DNA from: Planctomycetaceae bacterium | GTDB taxonomy: Bacteria > Planctomycetota > Planctomycetia > Pirellulales > Pirellulaceae | Assembly: GCA_007121535.1 (NCBI GenBank) | Contig: SKKK01000047.1 | Coordinates: 1-64,000, forward strand | Reading direction: 5' to 3' | Length of the DNA stretch: 64,000 bases | In this document: positions 1 through 64,000 of the stretch, one piece after another | Position numbering within the stretch: the stretch's first letter is position 1 | Layout of the letters: every line of letters starts with the position of its first letter | Made by a program: the position numbers and the translations under genes | The notes under the pieces: model-generated | Told to the model about the DNA's origin: nothing | Database searches by the model: none | What the model saw: only the letters and a program-made list of their open reading frames with translations

Positions 1-150
1 GGCGAAATCCAGGCGTTGACCGGGGCCACCGTTTCGACCTGGGCCGTGTGTGATATTGTCAACCAGGCCATCCAGCAATGGCGCGATCCGCTGCTGAGCA
101 AACAGGATTCGACCGCCGGGGGATCGAGTTCCGCTGAGGAGATCCGTTGA
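1..150 (+). CDS. rnfG: RnfG, electron transport complex subunit G (C-terminal end, partial)
   Basis: The window opens inside this gene; 49 codons remain before TGA at 148-150. The fragment carries the motif L-T-G-A-T-V-S-T, the (S/T)GAT(S/T) site at which RnfG/NqrC proteins bind FMN covalently through the threonine phosphoester. RnfG is a membrane-anchored, periplasm-facing flavoprotein of the Rnf complex, which couples electron flow between ferredoxin and NAD to ion translocation. The identification rests on this motif and on rnfE, rnfA and rnfB following directly, the G-E-A-B order known from rnfCDGEAB operons. The ApbE gene at 2596-3714 would supply the flavin transferase. The tail after the motif is hydrophilic and Ser-rich. 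Confidence 0.85.
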   Translation, partial: GEIQALTGATVSTWAVCDIVNQAIQQWRDPLLSKQDSTAGGSSSAEEIR

Positions 151-202
151 TGAACGTTTCGGCCGACGCTGGGCCGGAAGACCTTTTTCAGAGCACGAGA
201 AC

Positions 203-820
203 ATGGTAGCAACCTCACCGACCGCCTTCGAGCGATTCCTGAACGGGATCATCCCCGAGAATCCCGTGTACCGTCAGTTATTGGGCATGTGCCCGGTGTT
301 GGCGGTCACCGGAGCGATGAAGCCGGCATTGACCATGGCGGCGGCCACGGCCTTTGTGCTGATCTGTGCCAACGTGCTGGTCAGCCTGATCCGCAGTCTG
401 CTGAAGCCCCATTTGCGGATTCTGGTCTTCACGATGACCATCGCCACGTTCGTCACGATCGCCGATCGTTTCTTGGCGGCTTACTTGTACGAGATGAGCA
501 AGGAACTGGGGCCGTACGTGCCGTTGATCATCGCGAACTGTCTGATCATCTCCCGCTGTGAGATCTGTGCTTCGAAGCAATCCGTCGGGGTCGCCTTGGC
601 CGATGGCGTCGGCATGTCCCTGGGATTCGCCTTGGCGCTGGCCAGCATCGCCTCGGTCCGCGAGATCCTTGGTTCGGGCACCTGGTTCGGGCTGACCGTC
701 CTGCCGTCGTTCTGGCCGACTTGGGGCATCATGGTATTGCCACCCGGTGCTTTTCTGGTACTTGGTTTGCTGCTGGGGTTGGTCGAGTGGATCGGGCACC
801 GGCGAGCCACATCGACGTAG
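203..820 (+). CDS. rnfE: RnfE, electron transport complex subunit E
   Basis: A 205-residue integral membrane protein of the RnfE/NqrD family. About six hydrophobic segments are visible. The conserved half-helix motifs G-M-C-P (28-31) and P-L-I-I-A-N-C (107-113) provide Cys30 and Cys113, which by analogy with NqrD/NqrE ligate a membrane-embedded iron-sulfur centre together with RnfA. Length matches the family (about 200-230). The ATG at 203 has no strong ribosome-binding site. A 19-codon open frame begins at 150 overlapping the rnfG stop (TGATGA) and ends in TAG at 207-209, so it may couple translation from rnfG. The next gene, rnfA, starts 12 bases after the stop. Confidence 0.92.
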   Translation: MVATSPTAFERFLNGIIPENPVYRQLLGMCPVLAVTGAMKPALTMAAATAFVLICANVLVSLIRSLLKPHLRILVFTMTIATFVTIADRFLAAYLYEMSKELGPYVPLIIANCLIISRCEICASKQSVGVALADGVGMSLGFALALASIASVREILGSGTWFGLTVLPSFWPTWGIMVLPPGAFLVLGLLLGLVEWIGHRRATST

Positions 821-832
821 GAGAAAACGGAC

Positions 833-1528
833 ATGGACAATGTGGCATTGCTGGTGCAGATTTTTTTCGGCGCGGCCCTGATCAACAACTTTGTGCTGCA
901 TTATTTTGTCGGCATCTGCCCGTTTCTGGGCGTTTCGCGGCGGATCGACATGGCGTTCGGCATGGGTTGCGCGGTCACGTTCGTCATCTCGATCGCGGCG
1001 TTGTTGAGTTGGACGTTCACCTACTATATCCTGCGTCCGGAAGCGCCGCTCCCGAGTTGGCTCTGGAGACTGGCCGGTGGCGATCCCGAAGTGCAGATCG
1101 ATCTGTCGGTGCTCAGCTATATCATGTACATCTTTGTCATCGCCTCGTCGGTGCAATTCGTCGAGATGTACGTCCGTCGCTTTTTTCCGCCGTTATACAA
1201 GTCGTTTGGCGTCTTCCTGCCGTTGATCACCACGAATTGCGCCATCTTGTTCGCCTGTTTGGAGATCATGAAGCATCTGCAAGATCCCATGCATTTATGG
1301 GGACTGGCCGAAGCATTGACCTTGGCGATCGGCGGAGGCGTCGGTTTCACCTTGGCCATCGTTCTGATGGCCGGAATCCGCGAAGAACTCGAACTGTGCG
1401 ACATCCCCAAGCCTTTGCAAGGCGCGGGGATCACCTTGATCGTGGCGGGTATCATGGCCATGGCCTTTATGGGCTTTACCGGCGTCGATCAGGGCATCCA
1501 GAATTTCCTGAACGCGATGATCGAATGA
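833..1528 (+). CDS. rnfA: RnfA, electron transport complex subunit A
   Basis: A 231-residue polytopic membrane protein, paralogous to RnfE with inverted topology. Diagnostic motifs are N-N-F-V-L near residue 18, G-I-C-P (27-30, Cys29) and P-L-I-T-T-N-C (130-136, Cys136); the two cysteines are the expected ligands of the membrane iron-sulfur centre shared with RnfE. Typical RnfA proteins have about 190-195 residues. The excess comes from a hydrophilic, Pro/Trp-containing insertion at about residues 67-92 between two helices, plus a short C-terminal extension. A GGAG site (position 821) precedes the ATG. It is 12 bases after rnfE and 13 before rnfB, clearly one operon. Confidence 0.93.
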
Positions 1529-1541
1529 GGGCATCCGACCG

Positions 1542-2456
1542 ATGACCGTTTTCTTTACGTTGACCCTGTCCGCCGTGTTGTTGCTATTGCTGACCGTCGC
1601 GATGGCACTGGTGCTGGGCTGGGCGAATCAAGCCTTTCACGTCGCCGTGGATCCCCTGGTCGAAGCCATCGACCGGGTGCTGCCGGGCGCGAACTGCGGT
1701 GGCTGTGGCTATGTGGGTTGCAACGAGTATGCGGTCGCCGTCGCGGAGGGCAAGGCGGCGCTGAACCTGTGCGCGCCGGGCGGCGTCAGTTGCATCGAAG
1801 CCTTGGCCGAGTTGACGGGTCAGGAGGCGACCCCGGCGTTGCCCTACCGCGCCGTGGTCCACTGCGCCGCGACTCGCGACCAACGCCTGCCGCAGCAAAA
1901 GCCTTTGTATCTGGGCGAACCCACGTGTGCCGCCGCCAATCTGGTCGCCGGATTCCAAGGCTGTACTTACGGGTGCCTGGGCCTGGGGGATTGCGTACGA
2001 GCCTGCGAGTATGATGCCATCCACAGCATCGATGGCGTGGCCGTGGTGGACTATGACAATTGCATCGGGTGCAAGGCCTGTGCGGCCGTCTGTCCGCGGA
2101 ACATCATCAGCATGGTCCCCTTCAAAGCCGACCGGATGTTGGTCGTGGCGTGTTCCAACCCGGACAACGCCGCAGCAACTCGGGCCGTGTGCCCGATCGG
2201 CTGCATTTCTTGCAGCATGTGCGCCAAGAAGAGCGATCTGATGCAGATGGAAAACAGTCTGCCGATCATCGATTACAACGCCTACCAAGACGAAAACGAC
2301 TTTGCCTTGGCGTTGGAGAAGTGCCCCCGGGAAAGTCTGATTTTCGTCGGCAAACCCAGCCCCAGCGACCTGGAAAAAGTCGCCGACGAAGAGCTGCCTG
2401 AGCGGGTCGAAGCCGATTTCCAGACGACGGTCGACAAGACCGAATGGTGGGGTTAA
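1542..2456 (+). CDS. rnfB: RnfB, electron transport complex iron-sulfur subunit B
   Basis: 304 residues. An N-terminal membrane anchor (about 5-27) is followed by the 4Fe-4S domain with Cys52, Cys55, Cys60 and Cys77 (C-G-G-C-G-Y-V-G-C...C), typical of RnfB. Two ferredoxin-type clusters follow: Cys141/145/151/155 and Cys174/177/180/184. A further C-P-I-G-C-I-S-C-S-M-C stretch (217-227) suggests additional clusters, as in long RnfB forms. The protein would accept electrons from soluble ferredoxin and pass them into the membrane complex. The acidic C-terminal 60 residues have no recognised motif. It is the last gene of the rnf operon visible here; a palindromic repeat and the convergent apbE follow. 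Confidence 0.94.
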   Translation: MTVFFTLTLSAVLLLLLTVAMALVLGWANQAFHVAVDPLVEAIDRVLPGANCGGCGYVGCNEYAVAVAEGKAALNLCAPGGVSCIEALAELTGQEATPALPYRAVVHCAATRDQRLPQQKPLYLGEPTCAAANLVAGFQGCTYGCLGLGDCVRACEYDAIHSIDGVAVVDYDNCIGCKACAAVCPRNIISMVPFKADRMLVVACSNPDNAAATRAVCPIGCISCSMCAKKSDLMQMENSLPIIDYNAYQDENDFALALEKCPRESLIFVGKPSPSDLEKVADEELPERVEADFQTTVDKTEWWG

Positions 2457-2486
2457 CCCGTGACGGATTCCGGTGGCCTTGGATGG

Positions 2487-2584
2487 GTGACGCAACGGGC
2501 GTCGTTTTCGGTCGACAACAACCATGGGGAAGCAAGCTCGCCCGAAAACGACTCCCGCCCCCTTGCCCTGACGGGGTGCTTACC
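2487..2584. repeat. Dispersed palindromic repeat, family B, copy 1
   Basis: A left arm resembling GTCGTTTTCGG (around 2500) and a right arm GCCCGAAAACGACTCCCG (about 2539-2557) flank a loop, followed by a GGGGTGCTTAC tail. The same arms recur near 11.2, 38.0, 39.1, 43.0, 43.5, 45.6 and 58.0 kb. The element sits between the convergent 3' ends of rnfB and apbE, where it could also act as a bidirectional terminator. Confidence 0.7.
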
Positions 2585-2595
2585 TTGAAGCTTGT

Positions 2596-3714
2596 TCAAG
2601 GTTGTTCGTAAGTGGTCGCCAGACGATCGTCTTCGTCGGCGTCGTGCTCGCGTGCCGTCGGCCAGGTCTCCCAGTCGTTTGGCGGCGACGACGTCAACAG
2701 GTCGCGAAAACCGAGCGTCGAAATCGCGCGGCGCTGCTGTCCGGCGTCGGTGACGATCAACGCTTCGACGTCCTGCGGAAGTCGGCCTAAGCCGTCCGGA
2801 CCCAGGACGCTGAGTGCGGTGGCCCAAATGTCCGCAGCCAGCGCCGTCGAAGCCACGACGGTCACCGATCTCGCAGCCTCGGTCGGACGTCCCGCGCGAG
2901 GGTCGATGATATGGCTGTAACGTCGGTCGGCGATCCGGATGCTGCGCGCGTAATCACCGCTGGTCGCTACGGCTCGATCCACGATCTGCAGTCGTATCAA
3001 AGAACCGGGCACGTCGGGATCTCGGACATCGACCAACCAAGGCCGGTCGCCCAACTGCGATCCGAAACAGGCCAAGTCTCCACCCACATCCACCAGACCG
3101 CCCGGAAAACCCGCATCTTGCATGATTCCCAGCGCGGCGTCGATCGCATAACCCTTGGCGATCCCCCCCAGATCAAGCCTCACATCCGGCCGCCGTTTGA
3201 CGATCCCCGTGCTGGTCAATTGAATCCCGTTCCAGCACGATGCGGCTCGTGCCGCCGCCAATTGCGCTGCCGTCGGCGCTTCGTTCTGCTGGCTGGCCCG
3301 ACGCCACAATTCCAATTGGGGACGGCACGTGATATCGAAGGTACCATCGGTCAGCTCGTAGGCATCGCGAGCGGCGATCAACACCGCCAGCGTATCTGCC
3401 GACAAGGGAACCTCGACCCCTACCCTTGCGTCGTGGAATGCCGCGATCTCCGAGTCGTCCAACCAGCTACTCATGGCGGCTTCCAGCCGGCGAAGCGTCG
3501 CTTCCACCTCGTCCAATACCGATTTGGCGAAATCGGCTTGAGCCTGGACCGTCACGACGGCCATCGCGCAATCCGTCCCCATCACGTCGCGCGCGTGATG
3601 AATCACCGTCACGGGCAAGCGATCATGCTGGACCGCGATCCGCCATTGGCCTACGGTCACCAGCAGAACCAATGTCACGATCCCAGCAAGGCTGATCAGA
3701 GAACAGTGCTTCAT
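2596..3714 (-). CDS. apbE: ApbE, FAD:protein FMN transferase
   Basis: From the chosen ATG at 3714 the protein has 372 residues. It begins with a hydrophobic signal/anchor (about 5-22), as expected for an enzyme acting outside the cytoplasmic membrane. ApbE signatures: M-G-T-D (45-48), D-L-G-G-I-A-K-G-Y-A-I-D (181-192), V-D-V-G-G-D (208-213), D-P-R-A-G-R-P (271-277) and a metal-site A-A-D-I-W-A-T (293-299). The enzyme splits FAD and attaches FMN to Thr in (S/T)GAT motifs, so RnfG encoded at the left edge is the obvious substrate. The frame stays open 51 codons upstream, but that stretch is Arg-rich and lacks homology, so the internal start was preferred. Confidence 0.9.
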   Translation of the reverse strand: MKHCSLISLAGIVTLVLLVTVGQWRIAVQHDRLPVTVIHHARDVMGTDCAMAVVTVQAQADFAKSVLDEVEATLRRLEAAMSSWLDDSEIAAFHDARVGVEVPLSADTLAVLIAARDAYELTDGTFDITCRPQLELWRRASQQNEAPTAAQLAAARAASCWNGIQLTSTGIVKRRPDVRLDLGGIAKGYAIDAALGIMQDAGFPGGLVDVGGDLACFGSQLGDRPWLVDVRDPDVPGSLIRLQIVDRAVATSGDYARSIRIADRRYSHIIDPRAGRPTEAARSVTVVASTALAADIWATALSVLGPDGLGRLPQDVEALIVTDAGQQRRAISTLGFRDLLTSSPPNDWETWPTAREHDADEDDRLATTYEQP

Positions 3715-3914
3715 GGCCCCATTATGGGACAAACAGACCTGGTTGGTCCAGCACCGATCCCGTGCGAACAGAAAAAATTTGCGGGATCGAAGGAAACGCG
3801 AATGATGGCCCGTCGTCCGAATTCGTCGGCCGATTTTTCTGTTATGATCTGTTCGTGTGATCGTCACGGAATAAGCCTTTCAGGAGCCAGCTCTCCCGAA
3901 AGCTGGCCGACGAT

Positions 3915-4147
3915 TTGATCGCGGTGCGGCAAACCATGCCTCCCCCGCCCGTGTTACCGGGCTATCATGCCGATCCGCATCTGGCGGTCTTTGGCGACAC
4001 CTATTCCATCTACCCGACCACCGACGGCAGCGAAGGCTGGATGTCCACGTCGTTCCGTTGCATGTCCTCCAAGGATCAAACGCCAGGGGCTGTACTACCT
4101 GATGTGGTCCGAATACGACACGCGCGACCCGCGTTACAGCGTCGCAT
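3915..4147 (+). pseudogene. Broken glycoside hydrolase family 43-like gene
   Basis: Two pieces of one GH43-like protein lie in different frames. The first (from about 3945) reads P-G-Y-H-A-D-P-H-L-A-V-F-G-D-T-Y-S-I-Y-P-T, the N-terminal strand with the general-base Asp (H-A-D-P-H) of GH43 arabinosidases/xylosidases. The second (about 4075-4147, next frame) reads Y-Y-L-M-W-S-E-Y-D-T-R-D-P-R-Y, a block that lies well downstream in intact enzymes. The middle of the gene is deleted and the reading frame is shifted at the junction (about 4070). Nothing after 4150 resembles the rest of the family. The N-terminal piece has no visible signal peptide. A decayed gene is the simplest reading. Confidence 0.7.
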
Positions 4148-4306
4148 CACGTCGAATGCAGCAACTTTTCCGCGTTTGGCCCGAGGATTGCTGCCAAGAG
4201 AAATCCATGGGTGTTTTTTGGGGATTCTGCCTCCGAAAAGCGAAAATTTGCGCGAAATGGGGGCAGATTGTGCATCGATTTCCAGCATTACGAAGGGAGC
4301 TTGACT

Positions 4307-5200
4307 GTGTTGATCTCCGACCGCGTGGATTCTTCCTCGATCGGACTCTTTTTCCAAACGCCGCTCGCATTGGCGGGTGGAACATCGCAGCAACGGGTGG
4401 CGTCTGCCGGTCACCAACCTTCGGCGTCGAGTTGCCAAAGAACGTCAACGGCCTGTTTCAACAGAACGTCAAATTCCGACGTCGACAGGGACATCGCATC
4501 GCCGTACCCGCAGGGTCGCAATTCCGTATTCTTGTTCGGCGGGACGTTGTCGCCGGCCGATTTGCTGTATCTGGACGAGATACTGACGGCCCATGGTCTG
4601 GACGGGTCGATCATGGCCGGCGTCGATCATCTGCCGAACGAACATCGGCTGCCGATGCCCATCGGGATGGCCCGCACGGACGAATTCTTCCAGACGCTGA
4701 CCCGTCTCGGATCATCGCCCACTCGGCCTCGGTTCAAACGGGAACGCGAACGTTTGGTGATGCGGCTGGCCGGCACCGACATGGGCCTGAATCATCGCAG
4801 GGTGGGCGTGCATGGCCATGATATCGATTTTGTGGTTGGCATCGTCTCTTTGTTGCTGGAAGCCGGCATGCTGCCGGTGCTGTGTGCTTCATGCGGTGAC
4901 GCCGATCGATTGCGCCGTTGCCTCGAATTGACAACCCCCGAATTGCCCGCTCGGACCCCGGTCGTCCAGGCTTTGCAATTAAGCGATCTGCTCGATCAAA
5001 TCCCAGCAGCTCGACCCGATGTGCTGATCGCCAGCCGCGATGCGTCCTGCACGGCCCAGTGTTTGGGCATCCCACTGGTGTGCGCCGGCCGGTCGTCCAG
5101 AGGCCATAGTGGAGGTGAACGGATTGTCCAGATTGGCTATCTTGGCGCGCTGCAACTCTTGGATCGGCTGCAAATGGCCTTGCATGCCTCGTCGAATTGA
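4307..5200 (+). CDS. Nitrogenase component 1-like protein, C-terminal half only
   Basis: 297 residues from a GTG at 4307 preceded by AAGGGAG at good spacing; the frame is also open from a GTG at 4211. From about residue 75 the sequence follows the C-terminal Rossmann-like half of the NifD/NifK/NifE/NifN/ChlB family: F-G-G-T-L-S-P-A-D-L-L-Y-L-D-E-I-L, then P-I-G-M-A-R-T-D-E-F-F, then P-D-V-L-I-A-S-R-D-A-S, and finally H-S-G-G-E-R-I-V-Q-I-G-Y-L-G-A-L-Q-L-L. The N-terminal half with the cluster-binding cysteines is absent, and about 40-50 residues usually lying before the P-I-G block also seem missing. It may be a degenerate remnant or a repurposed short protein. Nearby rnf genes are suggestive, because Rnf often feeds nitrogenase, but no other nif-like gene is visible. 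Confidence 0.6.
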   Translation: MLISDRVDSSSIGLFFQTPLALAGGTSQQRVASAGHQPSASSCQRTSTACFNRTSNSDVDRDIASPYPQGRNSVFLFGGTLSPADLLYLDEILTAHGLDGSIMAGVDHLPNEHRLPMPIGMARTDEFFQTLTRLGSSPTRPRFKRERERLVMRLAGTDMGLNHRRVGVHGHDIDFVVGIVSLLLEAGMLPVLCASCGDADRLRRCLELTTPELPARTPVVQALQLSDLLDQIPAARPDVLIASRDASCTAQCLGIPLVCAGRSSRGHSGGERIVQIGYLGALQLLDRLQMALHASSN

Positions 5201-5345
5201 TTGTTGCAATCAGCACAGTCCATCAGAAAAACGGCGGTTCTCGCGTGTCGGCTATTCACTTGTGGTACTCCTCATGTTAAATTGGGAAAGGTGATCCAAA
5301 CACGGGAGAACTGTCGATTTTTAAGCTACAAACGAGAGGGGTGCC

Positions 5346-6104
5346 ATGAGCCGGTATTTCACAATCTGTTGCCTTGCGGTGTTGGGTGTCGCGATAGTCG
5401 GTGACACCGTCTACGGGCAGTTACTGTTTCCTCGAATCGGTCAGCGGCGTCGAGCCCAAATCCGCAACGAGGTTTATGGCCAAGTCAGCCGCGAATTGAA
5501 TGCGAAGCTCGATGCGGATCTTCGGCAACAGATGGGCGAGGCCAAGACGGAGCTTCAGGTGGCTGCCGAACAGCAGGTGGCTGAGGAATCGGAGAGGTTG
5601 GAGGCCTTTGTCAAGGAGCAGTTGGCCAAGTTGAGTGACGAGGCGATGAAAATGATCAACGCCGAGACAGAAAAACTGGCCAAGATGACTGCCGAAGAAA
5701 TCACCAAGATGCGTGAGGAGGCGGGGGCTCGCGTTGATTCCGAAGCGGAGCGATTGGACAAGCAAATCCAGGAGCAGGTGGCTGAGCTAAAGTCCGACAA
5801 CGAATCGAAGCTGCAGAACACCATTGCCAGCTTGAACAACGCCATCGAGAAGGCCTTGGAAGAAGCCAAAGCGACGTTGCCCGAGGAGATCAAGTCCGAG
5901 CTGATGCCGAAGATCCAGCAAGCCGTCAAGACCGAAGTGGAAACGTTGAAATCAACGACGGCCGAAGTTCCCGAACCGGGCTCGGACGATGCTCCCGACG
6001 ACCAGGATCAGGCGATCCTGACGCCTCCGGTCCGTTTGACGGACGATCCGTCCGACTCGCCGGAATCCGATGAGGATGGCGCCCGGGATACGGCCGACGC
6101 CTAG
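5346..6104 (+). CDS. Exported coiled-coil protein, function unknown
   Basis: 252 residues. An N-terminal signal peptide (about 3-25, ending near V-Y-G-Q) is followed by a long, highly charged Glu/Lys/Ala-rich segment (about 35-205). Its heptad-like pattern (for example E-K-L-A-K-M-T-A-E-E-I-T-K-M) predicts a continuous alpha-helical coiled coil. The C-terminal 45 residues are acidic and Pro/Asp-rich, probably disordered. A strong GAGAGGGG ribosome-binding site lies just before the ATG. It resembles apolipoprotein- or LEA-like helical proteins in composition only, and no enzyme motif is visible. It stands alone between the nitrogenase-like fragment and the asparagine synthase gene. A periplasmic or envelope structural role is an inference. 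Confidence 0.75.
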   Translation: MSRYFTICCLAVLGVAIVGDTVYGQLLFPRIGQRRRAQIRNEVYGQVSRELNAKLDADLRQQMGEAKTELQVAAEQQVAEESERLEAFVKEQLAKLSDEAMKMINAETEKLAKMTAEEITKMREEAGARVDSEAERLDKQIQEQVAELKSDNESKLQNTIASLNNAIEKALEEAKATLPEEIKSELMPKIQQAVKTEVETLKSTTAEVPEPGSDDAPDDQDQAILTPPVRLTDDPSDSPESDEDGARDTADA

Positions 6105-6164
6105 TCCGCCGCGCCAACGCAGCGTGCGTTATTCGGACGGAACCGGCTTGTGCATGGAGGGTGC

Positions 6165-8087
6165 ATGTGCGGCATTACCGGCGCGATCTGGAGCAATCCT
6201 GACAGGGCGATCGATCCGCCGGTGCTGCAGCGGATGACGGACGTATTGCGGCATCGGGGACCGGACGACGAGGGCACGTATCAGAGCGAGTACCAGTGCC
6301 GGTCGCCCGGCGAGTCCATGCCGGGCGTGGCATTGGGATTTCGCCGCCTGTCGATTATCGACGTCGGCGGCGGCCGCCAACCGCTTTCCAACGAAGACGA
6401 CACCGTGTGGGTCGTCTTCAACGGCGAGATCTATAACTTCCTGGAATTGCGGCGCCGCTTGGAAGGCGCGGGCCACCGCTTTCGCACTCGCAGCGACACC
6501 GAGACGATCGTCCATCTGTACGAGGACGAGGGCTTGGACTGTTTTCGGCACTTCAATGGCATGTTCGCCATCGCGATTTGGGACCGTGTGCGTCGGCGAC
6601 TGGTGTTGGCGCGCGACCGTTTGGGCAAGAAGCCCCTGTACTACCTGCATCAGTCGGGGCGACTGGCCTTTGCCAGCGAATTGAAGAGTCTGCTGGAGAT
6701 CCCCGAGGTGGCTCGCGAGGTCGACCCCACGGCTTTGGATCAATATCTGACCTACCAGTACATCCCTCATCCAAGGACGATTTTTCGCGGGATCAGCAAG
6801 TTATCGCCGGGGAATCTGGCGGTGTACGATGGCGACCAACTGCGAATCCAATCTTACTGGCAGCCCGATTTTCAGCAGGAAATTTCGATCGACGAACCGG
6901 AGGCTTGCGAGCGGTTGCGTGAATTACTGGGATCGTCGGTCGCCATGCGATTGCAGAGCGAGGTGCCGTTGGGCGCCTTCCTGTCCGGGGGAGTGGATTC
7001 GTCGTTGATCGTTGCCATCGCCCAGCAGAAGATGCAGCGGCCGATGAAGACGTTTTCGATCGGGTTTCCCATAGCGCAATACGACGAGACCCATTATGCT
7101 CGACGCGTGGCCCGGCACCTGAAGACCGAGCACCATGAATTCCAGGTCACGCCGGCCGGGATGGAGATTCTGCCTCAGCTTGTCTGGCACTACGACGAGC
7201 CCTTTGCAGACAGTTCGGCCATCCCCACGTGGTATGTTTCCCAGCGGACTCGGGAACACGTGACGGTCGCACTCAGCGGTGATGGGGGCGATGAGTTGTT
7301 CGCCGGGTACCCTCGATATCAGGCGGTCGCCATGGCGGCGGGATTGGATCGATGTTGGCCGCTGCGCGCCGTGTTCGGGGCAGGACTCTGGCAGTCGCTG
7401 CCCAGCTCGAAGCGCCAGAAGTCCGTCGTCCGGCGATTCAAGCGTTTCTGTGAAGTGCTGCGCACGCCGCCTTTGCGACGTTATCTGGATTGGATCGGCA
7501 TCTGCAAGGATTCGCAGCGAACGGCGTTGTACACCGACGAATTCCGTCGTACGTTGCCCGACGAACACCCGGCCGTCTTTCTCCAGCAGGCTTACGATCG
7601 CTGCGATCGCCGTGACCCGGTCACCGCCTTTTCGCTGACCGATCTGACCACCTACCTGCCCTGTGACCTGATGACCAAGGTCGACATCGCCTCGATGGCC
7701 CATTCGCTGGAATGCCGACAGCCGTTCTTGGATTATCGGCTGGTCGAGTTCGCCGCGTCGTTGCCCAGTCGACTGAAATATCGCTGGGGGCGTGGGAAAC
7801 GCCTGTTGCAAGCCGCGTTCGGCCATCTGTTGCCCCGCGAAATCTGGACGCGGAAGAAGATGGGCTTCGGCGTGCCGATCGAGGATTGGTTCCGCCATGA
7901 CCTAAAGGAATTGACTCACGACGTGCTGCTGGGCGCCACCAGCGCCCAGCGTGGTTATTTTCGCCCGGAGATGGTTCGCCAGATGGTCCAGCGTCACGAA
8001 TCCGGATCGGCCAATTTCGCCTATCCGTTATGGAGCCTGCTGGTGCTGGAGCTCTGGCTTCAACGCTGGTGCGATGGGCCCCCGTGA
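6165..8087 (+). CDS. asnB: Asparagine synthase (glutamine-hydrolysing), AsnB-type
   Basis: 640 residues starting M-C-G-I-T-G-A-I, with Cys2 as the N-terminal nucleophile of the class II glutaminase domain. This decides the ATG at 6165 over one five codons upstream; GGAGG precedes it. The C-terminal synthetase domain has the pyrophosphate loop L-S-G-G-V-D-S-S (about 273-280) and G-D-G-G-D-E-L-F-A-G-Y (about 372-382). The protein would transfer glutamine nitrogen to an aspartate-like carboxylate via an adenylate. Its length and family are also those of amidotransferases in exopolysaccharide/exosortase loci, so the acceptor may not be free aspartate. The TGA stop lies inside a palindromic repeat (8084-8180), so the last residues may have been set by that insertion. 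Confidence 0.9.
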   Translation: MCGITGAIWSNPDRAIDPPVLQRMTDVLRHRGPDDEGTYQSEYQCRSPGESMPGVALGFRRLSIIDVGGGRQPLSNEDDTVWVVFNGEIYNFLELRRRLEGAGHRFRTRSDTETIVHLYEDEGLDCFRHFNGMFAIAIWDRVRRRLVLARDRLGKKPLYYLHQSGRLAFASELKSLLEIPEVAREVDPTALDQYLTYQYIPHPRTIFRGISKLSPGNLAVYDGDQLRIQSYWQPDFQQEISIDEPEACERLRELLGSSVAMRLQSEVPLGAFLSGGVDSSLIVAIAQQKMQRPMKTFSIGFPIAQYDETHYARRVARHLKTEHHEFQVTPAGMEILPQLVWHYDEPFADSSAIPTWYVSQRTREHVTVALSGDGGDELFAGYPRYQAVAMAAGLDRCWPLRAVFGAGLWQSLPSSKRQKSVVRRFKRFCEVLRTPPLRRYLDWIGICKDSQRTALYTDEFRRTLPDEHPAVFLQQAYDRCDRRDPVTAFSLTDLTTYLPCDLMTKVDIASMAHSLECRQPFLDYRLVEFAASLPSRLKYRWGRGKRLLQAAFGHLLPREIWTRKKMGFGVPIEDWFRHDLKELTHDVLLGATSAQRGYFRPEMVRQMVQRHESGSANFAYPLWSLLVLELWLQRWCDGPP

Positions 8088-8180
8088 GCGGAACGGCGCT
8101 AGCCGCCGGTTCTGCACGCCACCGGCGGCTAGCGCCGTGCCGCTCACTCATTGCGACCCCATGATTTCGCATGGACAACG
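8084..8180. repeat. Palindromic repeat, family A, copy 1 (truncated, inverted)
   Basis: Core palindrome GGCGCTAGCCGCCGG / CCGGCGGCTAGCGCC, followed by GTGCCGCTCACTCATTGCGA and an outer end ATGGACAACG. It matches the left half of copies at 9641-9767 and 24010-24136, in reverse orientation; the opposite terminal repeat is missing. The element begins at GTGAGCGG, and its TGA serves as the stop codon of the asparagine synthase gene. The rest of the intergenic stretch up to 8354 holds nothing recognisable. Confidence 0.75.
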
Positions 8181-8354
8181 GAGCTTGCGGCGGGTTTTCC
8201 GTGGCTTCGAGAACAGCGGCTGGCGACATTCCGGTCAGTTATTCCATCGCCGACGCTTCATCAGTACAATACGGTCGGTTGGTGACAGCGTTCGTCGCAT
8301 GTTGCGACGTCCCATCAACCCGTTCCAGATACTGCGGAAACGGAGGTCGGCACC

Positions 8355-9602
8355 ATGAAAGACACCCTGGCGGTCATCCTGGCCGGCGGGCGGGGAGAAC
8401 GGCTGGACCCTTTGACTCGCGATCGAGCCAAGCCGGCGGTCCCCTTCGGCGGCGCGTACCGGATCATCGACTTTACGCTCTCGAATTGCCTGAACAGCGG
8501 CCTGATGCGCATGATGCTGTTGACCCAATTCAAATCGATGAGTCTGGATCGCCATATCGATCTTGGCTGGCGACGTTTTCTTTGCCGAGACCTGGATCAA
8601 TTCATCGACATCGTACCGCCTCAGCAGCGCATCGATCGAGGTTGGTACGAAGGGACCGCCGATGCCGTCTATCAGAACATCTACACGATCGAGAAAGAGA
8701 ATCCGCAATACGTGGTGATTCTGGCCGGCGACCACATCTATAAGATGGATTACGCTCGAATGCTGGAAAGCCATATCGAACGTGAGGCGGACGTGACGAT
8801 CGGCGTTTTTCACGTCCAGGTGGACACGGCGGCTCGACAATTCGGCATCATGGAAATCGACGCTTCGCACCGGGTGATCGGATTCGAGGAAAAGCCCGAG
8901 CACCCCAAGCCGATTCCCGGCGACGAACAATACTGCCTGGCGTCGATGGGCATCTATGTTTTTCGAGCCGATTTCCTGTTCGAGCAATTGCTGGAAGACG
9001 CCAACCGGCCGAACAGTCGACGCGATTTTGGCCGCGATATCATCCCGGCGATCATCGATCAACATCGAGTCTATGCTTTTTCGTTCCACAACGAGACCGG
9101 TCGGCCGACGTACTGGCGAGACGTGGGAACGTTGGACGCGTACTATGCCGCGAACATGGACCTGGTGTCGGTCGAACCGGCTCTGAACCTGTACGATCAG
9201 CAGTGGCCCATTCGCACCTATCAGCGAGTCCTGCCGCCACCGAAGTTCGTTTTTCGCGGCGGCGATCAATCCCAACGGATCGGGCAGGCGCTGGACAGCA
9301 TCGTCTGTTCCGGTTGCGTCGTTTCCGGGGGCTCGGTCCACGGATCGATTCTCGGATCGCAGGTGCGCATCAATAGCTTCAGCGAAGTCAACGACTCGCT
9401 GCTGTTCGATAGGGTCAACGTGGGACGCCATTGCCGGATTCGTCGCGCGATCATCGACAAGGATATCGACATCCCGGAACGTACCGAGATCGGCTACGAC
9501 CTGGAAAAGGATCGAGAACGCGGTTTCAAGATCACGGACAAAGGGGTTGTCGTGATTCCAAAGGTGGATGATCTGACCGAGATGCTACGGCGGGCGCCGT
9601 AA
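8355..9602 (+). CDS. glgC: Glucose-1-phosphate adenylyltransferase (ADP-glucose pyrophosphorylase)
   Basis: 415 residues. The N-terminal nucleotidyltransferase signature A-G-G-R-G-E-R-L (10-17) is followed by [11 protein letters not shown], the loop binding ATP and the activator, and by the G-T-A-D-A-V-Y-Q-N block. Further on are the E-K-P substrate region and [10 protein letters not shown]. The C-terminal third is a left-handed beta-helix with hexapeptide-type spacing. It makes ADP-glucose from glucose-1-phosphate and ATP, committing carbon to glycogen or related glucosides. A GGAGG site (8341) precedes the ATG. It stands apart from other glycogen genes here. The C-terminal phrase on a lysine/valine-rich tail is as usual for the family. 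Confidence 0.95.
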
Positions 9603-9640
9603 TCGCAGTAGCAACGAATGCGATATTTTATTGGAGGTAG

Positions 9641-9767
9641 TGCGTTGTCCCGGCGAAATCTTGGGGTCGTGATGAGTGAGCGGCACGGCGCTAGCCGCCG
9701 ATGGCGTCGAGAACCGGCGGCTAGCGCCGCGCCGCTCACAATCCGCATTTTTCGCCTGGACAACGCA
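9641..9767. repeat. MITE-like palindromic element, family A, copy 2
   Basis: Terminal inverted repeats TGCGTTGTCC...GGACAACGCA, continuing as CGGCGAAA / TTTCGCC, enclose a second palindrome GAGCGGCACGGCGCTAGCC / GGCTAGCGCCGCGCCGCTC. Both ends are flanked by GTAG, a possible 4-bp target duplication. The element lies between glgC and the aldose epimerase gene and keeps an open frame in phase with the latter, producing a spurious 61-codon N-terminal extension. Confidence 0.8.
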
Positions 9768-9800
9768 GTAGTCGATTTTATTTTGAGGAGGGACAAAAGC

Positions 9801-10958
9801 ATGGAAATGATCCGGCGACAATTCAACCGGTGGTGGATCGTGGGAATGATCGGAACGTTTTCGTGGGCAGCCGACACGGCAAACTCAATGGCCGATGTTG
9901 CCGAACCGTCAGCAGCGAACGTCGAAAAGTCCAACTTCGGTCAGATGCCGGACGGTTCCCCGATCGAGCTTTATACGTTGACCAACGCATCCGGTATGCA
10001 GGCAACGGTCATGAATTACGGAGCGACGCTCACGTCGGTCCGGGTCTCCGACCGAGACGGACGAACGGAGAACGTCACGTTGTATCTGGACACCAGCGAA
10101 GACTATCTGCGCGGACATCCGCTGTTTGGATCGGTCGTCGGTCGTTACGCCAACCGGATCGCCGGCGCCCGTTTTCGCTTGGACGACGCGCTGTATGAAC
10201 TGACGGCCAACGCGGGCGCCAATCACATCCACGGTGGTCGCGAGGGCTTTCAGCGGCTGCTGTGGAAAGCCGAACCGGTCCGACGCGAGCGAGCGGTCGG
10301 CGTGCGGCTGACACACACCAGTCCCGATGGACACGAAGGCTATCCGGGCAACTTGGACGTCACCGTACTGTACGAAGTCACGGACGACAACCACCTGCGC
10401 ATGGAGTATTGGGCGGTCACCGATCGCCCGACGGTAGTGAACCTGACAAATCATGCCTATTGGAATCTGGGAGGAGCCCACTCGGGCGATGTCCTCGGGC
10501 ATGTCTTGACCTTGAACGCAGACGCTTATCTGCCCGCCGACCAGCAGAAGATTCCCAGCGGCGAAATTCGATCGGTCGAGGGGACCGTGATGGACTTTCG
10601 AGAACCGCGAAGGATCGGCGAGCGGATCGAGCATGTCGAGGACCAGAACTACGATCACTGCTATGTGCTGAACAAGCCGACCGACGAACGGCTTTCCTTC
10701 GCGGCTCGCGTGGTTCATCCTCCGAGTGGCCGAGTGATGGAAGTCTTTACGACGCAACCAGGTGTCCAATTCTTCACGGCCAGCTTCCTGTCCGATCGAT
10801 TCCAAGGCGGCGGCAAGCCCTATGGTCCCTATCACGGATTCTGCTTGGAAACGCAGCATTACCCGGATTCGCCCAATCATCCCCATTTCCCATCCACAGT
10901 GCTGAGACCTGGCGAAAAATACCACGAATTGACGATCCACAAGTTCTCCGTTCAGTAG
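9801..10958 (+). CDS. galM: Aldose 1-epimerase (mutarotase), exported
   Basis: 385 residues from ATG 9801, which has a strong GAGGAGGG site. The frame is open from 9618, but that part is the translated family A repeat. A signal peptide (about 8-30, ending near A-A-D-T-A) indicates export. Mutarotase landmarks: N-R-I-A-G-A substrate loop, N-H-I-H-G-G with a catalytic His, N-L-T-N-H-A-Y-W-N-L-G-G with the second catalytic His, and the C-terminal C-L-E-T-Q-H-Y-P-D-S-P-N with the general-base Glu. It interconverts alpha and beta anomers of aldoses, here probably in the periplasm, to feed sugar uptake. It stands alone downstream of glgC. Confidence 0.9.
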   Translation: MEMIRRQFNRWWIVGMIGTFSWAADTANSMADVAEPSAANVEKSNFGQMPDGSPIELYTLTNASGMQATVMNYGATLTSVRVSDRDGRTENVTLYLDTSEDYLRGHPLFGSVVGRYANRIAGARFRLDDALYELTANAGANHIHGGREGFQRLLWKAEPVRRERAVGVRLTHTSPDGHEGYPGNLDVTVLYEVTDDNHLRMEYWAVTDRPTVVNLTNHAYWNLGGAHSGDVLGHVLTLNADAYLPADQQKIPSGEIRSVEGTVMDFREPRRIGERIEHVEDQNYDHCYVLNKPTDERLSFAARVVHPPSGRVMEVFTTQPGVQFFTASFLSDRFQGGGKPYGPYHGFCLETQHYPDSPNHPHFPSTVLRPGEKYHELTIHKFSVQ

Positions 10959-11147
10959 GTATCGGGGCCTGATTTCAAGGTGGATGCGGCGGAGGGGGGC
11001 GGAAGTCGTGTTCTGAGGTGGCAAGCTCGTTATGGGGGTCGTAACTGGAGAACGACGCCCGACGCCCGTAGTCCTGAGGACGGTCGATTTGACGGCCGGA
11101 CGAAATGAGCGATGATTGACTTTGGGCATAAAGTCGCGTCAGGATCA

Positions 11148-11220
11148 AATGAAGCACCCGGCCAGATATTTCTTGATGGAACGGGGTGAAAGGGGTCGGG
11201 AGTCGTTTTCGGGTGCTTAT
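11148..11220. repeat. Palindromic repeat, family B, copy 2 (one arm) in the 10959-11290 gap
   Basis: The sequence AAGCACCCGGCCAGATATTT leads into GAAAGGGGTCGGGAGTCGTTTTCGGGTG. The same leader-plus-arm occurs inverted at 37929-38011 and, degraded, near 43.4, 45.6 and 57.9 kb. The second arm is missing here. The rest of the 331-base gap shows no gene. Confidence 0.65.
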
Positions 11221-11290
11221 CGCGTCGGGTTTCTGCGATCGCGACACAAATTCAATTGCGGGCCTAAGCCAATCATTAATGGAGGGTATG

Positions 11291-11752
11291 ATGAGCGACA
11301 AGAGCCACAGAATCGATCGTGAGTTGGCGGCTTTGCGAAGCGCTTTGCACGAGTTGTTGTGTAAATTGGGGACTCTCTTGGAGGACATTGCCGAGGCCGA
11401 TGTGGATGAATTCTGTTATCAGCCGGCCGTGCCGATCGAAGACGTACCGCAAATCCTCCACGAATTGGCTTGCAAGTTGCGGGATCTGTTCGACTTGGAG
11501 GAAGATGAACGGCATTTGTCGGCTTTGTCGCAGCACCGTCCCGAACTGCGAGTTCGATTCGAGGAATTGAACGCCGAACATCCCCAGTTGCTCGACCAGT
11601 TGGAATATCTTCACGAACTGGCCGGAACGTCGACCTGTCCCACTTCGACTTGGGACGACATCGACCACCACTATCGAGGGCTCGAACGCCGCCTGATCGA
11701 TCATCGGCGAAATGAAGAACTGATTCTGGCTCAAGCCGGATCGCCCATCTGA
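11291..11752 (+). CDS. Small helical protein, possibly hemerythrin-like; function unknown
   Basis: 153 residues, all predicted helical and rich in Leu, Glu and His. The ATG at 11291 follows GGAGGG; an overlapping ATG at 11288 is too close to it, and the frame upstream runs into a family B repeat. Histidine-containing segments such as H-E-L-L-C-K-L, E-H-P-Q-L-L and H-H-Y-R-G-L-E-R-R-L-I-D-H-R-R-N-E-E-L, with the acidic/His spacing near the C-terminus, recall the four-helix HHE/hemerythrin fold. Not all metal ligands can be assigned, so the resemblance is weak. It stands alone, convergent to the sulfatase gene. Confidence 0.65.
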   Translation: MSDKSHRIDRELAALRSALHELLCKLGTLLEDIAEADVDEFCYQPAVPIEDVPQILHELACKLRDLFDLEEDERHLSALSQHRPELRVRFEELNAEHPQLLDQLEYLHELAGTSTCPTSTWDDIDHHYRGLERRLIDHRRNEELILAQAGSPI

Positions 11753-11822
11753 CGATCGGCGATCGACGGCATCTTGATGAAGGCTTGTCGGACGGTCGCT
11801 CCGATCGTGCGCGCTTGCCGAT

Positions 11823-13433
11823 CTACGGCAGCTTGGGGATCAAGGCGGTGGCGCCATCATCTGCGACCGGGTACACGGCCTGATGACGTTCCAACGCCGC
11901 GATCAACCCCCGCATCATCCGTTCCAATTCCTCGGGATGCGAAAGACTCAAATCACGTTGTTCGAACGGATCGTCGCCCAGATGAAAAAGCTCGTAGTGC
12001 CGATGATTGGAAACCTCGCTGGGTACGTAGTGGTAAATCACCTTCCAGGGCCCCTCGCGATAAACGGTAAAGTACTCGCTGCGATGCGGGCCATGCGGGT
12101 AGTGCAGCAAGAAGGTGTCCGCGCGATGGCTGTCCGGTCGACCGGTCAGCAAGGTATCCAGTCGCTGGCCGTCGACCACGTGATCCGGCGGTGATTCGAC
12201 TCCTGCCAAGCTCAGGATGGTTGGGAACAGGTCGCAAACATCCGCCATCTGGTCTTGAATCTTGCCTTCGGCGATCGGCAGACGTTGCTGGACGGGATGA
12301 TCCGGCCGCGACGCCGCCCAAGCGACGATCAGAGCCGTGCGAGTGCCGCCTTCGTAATGGGCCCCCTTCTTGCCGCGCAGCGGGGCCGCACAGGCGACTT
12401 CGTGTTGATGGCCCAACGGAGCGTCCGTGCCGTTGTCGCCCAGGAAGAAGATCACGGTATCTTCCGCCACGCCCAACTGTTCGAGATTGTCCAGGACATC
12501 ACCCAACGATTTGTCCACGCCTTCGATCAATGTGGCGAAAGCCTGCGCTGCGGGCGGTTTCCCGGAGTCCTTGTAATGAGCGGCGAAGCGGGGGTCGCTT
12601 TGGAACGGCGAATGCACGGCATAGTGCGACAGATGAAGAAAGAACGGTTTGCCCTCGCGGACTGCGTCCCGGACGACGGCGTTGGCTTCGATCGTGCAAG
12701 CCTCGGTCAAGTGAGTGTCCGTCCCGTGGTACTTTTCCAGGTGCGGCACGGCGTGCGAGGCCCGTTTGGTGCCGTGGCCATAGTTGTCCTGGCCGAAGTA
12801 GCTGCCCGGTGCACCGAACGATGCCCCGCCCACGTTGATGTCGAATCCCAGATTGGACGGATCGGCGCCCATGGTGTCACGCGGTGCGAAATGCGCTTTG
12901 CCCACGTGAATGGTGCGATATCCGGCCGAACGGAGCAAACCGGCCAGCGTGACGTCGCCGGGTTGAAGTCCCCGCCAGTTCCAATCGGGGGCGCCTTGAG
13001 GCCCGGCGTTGTCACGGTTCGGGTTGATCCAGTTCGTGGTCCGATGCCGCGCGGGGTTCTGGCCGGTCATGATGGACACGCGAGTGGGCGAACAGACGCT
13101 CATCGCCGAAAACTGATTGAAGCGAATCCCCCGAGCTGCCAAACGTTCCATGTTGGGTGTACGAAAGTAGTCGTTCAACGGGTATCGCTTCGGATTTCCC
13201 CGATCATCGGTCAAGAACGGCACCGAAGTATCCATGATGCCCATGTCGTCGACCAGAAAGACGATGATGTTGGGCAACGAATCCTCAGCGGAATTTGTTT
13301 CGGCAAAGGCCGTACCCCGGAGGATCCCCAACGTAAGTATCGCCAGCGTCAGCCCACGAGCGATGCGGAACATGCGAAAACCAAAGGCCTCGGCCAGGGC
13401 GATCAGCAGTGGTTGGTAGCGACGCTTTTTCAT
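11823..13433 (-). CDS. Sulfatase (formylglycine-dependent, arylsulfatase family), exported
   Basis: 536 residues. The N-terminal hydrophobic segment at about 25-44, ending A-F-A-E, is a signal peptide. P-N-I-I-V-F-L-V-D-D-M-G provides the metal-binding Asp pair, and S-V-C-S-P-T-R-V-S-I-M-T-G is the C-x-P-x-R motif whose Cys is oxidised to formylglycine. Downstream F-L-G-D-N-G-T-D completes the metal site and G-A-H-Y-E-G-G-T-R is conserved. It would hydrolyse sulfate esters, most likely on sulfated polysaccharides, in which planctomycetes are very rich. No anaerobic maturase or FGE is visible here. The start at 13433 follows GGAGCCCC; an internal Met before the hydrophobic segment is an alternative. 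Confidence 0.93.
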   Translation of the reverse strand: MKKRRYQPLLIALAEAFGFRMFRIARGLTLAILTLGILRGTAFAETNSAEDSLPNIIVFLVDDMGIMDTSVPFLTDDRGNPKRYPLNDYFRTPNMERLAARGIRFNQFSAMSVCSPTRVSIMTGQNPARHRTTNWINPNRDNAGPQGAPDWNWRGLQPGDVTLAGLLRSAGYRTIHVGKAHFAPRDTMGADPSNLGFDINVGGASFGAPGSYFGQDNYGHGTKRASHAVPHLEKYHGTDTHLTEACTIEANAVVRDAVREGKPFFLHLSHYAVHSPFQSDPRFAAHYKDSGKPPAAQAFATLIEGVDKSLGDVLDNLEQLGVAEDTVIFFLGDNGTDAPLGHQHEVACAAPLRGKKGAHYEGGTRTALIVAWAASRPDHPVQQRLPIAEGKIQDQMADVCDLFPTILSLAGVESPPDHVVDGQRLDTLLTGRPDSHRADTFLLHYPHGPHRSEYFTVYREGPWKVIYHYVPSEVSNHRHYELFHLGDDPFEQRDLSLSHPEELERMMRGLIAALERHQAVYPVADDGATALIPKLP

Positions 13434-13866
13434 GATCGGGGGGCTCCATGTATGGCAAAAGGTCGAATCGGGCGCCTATCGTGACAAATGCAAGGTTGAC
13501 GCAAAACGAAAGCGGCGTCAAGCGGCCCCCTGTCGCCGCGCGGGCGTCGCAAAGAAACCGATTCGACGCTGCCCCGCTCCGGAGACGAGGCCCTTTGCGC
13601 GCTATTGCCGGAAAAAACCCGCAAGGGAGGCTGGCGGGCCAGGTTGTCCGATCGCAGTCTGGCCGGTCCGATCACCAACACGGGCGATGTCCCAAGCGGC
13701 ATCCAGGCAGGCAAGTCGCTTGCCACGGGATTGTTCGTGTTCTTACAATGAAAGAACGTTGCTGCCCCGGGATTTGACGGGAATTCGACTTGTCCAAGGC
13801 GTGCTTGTCATCCAAGCCATTCTGGCGGATCACGGGCCGCACCAAGCTCATAGGAGACACGAGACG

Positions 13867-15081
13867 ATGGTGACGCTCCGACCGTTCTTCAGGCTTCGTA
13901 ACAACAGGTTGATGATCGCTAACGGCCTGGTCCTTTCGTTTGTCCTGTCATGGGGAATTTGCAGCCAGGGGCAGGGCTCAGATGAGTCCGAAGCGGCTTT
14001 CGAGGCAGAGGGGACCGCCGATGATCCGTTCTACCGTCGCAGGCTGCCTGCAAAACAACGGTACTTGGAGAAATATGGCGGCAATCAGGCGAGTGAAGCG
14101 GCGGTGGCTGCAGCGTTGAATTGGATTGCGGACCACCAATTGCCTGACGGCAATTGGAGCTTCGATCATCGGACCGGCCCCGTCGTCAATGATCGACCAC
14201 GCACGTCCGACACACCCGGTACGTTGTCCGCGGCTCACCGTGCCGCGACCGCGATGGCTTTGCTGCCGTTCCTGGGATCGGGCCACACGCACAAACAGGG
14301 AGATTTCCAAGCGACGGTCCAAGCCGGTTTGGACTTCCTGGTGCGCGAAATCGGTCCCGACGGCGGTTTGAATGAATCGGGGGGCACGATGTACTCGCAC
14401 GGCTTGGCGACGATCGCCCTGTGCGAAGCCTACGGAATGACTCGCGACCAGACGTTACAAGCTCCTGCGCAGGATGCGTTGAACTTCACCGTGCAAGCCC
14501 AAGATCCCACGGGTGGGGGTTGGCGATACGTGCCGCGACAGCCGGGCGATACGTCGGTGTCGGGATGGCAGTTCCAGTCGCTTTCGCAAGGCCGCGTTTC
14601 CGGCTTGCAGATCGATCCGGAAACGATGGTCGGCGTCAGCCGGTTCTTGGACTCGGTACAGTCTGAAGACGGCGCGTTTTACGGTTACATCGCGCCGGGG
14701 CGAAGGCCAGCCTCGACCGCCATCGGACTGCTGTGCCGGTTGCATCTGGGCTGGGACCGCGAGCACGAGGCGTTGAAACAGGGCGTCGAATGGATCAGCG
14801 ACCAGGGTCCTTCGACGGGCAAAGCCGCCAACATGTACTACAACTACTACGCCACGCAACTCGTTCGGCACTACGGTGGTCGACTCTGGCAGCAGTGGAA
14901 CCAAGAGATGCGGGACTTTTTGATCGAGGCTCAAGACAAAGACGGACCGGCTGACGGCAGTTGGGCGTTTGCCGGTTTGTTCGGCGGCCCGGATCGTGGC
15001 GGGCGCTTATATCATACGTCCCTGGCGACGATGGTGCTGCAAGTCTATTATTCGAACCCGACGCTGAATCGTCAGGACTAG
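13867..15081 (+). CDS. Exported squalene-cyclase-like (prenyltransferase/terpene-cyclase toroid) protein
   Basis: 404 residues from ATG 13867 behind a TAGGAGA site. The frame is open from 13432, but the upstream part is non-homologous. An N-terminal signal peptide (about 16-36) precedes repeated alpha-hairpin units: A-A-L-N-W-I-A-D-H-Q-L-P-D-G-N-W-S-F, G-L-D-F-L-V-R-E-I-G-P-D-G, G-V-E-W-I-S-D-Q-G and a C-terminal D-G-S-W-A-F. This is the QW-like pattern of the squalene cyclase/prenyltransferase barrel. The D-x-D-D catalytic motif of true hopene cyclases is not seen. In planctomycetes such proteins are common, exported and uncharacterised. A cyclase activity should not be assumed. Confidence 0.85.
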   Translation: MVTLRPFFRLRNNRLMIANGLVLSFVLSWGICSQGQGSDESEAAFEAEGTADDPFYRRRLPAKQRYLEKYGGNQASEAAVAAALNWIADHQLPDGNWSFDHRTGPVVNDRPRTSDTPGTLSAAHRAATAMALLPFLGSGHTHKQGDFQATVQAGLDFLVREIGPDGGLNESGGTMYSHGLATIALCEAYGMTRDQTLQAPAQDALNFTVQAQDPTGGGWRYVPRQPGDTSVSGWQFQSLSQGRVSGLQIDPETMVGVSRFLDSVQSEDGAFYGYIAPGRRPASTAIGLLCRLHLGWDREHEALKQGVEWISDQGPSTGKAANMYYNYYATQLVRHYGGRLWQQWNQEMRDFLIEAQDKDGPADGSWAFAGLFGGPDRGGRLYHTSLATMVLQVYYSNPTLNRQD

Positions 15082-15142
15082 CAGGCCGTAACAAGACTGT
15101 TCGGCGCTCAACTTCGGCACGTCCTCGGCACCGCCGCCTCGG

Positions 15143-15651
15143 TCACGATTCGCGGGATCGCAGTCGCTGTTGCAGATCGGCGAGGATTTCGGACAGCTCG
15201 CCGACGGTTCGTTCGTCCAAGTCTTCGGGGAAAGTCGGCTCGTCGCCGAGAAGCTCTTGAAGAATCCGGATCTTCCCCAACAATTCGCCTTCTTTGCGTC
15301 CTTCTTGCCGTCCTTCTTGCCGTCCCTGTTCCCGCGCGCTGTCCAATCCCCATTGATAGTCGCGCTGTGCCTTCAATCGTTGGTCGTAAATCATCCGATC
15401 CTCCGTTTTCTCCGCGATCGCTTCGACCACGGAAATCGCCTGCTGAAACTCGATGCCCGGATGTCCAGTACAATCAACTTGTCATCCGCGAATTCCTGGT
15501 AGCTGAACGGATTGAGAATCTCCACGTGGACGATCGGCTGGGGAAGCTTCAAGATGGCATTCAGCAGCCGGATCAGAACCGAGACGTTCTCAGGACTGCC
15601 AAAAACCTTCTTGAACACGAAATCGACCGTTGGCTTGATTCCCAGCACCAT
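15143..15651 (-). pseudogene. Rpn-family recombination-promoting nuclease / PD-(D/E)XK transposase-like remnant
   Basis: The N-terminal part (frame ending 15391) reads K-P-T-V-D-F-V-F-K-K-V-F-G-S-P-E-N then E-I-L-N-P-F...F-A-D-D-K-L-I-V-L-D-I-R, the start of the Rpn/YhgA-like nuclease family. The match breaks off at D-I-R; in another frame it resumes as G-I-E-F-Q-Q-A-I-S-V-V-E-A-I-A-E-K and a C-terminal R-Q-E-G-R-Q-E-G-R-K-E-G-E tail, both typical of the family's C-terminus. Roughly the central 150 residues are deleted, with a frameshift at about 15440-15460. The Gln-Glu-Gly repeat region is encoded by a short tandem tract. Non-functional remnant; related fragments occur at 31829-32029 and 39192-39320. 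Confidence 0.8.
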
Positions 15652-15703
15652 GGGACACCTGTACTGATTCGGATTGACCTTTTGCTGTTGCCGCCATACC
15701 AGA

Positions 15704-15757
15704 GTAGAACGGAATTCATTCCGTTCGGAACGGACAACGGAATAAATTCCGTTCTAC
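15704..15757. repeat. Nested inverted repeat
   Basis: Perfect arms GTAGAACGGAATT (15704-15716) and AATTCCGTTCTAC (15745-15757), with a second inverted pair ATTCCGTTC / GAACGGA inside. It lies between the 3' end of the DUF6807 operon and the Rpn remnant. It may be a dispersed palindromic repeat or serve as a terminator; there is no T-run. Confidence 0.6.
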
Positions 15758-15786
15758 AACATGCGCGCATCTTACACGCGAAGACT

Positions 15787-16740
15787 CTACGGGCCTTCCC
15801 AGGCAGCCAATTCGTTCAGGACCTTCACCGGGGCGGGGCCGTCGTGGATCACCATCCGGTAGCGCAGCCGTAAAGGTTCCCCGGCCGCCCGTTGGACGGG
15901 CCCCGGAGCGGCAATGCACGGGTTGACCATGGCGATCGGCAACAGATTGTGCCACAGCGTGGTCGGATTGTCCGGGTGGTCGATCACCGCCGTGCCGACC
16001 GTGGGGCCGCTGTCCAGTTGGATGACGTAGTCGTACCACGCCTGGGCGGGCCAGTCGGTTTCCGGCTTCAGATGATGAGGCGGTGGCAAATCGACTCGGC
16101 CACCGGGACTGTAAAACGCAGCTTTGCCGTCCTGACGTGCCTTGACGCAGAATCCGCCAAAGGCCGTCTGCTCGATCTCAAAATCGACTTGGGGTACCAG
16201 CCGAAAATCGAATTGGATCACGTACACGTCGCGATGTTCGAAGGCGGTGATCGTGGTCTGTTCGTCCAGCACCGTTTGATCGCCGATCAACCAGTCGTTC
16301 TCGATTTGAATGACCGCCCGGTCTTCGGTGGCCGTCTGCAGTTCGACTTGCCGATTGCGGATCATGCGGTCTTCGGTCGGGGCCATCGAACCCCATCCCC
16401 AGAAATCGGCTCGCTGGTCGCCGCAAACGGTCGTATGCCACGCCAGGAACACGCCGCGATGGTGCCGGTGATCGCCCGGAGCAAAATCGACCACTCGCAC
16501 CCCCGAGGGCGAATAGACGGGGTACAGGCAGCAGACGCTGTTGGCCGTCATGTTGGAATCGGCCGGCTTGCTGGTCATGTACGAAAACATGGGCTTGCCA
16601 GCCGGCGTCTTCAATTGCCAGCCATGCGTATCGGGGGTCAACGTATACCGCCCTTCGTTGGCCAACGCACCAACGGCGGCCGATAACCCGAGCATCAAAC
16701 TCATCCATCGAACGGCAAGGAATGTCTTGCGAATCATCAT
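15787..16740 (-). CDS. DUF6807 (PmoA-like) family exported protein
   Basis: 317 residues with a signal peptide (about 5-27, ending A-L-A-N). The family hallmark is the N-terminal half with the P-V-Y-S-P-S-G-V block and G-D-H-R-H-H-R-G-V-F-L-A-W-H, a His-rich segment that looks like a metal or substrate site. C-terminal strands are rich in Trp, Asp and Gly. The family is often mislabelled methane oxygenase PmoA. Its genes usually neighbour Gfo/Idh/MocA oxidoreductases, as here (14 bases upstream in the same operon), so a role in sugar derivative catabolism in the periplasm is likely but unproven. AGGAGA precedes the tandem ATGs at 16740. Confidence 0.82.
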   Translation of the reverse strand: MMIRKTFLAVRWMSLMLGLSAAVGALANEGRYTLTPDTHGWQLKTPAGKPMFSYMTSKPADSNMTANSVCCLYPVYSPSGVRVVDFAPGDHRHHRGVFLAWHTTVCGDQRADFWGWGSMAPTEDRMIRNRQVELQTATEDRAVIQIENDWLIGDQTVLDEQTTITAFEHRDVYVIQFDFRLVPQVDFEIEQTAFGGFCVKARQDGKAAFYSPGGRVDLPPPHHLKPETDWPAQAWYDYVIQLDSGPTVGTAVIDHPDNPTTLWHNLLPIAMVNPCIAAPGPVQRAAGEPLRLRYRMVIHDGPAPVKVLNELAAWEGP

Positions 16741-16753
16741 CCAATCTCCTGAT

Positions 16754-18007
16754 CTATGTCTTCAGCCCTCGGGTGTCCAGCTCGTAACGCTCGTCACACT
16801 TCAGCACGTCGTCCCAGTACACGACCTCGCCTTTATAAGCGGCCGTGCGGCCGAGGATCGTCACCAGGTTGCTGCGGACGCTTTCGGCGACCGTGGGATT
16901 CTGGAAGCGGCCGTTTTGGATGTCGTCGTGGAACGTCGCGATGTTGTTCACCGCACCCTGACGATAAATGGTCGGCGTGCTGCCGCCACGGTAGAAGTTC
17001 TTGCCGCGGATCAGCGTGTCACCACCGTAAGCGGTCTCCAGCACGCCCAGCGTGCCGAACATGCGGTTGCGAATCCCTTCGGGCTGCGAGCCGTAGCCAT
17101 CGAACTGACGCGAACTGAAGGCGATTCCCACGTTGTCGGGATACTTGAACGTGACGGTGAACGTGTCCCAACAATCACCGAACTGCCGGACCTTCCTGCC
17201 GCCCGTGCCAAAAGCGCACACAGGTGGCTGGTTCATGATCCAGCTCATCACGTCCAAGGTGTGGATGTTCTGTTCCGTGATGATGTCGCCCGAGGTGACG
17301 CGGAACAAGCCCCAGGCTCGCAATTTCGTCTCGGGGTGGTCCGGCGCTTCTTTGGCCATCGCGATCTGCCCGGCCCAGGGGATACCGGCGTGGTAGGTCG
17401 ATTCCCCGAAGGCGAACTCGCCCAGCGCCCCCTCGTGGACCCGCTTGAGGGCTTCGATGTAATACTCGTCGGCTCGCGTTTGATAATCGACCAGGAAGCA
17501 CAGGTTCTTCTCGGTTGCCTTTTTCCCGCTGGCTTCGATGCTCAGGCTGCCCGGCACGTCGACGGCGACCGGTTTGGCCACGAACACGTGTTTCCCGGCA
17601 TCGACGGCCGCCGCCGCCTGCTCGGGGTGAAACAAGGGCGGTGACTGGATGATGATCGCGTCCAAGTCCTGTTCGATCAATCGTTCATGGCACATCAGTC
17701 CGGTAAACCGCTTCTCGGCGGCCAACTCGAAGCGATCGCCGACGTTGTCGGCACGATCTGGGAAATAGTCGGCTACCCCCGCCAGCTCGTAACCGCCGTG
17801 CTTCAGGAACAGGTCCGTGATCCAGGCGCCGCGGCCGCCGCACCCGATCATGCCGAAGCGAATCTTGGAATTCGCGGAACTGCCGCGAACCGCCTGTGGC
17901 GAAACGACGGAGAACGCGACGGCGGCGCCAGCGCCGGCGACGAATTCGCGGCGATGGATTCGATGGCCGGCAGCGTGATGGGGATGGTTATCGGTTGGTT
18001 TCGTCAT
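16754..18007 (-). CDS. Gfo/Idh/MocA family oxidoreductase with Tat leader
   Basis: 417 residues. The N-terminus H-R-R-E-F-V-A-G-A-G-A-A-V-A-F is a twin-arginine leader (RR near residue 19), so the folded, cofactor-loaded enzyme is exported. The Rossmann motif G-M-I-G-C-G-G-R-G-A-W follows at about 53-63, and the catalytic-lysine region V-A-K-P-V-A-V-D (E-K-P in most members, here A-K-P) lies at about 150. The family oxidises or reduces sugars, inositols and derivatives with NAD(P). It is first in an operon with the DUF6807 gene 14 bases downstream. AAGGAG lies before the ATG at 18007. Confidence 0.9.
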   Translation of the reverse strand: MTKPTDNHPHHAAGHRIHRREFVAGAGAAVAFSVVSPQAVRGSSANSKIRFGMIGCGGRGAWITDLFLKHGGYELAGVADYFPDRADNVGDRFELAAEKRFTGLMCHERLIEQDLDAIIIQSPPLFHPEQAAAAVDAGKHVFVAKPVAVDVPGSLSIEASGKKATEKNLCFLVDYQTRADEYYIEALKRVHEGALGEFAFGESTYHAGIPWAGQIAMAKEAPDHPETKLRAWGLFRVTSGDIITEQNIHTLDVMSWIMNQPPVCAFGTGGRKVRQFGDCWDTFTVTFKYPDNVGIAFSSRQFDGYGSQPEGIRNRMFGTLGVLETAYGGDTLIRGKNFYRGGSTPTIYRQGAVNNIATFHDDIQNGRFQNPTVAESVRSNLVTILGRTAAYKGEVVYWDDVLKCDERYELDTRGLKT

Positions 18008-18060
18008 CGACGGGCTCCTTGGCTGGTGGGAAGTAATGACCGTGAAGTTCTGTTGCTGAA

Positions 18061-18735
18061 TCAGGAATCGTACTTCCCGAAAACTTCGACTTCGACGTAG
18101 TGATTCAGATCGTTGGCCGTATTTCCGCTGCTGTACAGCCGGACATAGCGGCCCTTGGTTCCTCTGGCGTCGATCAACTTGCCAAAATTCGTTTCGATGT
18201 AGGGGCGGTCCTTGCCGATTCCCAGTCTGGCCGAGTTGTCTTGATCGTTGTTGAAGACGGTCGTCACCCCCGACTGGAACTCCGGATCGTCAGAGATCCG
18301 GACGATCACATCGTGGTAGCTGCGAGCTTCGCGAAAGTAATGCCAAACATAGATCGCGTAGATCGTCGCGGGCTTCTCCAGATCGATCTGCACCCACTGC
18401 AGCATCGGAGCCAATTCGACGTAGCTGTCGTCGGTCCCTTCCTTGATCCCGTCGGTGATGTAGCTCAGTTCCCCGATCAACGGCCGCGAGTCGCTGCTGG
18501 TGACCGTCTTGTTCAACGCCAGATTGGTCGTCCCGGCGGGAACCATCATTCTAGGCAAATCACCTTCTTCCGGCGGCTTCTCCAGACCGGGAAACAACAG
18601 CATCAGCACGTCCGGCGGTGTACCCACCAGCACCTCTTCCGGCATCTCGGTCTGCAACGGAACTTTGTCCTCTTCCGCCCGGATCACGGGGATCAGAGAG
18701 AAGATGATGGTCAGAGTCGTCGTTGTACGTAGCAT
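18061..18735 (-). CDS. Exported discoidin (F5/8 type C)-like domain protein
   Basis: 224 residues. A signal peptide (1-20, ending I-R-A-E) precedes a Pro/Glu-rich linker. From about residue 68 there is a beta-sandwich resembling a discoidin carbohydrate-binding domain: T-N-L-A-L-N-K-T-V-T-S-S-D, I-T-D-G...W-V-Q-I-D-L-E-K-P-A-T-I-Y-A-I-Y-V-W, then G-R-Y-V-R-L-Y-S-S-G and a final V-E-V-F-G-K. It probably binds glycans outside the cytoplasmic membrane; no catalytic domain is attached. An excellent AGGAGG site precedes the ATG. Only 31 bases separate it from the divergent gene at 18767, so each gene's promoter must overlap the other's leader or coding start. Confidence 0.85.
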   Translation of the reverse strand: MLRTTTTLTIIFSLIPVIRAEEDKVPLQTEMPEEVLVGTPPDVLMLLFPGLEKPPEEGDLPRMMVPAGTTNLALNKTVTSSDSRPLIGELSYITDGIKEGTDDSYVELAPMLQWVQIDLEKPATIYAIYVWHYFREARSYHDVIVRISDDPEFQSGVTTVFNNDQDNSARLGIGKDRPYIETNFGKLIDARGTKGRYVRLYSSGNTANDLNHYVEVEVFGKYDS

Positions 18736-18766
18736 GAAAAAACCTCCTGGTTATACTTAGGGCACT

Positions 18767-20326
18767 ATGACACGCTATGTTTTCATTCTGCTGCTGTTGA
18801 CCGCCACCGTCATTGCCGCCAGTCTGCGCTGGCCGCAATTGGACGCTCGTCCGATGCATGCGGACGAAGCCGTCCAGGCCCGACGATTTCGCGACCTGTG
18901 GATCGATCATCGGTACCGATACGATCCCGACGAATTCCACGGCCCGACGCTCGCCTACGCCACGCTGCCATCGGTTTGGTGGCAAGGCGTCGATACGTTC
19001 GCCGAGACCACGGCCGCCACTTATCGTATTGTACCAGCGATCTTTGGCGTGTGCTTGGTTTTGCTGATGCTTCTTCTTAGCGACGCCTTGGGACGTTCGG
19101 CGACCGTGGTTGCGGCCTTGCTGGCCGCCATCTCACCCGCCATGGTATTCTACAGCCGCTATTACATTCATGAAACCCTACTGCTGTTCTTCAGTCTGGC
19201 GGCGATGGCCTTCGCTTGGCGGTACGTACGGTCGGGGAATCTGGCCTGGTGCCTGGCAGCCGGCGTGGCCGCCGGTTTGATGCAAGCCACCAAAGAGACC
19301 GCCGTGCTGTCGTTCGCGGCTGCCGGAGCGGCGACGATCGGTGTCGCCGCCCTGCGGCGCCGGAAGGGCGAACCTTCGGGCCTGTCGCATCCGATCCCCT
19401 GGTGGCATCTGGCCGGCGCGCTGGCGATCGGGCTGGTGACGGCCATGACGCTGTTCACCTCGTTTGGAGCCCATCCCCGTGGCATTCTCGACTCGGTGCT
19501 GACCTATGTGCCGTGGATCGGTCGAGCCGGTGGAGCGTCGCCGCACATCTGGCCGTGGCACTTCTATCTTCATCGCCTGGCTTGGTGGCAGGTGGGTGAC
19601 GGCCCTCGCTTTTCCGAAGGTCTCATCTTGCTGCTGGCCGCCGTCGGGCTGGGTTTTGCCCTGTTTGGCCGTCGCCCCGCCCCGGATCGTACCGCTCAGT
19701 TGGCCGTTCGTTGGCTCAGCGGTTATACCCTGGCATTGGCGGCCATCTATACGATCATTCCCTACAAGACGCCGTGGTGCCTGCTGCAGTTCCTGATCGG
19801 CCTGATCCTGCTGGCCGGATACGGTGCTGCCCGACTGATCGCCGCCACGCCGACGAGCGCGTTGAAGAGCGTGCTGGGCATCGTCATGCTGGGGCTGGCC
19901 GGTCAGTTGGGCTGGCAAGCCTACCAAGCCGCCTTGGTGCTGCCCGCCGATCCTCGCAACCCGTACGTGTACGCGCACTCGACTCCCGACATCCAGCGGC
20001 TGGCCGACGACATCCGGCAACTGACCGAAGCGTTTCCCGATGGTCCGCAGACGACCATCCTGGTCATCTACGACGGTCCCTTCTATTGGCCGTTACCCTG
20101 GTACTTGCGAGCCCAGCAACGAGTCGGCTATTGGACGCACGTGCCGGACGATCCCCACGCCGCCATCGTGATCGGTTCCCCGACCTACGACGCCGAATTG
20201 ACCGCGAAACTGGACGACACCCATCTGATGACCGGCTACTACGCCAATCGCCCTCAAGAGCTTATCCAACTATGGGTCCGCATGGACGTGTGGGAATCCC
20301 ACCTAAGAGCCCTCGGCCGCCTGTAG
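18767..20326 (+). CDS. Agl23-like (TIGR03663-type) membrane glycosyltransferase-family protein
   Basis: 519 residues with about ten membrane segments. The N-terminal pattern M-H-A-D-E-A-V-Q-A-R-R-F after the first helix, then Y-D-P-D-E-F-H-G-P-T-L, is the first periplasmic loop of the PMT/ArnT-like GT-C fold, with the acidic D-E pair for metal/lipid-sugar binding. A-I-S-P-A-M-V-F-Y-S-R-Y-Y-I-H-E follows, characteristic of the TIGR03663 (flippase activity-associated Agl23) group, and Y-K-T-P-W-C-L occurs near 330. A lipid-linked sugar donor and an extracytoplasmic acceptor are expected but unknown. It stands alone, divergent from the discoidin-like gene. The ATG is preceded only by a short AGGG. 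Confidence 0.85.
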   Translation: MTRYVFILLLLTATVIAASLRWPQLDARPMHADEAVQARRFRDLWIDHRYRYDPDEFHGPTLAYATLPSVWWQGVDTFAETTAATYRIVPAIFGVCLVLLMLLLSDALGRSATVVAALLAAISPAMVFYSRYYIHETLLLFFSLAAMAFAWRYVRSGNLAWCLAAGVAAGLMQATKETAVLSFAAAGAATIGVAALRRRKGEPSGLSHPIPWWHLAGALAIGLVTAMTLFTSFGAHPRGILDSVLTYVPWIGRAGGASPHIWPWHFYLHRLAWWQVGDGPRFSEGLILLLAAVGLGFALFGRRPAPDRTAQLAVRWLSGYTLALAAIYTIIPYKTPWCLLQFLIGLILLAGYGAARLIAATPTSALKSVLGIVMLGLAGQLGWQAYQAALVLPADPRNPYVYAHSTPDIQRLADDIRQLTEAFPDGPQTTILVIYDGPFYWPLPWYLRAQQRVGYWTHVPDDPHAAIVIGSPTYDAELTAKLDDTHLMTGYYANRPQELIQLWVRMDVWESHLRALGRL

Positions 20327-20398
20327 GAAGCAAACGTCAACTTCGCGATTCGTTCATCGTGGTTGTTTGTGCTGTTCATGTTACGCTGCCTTGTCGGC

Positions 20399-21427
20399 TT
20401 ACACCATGCGTTGAATCACCGCGTCGGTGAATTCGGCAGTACCCAACGGGCCGCCCAGATCTCGCGTCATCTGACCATCCTTCAACGCTTGATTGTAACC
20501 CGTCTTGATCCGTTCGGCCGCCGTGCGGCAGGATTCGTCGTGGCGAGTATCGGCCAGATGGTTCAGCATCATCACGGCGGACATCAACAGAGCCAGCGGA
20601 TTGGCAAGGCCCTGGCCGGCGATGTCGGGCGCCGAGCCGTGAACGGCCTCGAAGACCGCCTGGTCGTCGCCATAGTTGGCGCCGGGCACCAGTCCCAGGC
20701 CGCCGACCAACCCGGCGCACAAATCGCTGACCACGTCGCCGTACAGGTTTTCCAGCAGCAGGATGTCGTACTGCGTGGGGTCCTGGACCAGCTTCATGCA
20801 CCCGGCATCGATGATGGTCTCCTGATACTCGATGTTCGGGTATTCCTGCTGGTGAACGTTTCGGGCACACCGCAGAAACAGGCCATCGGTCATCTTCATG
20901 ATGTTGGCTTTGTGAAAGACCGTGATCTTCCGGCGTCCTCGTCGGGTGGCGAAGCGAAACGACCAGTGGGCGATGCGTCGGCAGGCGGTTTCCGTCGCGA
21001 TCTTCATGCTCATCACCGCGTCTTTGGTGACCTGGTTCTCCACACCGCTGTACAACCCCTCGGTATTTTCCCGGATGATGATCATGTCGACGCCGTCGAA
21101 GCGAGTCGCGACGCCAGCCAAGTTCCGCACCGGTCGCACGGCGGCGTACAGATCCAGCCGTTTACGGAGCTGGACATTGACCGACGTAAAGCCCTCGCCC
21201 ACCGGCGTCGTGCAGGGGCCTTTCAACGCCACGCCATAGCGGGTGACGGCTTCCAGCGTTTCCTCGGGCAACACGTCGCGGCTGCCGGAATGCAGAGCGG
21301 CTAGACCTGCTTGACGTTCGATCCAGGAAATCGGTGCTTTCGCCGCTTCCAGGATGCGGCAGACCGCCTCGGTGACCTCGGGTCCGATCCCATCGCCGGG
21401 GATCAAAACAGCAAGATGATTCGACAT
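20399..21427 (-). CDS. NAD-dependent isocitrate / 3-isopropylmalate-type dehydrogenase
   Basis: 342 residues beginning M-S-N-H-L-A-V-L-I-P-G-D-G-I-G-P-E-V, the family's N-terminal signature. GAGG precedes this ATG; an in-frame Met 14 codons upstream was rejected. R-E-N-T-E-G-L-Y-S-G and the metal-site block N-L-Y-G-D-V-V-S-D-L are present, with G-S-A-P-D-I-A-G-Q near 260. The substrate-loop residues (T-S-V-N-V-Q-L-R-K-R-L-D-L-Y-A) are those of NAD-dependent isocitrate dehydrogenases of the eukaryotic-like/short type rather than LeuB. It would convert isocitrate to 2-oxoglutarate. The neighbouring helicase gene ends 38 bases upstream on the same strand. Confidence 0.88.
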   Translation of the reverse strand: MSNHLAVLIPGDGIGPEVTEAVCRILEAAKAPISWIERQAGLAALHSGSRDVLPEETLEAVTRYGVALKGPCTTPVGEGFTSVNVQLRKRLDLYAAVRPVRNLAGVATRFDGVDMIIIRENTEGLYSGVENQVTKDAVMSMKIATETACRRIAHWSFRFATRRGRRKITVFHKANIMKMTDGLFLRCARNVHQQEYPNIEYQETIIDAGCMKLVQDPTQYDILLLENLYGDVVSDLCAGLVGGLGLVPGANYGDDQAVFEAVHGSAPDIAGQGLANPLALLMSAVMMLNHLADTRHDESCRTAAERIKTGYNQALKDGQMTRDLGGPLGTAEFTDAVIQRMV

Positions 21428-21465
21428 GGGGTTCCTCAAATCCTTTGCGAAAGATCTAACAACAC

Positions 21466-23892
21466 TCAATCCACCTGGTCGGGAGCATCGATGCTCTGCA
21501 ACGTCTTGTCGGTACTGGCCGGATCGACGACTCGACAGGTTTCCGTCAACCGGTCCGCGATCTCGTTCATGTCATCCAACCATTGATCCTCGTCCGCGTC
21601 GAGTGGTGAAAACTGGGTGAATTCGGCTGCCAGCAGGATCAATCGCAGCAGGTGCCGGAACACGATCCCTTCCTGCTTTTGCAATCCTTTACTGGTGACG
21701 TATTTGTTGAAGTCTCCTCCGTACTCCAGGATCTCGCCCGCAGCCCACACCGGCTGGATGCGCAGATCGGGAACGCCCGGAAAATCATGATCGAACAAAC
21801 GTTTCAGCTTCTCGGCCAAGGTCAAAACCCAAACGCGATCCTCGGGAAACATGTCCCGGTGCCGCCGTTCGTCCTCGTCCGCCGAATCTTCGGCCGCGCC
21901 CAATTCTTCGGCCGATGCCAAGCCTAATTGCAACAAGGTGACATCCAGCCGCGTCGTCGCCAAAGGGCCGGGCGGCAATTCGTCGTGCGGCGGGACTCGC
22001 AAATGGTGGGCCACCGATCCGGGAATCTCCAGGACGCTTTCCATCGCCTGCAAACGCTCGTTGCGATCGGCGATCCCCAACTGATTGATCAGGAAGACTC
22101 CGTACAGCGGATTGATGCCGCGCAGCAAAATCAATTTGTCCATGGCCGGCGTGGGCCGCGCGATCGATGGCCGATAACTCGGAACCCGTTCGTCGTGCTG
22201 CGACTCGGGCGATGACGAGGCATCGCCCGGCTGCGCATCACCCGGGGTAACCTGACCACCGAACAGCCCGAGGCCCGCCGTTTCCTTGGCGTCGGGCGGC
22301 GCCGTGGCCGGGGACTCGGCGGATGATTCCGGTTCCGAAATCGGTGGCAAAGGCTCCAACTGAACGTAGCCGGCTCGCCACAACGTCAACAGCATGCGAT
22401 CCAGCGTCTTCTGGGCTCCCGCGACGCGATCGCTGTCCATCAAGCGCTTGCCGACCAGCTCTCTGAGCCGATCCACGTCGGGCGAAATGTCCAGGATGTA
22501 GGCCAGCAGACGCCAAGGAATGACGCCTCGGCTGCGCAAACGGCTGGGGAGCGCCGTCTTGAGCTTTTCGAATTGCGCTTCGGTCCAGTACTGTTGGTTG
22601 GCGCGTCGCGTCGGCATCTTCTTCTTCAACGCCTTCTTGGCTTTCCGCAATCCCGGATCCTTGGTGTCCTCGGGGATACGGTCGTATTTCTCGCGCCAGC
22701 GCAGGATCTTCACATCGTCCTCGTGAGCCAGGGCGAAGACGTAACCCTGCGAATCGAATTGCGGCCGACCGGCACGGCCGAACATCTGATGAGCCGAACT
22801 GGCCTCGATCACCTTCTTCTTGTCGGGAGGCCCCTTCAACAGATTGGGCAACACCACACTACGAGCCGGCAGATTCACGCCGGCGGCCAACGTCTCGGTG
22901 CAGACCGCGATCGACAACATCTTGCGCTGAAACAAATCTTCGACGATCCTTCGATAGCGAGGCAGCACCCCGGCGTGATGCACACCCACGCCGCGGATCA
23001 GCAACTGCTTCAGCTTCGGTCCCACGCCTTTCGACCAATCGTATTGTTCCAGTTCCTGAGTCAGCATCGTCTGCTGGCCGTCGGCCAGCAAACGGCGCCC
23101 CTTGATCTGCTCGGCAACCGCCCAGCATTCTTCGCGATTAAAGCAAAACACCAGGGCCGGCGTCCGACGCTCGTCCTCGGTCCCCTGAGCCATCTGCTCC
23201 AGATGCTCGGCCAGCAACGCATCGCCGACCCATTGATACGTCAGCGGCACCCGGCGCTCGTCGCTTTGCACCAACTCCAATCGACGCCCCAGCCGCTGCG
23301 ACATCCAATTGACGAACTCCAGCGAATTGCCCACCGTCGCAGACAGCAACAACAGCCGCACGTGCTCAGGCAACAGCTCCAAAGAAAACTCCCAGACAAT
23401 CCCCCGCTCGGGATCGTTGAAGTTGTGGAATTCATCCATGACCACCGCCGCCACGTCGTCGAACACAAAGGTCGGACTCAGCAGCCGGTTCAACAGGATC
23501 TCCGCGACCACCACCAGAACTCGAGCGTCCGCATTGACGCGACGATTGCCCGTCACCAGGCCGACATCCTCGGCCGAATAACCCCAATCGCGAGCCCGGT
23601 CTTGCAATTCGTGAAATTTTTGGTCGGTCAGCGCAATCAACGGCGTCGTGTAGTACATCCGCTGCCCGGTGCGTAAAGCCTCGTAAACCGCCGCTTCGGC
23701 AATCAGCGTCTTCCCCATTCCGGTCGGCGCACAGACAAGGACGCCTTGATCCGAGGTGAACCAGGCCAGCAGGGCCTCTTCCTGGACCGGGTAGGGAGCG
23801 AACGGGAGCTGATCGAAGTAGGCTGCCGCCACTTCTTCCCGCGTCGGTGGCTCGTTGCCGATCTGCTGCTGGTTTTGTCGCTGATTTTTCAT
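21466..23892 (-). CDS. Ski2-like DEAD/DEAH-box helicase
   Basis: 808 residues from ATG 23892 (GGAAGACGGG upstream). The frame is open to 24330 but passes through the family A repeat. Helicase motifs in order: Q-like Y-P-V-Q-E-E-A; Walker A A-P-T-G-M-G-K-T (55-62); T-T-P-L-I-A-L; motif II D-E-F-H (153-156); motif III S-A-T-V-G-N; motif V T-E-T-L-A-A-G-V-N-L-P-A; motif VI Q-M-F-G-R-A-G-R-P. The second RecA domain is followed by a winged-helix/ratchet-like region and a long Pro/Ser/Glu linker (about 560-620) unlike canonical Ski2 or HelQ. It probably unwinds RNA or DNA, and its exact role is open. It may be cotranscribed with the downstream dehydrogenase. Confidence 0.9.
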   Translation of the reverse strand: MKNQRQNQQQIGNEPPTREEVAAAYFDQLPFAPYPVQEEALLAWFTSDQGVLVCAPTGMGKTLIAEAAVYEALRTGQRMYYTTPLIALTDQKFHELQDRARDWGYSAEDVGLVTGNRRVNADARVLVVVAEILLNRLLSPTFVFDDVAAVVMDEFHNFNDPERGIVWEFSLELLPEHVRLLLLSATVGNSLEFVNWMSQRLGRRLELVQSDERRVPLTYQWVGDALLAEHLEQMAQGTEDERRTPALVFCFNREECWAVAEQIKGRRLLADGQQTMLTQELEQYDWSKGVGPKLKQLLIRGVGVHHAGVLPRYRRIVEDLFQRKMLSIAVCTETLAAGVNLPARSVVLPNLLKGPPDKKKVIEASSAHQMFGRAGRPQFDSQGYVFALAHEDDVKILRWREKYDRIPEDTKDPGLRKAKKALKKKMPTRRANQQYWTEAQFEKLKTALPSRLRSRGVIPWRLLAYILDISPDVDRLRELVGKRLMDSDRVAGAQKTLDRMLLTLWRAGYVQLEPLPPISEPESSAESPATAPPDAKETAGLGLFGGQVTPGDAQPGDASSSPESQHDERVPSYRPSIARPTPAMDKLILLRGINPLYGVFLINQLGIADRNERLQAMESVLEIPGSVAHHLRVPPHDELPPGPLATTRLDVTLLQLGLASAEELGAAEDSADEDERRHRDMFPEDRVWVLTLAEKLKRLFDHDFPGVPDLRIQPVWAAGEILEYGGDFNKYVTSKGLQKQEGIVFRHLLRLILLAAEFTQFSPLDADEDQWLDDMNEIADRLTETCRVVDPASTDKTLQSIDAPDQVD

Positions 23893-24009
23893 GAATACCC
23901 GTCTTCCGGTCGACCCCGACCTCGCTTTGTCGCGCCCTATGGTAAACCAGAACAGGCCAATCGGGAAGCCACAGGCGTCACACAAACGTTGCCGCGTGTC
24001 TTTCGCCGG

Positions 24010-24136
24010 TGCGTTGTCCAGGCGAAATCTTGGGGTCGCGATGAGTGAGCGGCACGGCGCTAGCCGCCGTTGGCGTCCAAAACCGGCGGCTAGCGCCGTG
24101 CCGCTCACAATCCGCATTTTTCGCCTGGACAACGCA
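24010..24136. repeat. MITE-like palindromic element, family A, copy 3
   Basis: Terminal inverted repeats TGCGTTGTCCAGGCGAAA / TTTCGCCTGGACAACGCA (18 bp, perfect) enclose the palindrome GAGCGGCACGGCGCTAGCC / GGCTAGCGCCGTGCCGCTC. It is near-identical to 9641-9767 and lies in the divergent gap between the helicase gene and groES. The remainder of that gap (23893-24306) holds no gene. Confidence 0.85.
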
Positions 24137-24306
24137 CTAGAATGCTTTCGCCGGGATGCTTCGCCTACCCCCCTTCGGTCCAAAATCGTCCGCTCGACTT
24201 GTCTAAAGGACCGATTGACGATAGGCTGATGACGTAGCCGGAAGATGCCTTTTGTGAATCGCTCCGGCAGATCATCCCTCTGTCGCCTTGAAAAATCGAA
24301 CCGCCG

Positions 24307-24633
24307 ATGGGAAAAGCACGAAATCAGCAATTTGAGTACGTCGAACCGATCGGTGCTCGCGTCCTGGTGCGTAAAGATGACCCAAAACGCGAGACCAAAG
24401 GGGGGATTGCGCTACCGGATCAGGCCGAAATCCCGACCATCACGGGACGGATTGTGACGATCTCTGCCCAGATCGAAAACGATCCGGACGTTCCGCTTCG
24501 TCAATACGATAAAATCCTGTTCCATCCAAAGAATGCGATTCCCGTCGACTTCGAGCCCGACAATCAGTTGTTCGTCGTTCCCGTCGAAGATGTCGTCGCC
24601 GTATTTCGCCGCGAGATTCGCGACGAACCTTAG
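24307..24633 (+). CDS. groES: GroES-like co-chaperonin (Cpn10)
   Basis: 108 residues. The GroES fold is recognisable from P-I-G-A-R-V-L-V-R-K-D-D, then the mobile-loop region E-T-K-G-G-I-A-L-P-D-Q-A, then G-R-I-V-T-I and Y-D-K-I-L-F-H-P and the closing V-V-P-V-E-D-V-V-A-V. It caps the GroEL chamber during folding. The protein diverges from standard GroES (no E-Y-L-I-L-x-E-x-D-I-L-A-V ending) and no groEL adjoins it, so it is probably one of the multiple or orphan GroES copies of planctomycetes. Its stop codon overlaps that of the convergent uppP gene by four bases. No strong ribosome-binding site precedes the ATG. Confidence 0.85.
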   Translation: MGKARNQQFEYVEPIGARVLVRKDDPKRETKGGIALPDQAEIPTITGRIVTISAQIENDPDVPLRQYDKILFHPKNAIPVDFEPDNQLFVVPVEDVVAVFRREIRDEP

Positions 24634-25427
24634 ACGATACTCAGCGCTTGCCAGGTCAGTACCGCCAGACCAACGGGGATACACCACCACGCAAACAATT
24701 GAAAACGGCCCCGTTGCAACCAGCGCAGCAGCCAAGCCAACGCAACCAAGCCAACCAAGAAAGAAATCGCTCCGCCGATGACCAAGTAACTGACGGGCGT
24801 GCCGCCCGGTTCGTAAGTCCAAACCATGATCGCGACCTCGTACATGCCTCCTGCTGCGATAATCGGGATCGCCATCAGGAAGGAAAACGTGGCGGACTGG
24901 GCAGGAGCCAACCCCAATCGCATCCCCATCGAAATCGTGGTGCCGCTGCGCGAAATGCCCGGCAGGATGGCGAATGCCTGGCTCACGCCGATCAGCAAGG
25001 CTTGGCCCGCCGTCAACGATTGATAGCTCCGCTGCCCCTTCTCTTGCCGCCCGATCCAGATCAGGATCGACCCGGTGACCAGCAGCATGGCGCCTGCCAA
25101 CATGGGGTTTTCCATGATCCCCGAAGCAAAGGCCTTGATCAGCAGTCCGGCAGCCACGCCCGGAAGCGTGGCGATCAGGATCAATAGCAGCACGCGACGA
25201 TCTTCAGAAAACGCTTGAAGGATGCGATGCACGTAGAAGACGATGATGGCGAACAGGCTGCCGATGTGCAGCACGATGTTCATCTCTGCTATATCCAGCG
25301 CTTCCGGGTTATCGCCGGCCAGCAGTGCGCCAACGATCACCACGTGGCCGCTGGAGCTGATCGGCAGGAATTCCCCCACGCCCTGAACAATCGCCAAAAC
25401 CAGAATATGCCAAAATTCAACATTCAC
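24630..25427 (-). CDS. uppP: Undecaprenyl-diphosphate phosphatase UppP/BacA
   Basis: 265 residues with about eight membrane helices. The N-terminal signature A-I-V-Q-G-V-G-E-F-L-P-I-S-S-S-G-H (13-29) contains the catalytic Glu/His and the first active-site loop. The second signature P-G-I-S-R-S-G-T-T-I (about 155-164) provides the phosphate-binding Arg/Ser. The enzyme recycles the undecaprenyl carrier lipid for peptidoglycan and other envelope polymers. Length is normal for the family. The C-terminal end overlaps convergently with the groES stop codon. Confidence 0.94.
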   Translation of the reverse strand: MNVEFWHILVLAIVQGVGEFLPISSSGHVVIVGALLAGDNPEALDIAEMNIVLHIGSLFAIIVFYVHRILQAFSEDRRVLLLILIATLPGVAAGLLIKAFASGIMENPMLAGAMLLVTGSILIWIGRQEKGQRSYQSLTAGQALLIGVSQAFAILPGISRSGTTISMGMRLGLAPAQSATFSFLMAIPIIAAGGMYEVAIMVWTYEPGGTPVSYLVIGGAISFLVGLVALAWLLRWLQRGRFQLFAWWCIPVGLAVLTWQALSIV

Positions 25428-25506
25428 AGATCAAAAGGTTCTACTGAAAAAATTTCCGTCGGATTGTCTTGCTTACTTCGCGCGAATTCGGCTTATTTCC
25501 GTCCCA

Positions 25507-26685
25507 TCAGCAGGGTTGCCACCAACCGTCGGTGCGACTGCTGGCGATGCACGCTTCCACGAAGCGAACGCCTTCGCAACCGTCGATCACGCTGGGGTAT
25601 GCATGCCCGGCAGACGCAGGTGCCTGGCCCGCAGCACAACGCCACATGTCGTCGAAGAAGGGCCGATACAGGTTGGCCAAGGCCTCGAAAAACCCTTCGG
25701 GATGCCCTCCGGCCAACCGGCTGGATGATCGAAAAGCTTCCGAAAGAAAATCGGCTCGTCGATTGTTTTCGTAGACCTGCACCGGCTGACCGTGCCTTCG
25801 CAAAACGATCTGGTCGAGCTGATCGTGACGCCAAGCGATCGAACCGGTCGAACCATCGATTTCCAGCGTGATGTCGTTCAACCGGCCGTGCGTCACTTGG
25901 CTGGCCGTGATGGTGGCCATCTGCCCTCCGGCGCATCGCAGGACGGCATGCCCATAGTCTTCCAGCGGTCGAACGGGATGGAACGTCGCAAAATGACTGC
26001 TGACTTCCATCGGTGACAGATCGGTCGTAAAACGCAAAAGGTGAAACGCATGCGTACCGATATCCGCCATCGCACCGGACGGACCCGCTTGCGCCGGATC
26101 GAGCTTCCAGGCGGCGCGCTCGGGTGTTTGATCGGGTTGCAGCCGTCGCAATCCGCCTTGGATATAATGAACCCGCACGGCCTGGATTTCACCCAATTCG
26201 CCGCTTTGGACCATGTCGCGCACTTGGCGGATCATGGGATAGCCCGAGTAGATGTAAGCGACGGCGAAGGCCCGACCGGTATTGCTGACCTGCACCGCCA
26301 ACTCGTCTGCCAATCGCGACTCGGTGGTCAACGGTTTTTCGCACATGACGTGAAAACCGGCGTCCAGAGCCGCGCGAGCCATGTCATAGTGCAGCGAATT
26401 AGGCGTGGCGATGGTGACAAAATCGATCCGCTCATCCGGTGGACGCTGCCTTTCGGTTTCGATCATTTCCTGGTAGCTGCCATAGGCTCGATCCGAAGCG
26501 ATCCCCAGATCGGCCGCCGCTTGGCGACTGCGATCCGGATCCGATGCCAGGACGCCCGCCACCAAGGCGGCTCGATAATCCATCGTGGCTGCGATCGCGT
26601 GGACGCGACCGATAAAGGCCCGGCCGCCCCCACCCACCAAAGCCATCTTCAGTTTTCGCTTTTCCGATGAAGGATGATGTTGCAT
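25507..26685 (-). CDS. Gfo/Idh/MocA family oxidoreductase (cytoplasmic)
   Basis: 392 residues from ATG 26685 (GAAGAAACGG upstream); an in-frame Met 14 codons earlier is possible. The Rossmann segment K-M-A-L-V-G-G-G-G-R-A-F-I-G is near residue 13. The family signature V-M-C-E-K-P-L-T lies at about 116, with the catalytic Lys in E-K-P. No Tat leader is present, unlike the other three family members in this window, so it acts in the cytoplasm. The C-terminal domain has H-P-E-G-F-F-E-A-L-A-N-L-Y, typical of the inositol- or glucose-oxidoreductase-like branch found in sugar catabolic clusters. No neighbouring catabolic gene identifies the substrate. Confidence 0.9.
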   Translation of the reverse strand: MQHHPSSEKRKLKMALVGGGGRAFIGRVHAIAATMDYRAALVAGVLASDPDRSRQAAADLGIASDRAYGSYQEMIETERQRPPDERIDFVTIATPNSLHYDMARAALDAGFHVMCEKPLTTESRLADELAVQVSNTGRAFAVAYIYSGYPMIRQVRDMVQSGELGEIQAVRVHYIQGGLRRLQPDQTPERAAWKLDPAQAGPSGAMADIGTHAFHLLRFTTDLSPMEVSSHFATFHPVRPLEDYGHAVLRCAGGQMATITASQVTHGRLNDITLEIDGSTGSIAWRHDQLDQIVLRRHGQPVQVYENNRRADFLSEAFRSSSRLAGGHPEGFFEALANLYRPFFDDMWRCAAGQAPASAGHAYPSVIDGCEGVRFVEACIASSRTDGWWQPC

Positions 26686-26863
26686 GGTCCGTTTCTTCGA
26701 TGCATCGCTAATCGGTCGCGGGGTCACGTCCGCAGCATCCTAACGGAAGCGTCAACGATTGCAACAGGGACCCCACCACAGCCTCGCAAATGCGGAAAGA
26801 GACAAGAAAACAGTCAAATACATGGGGTGCGGGGTAGGCAATTCAACCAAAAACAAATGGTAG

Positions 26864-26939
26864 ATCGGTCTATATGAAACCGATGACCGCTGACGTAAGA
26901 TGCGACGCAGAGAAGAGGCCGAGAAGGGGAGGTTCTCGG
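26864..26939 (+). promoter_or_regulatory. Two-hairpin leader upstream of the NusG paralogue
   Basis: The 327-base gap 26686-27012 has no gene but holds two perfect hairpins: ATCGGT (26864-26869) with ACCGAT (26879-26884), and CCGAGAA (26919-26925) with TTCTCGG (26933-26939) around a purine loop GGGGAGG. They lie 70-150 bases before the NusG-like start. RfaH/LoaP-type factors often act through elements in leaders; whether these hairpins have such a role is inference. Confidence 0.4.
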
Positions 26940-27012
26940 AGCTTGTAATTCCGCTAATTCGCGAGTGTAGCAGCATGATGCTGTGAGCGACAGCGATAGG
27001 AAGGGTGTTCTC

Positions 27013-27591
27013 ATGCCCATTTTAGCTGAGCAACCATGTGTGTTTCCAGAGGATTTGCTTGAAAATAACGAGGAACTCGGCCCTCAGGAGTCCGAGCGAG
27101 TTTGGTGGGCCATTTATACTAGGTCTCGGCAGGACAAAGCACTGGCTCGCGACCTGTTCGCCAACGAGATCCCGTTCTATTTCCCGCAAGTCGCGCGGGA
27201 ACGTCTGGTTCGACGGCGTCGAGTTCGAACGCTCGACCCCGTTTTTCCAGGTTACGTGTTCCTATTCGGGACACCCGAGGAACGAGTGGATTCGCTGAAG
27301 ACAAACAGGATTTCCCGAATCCTGCCGGTACCCGATCAAGACGAACTGTTCCGGGATCTCCGGCAATTGGCCGAATTGATCGCCATCGGGGCCCCGCTGA
27401 CCGTAGAACAGCGTCTGTGTCCTGGCCGCCAAGCCCGGATACACAATGGCCCGCTGGCTGGACTGGAAGGTACGATCATGAAGCGCCGAGGAACGGATCG
27501 GCTACTGATCGCCGTCAATTTCTTGCAGCAAGGGGTGTCCATCGAGATCAACGATTTTCTCGTTGAACCAGTTTGGCAAGCCAACACATGA
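27013..27591 (+). CDS. NusG paralogue (RfaH/UpxY/LoaP-type antitermination factor)
   Basis: 192 residues from ATG 27013, which follows AGGAAGGG at ideal spacing; a GTG at 26983 is less likely. The NGN domain starts W-W-A-I-Y-T-R-S-R-Q-D-K-A-L-A-R-D-L and continues with F-Y-F-P-Q-V and P-V-F-P-G-Y-V-F-L, the NusG core that contacts the RNA polymerase clamp. The KOW domain follows: G-R-Q-A-R-I-H-N-G-P-L-A-G-L-E-G-T-I-M-K-R-R-G, ending E-I-N-D-F-L-V-E-P. Such paralogues usually sit first in polysaccharide operons. Here only a small KOW-like gene follows on the same strand. It has no secE/rplK neighbours, so it is not housekeeping NusG. Confidence 0.88.
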   Translation: MPILAEQPCVFPEDLLENNEELGPQESERVWWAIYTRSRQDKALARDLFANEIPFYFPQVARERLVRRRRVRTLDPVFPGYVFLFGTPEERVDSLKTNRISRILPVPDQDELFRDLRQLAELIAIGAPLTVEQRLCPGRQARIHNGPLAGLEGTIMKRRGTDRLLIAVNFLQQGVSIEINDFLVEPVWQANT

Positions 27592-27685
27592 CCCCACTCT
27601 GGTGATTCTGGCAGGCTCACCACAGCTTCGAACCTGACAGTTCCCGAATATTTCGTCGGTTCCTGGCTGTTTTCGTGAGTACATT

Positions 27686-28045
27686 ATGCCCCTTATGCCA
27701 TTATACAACTGTACCAATCAAGGTGTGGCTACAGTAGAATATGGCAACCAGATAAATTGGGGTATTTGGGAAATGCATGAGGGCGCCAAGTTAAATGATC
27801 TCGATCGTTCGGGACATACACATTCTCAATCAACCCCGTGCTCATCGCCATCGACGCCTACGTCCCACTCGCCGGACATGGTGGGATACAATCAGCGAGT
27901 CGTGATCAATAGCGGCGTGCTGGCCGGATGGTATGGCCAGCGGATTCACAGCGACGTTGCCGCTCGATGTCTAGTTCAACTGGAAGGAACTGGTTACAGC
28001 CTCGTGGTGGAAATCGACGAGGAACTTGTGGAGTGGCAAAGCTGA
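27686..28045 (+). CDS. Small KOW-like protein, hypothetical
   Basis: 119 residues if the ATG at 27686 is used; there is no good ribosome-binding site and an ATG at 27773 is an alternative. The first 60 residues are Ser/Pro/Asn-rich without homology. The last 50 (Q-R-V-V-I-N-S-G-V-L-A-G-W-Y-G-Q-R-I... to V-V-E-I-D-E-E-L-V-E-W) match in spacing the KOW domain of the NusG paralogue just upstream (I-H-N-G-P-L-A-G-L-E-G ... I-E-I-N-D-F-L-V-E-P). It may be a stand-alone KOW accessory or a decayed duplicate of that C-terminal domain. Base composition is lower in GC at its 5' end than in the neighbours. Confidence 0.55.
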   Translation: MPLMPLYNCTNQGVATVEYGNQINWGIWEMHEGAKLNDLDRSGHTHSQSTPCSSPSTPTSHSPDMVGYNQRVVINSGVLAGWYGQRIHSDVAARCLVQLEGTGYSLVVEIDEELVEWQS

Positions 28046-28098
28046 TTCGCTCGTTCACGCTTCGGGCTGCGAATAATTCTGGCCGTAAGAATCTGTTA

Positions 28099-28195
28099 AG
28101 CACCGTTCGAGAAATATCCGATGTCCCCTCGCCACTCCGGGGAGAGGGCAGGGTGAGGGGGCCGAAAGTGCGTCAGTTATTTCTCGAACGGTGCT
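28099..28195. repeat. Inverted-repeat element, family C
   Basis: Perfect 18-bp terminal inverted repeats AGCACCGTTCGAGAAATA (28099-28116) and its complement (28178-28195) surround 61 bases. The interior holds an imperfect hairpin CCCTC...CTCCGGGGAGAGGG and a G-rich run. This is the structure of a short non-autonomous mobile element. It is the only copy in this window. Confidence 0.7.
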
Positions 28196-28239
28196 AAGCC
28201 GACAGAATGTTCGGCTCCTCCGGCCTGTTCCAACGGACG

Positions 28240-28527
28240 CTAGCCGTCTTGGGTGGCTTGGTGCGAATCGTTTTTGATGCCCACATCGATCAGGAAATCG
28301 CAACCATACCGATCGTCCTCGACCAGGCACCCGGACGCTTCAGATCCTTTCAAAATGAACGCCGGATTCCCGGGAAGAGCCTCTCCTTCGTCTTCGAGGG
28401 GGATACGCACAATAGGACCAAGGTCTTCATCCTGCTGGAAAACGGCAGTACAGCGAAAAACTTGATGGCACCCACCGCGCCTGATCACGACTGCGATATG
28501 CTTTCCATGATACATCGTTAGGTCCAT
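28240..28527 (-). CDS. Hypothetical protein
   Basis: 95 residues from ATG 28527; the frame is open to a TTG at 28665 and no start has a clear ribosome-binding site. The sequence M-D-L-T-M-Y-H-G-K-H-I-A-V-V-I is followed by alternating beta-strand-like stretches (V-F-R-C-T-A-V-F, P-I-V-R-I-P-L, P-A-F-I-L-K-G, C-D-F-L-I-D-V-G-I). It looks like a small beta-rich domain. I do not recognise a family. It lies, convergent to the KOW-like gene, inside the accessory block 26.7-31.3 kb. Confidence 0.5.
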   Translation of the reverse strand: MDLTMYHGKHIAVVIRRGGCHQVFRCTAVFQQDEDLGPIVRIPLEDEGEALPGNPAFILKGSEASGCLVEDDRYGCDFLIDVGIKNDSHQATQDG

Positions 28528-28672
28528 TTTTGGCTCTTTTGGCCCGCGCCGATTTCTGGATTCGTCGCGGTCAACACTGTCTCGTCGCAGAGGTTCCCGT
28601 AGTTCGGCATGCGAACTACTGGAATCAGCTCTAGCACTACTTATCATGTATGTTCTATCAGCCAAAATAATG

Positions 28673-28702
28673 GCGACAAGCCGGTGCTGCTTCAGCTATA
28701 AT
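28673..28702 (+). promoter_or_regulatory. Candidate sigma-70-type promoter of the small YLDWL gene
   Basis: A perfect -10 hexamer TATAAT (28697-28702) stands 18 bases after GCGACA (28673-28678), which matches TTGACA at four of six positions. The first downstream start codon is the ATG at 28766, giving a leader of about 55 nt. Confidence 0.4.
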
Positions 28703-28765
28703 CAATGATGCGTTAGCAAAAAACTTCTGCTACACGTGTTCATTGCCGAAAAATTGTAATCAATC

Positions 28766-28981
28766 ATGTCCCACGAAATCGCCAAATTGTTGCTCGAGCA
28801 CGCCGAAACGTTCCTCGAGCGTAGCGAAGCCGTCGAAGCGGCCTTGTCCTTGGGTATGCCCCTCCATGAAATTGAAGCCTACCTCGATTGGCTGGAATTG
28901 CTCCAAAACTCGCGTGCACCCGACGAAAACTCAGCGAGCATGGACCAAAGCCCAGAAACTAACCAAGACACCTCCAACTAG
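28766..28981 (+). CDS. Small YLDWL-motif protein, copy 1; function unknown
   Basis: 71 residues. Residues about 18-47 read E-R-S-E-A-V-E-A-A-L-S-L-G-M-P-L-H-E-I-E, continuing A-Y-L-D-W-L-E. This stretch aligns without gaps with the small protein at 31036-31218 (R-S-E-S-V...G-I-P-I-H-Q-I-E-S-Y-L-D-W-L-D). The pattern is two amphipathic helices joined by a G-[MI]-P turn, like a helix-turn-helix or a short interaction module. The C-terminus is acidic and Asn/Gln-rich. The ATG lacks a ribosome-binding site, but a good -10 box lies 64 bases upstream. Conservation between the two copies in one frame, while the DNA differs, argues for a real coding gene. The competing frame from 28743 encodes a Lys/Pro/Ser-rich product and was rejected. 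Confidence 0.7.
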   Translation: MSHEIAKLLLEHAETFLERSEAVEAALSLGMPLHEIEAYLDWLELLQNSRAPDENSASMDQSPETNQDTSN

Positions 28982-29156
28982 CTGTCATTACCTGCCTGGG
29001 TGAAACCCCACGTAGTTTGCATTCGCAATCGTGCTGGACGACCGCCACTCAACTCATTATAGACCACCGCGAGAGCAATCCTTACAGAAGAAGCCGGGAA
29101 ACCTTCGTTTTTTTCGTTCAGCTAAGGTATTCCTTGAATTAACCCCCTATTCTTGT

Positions 29157-30920
29157 TTATTGCTTGCTGGCTGATCCTGTGATTTGCCCAGCATAGGTGG
29201 TGCCTACTCGTGCTTCAATTTCATCGATCACCTGCTGGTAGAGAATGCCGCCAACACCTCCAAAGTACGCATCCATTTGGGCGTCAGAAAAACCCTCAGG
29301 TAAATCCGCCGCCTCAGGAAAAACTTGATCCAGGCGCCAAGGACCAGCCAGAAATTTTTGGATGCGGCGTGCCGAATCCGGATCGGCGGTAGCAGCCATA
29401 GCCAAGGTTGTGCCGGCCCGATTGGCCAGCAGATCCGAAAAGGAGAATCCGCTGCCACCGGGTCCTGCGTCCAGTTCTTCCTTCAGCAATCCCGCAGCAT
29501 CGCTGGCATTCTCCGAAGACCAAATGGCCAACGCCGCACTCACCGTAAAGTGCCGCACCCAATCGGCTCGGCCGCGCACCGTCGCTTTGCCCATATGCCG
29601 CCCGACCGCCTTGCGCAATTCGGCATCCAGTACACGACCCGAAGCCCATTCGACGTACACGTGTCCTGTCACAATCCCCAGCGCATAGATGGCCGCTCGG
29701 TTCTCCTGCACAGGGTCCTGTCCGTCTTGCGAGCGGTCCTGCGCCAGCTCAAAAGCGCTTCGCAACAGACCAGCAAACTTCGGCTCACCGTCCGGCAAGT
29801 CATCGGCCGCCGCCAACAGCCGCTCGACATAGATCCGCACCGTGCCCGCCGCCTGATCGGGAGCACCCAGTCGCAGGACCAACTCGCGCATTCGCTGCCG
29901 AATCGATTCGCGATCGATGACCACGGTCACCCCTTGCTCAGCGACGTACAGCAAGCGGATGGCGCGAATCACTTTCCCCGACTCAGGGTCCGCGGTCATT
30001 CGCAAGACAATCTCCCTCGATAAGAAGTCCAACAGCCATCCCGGAACACGCAGCCTTCCCAGCCGTGCATCCAGCACTCGCAGCTTCAACTCGCCCGCGT
30101 CGACCAGCACCCCCGTGTCGATTTGAACGTTGACGTGCTGACCGGGACGTATGGCCCACGACGCCTGCATCCGAAAAACGTTCTCGCGCAGCAACAGCCG
30201 ACCCCGACTGCCTTGCAATTCGACCGACATCGCCCAGTTCAACAACAAATCCAAATCGTGCGGTGTCAGGTGGATGAACTGCAAACCGTCCAGATCTGGC
30301 TCGTCTCGGAAAAGGCTGACCAAGTGCCGCTTGTCCGCCGACGTGACCTCGACGGCTCGAAGAGGCAGTGGCGCCGATTCGAAAATCGAACGATGGATCG
30401 TCCAGACACCGATCGAGGTCAACATCAATCCCAAAGCAGGGGGAGCCAGCAGCCACCATCGCCATACCCCGCCTCGAGACCAAGACCAGCCGGTCCAAAC
30501 ACCTGTCAGACAGGCCAAGCCAAGCGGCAAACCCGCCAGTCGAACGATCGGATCGGCGATGAACAACAGCGCCACCACCGTGCCCATCGACAGCGCCGCG
30601 GCGAGCCCCAACGGCAGAACGCCCGCAGTACGATTCGGGCGACCATAAGCGACAGCCAGAGAAACCAGCGCACCCCATACAAGCATCTCTGCCCCACAGC
30701 GCACGCCCAAACCCATCATAACATACAAGTACCTTACCAATACGGATAGATTGTGTAGGTCCCACGCAGTAGGGGGTGAGGCGAGGGCCGGTACAACCAC
30801 CAGGAACGAGTAGGCCAGCCACGCAGACCATAGCGCGGACAGCAACACCCAAAACCGTCCCGATCGGAACGGGCCACCGACGGTAAACAAAACAGACTTG
30901 ATCCTCAAATACAGCGTCAC
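29157..30920 (-). CDS. Large membrane-anchored protein of unknown function
   Basis: 587 residues, GTG start at 30920. The N-terminal third has five hydrophobic segments (about 24-46, 65-90, 98-123, 125-145, 155-175); the rest is soluble and probably extracytoplasmic. The C-terminal domain carries a conserved-looking block: R-A-D-W-V-R-H-F-T-V-S-A-A-L-A, then G-G-S-G-F-S-F-S-D-L-L-A-N-R-A-G-T. I have seen this D-L-x-A-x-R-A-G pattern in uncharacterised bacterial proteins but know no function. The middle region resembles beta-rich structural domains (D-A-R-L-G-R-L-R-V-P-G-W-L). It lies between the two small YLDWL-motif genes, transcribed opposite to them. Confidence 0.75.
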   Translation of the reverse strand: MTLYLRIKSVLFTVGGPFRSGRFWVLLSALWSAWLAYSFLVVVPALASPPTAWDLHNLSVLVRYLYVMMGLGVRCGAEMLVWGALVSLAVAYGRPNRTAGVLPLGLAAALSMGTVVALLFIADPIVRLAGLPLGLACLTGVWTGWSWSRGGVWRWWLLAPPALGLMLTSIGVWTIHRSIFESAPLPLRAVEVTSADKRHLVSLFRDEPDLDGLQFIHLTPHDLDLLLNWAMSVELQGSRGRLLLRENVFRMQASWAIRPGQHVNVQIDTGVLVDAGELKLRVLDARLGRLRVPGWLLDFLSREIVLRMTADPESGKVIRAIRLLYVAEQGVTVVIDRESIRQRMRELVLRLGAPDQAAGTVRIYVERLLAAADDLPDGEPKFAGLLRSAFELAQDRSQDGQDPVQENRAAIYALGIVTGHVYVEWASGRVLDAELRKAVGRHMGKATVRGRADWVRHFTVSAALAIWSSENASDAAGLLKEELDAGPGGSGFSFSDLLANRAGTTLAMAATADPDSARRIQKFLAGPWRLDQVFPEAADLPEGFSDAQMDAYFGGVGGILYQQVIDEIEARVGTTYAGQITGSASKQ

Positions 30921-31035
30921 ACGTCAATCATTCATGGTTCGCGGGTCGCGGCATGGGATTTGCCCCTGCATCTTCTCAGTTCTTTACGTTCCGATTGCTT
31001 CGCCCGTTTTCGATGATACCAATTCGGAGAACTCG

Positions 31036-31218
31036 ATGAACATTGCCTCATACGAACTGAAAGCCGGTGCTGCGGTCATGCAGCCCGCATCCCAGACTCT
31101 CGACATTCAATCGCCGGAACGAAGCGAATCAGTCAAAAACTACATTTCGCAGGGCATTCCCATACACCAGATTGAATCGTACCTCGACTGGTTAGATGCC
31201 GTTGAACAGACCGGATAG
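31036..31218 (+). CDS. Small YLDWL-motif protein, copy 2; function unknown
   Basis: 60 residues from an ATG with GGAGA five bases upstream. The C-terminal half R-S-E-S-V-K-N-Y-I-S-Q-G-I-P-I-H-Q-I-E then S-Y-L-D-W-L-D-A-V is homologous to the protein at 28766-28981. Identical positions include R, S, E, V, G, P, H, I, E, Y, L, D, W and L. The N-terminal 28 residues are unrelated, so the motif region is the conserved unit. Together the two copies flank the 587-residue membrane protein gene. A 34-codon open frame follows at 31234-31338 but has no supporting evidence. Confidence 0.7.
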   Translation: MNIASYELKAGAAVMQPASQTLDIQSPERSESVKNYISQGIPIHQIESYLDWLDAVEQTG

Positions 31219-31469
31219 CTGCCACGATAAACCATGTCCCAACTCTGCGAACAAGTCAACCCTTCGTTCGCTTGGTGCTCGCCTTTCCTCGAAAACGGCC
31301 AAGAAGATGAGTCCATTGCCCGCATTCCTGGCCGTTAACCGCCGGTTAACGTCAACTTCACATCATCGACAACCCTTGGTATACAACCACGCGAACCCCA
31401 GACACTGTTCGCGTTCCCGGGCCAACGATGCGAGTTCCGCCTGTTCGGATTGGGTCAACAGGCCTTTTC

Positions 31470-31493
31470 GGTGATGGTGATGGTGATGGTGAT
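31470..31493. repeat. Short tandem repeat (GGTGAT)x4
   Basis: Four perfect copies of a six-base unit. It lies in the gene-free stretch 31219-31828, which otherwise contains palindromic repeat material, G/C-rich simple sequence and no supportable gene. Confidence 0.7.
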
Positions 31494-31649
31494 GCAAATG
31501 TGGAAACCGTTGACGTTGCCCTTCACCGACTTTCGCTCACCCCTCCCTAACCCTCCCCATCCAAGGGGATGGGGAACCAGGCCGACCCACCGACCCACCG
31601 CACCCCGCCTGTCGGGGAAAGACGGGGCCGGGTGTCCCGCGGTACTACT

Positions 31650-31767
31650 GGCAAGAAGATTTGGTGGCAAGAATATTGGGGGGCAGGTGGCAGACGACGG
31701 TTTTCGTGCCAGTCGCTGGGCTGACAGTCGGTATCAGAAATATTCTTGCCAAACAACATTCTTGCCA
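31650..31767. repeat. Inverted-repeat element with GGCAAGAA ends, family D
   Basis: Two direct copies of GGCAAGAAnATT (from 31650 and 31666) face two inverted copies AATATTCTTGCC (31739-31750) and ACATTCTTGCC (31757-31767). The 70-base interior includes CAGCGACTGG-type palindromic sequence. This is a short non-autonomous palindromic element. Confidence 0.6.
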
Positions 31768-31828
31768 TTCCCCCCGAGATTACTGTCCGCCGTCCCAAGT
31801 TGGAAAACCTGGCGGGTGGGGAAAAAGA

Positions 31829-32029
31829 TCATTCGTCATCCGGCTGGCGTAACATCGGCTCGATCTCGGACCAGGTGCGGTGCATGGCGATCGCATCGAT
31901 CAGTTCGTCCAGCAGTTTGTCCGGAAGCTGACGCACTCGATCCGCATGGGCCGGCGTGAACTCCGCGAAAGCGGCCGACAACTGGCGGATCAAGGTTTGG
32001 GTCTTGCCCAAGAATTGCCCCCGCTTCTC
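31829..32029 (-). pseudogene. C-terminal remnant of an Rpn/DUF4351-type transposase-like nuclease
   Basis: The last 67 codons of a longer open frame read E-K-R-G-Q-F-L-G-K-T-Q-T-L-I-R-Q-L-S, then V-R-Q-L-P-D-K-L-L-D-E-L-I-D-A-I and a final W-S-E-I-E-P-M-L. This is the arrangement of the DUF4351-like C-terminus of Rpn-type proteins (G-K-A-E-x-L-I-R-Q-L...L-D-x-L). Upstream the frame runs into a repeat (32035-32060, GGCGGGGTCAGGGACCC) and then into sequence opposing the methyltransferase gene, without family similarity. The N-terminal nuclease domain is gone. Confidence 0.6.
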
Positions 32030-32115
32030 AGGCGGTTTCGGCGGGGTCAGGGACCCTCGTCGAGCGCCAATGTATATCGGCGGGGTGAATCCGACACCTA
32101 TCGTCTTTCCGGCCC

Positions 32116-33147
32116 TTACGCTGCCGGTTTGCTGATGTGCCAGTATAGGTCGATCCCGCTGGGTTCGGCGGCGATCTGCACCTGATGCGGCGCTATGCCC
32201 GCTCGGGATGCCAATCGATCCATCTGGTCCGCCGTTCGATAGATCAGGTACCAGTTGCCGATCCACTCCATATACGCTCGGCTGGGGTTGTGCGGTGCAA
32301 AGTTGAAGACCCACGCCCTTCCTCCGGCGGGCAATGCTTGCCAGAAACGTGACAGCATCGCGGCTGCGTCGTCATCGTCCAGATAATCGAACAATCCGGT
32401 ACAGACGAGGATATCGGCGCCGTCCAGATACCTTCGGCTTCGCTCGGGTTGCGTCAGGCGAAACAGGTTCTCGCGAATCGGCTGCAACCGGCCCCCGGGG
32501 ACTTGCGGTTCCAGTCGCGAACTCGCATCCGCCAACGCCGCGGGGTCCAGGTCCAGCAGAATCAGATGCAGTTGTTGCCGTTGTCGCGGGCTCAACTGGT
32601 CGCATGCTCGTTGCAGATCCCACGCCGGACCGCTGCCGATGCTGACGACGCGAATCGCGCCGGTGGGATGTTGACGAACGTAGGCGCCAATGGCGTCGCC
32701 GACCAGCTTTGTACGGTTACGCACGGCTTGCGGCGCCGCCTGCGCCTGGAAATAGCGGTCAAAGGCAGCGCCCAGTGGATGATCGCAGATCTCGCGGGTG
32801 ACGATCATCGACAACATCTCGAAATCGCCCGCATAACCTCGCGGTTTCGACCGGGCTCGCCACTGCAATGCACCACACTCGAGCCAATCACCTGCGATGG
32901 CCCACAGCCACTGGGATGGCCCACGATTTCCGCTGCCCCAGCATCCGGTGGCACTCAACCCCTCCACCGCTCGTTGCAAAGCGGCCGACGCCAATCGATC
33001 GGTCTGCTCTGCATCCTTCCAACGCTCGGTCGATCGGAAGGCTTGCCGCAAGTCATCGTCCAAATCCCTCGCGATCGACTCGACCGATTGCCGAAGTCGG
33101 TCGCCTTCGAAAACGTTGTGGTTGAGTGACTTGGCATCCATCGTCAT
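32116..33147 (-). CDS. Class I SAM-dependent methyltransferase, PhcB-like
   Basis: About 343 residues (start at ATG 33147; GTG 33186 also possible). The N-terminal domain contains K-P-R-G-Y-A-G-D-F-E-M-L, the hallmark of proteins annotated as 3-hydroxypalmitic acid methyl ester (extracellular factor) biosynthesis enzymes. The SAM-binding motif I V-V-S-I-G-S-G-P-A-W-D is followed by L-L-D-L-D-P-A-A-L (acidic motif II) and L-V-C-T-G-L-F-D-Y-L-D-D-D. In Ralstonia the PhcB enzyme makes a fatty-acid methyl ester signal. Here substrate and role are unknown and no phcS/phcR-like genes adjoin. Glutamine synthetase lies about 100 bases upstream on the same strand. Confidence 0.82.
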   Translation of the reverse strand: MTMDAKSLNHNVFEGDRLRQSVESIARDLDDDLRQAFRSTERWKDAEQTDRLASAALQRAVEGLSATGCWGSGNRGPSQWLWAIAGDWLECGALQWRARSKPRGYAGDFEMLSMIVTREICDHPLGAAFDRYFQAQAAPQAVRNRTKLVGDAIGAYVRQHPTGAIRVVSIGSGPAWDLQRACDQLSPRQRQQLHLILLDLDPAALADASSRLEPQVPGGRLQPIRENLFRLTQPERSRRYLDGADILVCTGLFDYLDDDDAAAMLSRFWQALPAGGRAWVFNFAPHNPSRAYMEWIGNWYLIYRTADQMDRLASRAGIAPHQVQIAAEPSGIDLYWHISKPAA

Positions 33148-33245
33148 TCCATCACAAGACGGTGCGGCGGCCCCTGTGGACTGCACGCTGAAAACAGGCG
33201 AATCTGTTGTGCCCGGAGATGGTCAACCCCATTTTCTGACAGAAC

Positions 33246-34784
33246 CTAGTGTCGATGAATATCGCGATGCATAAGACCTCGCGTATAGACCAGACGTTCC
33301 TCGTCGGACATGGCTTCCAGTTTGACGCCAAGGTATTCGTCGTCTTCCATCTCCAGCAAGTGGCGAATGTGGTCGATCACATGAGGCGGAAACACGCCGT
33401 ATTCGTCGTACAGCGAATGCTGTTCGCGCAACAGACGCGCGGCATGCACACAACTGGCGGGCAGCGACTGCAGGCGGCTTAACGTATTCTGATCCCGGAA
33501 GATATTGCCCTCGACCCGCGTCTGTTCGGCCAACTGGATCATTCTCGGCTGCGTCAATCCGTACTCGGCGGCGGTCACCAGAGCGGCCAGCAACAGGTGG
33601 CCGGATGCCGAACCGTCGGGCGAGCGGATTTCGACCGTCTGGCGGCCGCGCTGGTCCTGGTAGTCCTCGGTTTCGCGGGGGTTGATAAACCGAGCCAGAT
33701 TGGCGCCGCCGGACCATCCCAACGGCACGCGGATCAACACGGAACGATTTGAATCGCTCCAACAGATCCGCGTGGGGGCTTCCTGATTCGGCACCAGACG
33801 CCGGTACGACGTAGCAACCGTATTGCCAAACGCGGAAATCGTCGATGCATAGGTGATCAACCCGCCGATCATCTTCAGCGCGTCTTCCGATAGGCGCCCT
33901 TCGCCGGTCGCCATGAAGTTTTGACCTTTTCGAATCAGTTCCAAATGGATGTGGTATCCATTCCCTGCGATCCCCTCCTCGATCTTCGGTGCAAAGGTGG
34001 CGATGATGCCGTTTCGGTACGCGATCTTACGAATGATCCATTGGGCGATCGACATGAAATCGCCCATTTCCTCGATGGGATGCGAATGGAATTCGATTTC
34101 GTGCTGTTCCGCACGGCGTCCGTTCAACTGTGTTTCATCCGATACCATCGATTCGATGAAACCGACCTCGGAGTGCGCGTACTTGATCGCGCCGGTAATC
34201 CGCGACAGATGCCGCAGCATTTCGTTGACCACTTCGTTGCTCTTGAAGTATGGCGCTGCGGCATGATAGCCAGCTTGTCGAGATGGGATGTAGTGTTCGC
34301 CCTGGTTTGGCGAGATCAGGTAGAATTCCGGCTCGGCCAACGCCCATAATTCATAGCCCGTTCGCTGACGAAAACGCTCGTGGGCCAGAGCCAGGATATT
34401 GTCCGGGGTGAAAGGTGCTCGCCTTCCCTCGCGGTCCAGGAATCGACAGATGAAGTCCAGGCTGGTCGGATCGAACGGATTGATGAATGCCGATCGGTAG
34501 ACGGGGACCACGTACAGGTCCGATTCCCCCGCATCGACGAAACCTTTGAACAGTGAGGAACCATCAACGCGTTCGCCGGCTGCCAGGATGCGGTCCGCTT
34601 GAGCGGTATCGGAAAAAGGCAGCCTCAATTCCTTCAGCCGCCCGTCACCACCCGTGTAGCGAAAGGTGAAGCGTTCGACTTCCTTCGTTCGAACAACCTT
34701 CAGCAAATCCGCACGGCTAAAGTCGTTGCGATCCTTGCCGAGCAATTGGCAGAGTGGGTTGGCTAAAGCAAACTTTTCCGACAT
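33246..34784 (-). CDS. glnA: Glutamine synthetase family protein (GlnA-like)
   Basis: 512 residues with GGAGAGA before the ATG. An N-terminal beta-grasp-like region leads to the catalytic core: L-A-E-P-E-F-Y-L (metal Glu), H-S-E-V-G-F-I (Glu), G-N-G-Y-H-I-H (His in the H-x-H loop, corresponding to N-G-S-G-M-H), R-L-V-P-N-Q-E-A-P-T-R-I-C-W-S-D-S-N-R-S, and R-S-P-D-G-S-A-S near the C-terminus. It condenses glutamate, ammonia and ATP to glutamine. The divergence of N-G-S-G-M-H to G-N-G-Y-H-I-H and the missing typical adenylylation tyrosine make a GlnA-related variant or gamma-glutamyl ligase possible. It may be cotranscribed with the methyltransferase gene. Confidence 0.85.
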   Translation of the reverse strand: MSEKFALANPLCQLLGKDRNDFSRADLLKVVRTKEVERFTFRYTGGDGRLKELRLPFSDTAQADRILAAGERVDGSSLFKGFVDAGESDLYVVPVYRSAFINPFDPTSLDFICRFLDREGRRAPFTPDNILALAHERFRQRTGYELWALAEPEFYLISPNQGEHYIPSRQAGYHAAAPYFKSNEVVNEMLRHLSRITGAIKYAHSEVGFIESMVSDETQLNGRRAEQHEIEFHSHPIEEMGDFMSIAQWIIRKIAYRNGIIATFAPKIEEGIAGNGYHIHLELIRKGQNFMATGEGRLSEDALKMIGGLITYASTISAFGNTVATSYRRLVPNQEAPTRICWSDSNRSVLIRVPLGWSGGANLARFINPRETEDYQDQRGRQTVEIRSPDGSASGHLLLAALVTAAEYGLTQPRMIQLAEQTRVEGNIFRDQNTLSRLQSLPASCVHAARLLREQHSLYDEYGVFPPHVIDHIRHLLEMEDDEYLGVKLEAMSDEERLVYTRGLMHRDIHRH

Positions 34785-34823
34785 GGTATCTCTCCGAGTG
34801 AAAAGGAAAGCTATTCTGTAAGC

Positions 34824-36326
34824 TCAAGAACGCCCCTCTTGTGGACCCAATACGACACGAGCGTAGCTGATCGTCCCGGAGGTGCCGGCTCGCATACCCA
34901 GCAGGTCGATGGTGGGCGACGGTGCGCAACCGGCTCGCACCGTGGCGGTGAAAAAAGTCGTCAATGGATGTTCCATGTCCAATGTGATGGGGGACGTGCT
35001 GGTCCCGTCAGGCAGCAGTTCGATCAGACGGTTTTCCGCAACCCGTGCGCCTGTCACGTCGGTCCCGTGGACGTAGCAGATGACGAACAAACGGCCGTCG
35101 GGCGTGACGTGAAACCGACCGCGACCGGGGATTTCCGTCGAGCCGACTTCGCCGCCGGCCAGCAGAGTCCGGCGCCGGACCACCTGGCCGCGTCGTACGA
35201 CGGCGTACTTCAACGCCCAGATTCGTTCGATGTCGGGAAAGCGTTCGTTGCGCAACGTCAAATGGATCGGGTTTTCGTGCCATAGCACGTGCACGTCGCC
35301 ATCGTCCGCAAGGTGCAGATCGCAGGAGAACAGCCAACCGCCCGTCGAATAGCAGTTGTCGATCTCGATCCATTCCGAGAATCTGCCGGTGGTGATGTCG
35401 TCCGACCAGGTGTAGTACAGCTTCCGAAAACGCGGACCCCACTGGCGTTTCAAATCACCCACGTCCGGCATGCGTTCCCACTGGTCAAAGGCTGAATTTC
35501 CCAGAAAGTGGACCGCCCGATCCTTCAAAGCCACGTTGGGATAATTGACGCGGACTCCGGCTCCGCCATAGGGCGCCTTTTCCGGATCTTCACGCGGCAA
35601 CCAGTCCAATCGGCCCGTCGACCAATGCTGTTGATCATCGAGAAACGCCCAGCAGCAATGGGTGTAACCGATGTTCTGGAACAGGATCAACTCGCCCCGA
35701 TCCCCGTCGGCAACGAAGCTGCGGTACGAGTGTTCGGTGAACGGCGGCGAGTCGCTCCATTGCGGCAGCAGCGTCTTATAGGCCGCTCGAGCATCAGCGG
35801 CCGAGAACTGCAGGATTTCGGGCCGTGCCGGACCACGGACGGCCGCCGGATCGGTCGCCAGCGTGGGGTTGACCGACATCATCACGCGGCCATCCCGAAA
35901 ACAACACAAGGGACATGGCTCGCGAGTCCGGTCGTTCGGATCCGCCTGCTGCAGCAGCCACCGATCGTCCTTTCGCTGAAACAATTTCCAGCGGCAATTG
36001 TTCAGCGGTGGGTAATCGGCCAACGTTTCCAGACCGCTGACAAACACGTCGTCCTTCCACCGGACCACGCAGGTGTTGCCATGGGACCACATCGGCCCCG
36101 CCCCGTTATTGGCCGGTTGGAACTGGTAAACGTCCTCTTCCAATTCGACCACGGGCCGCAGCAGGCGGCCGGCCGCTGCCAGCGGTTCCGCATCTTCGAC
36201 CGGGACCACCGACGACGGGCTGGGCGGATGGGCGATCGATCGAGCCGATCGCCCCGGGACCATCGCAGCGGCGGCGGTCGAGCCGACGGCCGCCCCGAAG
36301 AAATCGCGTCGCGTCATCCCGTTCAT
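34824..36326 (-). CDS. Tat-exported protein, probable sialidase-like beta-propeller
   Basis: 500 residues. The leader M-T-R-R-D-F-F-G-A-A-V-G-S-T-A-A-A-A is a twin-arginine signal. The mature part is rich in Trp, Asp and Gly and shows repeated strand blocks with aromatic/Asp turns (W-S-H-G-N-T-C-V-V-R-W, C-C-F-R-D-G-R-V-M-M-S-V, Y-Y-T-W-S-D-D-I-T, S-T-G-G-W-L-F-S-C-D-L-H). This is like BNR/sialidase propellers, but canonical S-x-D-x-G-x-T-W boxes are not obvious. It lies 19 bases downstream of a Tat-exported Gfo/Idh/MocA gene in one operon, suggesting joint action on sugars or glycans outside the membrane. Catalytic function unknown. Confidence 0.78.
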   Translation of the reverse strand: MNGMTRRDFFGAAVGSTAAAAMVPGRSARSIAHPPSPSSVVPVEDAEPLAAAGRLLRPVVELEEDVYQFQPANNGAGPMWSHGNTCVVRWKDDVFVSGLETLADYPPLNNCRWKLFQRKDDRWLLQQADPNDRTREPCPLCCFRDGRVMMSVNPTLATDPAAVRGPARPEILQFSAADARAAYKTLLPQWSDSPPFTEHSYRSFVADGDRGELILFQNIGYTHCCWAFLDDQQHWSTGRLDWLPREDPEKAPYGGAGVRVNYPNVALKDRAVHFLGNSAFDQWERMPDVGDLKRQWGPRFRKLYYTWSDDITTGRFSEWIEIDNCYSTGGWLFSCDLHLADDGDVHVLWHENPIHLTLRNERFPDIERIWALKYAVVRRGQVVRRRTLLAGGEVGSTEIPGRGRFHVTPDGRLFVICYVHGTDVTGARVAENRLIELLPDGTSTSPITLDMEHPLTTFFTATVRAGCAPSPTIDLLGMRAGTSGTISYARVVLGPQEGRS

Positions 36327-36345
36327 CGCAGTGCTCCTTGGCCGG

Positions 36346-37677
36346 CTAAACGTTCAGCTTCCATGGCTGGCGATATTCGTAATGCAGCCATTCGTTGGCT
36401 TCCGGGTTGTTCGTAAAGCGTTCCTTTTCCGGATCCCATTCCAACGTGCTGCCGGTCATCAAAGCGATGTTGGCCAACAGCGCGTACGTCGTCGAAATAT
36501 GCCCGACCTCGATATCGCACTTGGGCACGCCGCGCGATCGCATGCAGTCCAGGAAATCCTTGGCGTGTTGCGCCGTCAAGGACAGGTTCGCCACGCGATG
36601 ATCCGCGTGCCGGTAATCGGCCGCCCTGAACTCCATCGGTTCCATCCTGGGTTGACGGTCCTGATACTGACCGCCCCGTTCCGGAATCACGCGCACGACC
36701 GCGTCGCTCAGATAGGCCGTGCCCTGCGTGCCCCGCAGTTCGCCATGCCCCGGGTGCGGCAAGGCCGGGTTCCCATTGGCCTCGTACTGGCCGAACATCA
36801 CCAGGCGTCCCGGTTCGGTCTCCAGAATGGCCTGCATCGTGTCGGGAATCGTGCGATCGTCCCGGACCGCGTACCGCCCGCCCAACGCGGCGATGCGCAC
36901 CGGTCCGCCGTCGCCCGTCATCCAGCGAATCACATCCAAATGATGCACGCCGTTATTGGCGATCTGCGAGGAATACAGCATCCACCAGCGAAACTTGTAC
37001 GGTGCGATCGTCTCGCGAAACGGTTCCATCGGCCGCGGACCCAGCCACAGATCCCAATCCAATCCCGGGGGCGGCGCCGTGGGTTCGGCCTTGCCCATGC
37101 CCGTCGGATACATGTTGCTCAGATGATAACAGCGGCATACCGTCACCTTGCCCAGCAGGTCATCCTGGACTCTCTTTGCCACTTCGGCATACAGTTCCGA
37201 CGCGCGGCGATGCAGGCCGACCTGGACCACTCGCCCGGTCCGCCGAGCCACTTCGACCATCTTGCGCCCTTCGTAAACCGTCATCGACACGGGCTTTTCG
37301 ACGTACACGTCCATGCCCGCCTGGCAGGCGTCGATCGTCTGGATCGCATGCCAATGGTCCGGCGTGGCAATGACCACCGCGTCCAGATCCTTCCGCTCCA
37401 GCATCCTGCGAAAATCCCGATAACTCGGCAGATTGGCGCCGTAACGCTCGCGGGCTTCGGCCAGCGTCGGTTCGCTGACGTCACACAGGGCCGCCACCTC
37501 GGCTTCCGGGTGGCTCTTGAACGCATCGACCAATTGACGACCGCGATTGGCCACGCCGATGAACCCCAGCCGGATACGATCGTTGGCGCCCAACACCATG
37601 TTGGCTCGAGCGGCCGTCAGGCCCAGGGTGGCGGCGGTCGCCGTGGTGAAGGTGCGACGGGTGATTTTTTTGGTCAT
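36346..37677 (-). CDS. Gfo/Idh/MocA family oxidoreductase with Tat leader
   Basis: 443 residues; GGAGAAT precedes the ATG. The leader T-R-R-T-F-T-T-A-T-A-A-T-L-G is a twin-arginine signal. The Rossmann motif L-G-F-I-G-V-A-N-R-G-R-Q at about 37-48 deviates from GxGxxG (G-V-A-N-R-G). Y-V-E-K-P-V-S-M near 123 has the catalytic Lys, and W-M-L-Y-S-S-Q-I-A-N-N-G-V-H-H-L-D with its His pair is typical of the planctomycete exported subgroup. NAD(P)-dependent oxidation of a sugar or derivative is expected. It is first in an operon with the Tat-exported propeller gene 19 bases downstream. Confidence 0.9.
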   Translation of the reverse strand: MTKKITRRTFTTATAATLGLTAARANMVLGANDRIRLGFIGVANRGRQLVDAFKSHPEAEVAALCDVSEPTLAEARERYGANLPSYRDFRRMLERKDLDAVVIATPDHWHAIQTIDACQAGMDVYVEKPVSMTVYEGRKMVEVARRTGRVVQVGLHRRASELYAEVAKRVQDDLLGKVTVCRCYHLSNMYPTGMGKAEPTAPPPGLDWDLWLGPRPMEPFRETIAPYKFRWWMLYSSQIANNGVHHLDVIRWMTGDGGPVRIAALGGRYAVRDDRTIPDTMQAILETEPGRLVMFGQYEANGNPALPHPGHGELRGTQGTAYLSDAVVRVIPERGGQYQDRQPRMEPMEFRAADYRHADHRVANLSLTAQHAKDFLDCMRSRGVPKCDIEVGHISTTYALLANIALMTGSTLEWDPEKERFTNNPEANEWLHYEYRQPWKLNV

Positions 37678-37778
37678 GGCGAGTATTCTCCAACTTCAAG
37701 TTCCAACGAACGAAACGCAACTGCACAGGGAACAACACCGCTTATGCTGTCAGCAATCGCGGGGATTGTCAAGAACCG

Positions 37779-37925
37779 TCAACGGGCCATCATCACCCGC
37801 AGCAGCGCCGTCACGATCAGCCATCCCCACAACAGCGTAAAGAAACCACCCATGACGATCCCGATCCACGCGTGAACGCTGCCTTTGATCGCCGGATTCT
37901 GCGCCCTGTTTCGCAGGCCAACGAT
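37779..37925 (-). pseudogene. C-terminal remnant of a DUF4190-like small membrane protein
   Basis: 48 codons read I-V-G-L-R-N-R-A-Q-N-P-A-I-K-G-S-V-H-A-W then I-G-I-V-M-G-G-F-F and a hydrophobic helix ending M-M-A-R. This is the typical last cytoplasmic loop and final helix of DUF4190-type planctomycete membrane proteins. A stop codon lies immediately upstream in frame, next to a family B repeat (37929-38011) that apparently replaced the gene's front part. It is too short and start-less to be an intact gene. Confidence 0.6.
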
Positions 37926-37928
37926 CTA

Positions 37929-38011
37929 CCACATGGAAGACGGCCCACCCGAAAACGACTCCCGACCCCCTTTCGCTCGATTCCACCAAGAAATACCTGG
38001 CCGGGTGCTTA
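37929..38011. repeat. Palindromic repeat, family B, copy 3 (inverted)
   Basis: CACCCGAAAACGACTCCCGA is followed by CCCCCTTTCGCTCGATTCCA and ends CCGGGTGCTT. It is the reverse complement of the 11148-11220 copy. It abuts both the DUF4190-like remnant and the amidotransferase gene. Confidence 0.7.
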
Positions 38012-38029
38012 TCGAAAAACCTGCGTCGC

Positions 38030-38851
38030 TCAGTCCGATCCTGCCAATCCGGCCAGACGGAAGAAGTTGCTCACCACGGTGCGACCATCCGGATGCTGGT
38101 CGTCGTAGACTTCGGGGTGAAACTGAGTTCCGTAGACCAGACGCTGCCGATGCTTGATGGCCTGGATCTTACACTCGGCCGTCGATGCCAGAAGGAGAAA
38201 CTCGTCGGGAACCTGCTGGACCTGATAGGCATGTGCCTGGCGGACCACGATCTCGTCAGGCAGCCCCTCGAACAACGGGTCGCGTTGGACGATCTGCACC
38301 GGCAGATAGCCCCATTCCTTGTATCGACCCGGATGGTAATTGGGATTCGGGTCTGCCTCGCCTTCGCGCAACAATCGCATCGGCACGACCGCCGAGGAAT
38401 ACGCCTGACCGATCATTTGCATCCCACCGCAGAATCCGAACAGCGGGATCGTCGTCTCGCGGATCAGAGGATAGAACCGGGCGTCCAATTCGCGACTGAC
38501 CACCCGCGATCGACCCGTGATCAGGATCGCCTTGACGTGAGGGTGTTCCAGATCGTGGCCTTGGACTTCGGTAAAGTGGACCACCACGCAACGCACGCCG
38601 CTCAACTGCTGCATGCGTTCGCGCAGCCGGGACCCCGAATACTCGTCGATCGGTTTTTCCGCCAGTTGTCGCCGTATGATTTCGGGGTGTTGGATCGTCA
38701 GGATACACACGATCGGCTGGTCGATGGCCGCCAGATCTTCAGGCGTCGCAAAGACCGCTCGCCAAGCGGCATCTTCCGCAAAACCGATCACCCCGACCGC
38801 CAACCAGCCGACGGTCACAAAAATCAGAACCAAACGCCATCCGCGATTCAT
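38030..38851 (-). CDS. Exported class I glutamine amidotransferase-like protein
   Basis: 273 residues from ATG 38851 (AGGAAGG upstream; an in-frame Met 13 codons earlier was rejected). A signal peptide spans about 5-25, ending G-F-A-E. The GATase1 triad is visible: nucleophile elbow F-G-F-C-G-G-M-Q-M-I-G (Cys) and the distal Y-G-T-Q-F-H-P-E-V-Y (His and Glu). No synthetase domain or partner gene is present. Class I amidotransferase domains are normally cytoplasmic and feed ammonia to a partner. An exported stand-alone version suggests a different hydrolase role, for example on gamma-glutamyl compounds or peptides. Confidence in the fold is high, in the reaction low. Confidence 0.85.
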   Translation of the reverse strand: MNRGWRLVLIFVTVGWLAVGVIGFAEDAAWRAVFATPEDLAAIDQPIVCILTIQHPEIIRRQLAEKPIDEYSGSRLRERMQQLSGVRCVVVHFTEVQGHDLEHPHVKAILITGRSRVVSRELDARFYPLIRETTIPLFGFCGGMQMIGQAYSSAVVPMRLLREGEADPNPNYHPGRYKEWGYLPVQIVQRDPLFEGLPDEIVVRQAHAYQVQQVPDEFLLLASTAECKIQAIKHRQRLVYGTQFHPEVYDDQHPDGRTVVSNFFRLAGLAGSD

Positions 38852-38955
38852 GGAACGATCCTTCCTGTGAAAAGTTTTCGATGCGTTCAAGTGATTTGCC
38901 CACCATCAGCGAGCAATCAATTATTAGAGTACCGATTCGCCAACGTTTCGCAAGT

Positions 38956-39182
38956 AACCCAAGGTGCGCGGAGTACCGCGACCTTGGGCTTTGGAGTTCG
39001 ACGCCTTTGGCGTCACGCGAACGCGATCACCAAGGACGGGTGAGGACGCGGCGGGGGTCTGGCGTTGTCTTCGGGCGAGGATCGTGTGGGTCCCGAGCGC
39101 TGAGCGGGACCCGATCGGCCCCCCGTTCGGCGCTCGGGGGCCACATGAGAAACGTGGCACTCGAAAACGACTCCCGCCCCCT
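38956..39182. repeat. Long family B repeat, copy 4 (left arm of a large inverted pair)
   Basis: It starts AACCCAAGGTGCGCGGAGTA, contains a hairpin CCAAGGTGCGCGG / CCGCGACCTTGG and a GGGTCCCGAGCGC / GCGCTCGGGGGCC segment, and ends CGAAAACGACTCCCGCCCCC. The same 225-bp sequence occurs inverted at 42952-43177. No gene is present in 38852-39191. Confidence 0.8.
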
Positions 39183-39191
39183 TCGCCCTTC

Positions 39192-39320
39192 CGCTTTATC
39201 GATTGGATGATGAGCCTGCGGTAAGACCGGAGCCGGAAATTCGAACAGGAACTGACGGACCTGGAGGAGAGTTTGAACATGCCGTATGTCACATCGGTAG
39301 AACGCACATCCACTGCTTAG
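39192..39320 (+). pseudogene. Short remnant of an Rpn/PD-(D/E)XK transposase-like gene
   Basis: The frame reads R-F-I-D-W-M-M-S-L-R, then an in-frame TAA (39222-39224), then R-K-F-E-Q-E-L-T-D-L-E-E-S-L-N and M-P-Y-V-T-S-V-E-R. This order (F-I-D-W-M-M-x-L-P ... F-x-Q-E-L ... M-P-Y-V-T-S-x-E-R) is characteristic of the central region of planctomycete/cyanobacterial Rpn-like transposase proteins. Both ends are missing. It directly follows the family B repeat. Confidence 0.65.
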
Positions 39321-39587
39321 CGGATCTTCAGTCGTGGTTGGATGCCCGCGAGGGGTAGGCGGATCCCGGCATGGCAGCCGTTTGCAGACCTGCTTGTTCG
39401 GCTAAGGGGACGGTGGCGTCTGACTTTCGTTGGCTGGCAGCGACCAGTTTCTGCCGATAAGCCTCGGCTTCTTCGATCGTCAGCACCCTACGAACGAACC
39501 CCGGGAGGCAAACGTTACCACCCGGGGCCGAAGAACTGACCATGGGGTATCGCCCCGGCCACGCGAGTTTGTGCTTCGGTGTAGCGT

Positions 39588-40004
39588 TTAGCTTTCCAGT
39601 CGAACCTCGACCGTATTGGGACCTTCCGAAACACTGATCGAGATATCACTGTCCGCTTCGTTCCAATACTTGTCGGGAACCGATTGGTCGATTGTCACAG
39701 GTTGCGCCTCGCCTGTCGGATCTCCCAGTTTCGGAGCCAGGTAGACGGTGTAGGTTCCGACGGGCAGCGGGGTGTCGACCTTGAACGATCCGCCGGGCCT
39801 GATGTCCGCCGTGCCGCCTTGTCCCGTCGCCATGCTTAGGAAGACCAATGAAGCGTCCGAGTAGGGCTCGCCGTTCAAAGTAACCGTACCTTCGACGGTG
39901 CCCACCGGATCAGGTCTTCCACATCCAGTCACAGTGACCGCTAACAGGGCCAATAACACAGCCGAATAGCCCGCAAAGACACCCCGGCACGACTTTTTAA
40001 GCAT
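39588..40004 (-). CDS. Lipoprotein with carboxypeptidase-regulatory-like (transthyretin-like) domain
   Basis: 138 residues; GGAAGGA lies before the ATG. The signal peptide ends in the lipobox V-T-G-C (Cys near residue 28), so the mature protein is lipid-anchored. The rest is a single beta-sandwich: G-T-V-E-G-T-V-T-L-N-G-E-P, A-S-L-V-F-L-S, then G-S-F-K-V-D-T-P-L-P-V-G-T-Y-T-V-Y-L-A-P-K. This is the planctomycete lipoprotein type that regularly follows DUF1559 genes, as here (about 100 bases downstream, same strand). It probably works with the DUF1559 protein at the cell envelope; molecular function is unknown. Confidence 0.85.
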   Translation of the reverse strand: MLKKSCRGVFAGYSAVLLALLAVTVTGCGRPDPVGTVEGTVTLNGEPYSDASLVFLSMATGQGGTADIRPGGSFKVDTPLPVGTYTVYLAPKLGDPTGEAQPVTIDQSVPDKYWNEADSDISISVSEGPNTVEVRLES

Positions 40005-40103
40005 TTAGTTTTCCTTCCAAAATGAATCTGGTTTGTAACGAGAGTGGCCCGCTGATTATGCGAGACCACTCGAATACGCCGTTGCAGTCACTTAGCGAGT
40101 GAA

Positions 40104-41099
40104 CTACGGGAATTGCACCGGTTCCCCATCGTAGCGGCACGCCAATCGTTTCAGCGTCAAGAAGTCGATCACTTCGGGGATAAACTGGACGCTCCCATCC
40201 ACCATTGCGACGTTGATGCCTCCCGGGTGCTGCGAATTCACGTGGGTATTGTTTCGGTACATCTGGTCGGTTGCCCCGGTCTGCACGATTTGCGAGTTGG
40301 GCGCAAAACGGACGCATGTGGTTCCCGTCTGCCAATGGTCGCTACAGTCGCCAACCAGGGTGAAAGGCCTCCGACTTCCGAACCAGCCTCCGTAGTAGTT
40401 CGATGTGCGGTTCCGTCCAGCGACCAGTCCCGACTGCTCGAAGATCAGAATGACGTTTGATGTGCCATCCACAACCTGAGCCATGCCGATGGCCTGGTTT
40501 TGGAACAAAACCCCGTTGTCGCAGGACCAACCCTGCCCGCAATCCCTGGTGCCCCGATTGGGGTCGATTCCTGGGATCGGACGCGCGGCGCCTTGGTTAC
40601 CGGCGTAATTGACATTGATCGTTTCACGCTGATTATTGTGGGTGACGCCCTGGGCATTCTCGAAGGGCATGATCTGTGTCGAGGGGCAACGGTAAGCATC
40701 CACCATCAAATGCCTCAAAAACTCGTTGCCGATCAACGCGTCATCACCGGCCGCTCCGCCCGCCATGAAAGACGGTGCTTGGTTGGTGAAAACCAATTGG
40801 TCGTAGATGACCCCTTGCTCGATGAACGGCAAGATCAAAGCTCGCCAATTGGTGCCGTTCGCCGGCCAATCATGCCGCAGGTTGAAGCTACCCACGGGCA
40901 AGGTCTTGAACGTGTCGTGGTAGTTGTGCTGCGCCAATGCAATTTGCTTCAGGTTGTTCACGCATTGGGTACGCCGAGCCGCCTCGCGAGCCGCTTGGAC
41001 GGCGGGCAACAGAAGTGCTACGAGAACCCCGATGATGGCGATCACCACCAACAGTTCGACGAGCGTGAAACCTCGTCGACGAAAACCAAAATGTGCCAT
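40104..41099 (-). CDS. DUF1559 protein with type IV prepilin-like N-terminus
   Basis: 331 residues from ATG 41099 (AGGAGTAG upstream; the frame is open further up without support). The N-terminus R-R-R-G-F-T-L-V-E-L-L-V-V-I-A-I-I-G is a class III/prepilin signal: cleavage after Gly, Glu at +5 and a hydrophobic helix. The DUF1559 body starts with A-R-R-T-Q-C-V-N-N-L-K-Q-I-A-L-A-Q-H-N-Y-H-D and ends with the H-P-G-G-I-N-V-A-M-V-D-G-S-V-Q-F block. The family is hugely expanded in planctomycetes. It is presumed to be a pseudopilin-like envelope or fibre protein, though no function is proven. Paired with the lipoprotein gene downstream. Confidence 0.93.
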   Translation of the reverse strand: MAHFGFRRRGFTLVELLVVIAIIGVLVALLLPAVQAAREAARRTQCVNNLKQIALAQHNYHDTFKTLPVGSFNLRHDWPANGTNWRALILPFIEQGVIYDQLVFTNQAPSFMAGGAAGDDALIGNEFLRHLMVDAYRCPSTQIMPFENAQGVTHNNQRETINVNYAGNQGAARPIPGIDPNRGTRDCGQGWSCDNGVLFQNQAIGMAQVVDGTSNVILIFEQSGLVAGRNRTSNYYGGWFGSRRPFTLVGDCSDHWQTGTTCVRFAPNSQIVQTGATDQMYRNNTHVNSQHPGGINVAMVDGSVQFIPEVIDFLTLKRLACRYDGEPVQFP

Positions 41100-41537
41100 G
41101 ATTCTACTCCTGATTGAGGAAGTCAAGAAAAAGTCCAGCTCGACAACTTCGTCGATGCACTGGAATGCCAACGCAAAACGAAACAGAGGGCTTCGACTCA
41201 AATTAAGAAGGACTCGACAAATCACACCTTAGTCAAACTTCTCTCAGTATAACTCACCACGAAGATGATGGGAATCGGAGTACTGTCGAAATTTCTTTCG
41301 CAATTTTCGCCCTTCGTTAGTCAAATAGGGGGAATATCACTCTCATCATCAAGGCATTTTGGCGTAATTAAAACCTCCCTAACATGGTGCAATGAGCGAG
41401 GTGACGGGCTACTATCTTGACATTCACATGCTAAAATGCACAAATTGGAACGTATTTGGCTGTGCGGAATGCCAAAGCTGGCCGAATTCAAGCGACCGAC
41501 GATCTCGTTTCTCTCCGTTAATCAGGGATTTGGTGCC
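41100..41537. other. Divergent intergenic region, no gene seen
   Basis: This 438-base, comparatively AT-rich stretch separates the leftward DUF1559 gene from the rightward Gfo/Idh/MocA gene and should hold both promoters. A possible leftward -10 (TATACT, complement of 41246-41251) lies about 150 bases upstream of the DUF1559 start; no matching -35 was found. The open frame upstream of 41538 has no homology. Confidence 0.4.
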
Positions 41538-42944
41538 ATGAAGCGCAAACAGTGGACTCGACGCGATATGATTAGAACGAGCGCGGCGGCGATCGCGTTG
41601 CCGGCTTTCGTCCCGGCTCGGTTGCTGGGCAGGACGGGCGCCGCGCCGCCCAGCGAAACGGTGCGGGTCGGCGTGATCGGGTGTGGCGGACGCGCACGGT
41701 GTATCCGCGAGGGAGCCGACGTCAAAGGGTTCCAGGTCGTAGCGGCCTGCGATATTCAACGGGAACGGGCCGAGCAATTTGCCCAGCAGATGTCGCAAGG
41801 CGAATCCTGGGGCGTCTACGAAGATTTTCGACAGATGATCGAGCAGGAGAAGCTGGACGGCGTGATGGTAATGACCACCACCCACGCGCGGGCCCGAGCG
41901 ACGGTTTTGTCGATGCAGATGGGGGCCGATGCTTTCATCGAAAAACCGCTTTGTCTGACGATCGCCGAGGGCCGCGCCATCGTCAATGCCGCTCGGCACT
42001 ACGACCGGGTGACGCAGGTCGGATCTCAGCAACGTTCGATGCCGATCAACAACTGGGCCAGCGATTTGGTGAAGAACGGTGCCATCGGGCACATCCGCGT
42101 CGTGTTGGCACCCAATTTCGTCGGTCCTTTCCGCTGGACCAAGACCTCGTCGGCCGACGTCAAGGAACCGGTGGACAAGTGGTGGGATCTGTGGACCGAC
42201 CAGGCGGAGCTGCGGCCTTACGATTCCGCGTTGCATCGCGGATGGGCTCGTTGGTGGGACTACGATGGCGGCGGTTTGGTGTTCGGCGTTACCGGCTGGG
42301 GGACGCACAGCTACGACCAGATCAATCGTGCCTTGGGGACCGACGACACGGGGCCGGTCGAGGTGCTGTTGGAGGAGCCGGTGGCCGATCGCGATACGGG
42401 GCGATTTGTCGGCGGCGAAACGGTTGGCGGCGTACTGATCGGCGAGACGGGCGATATCGATACGGGCGTGGATTATCACCGCATGGCCAAGTTGACGGGC
42501 CCGCGGGCTCGAGTCCGCATGTGGTTCGCCAACGGCACCGAACTGCGTCTGCATCTGGATGGCGATCGCGGCCCGGGGCTGGGCGCCATCTTCGTGGGCG
42601 AAGAAGGTCGGATCGAAATCAATCGCAACCGCGTGGCCAGCAACCCGTTGGAATTGGTCCGTGCTTCGGACAATCCGGGTCCCAACCAACGTCCCGAAAC
42701 GTCGTATCACATCGAAGATTGGATCGAATGCATCAAGACTCGCGGGCGATGCACGGCGGACGTCGAGATCGGCCAGCGGTCGACGACTTTGTGCTACCTG
42801 GTCAACATCGTTCGTGACGTGGGGCGAATCGGCGAGCGGTTACGGTGGGATCCGGCGGCCGAGCGGTTCACGAATTGCGACGAGGCCAACGCGTTGCTGG
42901 ACCGTCCGCGCCGCGAGGGCTACGAGTTGCCCGCGCTGGTGTAG
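41538..42944 (+). CDS. Gfo/Idh/MocA family oxidoreductase with Tat leader
   Basis: 468 residues from ATG 41538. The leader W-T-R-R-D-M-I-R-T-S-A-A-A-I-A is a twin-arginine signal, which decides the start over an ATG 34 codons upstream. The Rossmann motif G-V-I-G-C-G-G-R-A-R-C and the signature F-I-E-K-P-L-C-L (catalytic Lys) are followed by the exported-subgroup W-D-Y-D-G-G-G-L-V-F-G-V-T-G-W-G-T-H. The substrate is unknown. It stands alone, immediately followed by a family B repeat starting within eight bases of the stop codon. Confidence 0.9.
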   Translation: MKRKQWTRRDMIRTSAAAIALPAFVPARLLGRTGAAPPSETVRVGVIGCGGRARCIREGADVKGFQVVAACDIQRERAEQFAQQMSQGESWGVYEDFRQMIEQEKLDGVMVMTTTHARARATVLSMQMGADAFIEKPLCLTIAEGRAIVNAARHYDRVTQVGSQQRSMPINNWASDLVKNGAIGHIRVVLAPNFVGPFRWTKTSSADVKEPVDKWWDLWTDQAELRPYDSALHRGWARWWDYDGGGLVFGVTGWGTHSYDQINRALGTDDTGPVEVLLEEPVADRDTGRFVGGETVGGVLIGETGDIDTGVDYHRMAKLTGPRARVRMWFANGTELRLHLDGDRGPGLGAIFVGEEGRIEINRNRVASNPLELVRASDNPGPNQRPETSYHIEDWIECIKTRGRCTADVEIGQRSTTLCYLVNIVRDVGRIGERLRWDPAAERFTNCDEANALLDRPRREGYELPALV

Positions 42945-42951
42945 AGTTCGA

Positions 42952-43177
42952 GGGGGTCGGGAGTCGTTTTCGGGTGACCCGCTTCCCATGTGGCCCCCGA
43001 GCGCCGATCGGGGGTCTGATCGGGTTCCGCTCAGCGTTCGGGACCCACACAATCGTTGGCCGAAAACGACTCCCGACCCCGTTGTGTCCTCACGCATCAT
43101 TGTTGACCGCGTTCGTGTGACGCCAAAGGCGTCGAACTCCAAAGCCCAAGGTCGCGGTACTCCGCGCACCTTGGGTT
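42952..43177. repeat. Long family B repeat, copy 5 (right arm of a large inverted pair)
   Basis: It begins GGGGGTCGGGAGTCGTTTTC, continues with CCCATGTGGCCCCCGAGCGC and GCGTTCGGGACCCACACAAT, then the arm CGAAAACGACTCCCGACCCC, and ends with GTACTCCGCGCACCTTGGGT. It is the inverse of 38956-39182. Together they bracket the lipoprotein, DUF1559 and Gfo/Idh/MocA genes. Confidence 0.8.
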
Positions 43178-43201
43178 GACGAGTTGCAGGAGTGTGCCAT
43201 C

Positions 43202-43368
43202 AAACCCCAACGGGGTTTTACACGCCGCCACACCGCCCATCTGCCTCGTTGCAAATCATCACGTGAAATGCGCGTTGCACCCTTTCAGGGTGCTTGGTCT
43301 TTGACGTTTCGCTGACCCAGGGTGCGCTGCGCGACCCTGGGCTGTGGAATGGCACCCCGTTGGGGTGC
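43202..43368. repeat. Cluster of four short perfect hairpins
   Basis: Perfect stems: AAACCCC/GGGGTTT (43202-43218, followed by T), GCACCCT/AGGGTGC (43277-43293), CCCAGGGT/ACCCTGGG (43316-43341) and GCACCCC/GGGGTGC (43352-43368). The gap 42945-43584 consists of this cluster plus family B repeats; no gene is visible. The first hairpin could terminate transcription from 41538. Confidence 0.65.
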
Positions 43369-43387
43369 GATGCCGACGCTTTGGTAA

Positions 43388-43556
43388 ACACTCGGCCAGA
43401 GGTTTCTTTGTGGAATCGGGCGAAAGGGTCGGGAGTCGTACTCGCGTAAGCCGCTTCCCATGTGGCCCCCGAGCGCCGATCGGGGGTCCGGTCGGGTCCC
43501 GCTCACAGCGTTCGGGACCCACACAATCGTTGACCGAAAGACGACTCCCGACCCCT
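43388..43556. repeat. Long family B repeat, copy 6
   Basis: A degraded leader (CGGCCAGAGGTTTCTTTGTG) is followed by GGGTCGGGAGTCGTACTCGC, the CCCATGTGGCCCCCGAGCGC interior also seen in copies 4 and 5, and the closing arm GACGACTCCCGACCCC. The left-arm change (GTACTC for GTTTTC) weakens the palindrome. Confidence 0.7.
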
Positions 43557-43584
43557 GGTGGCCCCCGAGCGCCGAGGGCGGCGG

Positions 43585-44406
43585 TCAGAATTGCGCCAGG
43601 AACCAGTCGATCGCTTCGGCGACGCCGTTTTCGATGCTCGAGGGGACGAAGTGGGCGATCCGCTTCAGATCCTCGTCGGCATGCGGCATGGCGACCGGTA
43701 CGCCGGCGCGCTGCAGCAGTGGCAGGTCGTTCATCGCGTCGCCGATCGCCAGGCTGCGTTGGCGAGGCAGATCGAAGAAGTCGAGCAGCCAGTCCAGCGC
43801 CCGGCCTTTCGAGGCCCGGGGGGATAGGAACTCCAGGTACTCGGGCATCGAACGAGTCACGTAGATGCGATCGTCCCAGCGCCGCCGAGCATCCTCCAAT
43901 AATTGGCCGATGCGTCCCGGGTCGTCGATGACGAGCAATTTCAAAGGTTGCCGGCCGGCGAAGCGTCGCAGATCGGGTTCTTCGATGTGCTGCATGCGGT
44001 TGCGTCGGCAATAGCGGCGTACCTGTTCGTTGTCCTGGCTGACGTACATCCGGTCGTCCAGATAGTACTGCAAGTGCAGTCCCTGTCGCAGGCATCGATC
44101 GACGACTTCTTCGGCCACGTCCGCCGCCAGGCAGGTTTGCGTCAACGGGGCGCCGCCTTGGCTCCAACGGATCATCGCCCCGTTGAATCCGACCAGCGGT
44201 ACGGGCGGCAGCCCCACCCGTGACGCGACGGCATCGGCCGACACATACGGACGACCGGTCACGATGATCACGGCGGCGCCTTGGCGGCCCGCGCGGTGAA
44301 TCGCGGCGATATTATCGTCCGAGATGGTGTCTTCGCCGGCGATCAGCGTCCCATCCAAATCGATAGCGATCAGCTTGTCGACGTTGTCAGCATCCGTCGA
44401 ATTCAT
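43585..44406 (-). CDS. Cof-type HAD-IIB phosphatase
   Basis: 273 residues. HAD motif I D-L-D-G-T-L-I (17-23, nucleophile Asp), motif II I-V-T-G-R-P (about 47-52), the motif III lysine in the S-K-G-R-A-L-D segment, and motif IV A-I-G-D-A-M-N-D-L-P-L-L. The alpha/beta C2 cap lies between motifs II and III. HAD-IIB enzymes dephosphorylate sugar phosphates; sucrose-, mannosylglycerate- and trehalose-phosphate phosphatases belong here. The solute operon 1.3 kb upstream on the same strand makes this a candidate sugar-phosphoglycerate phosphatase, though a second HAD gene sits inside that operon. Start at 44406 has only a weak ribosome-binding site. Confidence 0.88.
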   Translation of the reverse strand: MNSTDADNVDKLIAIDLDGTLIAGEDTISDDNIAAIHRAGRQGAAVIIVTGRPYVSADAVASRVGLPPVPLVGFNGAMIRWSQGGAPLTQTCLAADVAEEVVDRCLRQGLHLQYYLDDRMYVSQDNEQVRRYCRRNRMQHIEEPDLRRFAGRQPLKLLVIDDPGRIGQLLEDARRRWDDRIYVTRSMPEYLEFLSPRASKGRALDWLLDFFDLPRQRSLAIGDAMNDLPLLQRAGVPVAMPHADEDLKRIAHFVPSSIENGVAEAIDWFLAQF

Positions 44407-44497
44407 CGTGGCTCTTGCAGCGTTGCAGGTCAGTCAGGCGCGAATTCCGTTCAACCGTCGGTCTCGGCCTGCCAACCTTTGCTCGGCGGGCGCCCGT

Positions 44498-45262
44498 CTA
44501 GACCGCCGTGGCTGTCAAGCCGACTTGTTTTGCGATTTCGTGAACCAATCGTTCGGGGTTGATCGGCTTGGAAAACCAGCGATCAATCCCGCCAGGTCCC
44601 ACGTCGATCCCGAATTCGGCCGGATCGGTTCCGCTGACGGCATAAACCTTCAGGTTGCGGAGATCCGACACGCTCCGAATCTTGCGGATGAAGCATCGGC
44701 CGCTGCAGCGCGGCATCTGCATATCCAGCAGAACAACATCGGGCAGCGCGTGCAAGGACAGGTAATCCAGAGCATCCTGACCATCGCTCGCTGTGGTCGT
44801 TTCGATCCCATGCGAGCGCAGGTACCCGGCCAGTAATTCCCTTTCGTTTTCATCGTCTTCGACCAATAACGCTCGCGGTGCCCGAGATTCGTCCGGCGCG
44901 ACCGCCGAATTGGCCTCTTCTTCCAACATCCGCAATTCGCGAAAGATTTCCATCACCGTCTGCTGGGCTTTGCCATTGCGATCGTATTCGCATTGCTCGT
45001 GCAGCCGGTTCAACGCCTCGGCCGCAGCGTCCAGCCGTCGTCGCACCGCGTGAATCAATTCGCGAAGCGATTCGGAGGAATTCCGGTCGGTCGAGAACTC
45101 CAAATGCTTGCGGTCGGTCAGTTCGTGCCGGTAAACGGGCACATCCGGGGGCGCGTCAATCCCGATCCGGGCTACATTGCCCCGCAGCCGTAGCACCTCG
45201 ACAGTGATCCCCAGCGTGGGGAATACGATCTTGTCCGTTTCCTTCCTTGAAAGTACTAACAT
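44498..45262 (-). CDS. CsrA-receiver domain fusion (RNA-binding regulator with response-regulator domain)
   Basis: 254 residues from ATG 45262, behind a perfect AAAGGAGG. Residues 1-50 are a CsrA domain: M-L-V-L-S-R-K-E-T-D-K-I, then R-G-N-V-A-R-I-G-I-D-A-P-P-D-V-P-V-Y-R-H-E-L, keeping the RNA-contact L-x-R and the A-P-x-x-V-x-V-x-R core. A helical linker (60-125) leads to a complete receiver domain (130-245): acidic pocket E-D-D (135-137), phospho-acceptor D180 in L-L-D-M-Q-M-P, Ser210 and Lys232 (S-K-P). This predicts a phosphorylation-controlled translational regulator. No kinase adjoins. The solute operon lies upstream on the same strand, separated by a 440-base gap. Confidence 0.92.
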   Translation of the reverse strand: MLVLSRKETDKIVFPTLGITVEVLRLRGNVARIGIDAPPDVPVYRHELTDRKHLEFSTDRNSSESLRELIHAVRRRLDAAAEALNRLHEQCEYDRNGKAQQTVMEIFRELRMLEEEANSAVAPDESRAPRALLVEDDENERELLAGYLRSHGIETTTASDGQDALDYLSLHALPDVVLLDMQMPRCSGRCFIRKIRSVSDLRNLKVYAVSGTDPAEFGIDVGPGGIDRWFSKPINPERLVHEIAKQVGLTATAV

Positions 45263-45354
45263 CTCTCGCCTCCTTTGCTGCCCATTCGTCCAGCCGACCA
45301 TCAAACGAGGGTGACTTGTGATGGGCTCTTTTCGGTCTTCCTTGGCGCAACGAC

Positions 45355-45382
45355 AAGCCCACCTTCACACGGCGGTGGGCTT
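45355..45382 (-). promoter_or_regulatory. Perfect hairpin in the CsrA-fusion leader region
   Basis: AAGCCCACC (45355-45363) pairs with GGTGGGCTT (45374-45382) around a 10-base loop, 93 bases upstream of the CsrA-receiver start. It could be a terminator for the upstream operon or a leader structure. The rest of the gap 45263-45702 holds a family B repeat and no gene. Confidence 0.45.
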
Positions 45383-45564
45383 CGAGGGCCATGGTGACAG
45401 ACGCCCGGCATCTTGCTGGGGAACCTGCGATCGGACGAGGCGGGAGTCCATTCCCTGATCATCTGTCAACTGTTAATTGTGACACGCGACGCGAAGAATG
45501 GGCAAGACCGATTTCGCAGATTTCTGACGGAATTGCTGCCTATTTCGTGCTAGCAGCACAGATT

Positions 45565-45682
45565 TGGCACCGAACCAGGCATTTCCTGCTGGAATCGAGC
45601 GGAAGGGGTTCGTGAGTCGTTTTCGGGCAACCCGCTTTCCATGTGGTGAATTGTCGGCCGAAAACGACTCCCGACGCCCTAG
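45565..45682. repeat. Palindromic repeat, family B, copy 7
   Basis: A leader ACCAGGCATTTCCTGCTGGA is followed by the arm GTGAGTCGTTTTCGGGCAAC, a loop CTTTCCATGTGGT, and the arm GGCCGAAAACGACTCCCGAC. It separates the gpgS-end of the solute operon from the CsrA-receiver gene. Confidence 0.7.
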
Positions 45683-45702
45683 CCTTACCGCCCTCGGCAG
45701 AT

Positions 45703-46926
45703 TCACTTTGCGAACTGGTCGCGATCCTGATGGGCCGCGTCACGCAATTGCTGCGGAAAATCGGGAAACGCCGAAAGCACTCGAACCCAATTGGGAATGG
45801 CTTGGCCGCCGACCGGTTCATTTCGAAACAACTCGCCGGCCAACGCGATCTGTCGCGAAAAACCCTCGACTGCCTGCTCCTCATCGTGTCGGTCGAAGAC
45901 CAGACCATTGACCATGGCATCCGCATGGTAGTGACGAATCGCGTCCTGAGCGGCCCGCAGGTAAGCGCTGCGCAGCGTGGTAAGCTGGCCCTCACCCAAC
46001 ACGGTTCCCATGCTGGCCAAGGTTCGGAAGATGTTGGTCAGGATGTCCACCGCCATTTTCATCAGTCCCCGGCTGGAATCGTCTACCGAAAGATCCTGGT
46101 GCTTGTGCTCGTATTGAGCGCACACATCCACTTGGCAGATCCGCTTCAACGAGGTGTTGCGATATACCTCGGCCAACGTCCCCACCTCCAAGCCCCAGTC
46201 GCTGGGTATCCGGTTCGACCGGGCCAAGTTGGCAGTCACCGCAAACTCGCCGGACAACGGATAACGAAAGCTTTCCAGGTAAGCCAGCAATCGAACGTTA
46301 CCCAACACCGCCATCAAGGCTCGAAGGACGGGCGACACCAGCAACCGGACGACTCGGCCATGCATACGATCGGTGACTCGTGCGTAATAGGCTTTACAGA
46401 ATTCGAAGTCCAGACTGGGATGCACCAACGGCAGGCACAATCGGGCAAGCATCTCACGGTCGTAATTGACGATATCGCAATCATGCAGGGCAAGGATTTC
46501 CAGCCGAGGATCGGCCAGCAGATAGCCGAAAGCGGTCCATACCGAACGCCCCTTGCCAGGCGTTGATGTCTCCATGCCCGCATCGTTCAATTGCTGGTAA
46601 AGCGATTGGACTCGTGGCCCGTCGGTCCACAAGATGCGAGCACGGTCGCCAAGTACCCGAGTTTTGTCCAACGTTTCCCGAAAATCGTCCTCGTGGGGAG
46701 CGACGCCCAACGTTACGACGATGTCTTGAATCCACTGTACCGAAGCCAATTGATCCAAGATCCTGGTGAACGGTTCGGCTCGCATATCTCCGGCGGTGAC
46801 CGGTAGGACCAAGCCCACGTGGCAATCGACGGCAAAGCGCTGGAGCATCCGCTCCAAGCGATCGCGCTGGATGGTGCCCAGATCGTGAATGGTGGCGATC
46901 AAACCGTGTTGGTAGAAGTCGGCCAT
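45703..46926 (-). CDS. gpgS: Glucosyl-3-phosphoglycerate synthase (GT81)
   Basis: 407 residues from ATG 46926 (AGGAGAACAGGA upstream). GT-A fold signatures: G-L-V-L-P-V-T near 33, T-P-G-K-G-R-S-V-W-T-A (nucleotide-sugar loop), then L-A-L-H-D-C-D-I-V-N-Y with the metal-binding D-C-D in place of DxD, and F-P-L-S-G-E-F-A equivalent (Y-P-L-S-G-E-F-A-V-T) followed by W-G-L-E-V-G-T-L. These are typical of GpgS/MpgS-type GT81 enzymes, which join NDP-glucose and 3-phosphoglycerate. It overlaps the end of the phosphorylase gene by 28 bases and is the last gene of the operon. GpgS is established as the first enzyme of mannosylglucosylglycerate synthesis in Rhodopirellula baltica. Confidence 0.82.
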   Translation of the reverse strand: MADFYQHGLIATIHDLGTIQRDRLERMLQRFAVDCHVGLVLPVTAGDMRAEPFTRILDQLASVQWIQDIVVTLGVAPHEDDFRETLDKTRVLGDRARILWTDGPRVQSLYQQLNDAGMETSTPGKGRSVWTAFGYLLADPRLEILALHDCDIVNYDREMLARLCLPLVHPSLDFEFCKAYYARVTDRMHGRVVRLLVSPVLRALMAVLGNVRLLAYLESFRYPLSGEFAVTANLARSNRIPSDWGLEVGTLAEVYRNTSLKRICQVDVCAQYEHKHQDLSVDDSSRGLMKMAVDILTNIFRTLASMGTVLGEGQLTTLRSAYLRAAQDAIRHYHADAMVNGLVFDRHDEEQAVEGFSRQIALAGELFRNEPVGGQAIPNWVRVLSAFPDFPQQLRDAAHQDRDQFAK

Positions 46927-48650
46927 GGTTCCTGTTCTCCTGCGTTTGTCGAATGCAGCCAAAGTGTCTCGTACGGAGCAAGTCGCTGGGGTGCTTGATC
47001 GTCCCAGCAGCGACCCGACAGCAGGTCCGTCAGCATGCCGGTTCGCATCGCGGACGGCAGTTGCCACGTTTGCGTTTGCCCGCTGACATTGACCAAGACC
47101 AGAACTCGATGCCGCTGGTCCGGGCTGGTACGCTGGATGGCGACCAGCCAGGGTGGCAGGTTTGTCAGAACGTGCTGATCCCCGTCGGGATGAAAGGCCG
47201 GTTGGTGTCGTCGGACGCTCAGCAGTCGTCGGTAGCCGGCCAAGACGATGGCCTGATGGCTGTCCGAGTGCGATAGGGTCTGCGTCAGTTCGTCGCGATC
47301 GAATTTCTTCCGGTTGATACGTCGCACCTGGCCGCTTTGCCGAACCCCCTCCCGATCGTTTTCCGCGCCGAACAGACTCGAGAAGTAGATGCCCGGGATG
47401 CCCCGCAGCGCAAGCATCAACGCCTGGGTGGCGAGGAATCGACGTATGTTGGCAGAAGGATCCGGGTCGGAAGGATCGCGAAGGGCGTCGAAGTACGTGA
47501 TATTCAGTTCGTAGGGAGCATCACTGCCGTCGGGCATGCGACGCGTGCTGACCATCCCCCCTCGTTCGCCGACTGCTTGGATCAATCGCTCGAATCGCTC
47601 ACCCGATACCAAACCCTCCAACGGCCGCACGCCGATCCCATCATGCGACGCCGAAAAGTTGAAGAATGTGGTACCTGGCGGCGCCGGTTGCAGGTCGGCC
47701 AACCAGCGGATCAACGGCCCGGCGTCTTCGTTCAGCCAGGCGTCCAGCAACAACGGCGGCAGGCTGAACTGATAAACCATGTGCGCCTCGTCGCCCTGGC
47801 CGAAGTAGCTGATGTTCTCCGCATGAGGCACATTGGTTTCGGTCAGCAGCAACGTGCCGGGCGCAACAAGCTGAAGGAAGTCGCGAAAGAACTTGACCAC
47901 CTGGTGGGCCTGAGGCAGATGGATACAGGAAGTACCCAATCGTTTGCCAACGTACGCGACGGCATCCAGTCGGATGATCCGGGCGCCGTGCCGCACGTAT
48001 TCCAGCAAGACCTCGGTCAGTTCGAGCAACACTTCGGGATGGTCAAAATTCAAGTCGATTTGATCGGCGCTGAAGGTCGTCCACAGATGACGAGTGCCGC
48101 GACTGGTGGCAAACGGCGTCAACAACGGCAAGCTGCGCGGTCGCGCCACTTGCGACACATCCGAGTCGGGATCGATTTCGTGAAAGTATCGCACATAGGG
48201 TTCGCGGCCGGCCAGATAACCTTGAAACCATTGGCTGTGCTGCGACACGTGATTCAGCACCAAGTCGAACATCAGATGACAATGCTGTCCCAACGCCTGG
48301 ATATCATCCCAATCGCCCAAGGCCGGATCGACAGCCCGGTAATCGATCACCGAAAAGCCGTCATCCGACGAGGCGGGGAAGAACGGCAGCAGATGGATGG
48401 TGCTGAAAAGTGACGTCAGATCCTGTTCGACCAAAACCTCACGCAGCACCTGCAGCGGCCGCTTGCCGGGCGCCAGCACGTGGTCGCCATAGGCGATCAG
48501 CACGGCGTCGCCCTGGTCCCATAAAGAACCTTGGATCGCTGGCTTCGAATCCACGGACGCCAGCAACGGATTCAAACGGGTTTCCCATGAATCCGCAGAC
48601 GCACCGTAGATCTTTTTCAGCCGCTCTTGCAACCGTTGGATATCCGACAT
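46899..48650 (-). CDS. GH13_18 sugar phosphorylase, probably glucosylglycerate phosphorylase
   Basis: 583 residues from ATG 48650 (GAAGGGAG upstream; a Met five codons earlier is too close). Sucrose-phosphorylase-like GH13 motifs: H-L-L-P-F-F-P-A-S-S-D-D-G-F-S-V-I-D-Y (region I), D-L-V-L-N-H-V-S, nucleophile in I-R-L-D-A-V-A-Y, acid/base in L-L-T-E-T-N-V-P-H, and F-S-A-S-H-D-G-I-G. The long-form W-K-L-G/T-S-C-I-H-L-P region and the gene's place beside gpgS argue for glucosylglycerate phosphorylase, which cleaves the solute to glucose-1-phosphate and D-glycerate. Sucrose or glucosylglycerol phosphorylase remain possible. It overlaps gpgS by 28 bases, implying translational coupling. Confidence 0.85.
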   Translation of the reverse strand: MSDIQRLQERLKKIYGASADSWETRLNPLLASVDSKPAIQGSLWDQGDAVLIAYGDHVLAPGKRPLQVLREVLVEQDLTSLFSTIHLLPFFPASSDDGFSVIDYRAVDPALGDWDDIQALGQHCHLMFDLVLNHVSQHSQWFQGYLAGREPYVRYFHEIDPDSDVSQVARPRSLPLLTPFATSRGTRHLWTTFSADQIDLNFDHPEVLLELTEVLLEYVRHGARIIRLDAVAYVGKRLGTSCIHLPQAHQVVKFFRDFLQLVAPGTLLLTETNVPHAENISYFGQGDEAHMVYQFSLPPLLLDAWLNEDAGPLIRWLADLQPAPPGTTFFNFSASHDGIGVRPLEGLVSGERFERLIQAVGERGGMVSTRRMPDGSDAPYELNITYFDALRDPSDPDPSANIRRFLATQALMLALRGIPGIYFSSLFGAENDREGVRQSGQVRRINRKKFDRDELTQTLSHSDSHQAIVLAGYRRLLSVRRHQPAFHPDGDQHVLTNLPPWLVAIQRTSPDQRHRVLVLVNVSGQTQTWQLPSAMRTGMLTDLLSGRCWDDQAPQRLAPYETLWLHSTNAGEQEPWPTSTNTV

Positions 48651-48670
48651 CGCAACTCCCTTCACTTTGA

Positions 48671-49936
48671 TTACAAATCCTCCATCCCGGTGATGTTCGT
48701 GATCAACACTCGCAATCGCCGCCGCAGCACCGTGTAACTGAAGAACGCCTTACTCAACTCGTAGTTCTGCTCGACCATCTGCTCGCGATACTCCGAATCG
48801 TTAATCACTTGGCGCACCTGCTGGACGGCCTCCCTGGTCAAGTAGCCGTCGATCGCGATGGTACGGAAACCTTTGGGTTCGATATCGCTGATGAAGATCG
48901 AGTAACGGTTCACCAGGACCGGCTTGCGGTAGTAAAAGGCCTCTAACAGCGCGTTGCCAAAGCCTTCGTAAATGCTGGGATAGGTAATAAAGTCGGACTG
49001 CGAGTAGGCGTCGGCCAGCGTGTAACGGCGTTTGCCGTCGGCATCCTCCGAGCGTTTCTCGCCCACCGAGGTATGGACAAGACGCAAGTCAACACCCTCT
49101 TGGTCGGCCATTTCCCGCAAGTCCTGGATATAGTCATCGCCCTCGTCACCCGATTCGTGGGAGATGATCAGCTTGCATCGCGGATCGTTCAAGCGGGCCA
49201 CCAGCGAGATGGAATGCTCGATACCCTTGCGAGGCACCACGCGAGTCGGCTGCAAAAACAGGATATCCTCATCCGACAGCCCGATATCCTGCCGAAACCC
49301 GGCCGCGTATTCGTCGGGCTCGGAAGGTGGTTGTTCGAAATTCAAAACATTGGGGATCAGCAGCGACGAATCGCCTTTGCGCATGGCCAGTTGCTCCTGA
49401 GCCAGCGTGTTGATCGTCACGTGTTGGATGGCTACCGAAGTCGGCGGGAAAGCCATGTCCAGGATATCGCCGATGGCATTGACCGAGAACCGCGTCCGTT
49501 CCCAGTAGAAATCGTGATGATGCGCGATCGTGGGGATACCGGTCTCGGCGATAAAATGGGTTAGCGCCACGCCCAGCGGGATGTGCATCGGGATACACAA
49601 GGCGTTTTCCACCAGGAGAATCTCGATGTCAAACTGTTTGACGAAGTCGTACAGCGTTTGCTTCAAGTACTCGCTCAGTTCGTAGATGCGTCGAGTCACA
49701 TCGGCCTGGCGGGTAAAGCGGCCGAAGACGCGCTCGTTGATCCATACATTGTCCGGGTGAGCGAAACAGGCCTCGGGCACGTGCATGCTGATCGAGGCGT
49801 CGCGATCCAGGCGTCCTGCATACCAGAAGCTCATGTGCTGGTAGTGCCACAACACCTCGGCCCATTTGGCGCTTTCCAACGATACCCCGTCCGTGCCGGC
49901 GAAGCGCGTCGATACGAAACCAATCCTTCGTCCCAT
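48671..49936 (-). CDS. GT4 glycosyltransferase, candidate mannosylglucosyl-3-phosphoglycerate synthase
   Basis: 421 residues, GAGAGGAAAAG before the ATG. GT-B fold: N-terminal [16 protein letters not shown] (glycine loop for the acceptor), H-H-D-F-Y-W-E-R mid-protein, then the C-terminal donor half with [13 protein letters not shown] and [15 protein letters not shown], the GT4 E-x7-E motif. Its place between the HAD phosphatase and the phosphorylase/gpgS genes fits MggA, the enzyme adding mannose from GDP-mannose to glucosyl-3-phosphoglycerate. The second GT of the operon (50824-52377) is the alternative candidate, so no symbol is given. Gap to the phosphorylase gene: 20 bases. Confidence 0.8.
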
Positions 49937-49948
49937 ACTCTTTTCCTC

Positions 49949-50827
49949 TCAGCCCAAGCAATGTAGCAGATCGGCCAATTCCTTCACAACGATATCCGCT
50001 TCGACTCCTTCGCACAGCGGTTCACCGGGCCGCAATCGCAAACTTCGTGCATCCCCGGCGAATAACGCCGTGCGAAATCCGCAACGCGCTGCGGGGGCAA
50101 TATCGTTGCGCATATCGTTGCCCACGTACAACGTTCTTTCCGGGGATGTTCCCCGCTTCTCCAATTCCTCGGCAGCCATGCGGTACATGGCCGGCCCCGG
50201 TTTGGCTTGACCATAACAATACGAGTAGAACTGCAAGTCCGGCTCGAACCCCAGCATGTTGACGGTCTGCTGGACCAATGCAGGAAAGATCTCCAGGGTA
50301 AAGAATTGTGCGTTGCTGATCACCCCCAGACGTTTGCCCGTCTCGCGCAGACTCTTCAGTGTGGACACCATCCCGGGCATCGGCCAGACGGGGTTCACCC
50401 GAACTTCGAATTCAACTGCCAGAACGGCGGTATCTACCGAGCGATCCGAGACCGAACCTTTCCGCGTCCACAAGGCCAATGCTTCTTCCCAAACCTGGAG
50501 GATATCGACTTCGGGGAATTCGATACCAGCCTCGTGCGCCCGCCGATGGTGGTCTTGAATCACCTGGTCCCACTGCTTCATGGCTGCCGCGGGTGAATCG
50601 TCCAATCGGACGTCGACTGCCTTCAACGCTTCGGCCAGGGCGGTAGATCGAGCGGAGAGGTCGCCCCCACCGATGTCGCCGCTGCCGCTGATCACCAGCG
50701 TTCCGTAAACGTCGAACAACACGGTGTCGACCGGTCCCAGCGATCGAAGTCGCGGCGGTACGTCCGTCGGTTGCGGACTGAGCGGATGACTGTGCCGGCG
50801 AATGATCTCGCGCACGTTGCTGTTCAT
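49949..50827 (-). CDS. HAD-superfamily phosphatase of the solute operon
   Basis: 292 residues from ATG 50827, which overlaps the stop of the upstream GT gene (ATGA); the open frame further up was rejected. HAD motifs: V-L-F-D-V-Y-G-T-L-V (nucleophile Asp, D-V-Y-G instead of D-x-D-G), motif II L-G-V-I-S-N-A-Q, motif III lysine in Q-A-K-P-G-P-A-M, and motif IV Y-V-G-N-D-M-R-N-D-I. The second Asp of D-x-D is replaced by Tyr, unusual for a phosphatase. The operon context suggests the specific phosphatase that releases the mature solute from its phosphorylated precursor (MggB-type role). This is inference. Confidence 0.78.
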   Translation of the reverse strand: MNSNVREIIRRHSHPLSPQPTDVPPRLRSLGPVDTVLFDVYGTLVISGSGDIGGGDLSARSTALAEALKAVDVRLDDSPAAAMKQWDQVIQDHHRRAHEAGIEFPEVDILQVWEEALALWTRKGSVSDRSVDTAVLAVEFEVRVNPVWPMPGMVSTLKSLRETGKRLGVISNAQFFTLEIFPALVQQTVNMLGFEPDLQFYSYCYGQAKPGPAMYRMAAEELEKRGTSPERTLYVGNDMRNDIAPAARCGFRTALFAGDARSLRLRPGEPLCEGVEADIVVKELADLLHCLG

Positions 50828-52377
50828 GGCTCGACTCGCACCGGGTGAAATCGTTCGGGCTTCAAGAATTCGTCCAAGATCCTCTTGCTGCCCGCCAATG
50901 GTCGCACGTCGCTGGTCATCGGTCGGGCAAGGATGTCTCGGTACAGATCGAGCAACCGTCGTCCGCAAGCGGCCAACGAGTAGTTCTGCCGAACGACCCG
51001 TTCGTTCACAGCGATCGTCTCCTGCGATGGCGTTGGGTCGTCCAAGACCTGAGCGATACGCGGATTCTGCGCCAGCGCCCGGTCCCGCCGCTCGCTGCTA
51101 GCGTCGACCGATTCGACCATTTCGTGCTGCAAAGCGGAAGACAGAGTGGCGAAGTCGACCCAGCCGTCGCGATTCAGTTCGTCGAAGACGTGACGAAATG
51201 CGGCGGGCGATGGAGCGGCACGCCCGAACCGAGACAACGTTGCGGCGTAGGCCTGATGAAACTCATGCTCCCACCGTGACGCGCCGATCCAATCCAGGGG
51301 GACAGCCAGTCGCGAGTCGAGTTCTTCCAGCCGCAATCCGGCCGCGACAAAGTCTGCGGTGATCTCAGGCAGATCCCTGCCCGCCAACGATTTTCCCGCC
51401 AACCACGATTCAAGGAACACCAACCCAAAGCCCTCGGCGACGCTGGTCGTCAGCATCCGATCGGCCGCCGAGACGATTTCGGCATAGCTCAAGCCGGAAA
51501 CACAGCCCAACTCGAAGGTCATCGGCAGCCCCAACGAAGCGGCCTGGGACTTCCATCGTTGATACGAGGGGATTTCGGCGGGCGACGTGGGGGGCAACGT
51601 CAACCCGATATGGCCACGGTCGCGTGCCAGCGCCGACCATAACAACGCTTCGCCCAAATTCTTTCGCCGAATTCCACGGACCGGATACAGCAGCAACGGG
51701 CAATGCCTGGGGATTCCACATACACGCGACAGGTCCCGCCGCGCAGCCTGAGGCGACGGCAAGTCACCGATATCACCCACAGCGTTGGGCAGCACGTGCA
51801 ATTGAGCGGGATCGATTCCCGCCGTCGATAGAACTCGTGCATCCCGCCGGTTCAAGACAGCGTAGTGAACGTGGGATGCCGTGGGATAGATTTCCGACAT
51901 CGTCTCGTTCGGTGGCTTGCCGTCCCTGCCATCGGTCAGCCGCCGATAATTCTCCGGTCGAAAGTCTTCGGCGAAATCATGAAGATGCAGAAGCAGCCGC
52001 CACCCATCCTCCGCCAATCGGTAAAGGGCTGAAGGCAGCGTGGCGTTCTTGCCCAACGAATGATTGTGGACGTGGACCACGGTCGACTGCGGCGATCCTG
52101 CCAAATCGTACAAGGCGGATTGAACCAACCGGGCCAACTCGCCGCCATCGCGCCGTTGATCGTCATAATCCAAGCCGGCGATCGCTCGAACGTGATGCTC
52201 CGGAGTGGGAACATCCGCCAGTCGATCGGGCCAGCCGTCTTGACAGCCCCCGTGCAGGATGACGACCCGCAAAGCATCCGACTCGTCGCCGTGAAGCTGC
52301 AGAGCGCGCAGATGGTTCGCGATGACCTGAGTCACTCCCGCTCGTTTCAAATGGTGGTGAACGATGGCGATTAACAT
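50824..52377 (-). CDS. Glycosyltransferase (GT-B fold), first gene of the solute operon
   Basis: 517 residues from ATG 52377 (AGGAAAA upstream). I-A-I-V-H-H-H-L-K-R-A-G-V-T-Q-V-I gives the N-terminal acceptor loop, and H-V-H-N-H-S-L-G-K-N precedes L-H-L-H-D-F-A-E-D. The donor half has Y-P-V-R-G-I-R-R-K-N-L-G-E-A and S-V-A-E-G-F-G-L-V-F-L-E-S-W, a GT4-like E-x7-E. A helical C-terminal extension of about 130 residues is unlike the shorter GT in this operon. It may add a hexose to the glucosylglycerate precursor or serve a different glycoside. It heads five genes with gaps of -4, 12, 20 and -28 bases. The promoter should lie in 52378-52641, shared with the divergent hydrolase gene. Confidence 0.8.
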   Translation of the reverse strand: MLIAIVHHHLKRAGVTQVIANHLRALQLHGDESDALRVVILHGGCQDGWPDRLADVPTPEHHVRAIAGLDYDDQRRDGGELARLVQSALYDLAGSPQSTVVHVHNHSLGKNATLPSALYRLAEDGWRLLLHLHDFAEDFRPENYRRLTDGRDGKPPNETMSEIYPTASHVHYAVLNRRDARVLSTAGIDPAQLHVLPNAVGDIGDLPSPQAARRDLSRVCGIPRHCPLLLYPVRGIRRKNLGEALLWSALARDRGHIGLTLPPTSPAEIPSYQRWKSQAASLGLPMTFELGCVSGLSYAEIVSAADRMLTTSVAEGFGLVFLESWLAGKSLAGRDLPEITADFVAAGLRLEELDSRLAVPLDWIGASRWEHEFHQAYAATLSRFGRAAPSPAAFRHVFDELNRDGWVDFATLSSALQHEMVESVDASSERRDRALAQNPRIAQVLDDPTPSQETIAVNERVVRQNYSLAACGRRLLDLYRDILARPMTSDVRPLAGSKRILDEFLKPERFHPVRVEP

Positions 52378-52641
52378 CGTTTTCCTGACATGCTTCAAAT
52401 TCTCAGGCACGGAGATCCAGAGCCGGATCCCCACCGCCAATCCATCCGCGCTGCCGGTGCCTCACTTTATAGAATTCCGTTAGCCGTTCGGCTACCGGCC
52501 GAAAACCAACTCAATCGCCACGACCCGCGCAAAAAGTTCATCAGGGGTATTGCTTTTCCTCGGCAATGCTAGCACCATATATGCAGCTTATGCAGATTGC
52601 GCGGTTTCGCGAGCCGCTTTTGCTACTGATAAGGGGGACGA

Positions 52642-53712
52642 ATGGTCTTCTATTTGGTCGTTGTTTTATGCTTGGTTGCGGTACCCTGTGTGGTGGTTGT
52701 CGGTACTTGGCTGAAGCACCTCAACTCGGCGACAGAGATCTGCGAGCGGATTGGGAAGTTGGGTACAGGTGATTCGGGCCACTTCTCTTTATCCGAATTA
52801 GGGGAATGTCGAACGTGCGAATTCCTCACGACGGATGGGCTTACTTTGAGGGGGTCGTATTTGCGCTGTCGGACTAGTGGTCGGATTGGTGTGGTGCTGT
52901 TCTGCCACGAGTTTGGCGGTGATCGGCACGTCGCCGCGCCTTACATGGCCGATTTGTTGGATCAGGGATTCGACGTTTTCGCTTTTGACTTTCGAAATCA
53001 TGGTCAAAGCGATCGAATGGAAGATTACTCGCCTCGCACCTGGGTGACTCAATACGAGGTGTTTGATGTTCAAGCAGCGATCGCGTACCTCCGTTCGCTG
53101 GAGGACGCCGATCCCGAGGGCATCGCGATTATGGGGCTCAGCCGAGGGGGTTCGGCGGCCTTGAGTGCCGCCAGCCAAGCGGATGGAATTTGGGCGATGG
53201 TGACAGACGGTGCGTTCGTTTCTCGTTGGGTGACCACCGCCAACATCCGCCGCTTTATGCCTCAGTTCGTGAAACTGGCGCCGGTATTGACGCGGCTGCC
53301 TTGGTGGGTGCACGTGATCTATGGCAGCGTGGTCCATGATCTGGTGGCGCGCAAGGTCAAGCATCCTTGCCGCAACGTCGCCCGTGACGTGCTACGACTG
53401 CGTGTTCCTTTGCTGATGATCCATGGAGGTCGGGACAGCACGATTCCCGTGGAACTGGCCTATCGTCTTCACAAGAGGCTGCCACAGCGTACCCGTTTGT
53501 GGGTGGTTCCAAAGAGCAGTCACAATCGGTCGATACGGACCCAGCCGATTCGCTATCGGCGGCGAATCGGCCGGTTTCTGCGAAATCACGCGCCTGGTTT
53601 GGTCCGGAACGGCCGTTTGATGGCCACGGATGTTTCGCCATCGGCGGTCGAATACCGCAAGACGGCCGAGTCAGCACACACCTCCGCTTACGCATCGACC
53701 GCAGTTTCATGA
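52642..53712 (+). CDS. Membrane-anchored alpha/beta hydrolase
   Basis: 356 residues; the ATG follows AAGGGGG. The N-terminal helix V-F-Y-L-V-V-V-L-C-L-V-A-V is a signal anchor. The alpha/beta hydrolase fold shows the oxyanion region C-H-E-F-G-G-D-R-H, D-F-R-N-H-G-Q-S-D, the nucleophile elbow G-L-S-R-G-G (Ser) and the acid region I-H-G-G-R-D-S-T-I-P, with H in K-S-S-H-N-R. An esterase, thioesterase or lipase activity is likely; the substrate is unknown. The gene overlaps the next by four bases (ATGA), so the hydrolase and the HHxxxDG acyltransferase are translationally coupled and probably act in one pathway. The C-terminal 25 residues overlap the alternative start region of that gene. Confidence 0.85.
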   Translation: MVFYLVVVLCLVAVPCVVVVGTWLKHLNSATEICERIGKLGTGDSGHFSLSELGECRTCEFLTTDGLTLRGSYLRCRTSGRIGVVLFCHEFGGDRHVAAPYMADLLDQGFDVFAFDFRNHGQSDRMEDYSPRTWVTQYEVFDVQAAIAYLRSLEDADPEGIAIMGLSRGGSAALSAASQADGIWAMVTDGAFVSRWVTTANIRRFMPQFVKLAPVLTRLPWWVHVIYGSVVHDLVARKVKHPCRNVARDVLRLRVPLLMIHGGRDSTIPVELAYRLHKRLPQRTRLWVVPKSSHNRSIRTQPIRYRRRIGRFLRNHAPGLVRNGRLMATDVSPSAVEYRKTAESAHTSAYASTAVS

Positions 53713-55070
53713 CCGGGGAATGGGCCCTGACGACGCTGGAAGAGTACTTCCTGTTAGAGGATCGGCCCTCTTACCCCTGGAGTTTCTTTTTGCGATTGGG
53801 GTTTCGCGGCCAAGCGAATCGATCAACGACCGAGCAGGCGTTAGCTCGTGCGGTTGTCCGGCATCCACTACTGCACGCCATCGTCAGACAGCGATCGCGA
53901 GGTTGGAGTTGGCTTGTGCAGGAAGACGCGCAGCCCGGGGTGGTTTGGAACACGAACGAGATCGACACTCAGGGCTTTACCGCAAAGTATCTGGACATCA
54001 CGAAAGAGATCGGCGTTCGGTTGTATGTCGATGCCAAACCCGACAGATCGCAGATGGTTTTTCAGTTCCACCATGCCTGCTGTGACGGGCGAGGCGCGTG
54101 CAGCCTGGTCGACGATTGGTTGGTTGAATACGCGAGCGCGACGGGTGCCCAGCGGGACAACTCCGCACCACGGGACGATGACTTGGGCTTGCTTCGGCAA
54201 CGAGGCCATTTTAAGGCCAACAATCGTCGAACGGCCAGCACGTGGACCGTGCTGATCGCCGGCGCCAGACGTGCCTGGCGTTTTCTTCGCCAAAAACCCT
54301 CGCCTCTGCTGGATTTCGAACCGGCGGGCAATACGGAGGCGACGCCGCCAAACTTTCCGGCCGTGCGGAATCTTCGCTTCCAGCCGTCGATGACCGATCA
54401 ACTTCGGCAGGTGGCCAAGAGCCAGGGGGGAACCCTGAACGATTTGCTATGCCGCGATCTTCTGATGGCCCTGTGCCGTTTCCGGGACGAAGTTCGCTCG
54501 ATATCAAGCGACGCTTGGCTACGGCTGGCCGTCCCCACCGACCTGCGAACTGCGGACCAGCAGCCCATGCCCGCAACCAATCAGTCCAGCATGGTCTTCG
54601 TGACTCGCCGCGAACACGAGTGCCGCGATGCGGGGCCATTGTTTCAGGGGATCCACCGCGAGTTGCAGCAAGTGAAAGACTGGGGGTTGGGAAGAACCTT
54701 TTTGCGGTCGCTACAAATCAGCCAGCGTCTGCCGGGTGGACTGGCGTCGCGAGTCCGCCAGAAGAAGTGCGGTGCCACTGCCGCGCTGACGAACGTCGGC
54801 CAGGTCTTCCGAGATTCTCGCTTGCCTCGCGTCGGAGATGAACTGATGGCGGGCAACCTGCAACTGGAAACAACCGACTTTGTGGCTCCCATCCGACCGC
54901 TGACCTGCGCATCGTTCGCTGCGTGTACCTATGCCGGCCGTCTGTCGATCTGCCTGCAGTACGATCGACTTGCGTTGAGCGAAGCCGCCGCCGATCAGCT
55001 CATGGAAATCTACCGGAAACAACTGTACAGCAACCTGAAAGAATCGAGCGACCGGGGAACCCAAACGTGA
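53709..55070 (+). CDS. Condensation-/WS-DGAT-like acyltransferase
   Basis: 453 residues from ATG 53709, overlapping the hydrolase stop (ATGA). The catalytic motif H-H-A-C-C-D-G (121-127) matches the HHxxxDG of the chloramphenicol-acetyltransferase/condensation-domain superfamily. The C-terminal half has the second-lobe features N-Q-S-S-M-V-F-V and a C-A-A-C-T-Y-A-G-R-L region like the D-F-G-W equivalent. It would transfer an acyl group from a thioester to a hydroxyl or amine. Non-ribosomal peptide condensation is unlikely without adenylation and carrier genes; wax ester/diacylglycerol-type or glycolipid acylation is more plausible. The next gene starts at a GTG overlapping its stop. Confidence 0.8.
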   Translation: MTGEWALTTLEEYFLLEDRPSYPWSFFLRLGFRGQANRSTTEQALARAVVRHPLLHAIVRQRSRGWSWLVQEDAQPGVVWNTNEIDTQGFTAKYLDITKEIGVRLYVDAKPDRSQMVFQFHHACCDGRGACSLVDDWLVEYASATGAQRDNSAPRDDDLGLLRQRGHFKANNRRTASTWTVLIAGARRAWRFLRQKPSPLLDFEPAGNTEATPPNFPAVRNLRFQPSMTDQLRQVAKSQGGTLNDLLCRDLLMALCRFRDEVRSISSDAWLRLAVPTDLRTADQQPMPATNQSSMVFVTRREHECRDAGPLFQGIHRELQQVKDWGLGRTFLRSLQISQRLPGGLASRVRQKKCGATAALTNVGQVFRDSRLPRVGDELMAGNLQLETTDFVAPIRPLTCASFAACTYAGRLSICLQYDRLALSEAAADQLMEIYRKQLYSNLKESSDRGTQT

Positions 55071-56020
55071 CGAATATCGTGGTACTTGATGGACACACGC
55101 TGAACCCCGGCGACCTCTCCTGGGACGAGCTGACCGCCATGGGGTCCTGCCAGATTTATGATCGCACCCCGGTTGACCTGGTCGTTTCGCGAGCTTCGGG
55201 GGCTCAGATCGTCCTGACAAATAAGACCGTGCTGGGGCGGGACGCGCTGGAAAAATTGCCCGATTTGCGATACGTCGGCGTTCTGGCCACCGGCTATGAC
55301 ATGGTGGATATCCAAGCGGCTCAGGCGCGAGGCATCCCGGTCACGAATGTCCCCAGCTACGGCACGCGATCGGTCGCTCAGATGACCTTTGCCCTGCTGC
55401 TGGAATTGACCCAGCACGTCGGTCATCATGCAGACACGGTTCGCGACGGCCGTTGGACGACCAACCCGGACTTTTGCTATTGGGACCACCCGCTGATCGA
55501 ACTCGATGGTCGGACCATGGGATTGGTCGGCTTGGGGCGCATCGGTCAAGCGACGGGTCATTTGGCGCGGGCCTTTGGCATGCGGGTGTTGGGCTACGAT
55601 CCCCACGTCCGAACGGTCGAAGGCATCGAGTGGACCGAATTGGAACCGCTTCTGCGAAGCAGCGACGTGGTAAGCCTGCACTGCCCGTTGACCGAAAGCA
55701 CTCAGCATCTGATCGACGCTGGGCGGCTGGCCCTGATGAAGTCCACTGCTTTTTTGCTGAACACCTCACGCGGCCCCTTGATTGACGAGGCTGCCTTGGC
55801 CCATACACTGGATAGTGGCCGGTTGGCAGGCGCTGCGCTGGATGTTCTGGCGATCGAACCACCGCCAGCGGACAATCCGCTGCTGCGGGCAAGAAACTGC
55901 CTGATCACCCCACATATCGCTTGGGCAACGCAAGCCGCCCGACAACGGCTGTTGGATGCCGCTGTGGCCAACGTCCGCGCTTTTTTGCACGGTCGCCACG
56001 AGAACGTGGTGAATCCTTGA
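55067..56020 (+). CDS. D-2-hydroxyacid dehydrogenase (glycerate dehydrogenase/hydroxypyruvate reductase type)
   Basis: 317 residues starting at GTG 55067, overlapping the previous stop (GTGA). The upstream open frame from 54923 is the shadow of that gene. NAD-binding G-L-V-G-L-G-R-I-G-Q at about 150-159 and the catalytic set: Arg in T-S-R-G-P-L-I, Glu in A-I-E-P-P, His in T-P-H-I-A-W. The N-terminal V-L-D-G-H-T-L-N-P-G-D-L-S-W is typical of D-glycerate dehydrogenases. It interconverts hydroxypyruvate and D-glycerate. The divergent solute operon makes and degrades a glycerate glycoside, so this enzyme may supply or remove D-glycerate; the link is inferred from position. Translational coupling to the acyltransferase is clear. 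Confidence 0.9.
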   Translation: MTNIVVLDGHTLNPGDLSWDELTAMGSCQIYDRTPVDLVVSRASGAQIVLTNKTVLGRDALEKLPDLRYVGVLATGYDMVDIQAAQARGIPVTNVPSYGTRSVAQMTFALLLELTQHVGHHADTVRDGRWTTNPDFCYWDHPLIELDGRTMGLVGLGRIGQATGHLARAFGMRVLGYDPHVRTVEGIEWTELEPLLRSSDVVSLHCPLTESTQHLIDAGRLALMKSTAFLLNTSRGPLIDEAALAHTLDSGRLAGAALDVLAIEPPPADNPLLRARNCLITPHIAWATQAARQRLLDAAVANVRAFLHGRHENVVNP

Positions 56021-56032
56021 ACAGGATAGACG

Positions 56033-57139
56033 ATGAATGCTTCGACTCGCATTTTGACATCTCGATGGGGTCCGGTCCTGACCGGTGGGGTAGTGGGGAT
56101 CTTGGGACCCTTGCTCGTCTATTGGGGAAACCCGGGCAACATGGGATTCTGTGTGGCCTGTTTCACGCGGGACATCGCCGGTGCATTGGGACTGCATGGG
56201 GCGACCGGTGTTCGGTACATCCGCCCCGAGTTGATCGGGTTTGTGCTGGGCTCGATGATCGTGGCCCGGATGTTCGGCGAGTTTCGGCCACGAACCGGTT
56301 CAGCGCCGATCGTCCGTTTCGTTCTTGGCGTACTGGCCATGATCGGGGCTCTGGTTTTTTTGGGGTGTACGTGGCGAGTCTATTTGCGTCTGGCCGCCGG
56401 TGACCTGAACGCGTTGGTGGGTGTCGCGGGATTGATTGGCGGCATAAGCTTGGGCGTCATTTCGTTAAGAAGTGGGTTCAGCCTGGGCCGCAATCGTCCG
56501 GCCAATGTAACCGTCGGTTGGGTGATGCCGGTGATCGCCCTGTTGCTGCTGGCAGCGCTGATGTTTCCGATCTCGTTCGGACGTGACGCAGATGGCGCCC
56601 CGGTGGGACCGATCTTCTTCTCCGAGTCCGGGCCGGGCAGCCAGCATGCCAGAATTTGGATCGCATTATCCGCAGGTTTACTGATCGGCTGTATGGCTCA
56701 GCGCAGCCGTTTTTGCACCGTCGGCGCTGTGCGAGACGTGATTTTGATGCGAGATCTGCATTTGTTTTATGGAGTGATCGCATTGGTCGTTGCGGCCAGC
56801 GGCGCCGCGCTGGCGCTGGGTCAGTTCCATCTCGGTTGGGAAAACCAACCCATCGCCCATACCGATGGTTGGTGGAACTTTGGGGGCATGGTATTGGCGG
56901 GTTGGGCTTTTACGCTGGCGGGCGGGTGCCCCGGTCGCCAGTTGATCTTGGTGGGTGAAGGAGACGGCGACGCGGCGGTCTTTACGATGGGGATGTTATT
57001 GGGCGCGGCATTGGCCCATAATTTCTCGATCGCCAGCACGCCCGCCGGACCGGGCGCTTACGGCCCGGCTGCCGTCATCGCGGGCCTGGTGATTTGCGGA
57101 TGGATCAGTGGAACCATGCGTGATCCGCCCGGATCGTAA
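56033..57139 (+). CDS. YedE-like membrane transporter (putative selenium/sulfur transport)
   Basis: 368 residues with about ten membrane helices, ATG preceded by AGGA and 12 bases after the dehydrogenase stop. The protein is a tandem YeeE/YedE pair: the first half has M-G-F-C-V-A-C-F-T-R-D and the second Q-R-S-R-F-C-T-V-G-A-V-R-D, followed by G-G-C-P-G-R-Q. The conserved cysteines match YedE/TsuA-type carriers that pass reactive sulfur or selenium between thiols. The long two-domain form resembles the YedE type linked to selenium metabolism, which usually has a yedF (TusA-like) gene beside it; none is seen here. Likely the last gene of the 52642 operon. Confidence 0.88.
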   Translation: MNASTRILTSRWGPVLTGGVVGILGPLLVYWGNPGNMGFCVACFTRDIAGALGLHGATGVRYIRPELIGFVLGSMIVARMFGEFRPRTGSAPIVRFVLGVLAMIGALVFLGCTWRVYLRLAAGDLNALVGVAGLIGGISLGVISLRSGFSLGRNRPANVTVGWVMPVIALLLLAALMFPISFGRDADGAPVGPIFFSESGPGSQHARIWIALSAGLLIGCMAQRSRFCTVGAVRDVILMRDLHLFYGVIALVVAASGAALALGQFHLGWENQPIAHTDGWWNFGGMVLAGWAFTLAGGCPGRQLILVGEGDGDAAVFTMGMLLGAALAHNFSIASTPAGPGAYGPAAVIAGLVICGWISGTMRDPPGS

Positions 57140-57162
57140 GAAGCCCAAAAAGAATCGCCTCC

Positions 57163-57190
57163 GTAGGATGGCTCGCCGAGCTGTCAGACG
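57163..57190. repeat. Dispersed repeat, family F, copy 1
   Basis: CCGTAGGATGGCTCGCCGAG followed by CTGTCAGACGG. The inverse (GGACGGCTCGGAGAGCCATC then CTACG) is at 63499-63523. It carries an internal hairpin GGCTCGCCGAGC. The remainder of 57140-57292 has no gene. Confidence 0.65.
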
Positions 57191-57292
57191 GTCATGTTAC
57201 TAGCCGGATTTACCAGAATCCGGAATAGGCTGCCGCGACCAAACGCGTACAAGCGGAAATGGATGCGATAATGCCAGAAGGGAAGGGTTGAA

Positions 57293-57856
57293 ATGAACGT
57301 TGCAGTCGCCACTGGATTGACTGTTGAGGAACTGCTCGCCTTGCCGGAAACCGGGACGGATCGCGAGTTGATCCGTGGCCAGTTGAAGGAAAAACCGATG
57401 AAGTACCGGAATCGTTTTCACGCACGCGCGGTGACACGGATTGCGTATGCGTTGGAACGATGGCTCGAGCAAACCCCGATGCCTCGCGGTCAGGTTCACT
57501 CGGGCGAGGTCGGCTGTATCCTGCGGCGGGATCCGGACACGGTCGTCGGGATTGATGTGGCGTATTTTTCGGCCGAAGTAATGACCCGGCAAAGCGACGA
57601 CACCACGCTGGTCGAGGGCTCGCCCGTGTTGGCAGTCGAAGTCCTGTCACCGTCGGATAATATGGAGGGGATTCGCGACAAGGTTCTTGAGTATCTGGCG
57701 GCGGGTGTCGCCTTGGTGTGGATTGTGGATCCGTATTTCCACACGATTACCGTTCACCGGTCCGGTGCCCGGCCGGAGATGTTCAACGACGAAGGGGGAC
57801 TTTCTGGCGGGTCGGCGCTGCCCGGTCTCGAAATCGCCGTGATCGAGCTTTTTTGA
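57293..57856 (+). CDS. Uma2 family PD-(D/E)XK-type putative endonuclease
   Basis: 187 residues; AAGGGAAGGG precedes the ATG. The Uma2 core is clear: Y-R-N-R-F-H-A-R-A-V-T-R-I-A-Y-A-L, then G-I-D-V-A-Y-F (active-site Asp), L-A-V-E-V-L-S-P-S-D (E-x-L-S-P-S motif), and K-V-L-E-Y-L-A-A-G-V-A-L-V-W-I-V-D-P (Lys and final helix/strand). The family is expanded in cyanobacteria and planctomycetes and is suspected to act in DNA cleavage or mobile elements; its biological role is unresolved. It stands alone before the repeat-plus-intron region. Confidence 0.88.
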   Translation: MNVAVATGLTVEELLALPETGTDRELIRGQLKEKPMKYRNRFHARAVTRIAYALERWLEQTPMPRGQVHSGEVGCILRRDPDTVVGIDVAYFSAEVMTRQSDDTTLVEGSPVLAVEVLSPSDNMEGIRDKVLEYLAAGVALVWIVDPYFHTITVHRSGARPEMFNDEGGLSGGSALPGLEIAVIELF

Positions 57857-57884
57857 TCGCCGTCCGGGGATGAAGTCGATCGAG

Positions 57885-58012
57885 TAAGCACCCGGCCAAG
57901 AGTTTCTTATCAATTAAGGTAGCCTTGCATTGGGGCCGCACTGGGGTCGGGAGTCGTTTTCGGGCGACGGCAAACCACATGGAAAGCGCTTTGCCCGAAA
58001 ACGACTCCCGAC
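57885..58012. repeat. Palindromic repeat, family B, copy 8 (interrupted by the group II intron)
   Basis: GTAAGCACCCGGCCAAGAGT leads to the arm GGGGTCGGGAGTCGTTTTCG, a loop with ACCACATGGAAAG, and the arm GCCCGAAAACGACTCCCGAC ending at 58012. In other copies the arm continues with CCC; here the intron starts instead, and CCTTGG follows its 3' end at 60001. Confidence 0.75.
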
Positions 58013-58524
58013 GTACGCCCGACATGGGCGTGAACTTGTGGGGTGCAAGTCCCCTGTACGAAAACGGGAATTGATCGGAGGACAGCATACCAAATGTAAA
58101 CCGACCAAACAAGTACTAGGCGAGGGCAACTGCAGGAGGGTGACCAAATGTGGGGAGGAAGCCCGCGGATGTGTTGGTTAAGCGGCCAATTAGTCCTGGT
58201 CGCCGCATCCACGCCAAAGCTGCAAGGCTACGAACAGAAACGTCATACAGGCCGAGAGGGACCCTGAGGTGAGCTGCCCGGGGACAGCGAAACCGTTTCC
58301 CGACAGACCCCACGGTAGATGACGAGCTTGTGCAGCGAAAGTTCACGTCCTTATTCGGGGAGATCTGTGTGGCGTACCCGTGAGTAGGGCTTGCCCGAAA
58401 GGCGGGACGGCCGGGGGTAACTCCGAACCGTGCGCACAGAAGTCAGCAGCGGCCGTAGTACCTACCCCCCCAGTCCAATGGGGACGGGAAGGGCCAAACG
58501 ATTCTTAACAAGGAAGAACCATCC

Positions 58525-59937
58525 ATGACCTCGAACCGTCCGGCAAAAGAAAACCAACTCATCCGCTTTTGTGCTGCGGAGCCTTGTGCTAGTACCGCGC
58601 CGGAACTCCGGCTGGAGCAATCGGCTTCGGCGGCCGTGGAGAAGTCAGCCTTGAGCATGAACTCCGAGAACCTAATGGAAAAGATTGCCGACCAAGCCAA
58701 CATGGAAACGGCTTGGCAGAACGTCCGGGCGAACCGCGGGGCTCCCGGCCCCGACGGGGTTACCCTGGACGAGTTCCCGGAAATCTTCCGACCGCAATGG
58801 CCGAAGATCCGGCGGCAACTCTTGGAAGGGACTTACCAACCGGGTCCGGCCCGGCGGAAGTCGATTCCCAAACCGGATGGCAGCGCGCGAAATCTCGGCA
58901 TTCCAAACGTGATCGACCGCTTGATCCAACAAGCCATCCTGCAAGTCCTTACGCCGATCTTCGATCCCGGATTCTCGGAATCGAGCTTCGGCTTTCGACC
59001 GGGCCGCTCCGCCCACGGAGCAGCCAAACAGGTACAAGCCCACATCCGCGCCGGATTTCGTGAGTGCGTTGACATGGACCTGTCGAAATTCTTCGACCGG
59101 GTCCAGCACGACGTATTGATGGTGAGGGTGTCTCGAAGAGTCAGCGACAAACGTTTGCTGGCCCTGATCGGGCGGTATCTGCGGGCGGGGGTCATGGTCG
59201 ACACCGAACTGCAGCCGTCGATCGAAGGCACGATGCAAGGCGGTCCGCTGTCGCCGTTACTGGCGAACATCCTCCTGGACGATTTCGACAAAGAGTTGGA
59301 ATCGCGCGGTCTCCGCTTCGTGCGCTACGCGGACGACTTCCTCGTATTCACCCAGACGAAGGAGGCGGCCGGGCGTGTCTTCGCTTCGATCGAGCGTTAC
59401 CTGACGCGAAAACTCAAGCTGGTCGTCAACCAGCAAAAGAGCCGCATTTGCAGCACTGACGGAGTCGAGTTTCTCGGCTTCGCCTTCCAGGGCTACGGCG
59501 GCCAGTTCCGCGTTGCCAGGAAGAACATCGACAAGTTCAAATCTCGTGTCCGCGAGATTACCGACCGCAATCGCGGCGTGTCGTATGCGCAGCGCTGCGT
59601 GGAGCTTCGTCGCTACTTCCAAGGCTGGGTAGGCTACTATCGCCTGGTACCCATCAAGAGCTTCTACAGCGACCTGGACAAGTGGGTTCGTCGCCGCATC
59701 CGGATGTGCATCTGGAAGCGTTGGAAGAACGGCCGCACTCGGGTCGCCAATCTCCGGAAGCTGGGCGTCAACGAGCATGAAGCCTATACCCACGGTATGA
59801 GCAGCAAGGGGCCTTGGGTGCTCTCCTCCAGTCAGCCAGTGCATCAAGCACTCTCGACGGCACTCTTGGAAGAACAAGGATTGCCCAGTCTGTTAGCGAT
59901 CTGGACGAAACTTACTGCAAAGAGTCGAACCGCCTAG
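58525..59937 (+). CDS. ltrA: Group II intron reverse transcriptase/maturase
   Basis: 470 residues; AAGGAAG precedes the ATG. An N-terminal extension (about 1-50) is followed by the RT domain: R-A-N-R-G-A-P-G-P-D-G-V-T, R-K-S-I-P-K-P-D-G-S-A-R-N-L-G-I-P, G-F-R-P-G-R-S-A-H-G-A, D-M-D-L-S-K-F-F-D (first catalytic Asp), G-G-P-L-S-P-L-L-A-N and R-Y-A-D-D-F-L-V-F (YADD). The maturase domain X follows: R-R-Y-F-Q-G-W-V-G-Y-Y-R-L. There is no recognisable HNH endonuclease domain, so mobility would rely on nicked or replicating DNA. The stop codon lies within the start of the domain V-like hairpin. It splices and reverse-splices the host intron. Confidence 0.92.
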   Translation: MTSNRPAKENQLIRFCAAEPCASTAPELRLEQSASAAVEKSALSMNSENLMEKIADQANMETAWQNVRANRGAPGPDGVTLDEFPEIFRPQWPKIRRQLLEGTYQPGPARRKSIPKPDGSARNLGIPNVIDRLIQQAILQVLTPIFDPGFSESSFGFRPGRSAHGAAKQVQAHIRAGFRECVDMDLSKFFDRVQHDVLMVRVSRRVSDKRLLALIGRYLRAGVMVDTELQPSIEGTMQGGPLSPLLANILLDDFDKELESRGLRFVRYADDFLVFTQTKEAAGRVFASIERYLTRKLKLVVNQQKSRICSTDGVEFLGFAFQGYGGQFRVARKNIDKFKSRVREITDRNRGVSYAQRCVELRRYFQGWVGYYRLVPIKSFYSDLDKWVRRRIRMCIWKRWKNGRTRVANLRKLGVNEHEAYTHGMSSKGPWVLSSSQPVHQALSTALLEEQGLPSLLAIWTKLTAKSRTA

Positions 59938-60000
59938 TGCGGACCCGCATGCTAGGTGGTGTGGGAGGGGCTCCGGGGCAACCCGGACCCCTATCCCGAT
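59927..60000 (+). ncRNA. Group II intron domains V and VI
   Basis: Domain V candidate at 59927-59961: an upper stem TGCG/CGCA closed by a small loop, and a lower stem ACCGCCTAG/CTAGGTGGT (one G-U pair). Domain VI follows to 60000 with stem GGGGCTCCGGG / CCCGGACCCC and a GCAA loop. The order and the 3-nt linker are those of group II catalytic cores. The bulged branch-point A was not identified with certainty. Confidence 0.7.
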
Positions 60001-60039
60001 CCTTGGTTCGCTGCGATGCTGGGCAGCCTTTCAGCCGTC

Positions 60040-60513
60040 TCATGAATCCAGTGCTTCAAATAGCGATCTAAGACCCAGTTCGCCGCGATACGGCTCCGCG
60101 TCGCGGACGCGCATCCAGTAGGTCGGAAACGTGTCCTTATCTTCGCGGCAACGTTTCAAGCATTTGGCCACTTCCTTTGACCGCACGAAGAAAACTTCGG
60201 GAAGGTTCTTTTCGCCAGGCCAACCCTTCAGCCAGACAAACGCGTACCACAGGTGTTTGTCGGATCGCTTTATTGCTGAATACGGTGTCTGCCACAGGTA
60301 AATTGGGCCTTCTTCCCTGTCGTTCCTTGTTGCCTGAGTGCCAGTCTTCACCTGGACGCGAAGAGCACGCCCACCCGTTTCGCGCGAGACGAATAGGTCA
60401 GACCCCGGGATGCCGCCACGAGGCATGGCAACGATGAGCCTGAAGCCGGAGAGATATGCGGCGATGTAGTGCTCCCCGCAGGCACCGGTAATCGCAGTCG
60501 ACTTCCTGGTCAT
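60040..60513 (-). CDS. PD-(D/E)XK-like nuclease-fold protein
   Basis: 157 residues from ATG 60513 (AAGGAAG upstream; the longer frame to 60714 lacks support). The N-terminal pattern G-A-C-G-E-H-Y-I-A-A-Y-L (Glu helix), I-P-G-S-D-L-F-V (active-site Asp) and R-V-Q-V-K-T-G-T (Q-x-K) fits the PD-(D/E)XK fold with E...D...QxK. The C-terminal half is beta-rich with W-Y-A-F-V-W-L-K-G-W, as in endonuclease-like proteins beside introns, restriction and phage genes. Substrate unknown. It is the last gene of a four-gene minus-strand run that starts at 61982, just outside the group II intron. Confidence 0.7.
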   Translation of the reverse strand: MTRKSTAITGACGEHYIAAYLSGFRLIVAMPRGGIPGSDLFVSRETGGRALRVQVKTGTQATRNDREEGPIYLWQTPYSAIKRSDKHLWYAFVWLKGWPGEKNLPEVFFVRSKEVAKCLKRCREDKDTFPTYWMRVRDAEPYRGELGLRSLFEALDS

Positions 60514-60691
60514 CGAGGACTTCCTTTTGGGCTTGAGTGTTGATTCAGCGCAAGTCCCGCCAGAGCGTCGCGGCAGGGAACGATGCCGATCAGCGGGCGG
60601 AAATGGCGCGAGTGATCTTGATTTCAGGAAAAAACCGGAACGCCATTTCCGCCCCGTTGCATCGGTTTGTATTTGCTTCCTTATGAGTGAA

Positions 60692-61315
60692 TCATCCATC
60701 ATTGTGAATCGCACGTTTTTCGTGACGTGCCACTGACACGATTCCAGAGAGATATCCCGCCACTTGATTCAGGCCAACATTAAATAGGTCTCGGGTAGAT
60801 GCGTCTTCCGGCGGATTCATATACGCAATTCGGTGGTAAGCGAGCGCAGACACCCACGACTTTATATCGGAATTCACGAAAGACGCGTACAAGTCGTGAG
60901 CGAACTTGTTCCTGATCTTGCCGATAAGTTTGAGGTCATTGCGTACGTTCGCACCGATGAGTCCCAAGCAGTAGGCCAAACGGGTCTTGCCACCGTAGGT
61001 ACCAAGCGACTGATCGGGGCGAAGCATTGCTTCGATCTCTTTTTCATCATCGACGAGGAAAGTCTTGATTATGTGTTCCAATTGTGTATCGAGAAACGCC
61101 ACGCCAACGATTACCATTGCGCGATCGTTTGTTTCATCGCGAAACAGACGCGCGAATTCCACCATTGCCTCTTGGAGCGCAAAGTGACGCTCAAGGTCTT
61201 TGCCTTCAATCAGCACAGGGGTGAATTTTTGGTCGCGGTTGTTCACTTCGGAGTCTGGTTCTGTTTTGGGAATAACGACGCGATTCAACCGGCGGCGGCC
61301 AAAACGGCTTGCCAT
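60692..61315 (-). CDS. MltR-like (mannitol operon repressor family) protein
   Basis: 207 residues, no strong ribosome-binding site. The helical core A-M-V-I-V-G-V-A-F-L-D-T-Q-L-E-H-I-I-K-T, G-G-K-T-R-L-A-Y-C-L-G-L-I, D-L-K-L-I-G-K-I-R-N-K-F-A-H matches the MltR fold, whose last motif (R-N-x-F-A-H) also marks many small HEPN-like/abi-associated helical proteins. True mannitol repression is doubtful without an mtl operon. The N-terminal 45 residues are basic and variable. Gene order (61982 to 60040) and position in a small island suggest an accessory role. Confidence 0.72.
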   Translation of the reverse strand: MASRFGRRRLNRVVIPKTEPDSEVNNRDQKFTPVLIEGKDLERHFALQEAMVEFARLFRDETNDRAMVIVGVAFLDTQLEHIIKTFLVDDEKEIEAMLRPDQSLGTYGGKTRLAYCLGLIGANVRNDLKLIGKIRNKFAHDLYASFVNSDIKSWVSALAYHRIAYMNPPEDASTRDLFNVGLNQVAGYLSGIVSVARHEKRAIHNDG

Positions 61316-61354
61316 CAGGACCGACCGGATTCTCCGCTCGGTTGCAATCGATTG

Positions 61355-61570
61355 TTATTTGCCATTTTCGATTCTGGCTATTCGCGACAATCCGGGCGGT
61401 ACGTTCAACACCCAGCCCGTGATCTTCCCGCAAAGCAGGACCAGCGAAATTAACGCTGGTGTGCTGACACTCGCCCCAAAGGCTGCCGAAATCGAAAGAC
61501 CAATCAGCGCACAAAAGGGGGCACTGCAACAGAAGGGTGCCACCCACTTAGGCAGAGTAGGAGGATTCAT
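61355..61570 (-). CDS. Small membrane protein, unknown function
   Basis: 71 residues from ATG 61570, with an excellent AGGAGG. One or two hydrophobic segments (about 10-35, 40-58), the first with two Cys (F-C-C-S-A-P-F-C). I recognise no family. It starts 10 bases after the stop of the upstream gene, so both are one transcript. Confidence 0.6.
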   Translation of the reverse strand: MNPPTLPKWVAPFCCSAPFCALIGLSISAAFGASVSTPALISLVLLCGKITGWVLNVPPGLSRIARIENGK

Positions 61571-61580
61571 AACTAACCTC

Positions 61581-61982
61581 CTACACTTTGGCTTTTTCGA
61601 TAAACTCTTTGGTTTGCTTTTCAGCGGCTTCGAACAAGCCGGGCACATGGTCCAGCAAGTAGACCCGCTGCTCGCCGCTCCATTCCTCGTACGGCGTCGT
61701 GGTCACTTCGTAATCTGTGTACGGATTGTTGGGATTGAACACGTGTGATTCGACACAAATCCTACGCTTACCATTCCATTTCTTCCACACCAGGCATTCG
61801 AAATTCTCTGGGCGGTAATCATCGCTGGCGAATATGTGCGACACAGGACATGGGATCGGTAGGGCCTTGAGACACTCCGAGATTTCGTTCCATTTCGCAT
61901 CGAGCCGTTGGTAGGCTTCGGACAACTCAGAACGTAATGCTTCAACGGGCGCAGACAACTTGCGCAAATCAAGATCGACCAT
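61581..61982 (-). CDS. Hypothetical protein, first gene of a small operon
   Basis: 133 residues; AAAGGAGG lies just before the ATG. An N-terminal amphipathic helix (L-S-A-P-V-E-A-L-R-S-E-L-S-E-A-Y-Q-R-L) is followed by a mixed strand region with C-L-V-W-K-K-W-N-G-K-R-R-I-C-V-E and T-D-Y-E-V-T-T-T-P-Y-E-E-W, then a C-terminal helix E-A-A-E-K-Q-T-K-E-F-I-E-K. Family not recognised. Strong ribosome-binding sites in this and the next gene, unlike many neighbours, point to efficient translation. Confidence 0.65.
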   Translation of the reverse strand: MVDLDLRKLSAPVEALRSELSEAYQRLDAKWNEISECLKALPIPCPVSHIFASDDYRPENFECLVWKKWNGKRRICVESHVFNPNNPYTDYEVTTTPYEEWSGEQRVYLLDHVPGLFEAAEKQTKEFIEKAKV

Positions 61983-62376
61983 TTCGGCCTCCTTTCGCCC
62001 CAGTTTGGGCGGATGTGCCCCATTTCGGGGTCCAGTTTTATGTCCGCAATCCGTCAGGAAAGCGGTCGTACAACTCGCACGTCGTCATATAACCGAGATC
62101 GGGGAGTCAAGCTCTCGTTAGGCAAATAACTTCAATAATTTAACCCGTTGATAATGTGATATCTGCGGGATTATCAGCGGTTCGGTAAATCTTAGCACCA
62201 GATACGCACCTGGATTCGGGGGCACAAACTGGTGAGAAAAGCCACACGGCTGTATTTGGCAGACTCTGACGCTGCCGTCTATAGCCAGAATGGGTGACTT
62301 GTGTCTTCGCAAAGGTTGGTATCGGCTGTGTCGTGTTGGCTGGCTTCCAGGGGCAATTGCAGGTCAGGAGTTATAT
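61983..62376. other. Gene-free, AT-richer stretch
   Basis: 394 bases without a supportable gene or RNA. Local base composition is lower in GC than the chromosomal background. Some short open frames exist, but none has a start signal or homology. It may hold the promoter for the operon starting at 61982. Confidence 0.4.
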
Positions 62377-62673
62377 CTATCTTGATGTCTCTATTTTGCG
62401 CAACGCCTCCATTCCAACCTCCGGTTCAGGATCCGGGAGTGCATCAGGAAACCAGAGGCCGGAAGACGGATAAAAAACCTCCGCACCATTAACCCCCGAT
62501 TTGTCATTCAGCAGGTCGCCGCCGAGTTGCTCGGCTAGGACTTCGGCATCCTGAGCACCGACTTGGAATGCGAGCAGGCTGCCGACGTTGCCGAATACGG
62601 CGGCCAGCGTGGCCTCGTCCAGCTTGGCCAAGTACTGGTTGGCGACGGTGAGCGTCAGGCGGTACTTTTTCAT
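62377..62673 (-). pseudogene. Remnant of a conjugative/HerA-like DNA-transfer ATPase gene
   Basis: 98 codons from an internal ATG. The first 45 residues (L-T-L-T-V-A-N-Q-Y-L-A-K-L-D-E, A-V-F-G-N-V-G-S-L-L-A-F-Q-V-G, D-A-E-V-L-A-E-Q-L-G-G-D-L) match the motif after the sensor region of type IV secretion coupling/TraG-VirD4/HerA ATPases (A-H-Q-Y...G-N-x-G-S-x-x-x-F-R-x-G-x-x-D-A). Walker A and B portions are missing, and the C-terminal 50 residues have no similarity. It is a fragment of a mobile-element gene. Confidence 0.6.
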
Positions 62674-62741
62674 GGGGCCTCGCTGAACCATGTGCCAAGG
62701 AGCCGGTCTCAAACGATCGAAAGACAACGCAGGCACAACAG

Positions 62742-62903
62742 ATGAAATTCATTGAGAATGAAATCGAGCCCGGCCACCACATCGGTCAACCACGAGTTTC
62801 TTTTGGCGAAAGCACGTCAACCCGGTATCGTCATCTGCTGGCCTCCCTGAATCTGCTGGAAACCCAAATCATGAATCCCCAAAGCGGTGCCCCGCTATTT
62901 TGA
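62742..62903 (+). CDS. Small open frame, doubtful
   Basis: 53 codons (M-K-F-I-E-N-E-I-E-P-G-H-H-I-G-Q-P...). There is no convincing ribosome-binding site and no recognised similarity. Codon use is not informative at this length. It may equally be non-coding. The stretch 62904-63177 beyond it shows no gene. Confidence 0.25.
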   Translation: MKFIENEIEPGHHIGQPRVSFGESTSTRYRHLLASLNLLETQIMNPQSGAPLF

Positions 62904-63177
62904 CTTTCGTGCGTTCGATGCTCCGCTCGCGGCGAGTCGCTGAATCAGGCCGGCATGCCACCGTGTTCTCGTTGTTCTTGCTGGGCGAACAAATGGCCGA
63001 TGGGAATGTCGGTTGGTGGGTTGCCAGCGGGACGGAGAAGATGCAGAATATCGGCAGAGCCGGGCGGACGGGAATTCGCGAAAACGGGGCACCGAAAAGC
63101 GTGGCAGGGATGGTGGTGCGGTAAACGGTTTGTGGACAAAGACTTGCGACGCGAAAGCGATGCGGTTGCAACGGCTT

Positions 63178-63259
<82 letters not shown>

Positions 63260-63327
63260 CTTGAACGGAAAAACGGAATTCGATCCCTAAAAGGCGGTAA
63301 GAAGTCTGGCCCTGGAGACCTGCGGTC

Positions 63328-63460
63328 GGCGGTTTCGGCGGGGTCAGAGACCCGCGCCGAACAGGTGGCGGTTCCGGCGGGGTTAGAGACCCGCGCCGAA
63401 CCGTGGCGGGGGCAGAGACCTGCGCCGAACCGTGGCGGGGTCAGAGACCCGCGCCGAACA
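63328..63460. repeat. Tandem repeat, family E, four copies
   Basis: The unit GGCGGGGTCAGAGACCCGCG followed by CCGAAC occurs four times (starting near 63337, 63376, 63405 and 63435) with short variable spacers. Each carries a small GGGTCAGAGACCC palindrome. One further copy is at 32035-32060 beside an Rpn remnant. The tract fills most of the 306 bases between the tRNA and the last gene. Confidence 0.75.
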
Positions 63461-63498
63461 GGTTTGTTACCGCCTGTGAGAGGCCGTAAAAAACCGCC

Positions 63499-63523
63499 GG
63501 ACGGCTCGGAGAGCCATCCTACG
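63499..63523. repeat. Dispersed repeat, family F, copy 2
   Basis: GGACGGCTCGGAGAGCCATC then CTACG, inverse of 57163-57190. It is followed by GGGCGGTTT facing AAACCGCC just before it (63490), so the repeat sits inside a hairpin of about 50 bases. Confidence 0.65.
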
Positions 63524-63565
63524 TGGGCGGTTTCGTTATGGGCTCTAACACGAAATGATGGTGAG

Positions 63566-64000
63566 ATGATTAAGCGCGGGTGGGCGGCGATTGGGCTGGT
63601 CGCCGGGTTGATGCTGACGCCGACGGTGGCCGTGAGCCAAGTCGTGCGGTTGGAGTATGCGCCGAGCCCGGCGGATAACCCGCTGCGGGGGTTGGTGCCG
63701 TACGCACGGCCCGTGGCCGGGCGGTTTCCGCACAGCATGGAGTTTCAGTATCTGCCGTTGTCCAGACTGGTGACGGGACGTGACGAGTACGATTTCCAGG
63801 CGCTGGAAGATCTGTTGGACGACGTGGCCAGTCGCGGGAATCAAACCGTATTTCGCGTCATGCTCGAGTATCCCGGGCGGAAGAATCTGATCCCGGCCTT
63901 TCTGATCGAGGCGGGCTTGACGGTGCATCGATACGACAACACCAATACCGCGCCCTTCCCCCCGAAGCCGGTCGAGACGCCCGACTATGAAGACCCTTTG
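63566..64000 (+). CDS. DUF4832/DUF4874-like exported protein (N-terminal part, runs off the edge)
   Basis: 145 codons are visible. A signal peptide (about 8-24) is followed by D-N-P-L-R-G-L-V-P-Y, P-H-S-M-E-F-Q-Y-L-P-L, then the helix L-L-D-D-V-A-S-R-G-N-Q-T-V-F-R-V-M-L-E-Y-P-G. This is the start of the beta-galactosidase-like TIM-barrel fold annotated as DUF4874/DUF4832, common in planctomycetes and probably glycan-active. The catalytic residues would lie past the window end. A GTGAG site precedes the ATG; an ATG ten bases earlier is out of this frame. Confidence 0.8.
   Translation, partial: MIKRGWAAIGLVAGLMLTPTVAVSQVVRLEYAPSPADNPLRGLVPYARPVAGRFPHSMEFQYLPLSRLVTGRDEYDFQALEDLLDDVASRGNQTVFRVMLEYPGRKNLIPAFLIEAGLTVHRYDNTNTAPFPPKPVETPDYEDPL

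Follow-up and report, generated by a model that had tools for sequence, protein, structure and literature searches.

Small acidic proteins of Pirellulales encoded near exopolysaccharide and UpxY-like NusG genes are candidate regulators of exopolysaccharide expression

We analyzed 64,000 nucleotides of DNA from a Planctomycetaceae bacterium, here called the window, and found that it encodes a full-length member (A) of an undescribed family of small acidic proteins with a strongly conserved core and a predicted three-helix fold. Genes of this family are linked to genes for exopolysaccharide (EPS) production and for transcription regulators. The explanation we prefer, with a little under an even chance of being correct, is that A and its relatives are protein-binding regulators of EPS expression, with a UpxY-like NusG paralogue as the leading candidate partner. 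Planctomycetes are often surface-attached and, to our knowledge, regulation of EPS in this group has been little studied. The association of this strongly conserved small protein with UpxY-type antiterminators and exosortase/EPS loci offers a direct entry point to this regulation.

A sequence-only reading of the window had described A and a second short protein, B, as paralogues flanking a large membrane protein of 587 amino acids on the opposite strand, and all three open reading frames lie where it placed them (Table 1). It had counted 14 or more identities in a gap-free block. We found 16 identical residues in an ungapped block of 31 (ERSEAVEAALSLGMPLHEIEAYLDWLELLQN in A and ERSESVKNYISQGIPIHQIESYLDWLDAVEQ in B) that contains the exact motif named in that reading, GxPxHxIExYLDWL, in both proteins. 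This alignment has a BLOSUM score of 98, whereas shuffling B 2000 times gave no score above 51. The codons differ at 7 of the 16 identical residues, as had also been pointed out, and the synonymous sites are saturated (pS 0.78, pN 0.28). When B was left out of the family profile, a search of the window's genome still recovered it at an E-value of 3.6e-8; A and B are the sole copies in this 9.3-Mb genome (G000). B covers positions 18-51 of the profile and forms a long branch in the family tree. Judged from its sequence, B is a truncated or shortened paralogue of A seen in the window's genome only. A match of B to MutS (NCBIfam, E 0.037) involved this single member and was discarded as chance.

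Table 1. Positions of the genes and domains discussed; coordinates without a locus prefix refer to the window, and lipocone domains are candidates throughout.
Feature	Coordinates	Strand	Length	Remarks
UpxY/RfaH-like NusG paralogue	26983..27591	+		PF02357 32.4 bits, above the cut-off of 22.2
ORF with weak likeness to the UpxY C-terminal KOW part	27686..28045	+		E 0.0019
141-aa ORF	28240..28665	-	141 aa	divergent from A
Protein A	28766..28981	+	71 aa	full-length member of an undescribed small acidic family, predicted three-helix
587-aa membrane protein	29157..30920	-	587 aa	hydrophobic segments at the N-terminus, then a beta-rich domain, and a lipocone-like domain at the C-terminus
YfiM/DUF2279-like (candidate lipocone) C-terminal domain	29160..29621	-		H457, E481, D484, D496 and G503 invariant
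Protein B	31036..31218	+	60 aa	diverged paralogue of A; helices 2 and 3 kept, helix 1 unrecognizable
Second small protein, near subfamily II	L067:9824-10138	+	~60 aa
Second small protein, near subfamily II	L073:10251-10463	-	~60 aa
Second small protein, near subfamily II	L012:1642-1947	-	~60 aa
Reprolysin-lipocone fusion	L076:9632-11725	+
Reprolysin-lipocone fusion	L085:15020-16873	+
Reprolysin-lipocone fusion	L081:6839-8767	-

Sequence comparison places A in a real family. At E ≤ 0.01, a level that admits a few weak matches, relatives of A occur in 43 of 397 Pirellulales genomes (~11%) and in 30 of the 241 genomes of its own taxonomic family. There was no confident match outside Pirellulales in a sample of 392 genomes from the phylum, a search in which up to 14 candidates per genome were scored and which remote members may escape. 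The sequence-only reading had named an absence of homologues beyond this genome as a reason to doubt the pair; this does not hold for A, whereas the 241 genomes of the taxonomic family contain no separate orthologue of B. An alignment of 50 members yields the consensus MAHEIAKLLLEHAxTFLERxEAIxxALxLGMPLxEIExYLDWLDxxR; the tail beyond it is variable. The median length is 65 amino acids, the ATG start is at the same position in 46 of 51 members, and with few exceptions the members are acidic (most pI values 4.2-5.6). Tandem copies are present in three genomes (G301, G350, and G443). Comparison of A with its same-genus orthologue gave a dN of 0.098 and a dS of 1.16 (dN/dS ~0.08) for the core and a dN of 0.21 and a dS of 0.25 (dN/dS 0.84) for the tail. 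The core is thus under strong purifying selection, in keeping with the earlier suggestion of selection on the protein and far from the ratio near 1 that had been named as evidence against it. No Pfam or NCBIfam model reached its cut-off in any of 50 members scanned, consistent with the earlier remark that the motif has no named family, and no UpxZ model was among their matches, although these libraries may hold none. The family is an addition missed by short-ORF filters. It has two subfamilies: subfamily I, with the sequence HEIAK, includes A, and subfamily II, with NEKAK or HEKAK, comprises the members from genera g18 and g43 and a second copy in G022.

AlphaFold, run on the monomer, predicted A to be a three-helix bundle (residues 2-11, 16-28, and 33-49) with a pLDDT of ~93-96 over most of the core and a low-confidence, unstructured tail. 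Within this predicted fold, helices 2 and 3 form a helix-turn-helix-like hairpin. A search for a known fold with this model gave no match; the best E-values were 1.8 in the PDB and 0.6 among viral models, both of which we attribute to chance. The same applies to AhpD-like three-helix cores (TM ~0.6, E > 4) and to ribosomal uL22, the best PDB sequence match to the family profile (E 0.017).

The neighbourhood of the family was examined by clustering ORFs near up to 38 family loci by BLAST and naming representatives via Pfam, after removal of clusters that were antisense to the small gene or to the export gene and therefore artefacts. A polysaccharide export protein (PF02563) was encoded near 10 of 38 loci. 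The same clustering placed a small secreted protein ending in PTGxGATFMNYSHYY near 12 loci, relatives of the 587-aa protein near seven, Wzc-like proteins near five, exosortase near four, and UpxY-like NusG, FHA proteins, and an ECF-sigma-like protein near six each. The last name comes from a sequence pattern; Pfam Sigma70_r2 matches two of five members, with a best E-value of 0.009. The secreted family (L066:5436-5795, plus strand, and relatives) adjoins polysaccharide export genes as well as the small acidic family, and the one member scanned has no Pfam match. Elsewhere in the window's genome, on another contig, an ECF-sigma-like gene is directly followed by an exosortase gene (L152:4398-6149, G000:C543).

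To compare these linkages with chance, profiles of four neighbour families were searched in 39 family-bearing genomes with distance limits of 5-8 kb. Each of these families has mostly one or two copies per genome. UpxY-like NusG was within 8 kb of the small gene in eight genomes (0.13 expected) and the lipocone domain found at the C-terminus of the 587-aa protein within 8 kb in six (0.09 expected); these are the two linkages, to NusG paralogues and to the 587-residue family, that the sequence-only reading had proposed to look for. Using the limits of 5-8 kb, the secreted family was close to the small gene in 14 genomes compared to 0.10 expected and the ECF-like family in five compared to 0.06 expected. 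The P values of these comparisons are indicative only because both the neighbour families and the distance limits were picked post hoc and related genomes are not independent. The UpxY-linked cases are spread over eight genera in two taxonomic families. In G022:C296, the export gene, UpxY, the ECF-like gene, and the small gene lie within 7.4 kb, and in G161:C66 the small gene shares its locus with genes for UpxY, an exosortase, a glycosyltransferase, and a Wzc-like protein. UpxY-like NusG is present in 31 of 31 family-bearing genomes outside genera g18 and g43, one of which (G275) is a doubtful family match, compared to 217 of 397 genomes overall.

In the window, the NusG paralogue upstream of A scores 70.3 bits with the UpxY model NF033644, below the cut-off of 100, yet this is its best-scoring subfamily. 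A second UpxY-like copy is on another contig of this genome (G000:C568). The KOW-like ORF directly after the full paralogue is, from its sequence, possibly the remnant of a second one. The 141-aa ORF has a homologue at the equivalent place in a same-genus genome (L014). A complete EPS locus was not found within the 64 kb.

For a soluble, acidic, conserved three-helix protein that has no enzyme motifs and whose gene adjoins those of polysaccharide operon regulators, the simplest mode of action would be to bind a regulator. We therefore favour a model in which A and its relatives would bind a protein partner that most likely regulates the transcription of EPS genes, and in which the lead candidate is the UpxY/RfaH-like NusG antiterminator encoded beside many family genes. 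The sub-threshold likeness of some members to SinI, detailed below, also fits this model. The predicted hairpin of helices 2 and 3 (ERxEAIxxALxLGMP-LxEIExYLDWLD) would form the binding surface, and B may be a lineage-specific copy shortened to this hairpin. The small protein would tune or block its partner, and its effect could be negative or positive. There are precedents in UpxZ, which interacts with and inhibits UpxY in Bacteroides (PMC7315117), and in SinI of Bacillus, which binds SinR (PMC4238804). As in the capsule loci of Bacteroidales, the small gene has polysaccharide genes and a UpxY-type NusG paralogue in its vicinity; unlike in those loci, there is no fixed upxY-upxZ order and subfamily II is without UpxY. 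If the model is right, small-protein control of processive antitermination reaches beyond Bacteroidales.

Several observations argue against this model. There is no fixed operon, and gene order, strand, and distance to UpxY vary. Most family genes have no UpxY within 8 kb. In the window's genome the second UpxY copy and the ECF-like gene with its exosortase lie on contigs other than that of A, and in a same-genus relative UpxY and the A gene are on different contigs. The resemblances to SinI and MerR discussed below all score under the curated cut-offs. In the subfamily II genera g18 and g43 we detected no UpxY; the small gene is instead close to a gene for an AAA ATPase, in which we read a winged helix from the sequence, and to a gene for a second small protein. 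This second protein (ENLSAEEIEILLSCGSDILSPSQVLEVQLFVQRIGGITNAYEAVRVLKKLE) is also undescribed, is helical as judged from its sequence, and is always encoded convergently to subfamily II. A wider proposal, that both subfamilies are Pirellulales-specific tiny acidic adaptors that act in their own settings as a new kind of switch, built on small proteins, to control the expression of surface polysaccharide or pili, seems to us rather doubtful.

The 587-aa protein between A and B has three strongly hydrophobic segments close to its N-terminus, in agreement with its earlier description as a membrane protein. That description also called its function unknown, which applies less to its type since the C-terminal domain (residues ~434-560) fits the lipocone superfamily. 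Five residues of this domain are invariant in seven homologues (Table 1) and helices are predicted at residues 452-470, 473-484, and 494-511, which reproduces the residue pattern of YfiM-DUF2279 lipocones: a histidine in H2, a glutamate and an end-of-H3 acidic residue in H3, and an aspartate and a glycine in H4 (PMC12419801). Four of five representatives match DUF2279 (PF10043) weakly (best E 0.0045); the C-terminus of the 587-aa protein scores 16.5 bits, below the gathering cut-off of 28.6. A fold search with the model of the whole protein (pTM 0.47) returned nothing usable. Based on the sequence pattern and predicted helices, the domain is likely a lipocone superfamily member. Members of the YfiM-DUF2279 family have been predicted to work at the outer membrane, where their targets would be head groups of lipids or polysaccharides (PMC12419801). 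In that family the domain accompanies an outer-membrane barrel, whereas here it is fused either to the N-terminal membrane and beta-rich part seen in the 587-aa protein (in six relatives, one of which is partial) or to a reprolysin-like metalloprotease. The reprolysin fusions occur in many Pirellulales genomes. Linkage of the 587-aa protein to A is seen in G000 and G001, and linkage via its C-terminal domain adds four more genomes. A lipocone-type domain suggests a testable activity for this membrane protein.

These neighbours raise the alternative that the small protein serves EPS or pilus machinery as an assembly factor or membrane-side adaptor, through a partner such as the lipocone protein, an FHA protein, or the AAA ATPase, instead of regulating transcription. 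The sequence-only reading had likewise considered that the module may bind the membrane protein. The linkage to the lipocone domain, FHA, Wzc-like, and exosortase genes is consistent with this, as is the location of subfamily II near PilB/GspE- and GspF-like genes and the AAA ATPase gene. However, neither a signal peptide nor a transmembrane segment is evident in the small proteins, the lipocone domain should be extracytoplasmic, and the two subfamilies would have different partners. We consider an adaptor of this type somewhat unlikely.

A partner other than a NusG paralogue would also be expected if the family were a distant SinI/SinR-type dimerization hairpin that binds a DNA-binding repressor. 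The two share a short helical hairpin with the pattern A-M-x-x-G-[VM]-[SP] ... [FY]-L-D-[YW], and EPS control is a common biological theme. SinI (PF08671) is matched by 8 of 50 members at E ≤ 0.1 (best E 3.2e-4), and in G022, G076, G032, and G265 family genes are among the top whole-genome matches to this 28-position model, always aligned to positions 9-27. However, none of 58 genomes had a match above the gathering cut-off of 31.4 bits (19.2 bits for the best family gene), hhalign of the family with SinI gave a probability of 22%, 47 of 5000 shuffles equalled or exceeded the score with the C-terminal domain of SinR, and SinI itself was not significant in the shuffle test. The planctomycete proteins also carry an additional, strongly conserved N-terminal helix, and no consistently linked SinR-like repressor was seen. 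We regard the resemblance as a recurring pattern of too low significance for a claim of homology, and this explanation as improbable.

The sequence-only reading had suggested that the module may bind nucleic acid, and helices 2 and 3 of the model do resemble a helix-turn-helix. Such a minimal DNA-binding regulator would have MerR-like helices (PF09278, PF13411), with which the family shares this pattern and GxxLxEI, and 19 of 50 members match MerR-DNA-bind at E ≤ 0.1. The best of these (E 0.0073) is, like all the others, far below the cut-off, no winged helix-turn-helix of MerR regulators was found above it, and the model consists of three helices with no wing. The proteins and their surface are acidic with few conserved basic residues, E35, E37, and D41 are conserved in the would-be recognition helix, and no PDB fold fits better than noted above. 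Nucleic-acid binding is thus disfavoured, and we think it very unlikely. That the ORFs are spurious or decaying gene remnants, as the truncation, long branch, and missing orthologues of B could suggest, is refuted for A by its core dN/dS, the conserved start, and its presence in dozens of genomes, and is scarcely credible for the pair since B retains the hairpin despite saturated synonymous change.

The window contains other genes of interest. A 268-aa ORF at 44498-45304 (minus strand) joins a CsrA domain (residues 15-65, E 1.2e-14) to a response-regulator receiver domain (residues 146-257, E 1.2e-18) within one protein; this is an unusual fusion, for which a limited literature search found no report. 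On the plus strand are a gene for a Uma2-type nuclease (57293-57856) and one for a group II intron reverse transcriptase/maturase (58525-59937).

Follow-up and report, generated by a model that had tools for sequence, protein, structure and literature searches.

CsrA is usually controlled by sponge small RNAs or by FliW. In the 64,000-nucleotide stretch of planctomycete DNA analysed here (the window), one gene joins a CsrA domain to the receiver domain of a response regulator. This raises the question of whether histidine kinases may act on this translation regulator within its own polypeptide chain and, if they do, by which route the phosphoryl group would reach it. We consider this question in terms of the architecture of the fusion and its relatives, the linker between the two domains, the kinases encoded beside the family and, finally, the particular position of the window copy within it.

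Architecture and spread of the fusion

The gene lies on the minus strand (44498..45262), a point that the first-pass annotation had left unstated, and encodes 254 amino acids followed by a stop codon. Its first 51 residues (45110..45262, minus strand) match the Pfam CsrA model (PF02599) with 54.6 bits against a cut-off of 27, and residues 132-243 (44534..44869, minus strand) match Response_reg (PF00072) with 67.9 bits against a cut-off of 30.2 (1.1e-18). At E<=0.001 these are the sole Pfam domains of the protein, in which an ANTAR domain is absent. In phmmer searches, residues 1-50 could be aligned with CsrA chains of solved structure, among them 1y00 and 2jpp, such that R6 and R45 of the fusion fall on R6 and R44 of the carbon storage regulator 1y00; in Escherichia coli numbering, R6 and R44 are the RNA-contact arginines of CsrA strands 1 and 5. 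The FP loop of the window CsrA domain is longer by one residue. In the C-terminal part, the full set of receiver residues is present, comprising the acidic pair (E135, D136, D137), the predicted phospho-acceptor Asp180 (44723..44725, minus strand), S210 and K232, and PDB receivers top the Foldseek list obtained with the model of the window protein. Hence, the earlier claim that CsrA is fused at this locus to a complete receiver is confirmed with respect to the reading frame, both Pfam domains and every residue that had been named.

Homology begins at the ATG, and this start is therefore preferred over a longer, 268-aa frame opening with TTG, which is unnecessary. Ahead of the ATG is the Shine-Dalgarno-like AAAGGAGG (45269..45276, minus strand), which contains the only ANGGA between positions -80 and +12 of the fusion gene. 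The open reading frame is not a chance one, since it has relatives both in the same genus (94-95% and 83% identity, in three genomes) and, at full length, in other genera (36-58% identity).

The first-pass annotation had recommended a survey of planctomycete genomes, with an eye to the possibility that the fusion occurs only as rare isolated cases, and such a survey finds it to be widespread in the class. With an alignment of 13 fusions (A1) as the query and E<=1e-40, matches were recovered in at least 67 of 396 sampled genomes of the order and at least 99 of 397 of the class, one of the latter (G950) being a partial match near a contig start. In a sample of the phylum, at least 18 of 392 genomes match at E<=1e-25, 16 of which all belong to the window's class, while the other two, outside the class, are receiver-only matches. 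These order, class and phylum counts are lower bounds because six candidates were scored per genome. Similarly, a hand count gives at least 22 of 60 close relatives with CsrA and a receiver in one frame, and two short peptide patterns compared against contigs returned at least 12 full-length matches, all planctomycete except one labelled just ‘bacterium’ (L057). The fusion was not found among 240 genomes from the phylum of a Verrucomicrobia MAG or among 247 from the phylum of a Geobacteraceae MAG, at no more than 10 candidates per genome and in sets that contained no positive control. The fusion family is found in the planctomycete class to which the window's genome belongs, and it is not a rare accident.

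For the analysis of conservation, we aligned 137 fusions, 55 from a first set and 82 from a second, from which seven more frames were left out as their C-terminal 150 residues are identical to those of a first-set frame. The first-pass annotation had also named the loss of RNA-binding residues in orthologues as a finding that would count against its reading. No such trend is seen, with R6 kept in 137/137 and R45 in 136/137 of the fusions. The receiver residues are comparably retained: D136 in 132/137, D180 in 136/137, S or T at 210 in 133/137 and K232 in 131/137, with the receiver of L163 having lost both its acidic pair and its Lys. Four members were also compared with NCBIfam; among the 25 top-ranking families of each, all matches were partial and below the cut-off, and none of these families names the fusion.

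Three proteins stand somewhat apart from this picture, namely those encoded at 8001-8840 of L063, 7944-8822 of L064 (both Mariniblastus) and 605-1459 of L076. These are CsrA-hairpin proteins with no His in the hairpin, whose receiver-like part has, as judged by eye, seemingly lost the phospho-acceptor Asp, apparently giving a phosphorylation-dead version.

The 9.3-Mb assembly of the window's genome (G000) has 12 CsrA matches above the cut-off, on contigs C190, C515, C367, C508, C642, C571, C461, C141, C121, C263, C123 and C91, the last of which ends at the contig end before its C-terminus is covered. CsrA is fused to a receiver in at least two of these 12, namely in the window copy and in a second fusion, on contig C141, which is separated by 2 bp from a CheB-CheR-PAS-HK-REC gene. 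Several of the 12 carry C-terminal extensions of their own.

The linker hairpin and the kinases beside the fusion

The segment between the CsrA and receiver domains, which the first-pass annotation had overlooked, is predicted to fold into a hairpin, which is conserved and bears a His resembling a phospho-acceptor. In the AlphaFold2 monomer model of the window protein it forms two helices (residues 60-92 and 96-120) with moderate confidence (block pLDDT 60-77), and that of the L055 protein (Bythopirellula polymerisocia) has corresponding helices (46-91 and 95-121) at better confidence. Both models have the layout expected of the DHp/Spo0B type, namely two helices in a predicted hairpin, the first of which carries the His. 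The predicted DHp-like hairpin of the window protein spans residues 60-120 (44903..45085, minus strand), and its His71 (45050..45052, minus strand) falls in the alignment on the linker His that the family conserves. Across the 137 fusions, helix 1 bears the motif H-x-x-R-N-x-L, with the His in 115, the Arg in 108, the Asn in 110 and the Leu in 120 of them.

How far this segment resembles the phospho-acceptor hairpins of kinases depends on the part that is compared. An alignment of 41 linkers (A4) matches 35 DHp segments of neighbouring kinases, 32 from hybrid partners and three from receiver-less kinases, with an hhalign value of 96.7% (E 4e-10, score 45.6) and with His placed on His; as controls, the best of 200 column shuffles scored 17.4 and the reversed alignment 9.9. 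A4 contains 41 of the 47 His-bearing frames of the first set; it omits three window-branch members (L176, L154 and L156) and the near-copies L179, L182 and L188, and so leans towards the motif. When the nine H-box columns are masked, the score falls to 9.7 and the match is gone, so the likeness to DHp resides solely in the H-box motif, which reads H-E-L-R-N-P in 32/32 of the hybrid partner kinases of the first set. The linkers of seven window-branch members match the family linkers (hhalign 97.5%), and window-branch linkers do not match DHp (1.1%).

Profile searches give a comparable picture. HisKA is the Pfam family with the most linker matches at E<=1 (17 of 41, the best at 4.2e-6), SPOB_a having two of 41; the two SPOB_a matches that were inspected cover the second helix and not the His. 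Linkers scanned singly score 13.8-20.4 bits with HisKA against a cut-off of 26.9, or do not match it; none of the 31 of the 41 A4 linkers scanned in this way passes the cut-off, the linker with the 4.2e-6 match being among the other ten. The window's own linker has no Pfam HisKA match. TPR models match several single linkers as weakly as HisKA does, and a search of the PDB with the A4 profile returned repeat proteins by low-scoring repeated matches and no DHp. Foldseek and VIA-align, run on whole models, gave lists filled by receiver domains and so barely probed the hairpin. Judged from these comparisons of sequence, there is a resemblance to a phospho-acceptor site at the motif, beyond which any homology of the hairpin to DHp would be conjectural.

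The gene neighbourhoods bear on the question from another direction. A kinase gene lies within 1 kb of 91 of the 137 fusions, hybrid in 79 cases and receiver-less in 12; a further fusion has a truncated kinase, which is not counted here, and the remaining 45 have none. All these figures depend on a kinase profile built from eight partners, which dissimilar kinases may escape. The 79 hybrid partners, 45 on the same strand as the fusion and 34 on the opposite one, are separated from it by a median gap of 141 bp, and every one of them has a C-terminal receiver with Asp and Lys intact. CheB-CheR modules were detected by profile in 54 of the 79, and among eight partners scanned with Pfam the architecture is CheB-CheR-PAS-HisKA-HATPase-REC in four and DUF4118-HisKA-HATPase-REC in four. 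As a background, the same 126 loci contain 13 further hybrid kinases in 1.6 Mb (~0.008/kb). Among the 11 other CsrA loci of G000, some with short flanks, a kinase is found within 1 kb at the second fusion only, and one other locus has a kinase frame ~1.7 kb away. Control of CsrA by a histidine kinase through the fused receiver, as the first-pass annotation had envisaged, is thus probable for the family. Next to the window copy itself, no kinase was detected.

Some of these loci are more elaborate. The L185 cluster has two CsrA-receiver fusions, two CheB-CheR-PAS kinases, one with and one without a receiver, and a CheB-CheR-PAS protein without a kinase domain (8163-10733). In L054 (9038-13083), two fusions enclose a CheB-CheR-PAS frame and, after it, a HisKA-HATPase-REC frame, which together resemble a single hybrid kinase gene that has been split. 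In L181, several short frames with receiver matches flank the fusion and its kinase, both past the CheB-CheR hybrid kinase that adjoins the fusion and on the fusion's opposite side.

The linker His co-occurs with a particular type of kinase. In the first set, at a distance limit of 600 bp, it is present in 32/32 fusions beside hybrid kinases, 0/3 beside receiver-less kinases and 15/20 with no kinase, and a prediction on this basis, with the same limit, was fixed before the 80 new regions of the second set were fetched. As computed, the second set gave 44/44, 2/6 and 22/32, respectively. The two exceptions were then reassigned: the kinase of L226, receiver-less by the hit-start threshold, has a Response_reg match in Pfam (4.5e-23) and is a hybrid, and that of L232, cut by the contig end after its HisKA domain, was set aside, which brings the second set to 45/45 against 0/4 with one kinase left unassigned. 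With the limit widened afterwards to 1 kb, the two sets together have the His in 79/79 fusions beside hybrid kinases, 0/12 beside receiver-less ones, 35/45 with no kinase and 1/1 beside the kinase of unassigned type. Receiver-less status was confirmed with Pfam for the three first-set kinases and those of L219, L220 and L245; for those of L230, L203, L209, L224, L234 and L238 it was assigned by the receiver profile and, except for L238, by the C-terminal sequence too.

The association is also seen within single loci, as the L185 and L219 clusters each hold both a His-less fusion by a receiver-less CheB-CheR kinase and a His-bearing fusion by a hybrid one. An extreme form is found in L234 (12354-12914) and L238 (4752-5312), where the hairpin is deleted and CsrA is joined to the receiver in a protein of 186 aa; the CheB-CheR kinase nearby, 0.8-0.9 kb away, yielded no receiver match. 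In phylogenetic terms the events are few: ten of the 12 receiver-less cases form one clade, and the tree offers three independent pairs, one of them on well-supported branches, which is too few for significance in a sign test. All three pairs point in the same direction, because the association is perfect in those rows. The tree requires six changes of the His, and the rows without it all fall outside the hybrid-neighbour class, which makes up 58% of the rows; if His changes were random, a rough estimate for this outcome would be ~0.42^6 = 0.005.

Going beyond what is observed directly, namely the domain composition, the conserved residues, the hairpin prediction, the kinase neighbourhood and the pairing of the His with hybrid kinases, we propose that the fusion is a response regulator with a CsrA output, which in typical members receives its phosphoryl group by a relay that passes through the hairpin His, a proposal that we hold to have an even chance of being correct. 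We infer phosphotransfer via the His, dimerisation, an effect on RNA binding and its targets along the following lines. The neighbouring hybrid histidine kinase (H1, D1) would pass the phosphoryl group to the conserved hairpin His (H2), from which it would move to the receiver Asp (D2), and phosphorylation of the receiver would alter the binding of the CsrA dimer to GGA-containing mRNA leaders. The hairpin itself may act like Spo0B or a DHp shorn of its ATPase, both dimerising and relaying. In its full form, this would be a four-step relay ending on a translation regulator, with the relay His, the receiver and the RNA-binding output united in a single polypeptide, and with loss of the His where the partner kinase lacks a receiver; we consider this fuller version a little less likely to be right than wrong. 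The persistence of the His in those 35 of the 45 fusions that have no nearby kinase speaks against a relay.

The strongest alternative, which we regard as possible and distinctly less probable than the relay, is that the kinase phosphorylates the receiver directly, the hairpin being an element for dimerisation or coupling, in which the His and Asn perhaps form a phosphatase or docking site for the protein's own receiver. The Asn at His+4 in H-x-x-R-N, found in 76 of the 79 fusions beside hybrid kinases, points in this direction, as this is the position linked to phosphatase function in HisKA kinases. The residue that follows the hairpin His also favours direct control in not being fixed (A, D, E, Q, G or K), the equivalent residue of kinases being usually acidic. 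Further, as the 12 fusions near receiver-less kinases, all without the His and two of them without the hairpin, keep D180 in 12/12, the receiver appears to be used there independently of the hairpin His. What direct phosphorylation does not predict is the distribution of the His, 79/79 beside hybrid kinases vs 0/12 beside receiver-less ones, few as the independent events are.

It is improbable that the receiver is a module for protein interaction or dimerisation in a protein whose CsrA domain is governed mainly by FliW or small RNAs. The genome does have a single FliW gene, which adjoins a plain csrA, and this, together with the degenerate receivers of L163 and of L063, L064 and L076 noted above, would be compatible with such a role; however, almost all of the 137 fusions retain the phosphorylation residues, and a hybrid kinase lies no more than 1 kb from 79 of them.

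The window copy as an orphan paralogue

The relay through the hairpin His is proposed for typical members, and the window copy is not one of these: it is a paralogue and belongs to an orphan branch, a point that the first-pass annotation had missed. This branch, with a moderate support of 80, comprises the window copy, L176, L154, L156, L157, L159, L163 and L223. No hybrid kinase neighbours were found in it, and L159 has a receiver-less kinase 559 bp off. The His is kept in the window copy, L176, L154 and L156 and lost in L157, L159, L163 and L223; N75 is lost in all eight, with Arg75 in its place in the window copy, and Lys232 is replaced by Arg in L163 and L223. For the window copy in particular, the missing N75 and the missing kinase neighbour both speak against the relay. 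As a search of all 64 kb with the kinase profile was negative, the kinase of this copy, if it has one, is distal, and the hybrid kinase beside the C141 fusion is one candidate for it.

The first-pass annotation had considered osmotic or compatible-solute signals a plausible input, given the solute operon with a gpgS-like gene upstream. This link is unsupported and was rejected: neither the gpgS-like gene nor the operon was found beside the fusion in L023 and L176, the same-genus relatives with enough upstream sequence (that of L022 is too short for comparison, and L024 represents the same locus as L176), and what is common to the genus is the downstream HAD gene only, whose conservation beside the fusion is itself confined to the genus. 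The gpgS leader, named earlier as a place to look for GGA, has no ANGGA in the -80 to +12 interval of the longest gpgS-like frame, the true start of which is uncertain. Two ANGGA each occur before the GH13, GT1 and 538-aa frames, the mean for the window being 0.27 per 92 nt.

We think it very unlikely that the window copy is an orphan paralogue in decay, now of little function. No kinase was found nearby, N75 is lost, and its branch mates show the losses of His and the replacements of Lys232 given above, yet three more genomes of the genus have the frame intact, at 83-95% identity, together with the conserved downstream gene.

Relation to known systems and implications

When set against solved and characterised systems, the fusion presents familiar parts in a different arrangement. 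Its CsrA domain (residues 1-51) is like CsrA/RsmA in having both contact arginines; in contrast, the solved CsrA chains that were matched have 49-95 aa and no receiver, and the FP loop of the fusion has the one additional residue. The window protein also falls under the NCBIfam CsrA cut-offs (39.9 vs 73 and 36.4 vs 70.1). With Spo0B, known from the Spo0F-Spo0B-Spo0A relay, and with DHp/HisKA domains, the hairpin shares its predicted helical form, a His in an H-box-like motif and weak Pfam HisKA matches; unlike them, it sits between an output and a receiver with no ATPase domain, and its SPOB_a matches miss the His. We know of no characterised output for CheB-CheR-PAS hybrid histidine kinases, which are the neighbours in 54 of the 79 hybrid cases; the candidate output here is an RNA-binding protein.

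No description of a CsrA-receiver fusion was found in the literature searched, which covered titles and the beginnings of abstracts and few subscription journals. Response-regulator censuses by Galperin may include such fusions, so the fusion may already have been recorded. Receivers with an RNA-binding output and kinase cascades that reach CsrA through small RNAs are already known. The former is represented by the ANTAR response regulators (of the EutV and AmiR type), whose RNA-binding output domain acts by antitermination (PMC3369931, in part); these are like the fusion in coupling a receiver to an RNA-binding output and differ from it in that the fusion has no ANTAR match and its output precedes the receiver in the chain. 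The latter is represented by the BarA-UvrY/CsrA and GacS-GacA/Rsm systems, in which, as here, a sensor kinase would ultimately control CsrA. In those systems, however, small RNAs are the intermediates, with UvrY activating the transcription of sRNAs that sequester CsrA (PMC4682653 and PMC10277598, each in part), whereas in the fusion the receiver is within the CsrA chain. FliW control of CsrA has been suggested for Planctomycetes among other groups (PMC4682653, in part).

The small size of the protein would make relay, receiver and output separable by point mutants, and the orphan branch, the His-less branch and the hairpin-less members furnish natural variants for testing the parts. If the proposal is true, direct phosphorylation of the translation regulator would constitute a third mode of CsrA control, in a family found in roughly one in four of the genomes sampled from the class (99/397). 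It would give an output to the adjoining CheB-CheR-PAS hybrid kinases, and in these planctomycetes signals may be wired straight into translation control.
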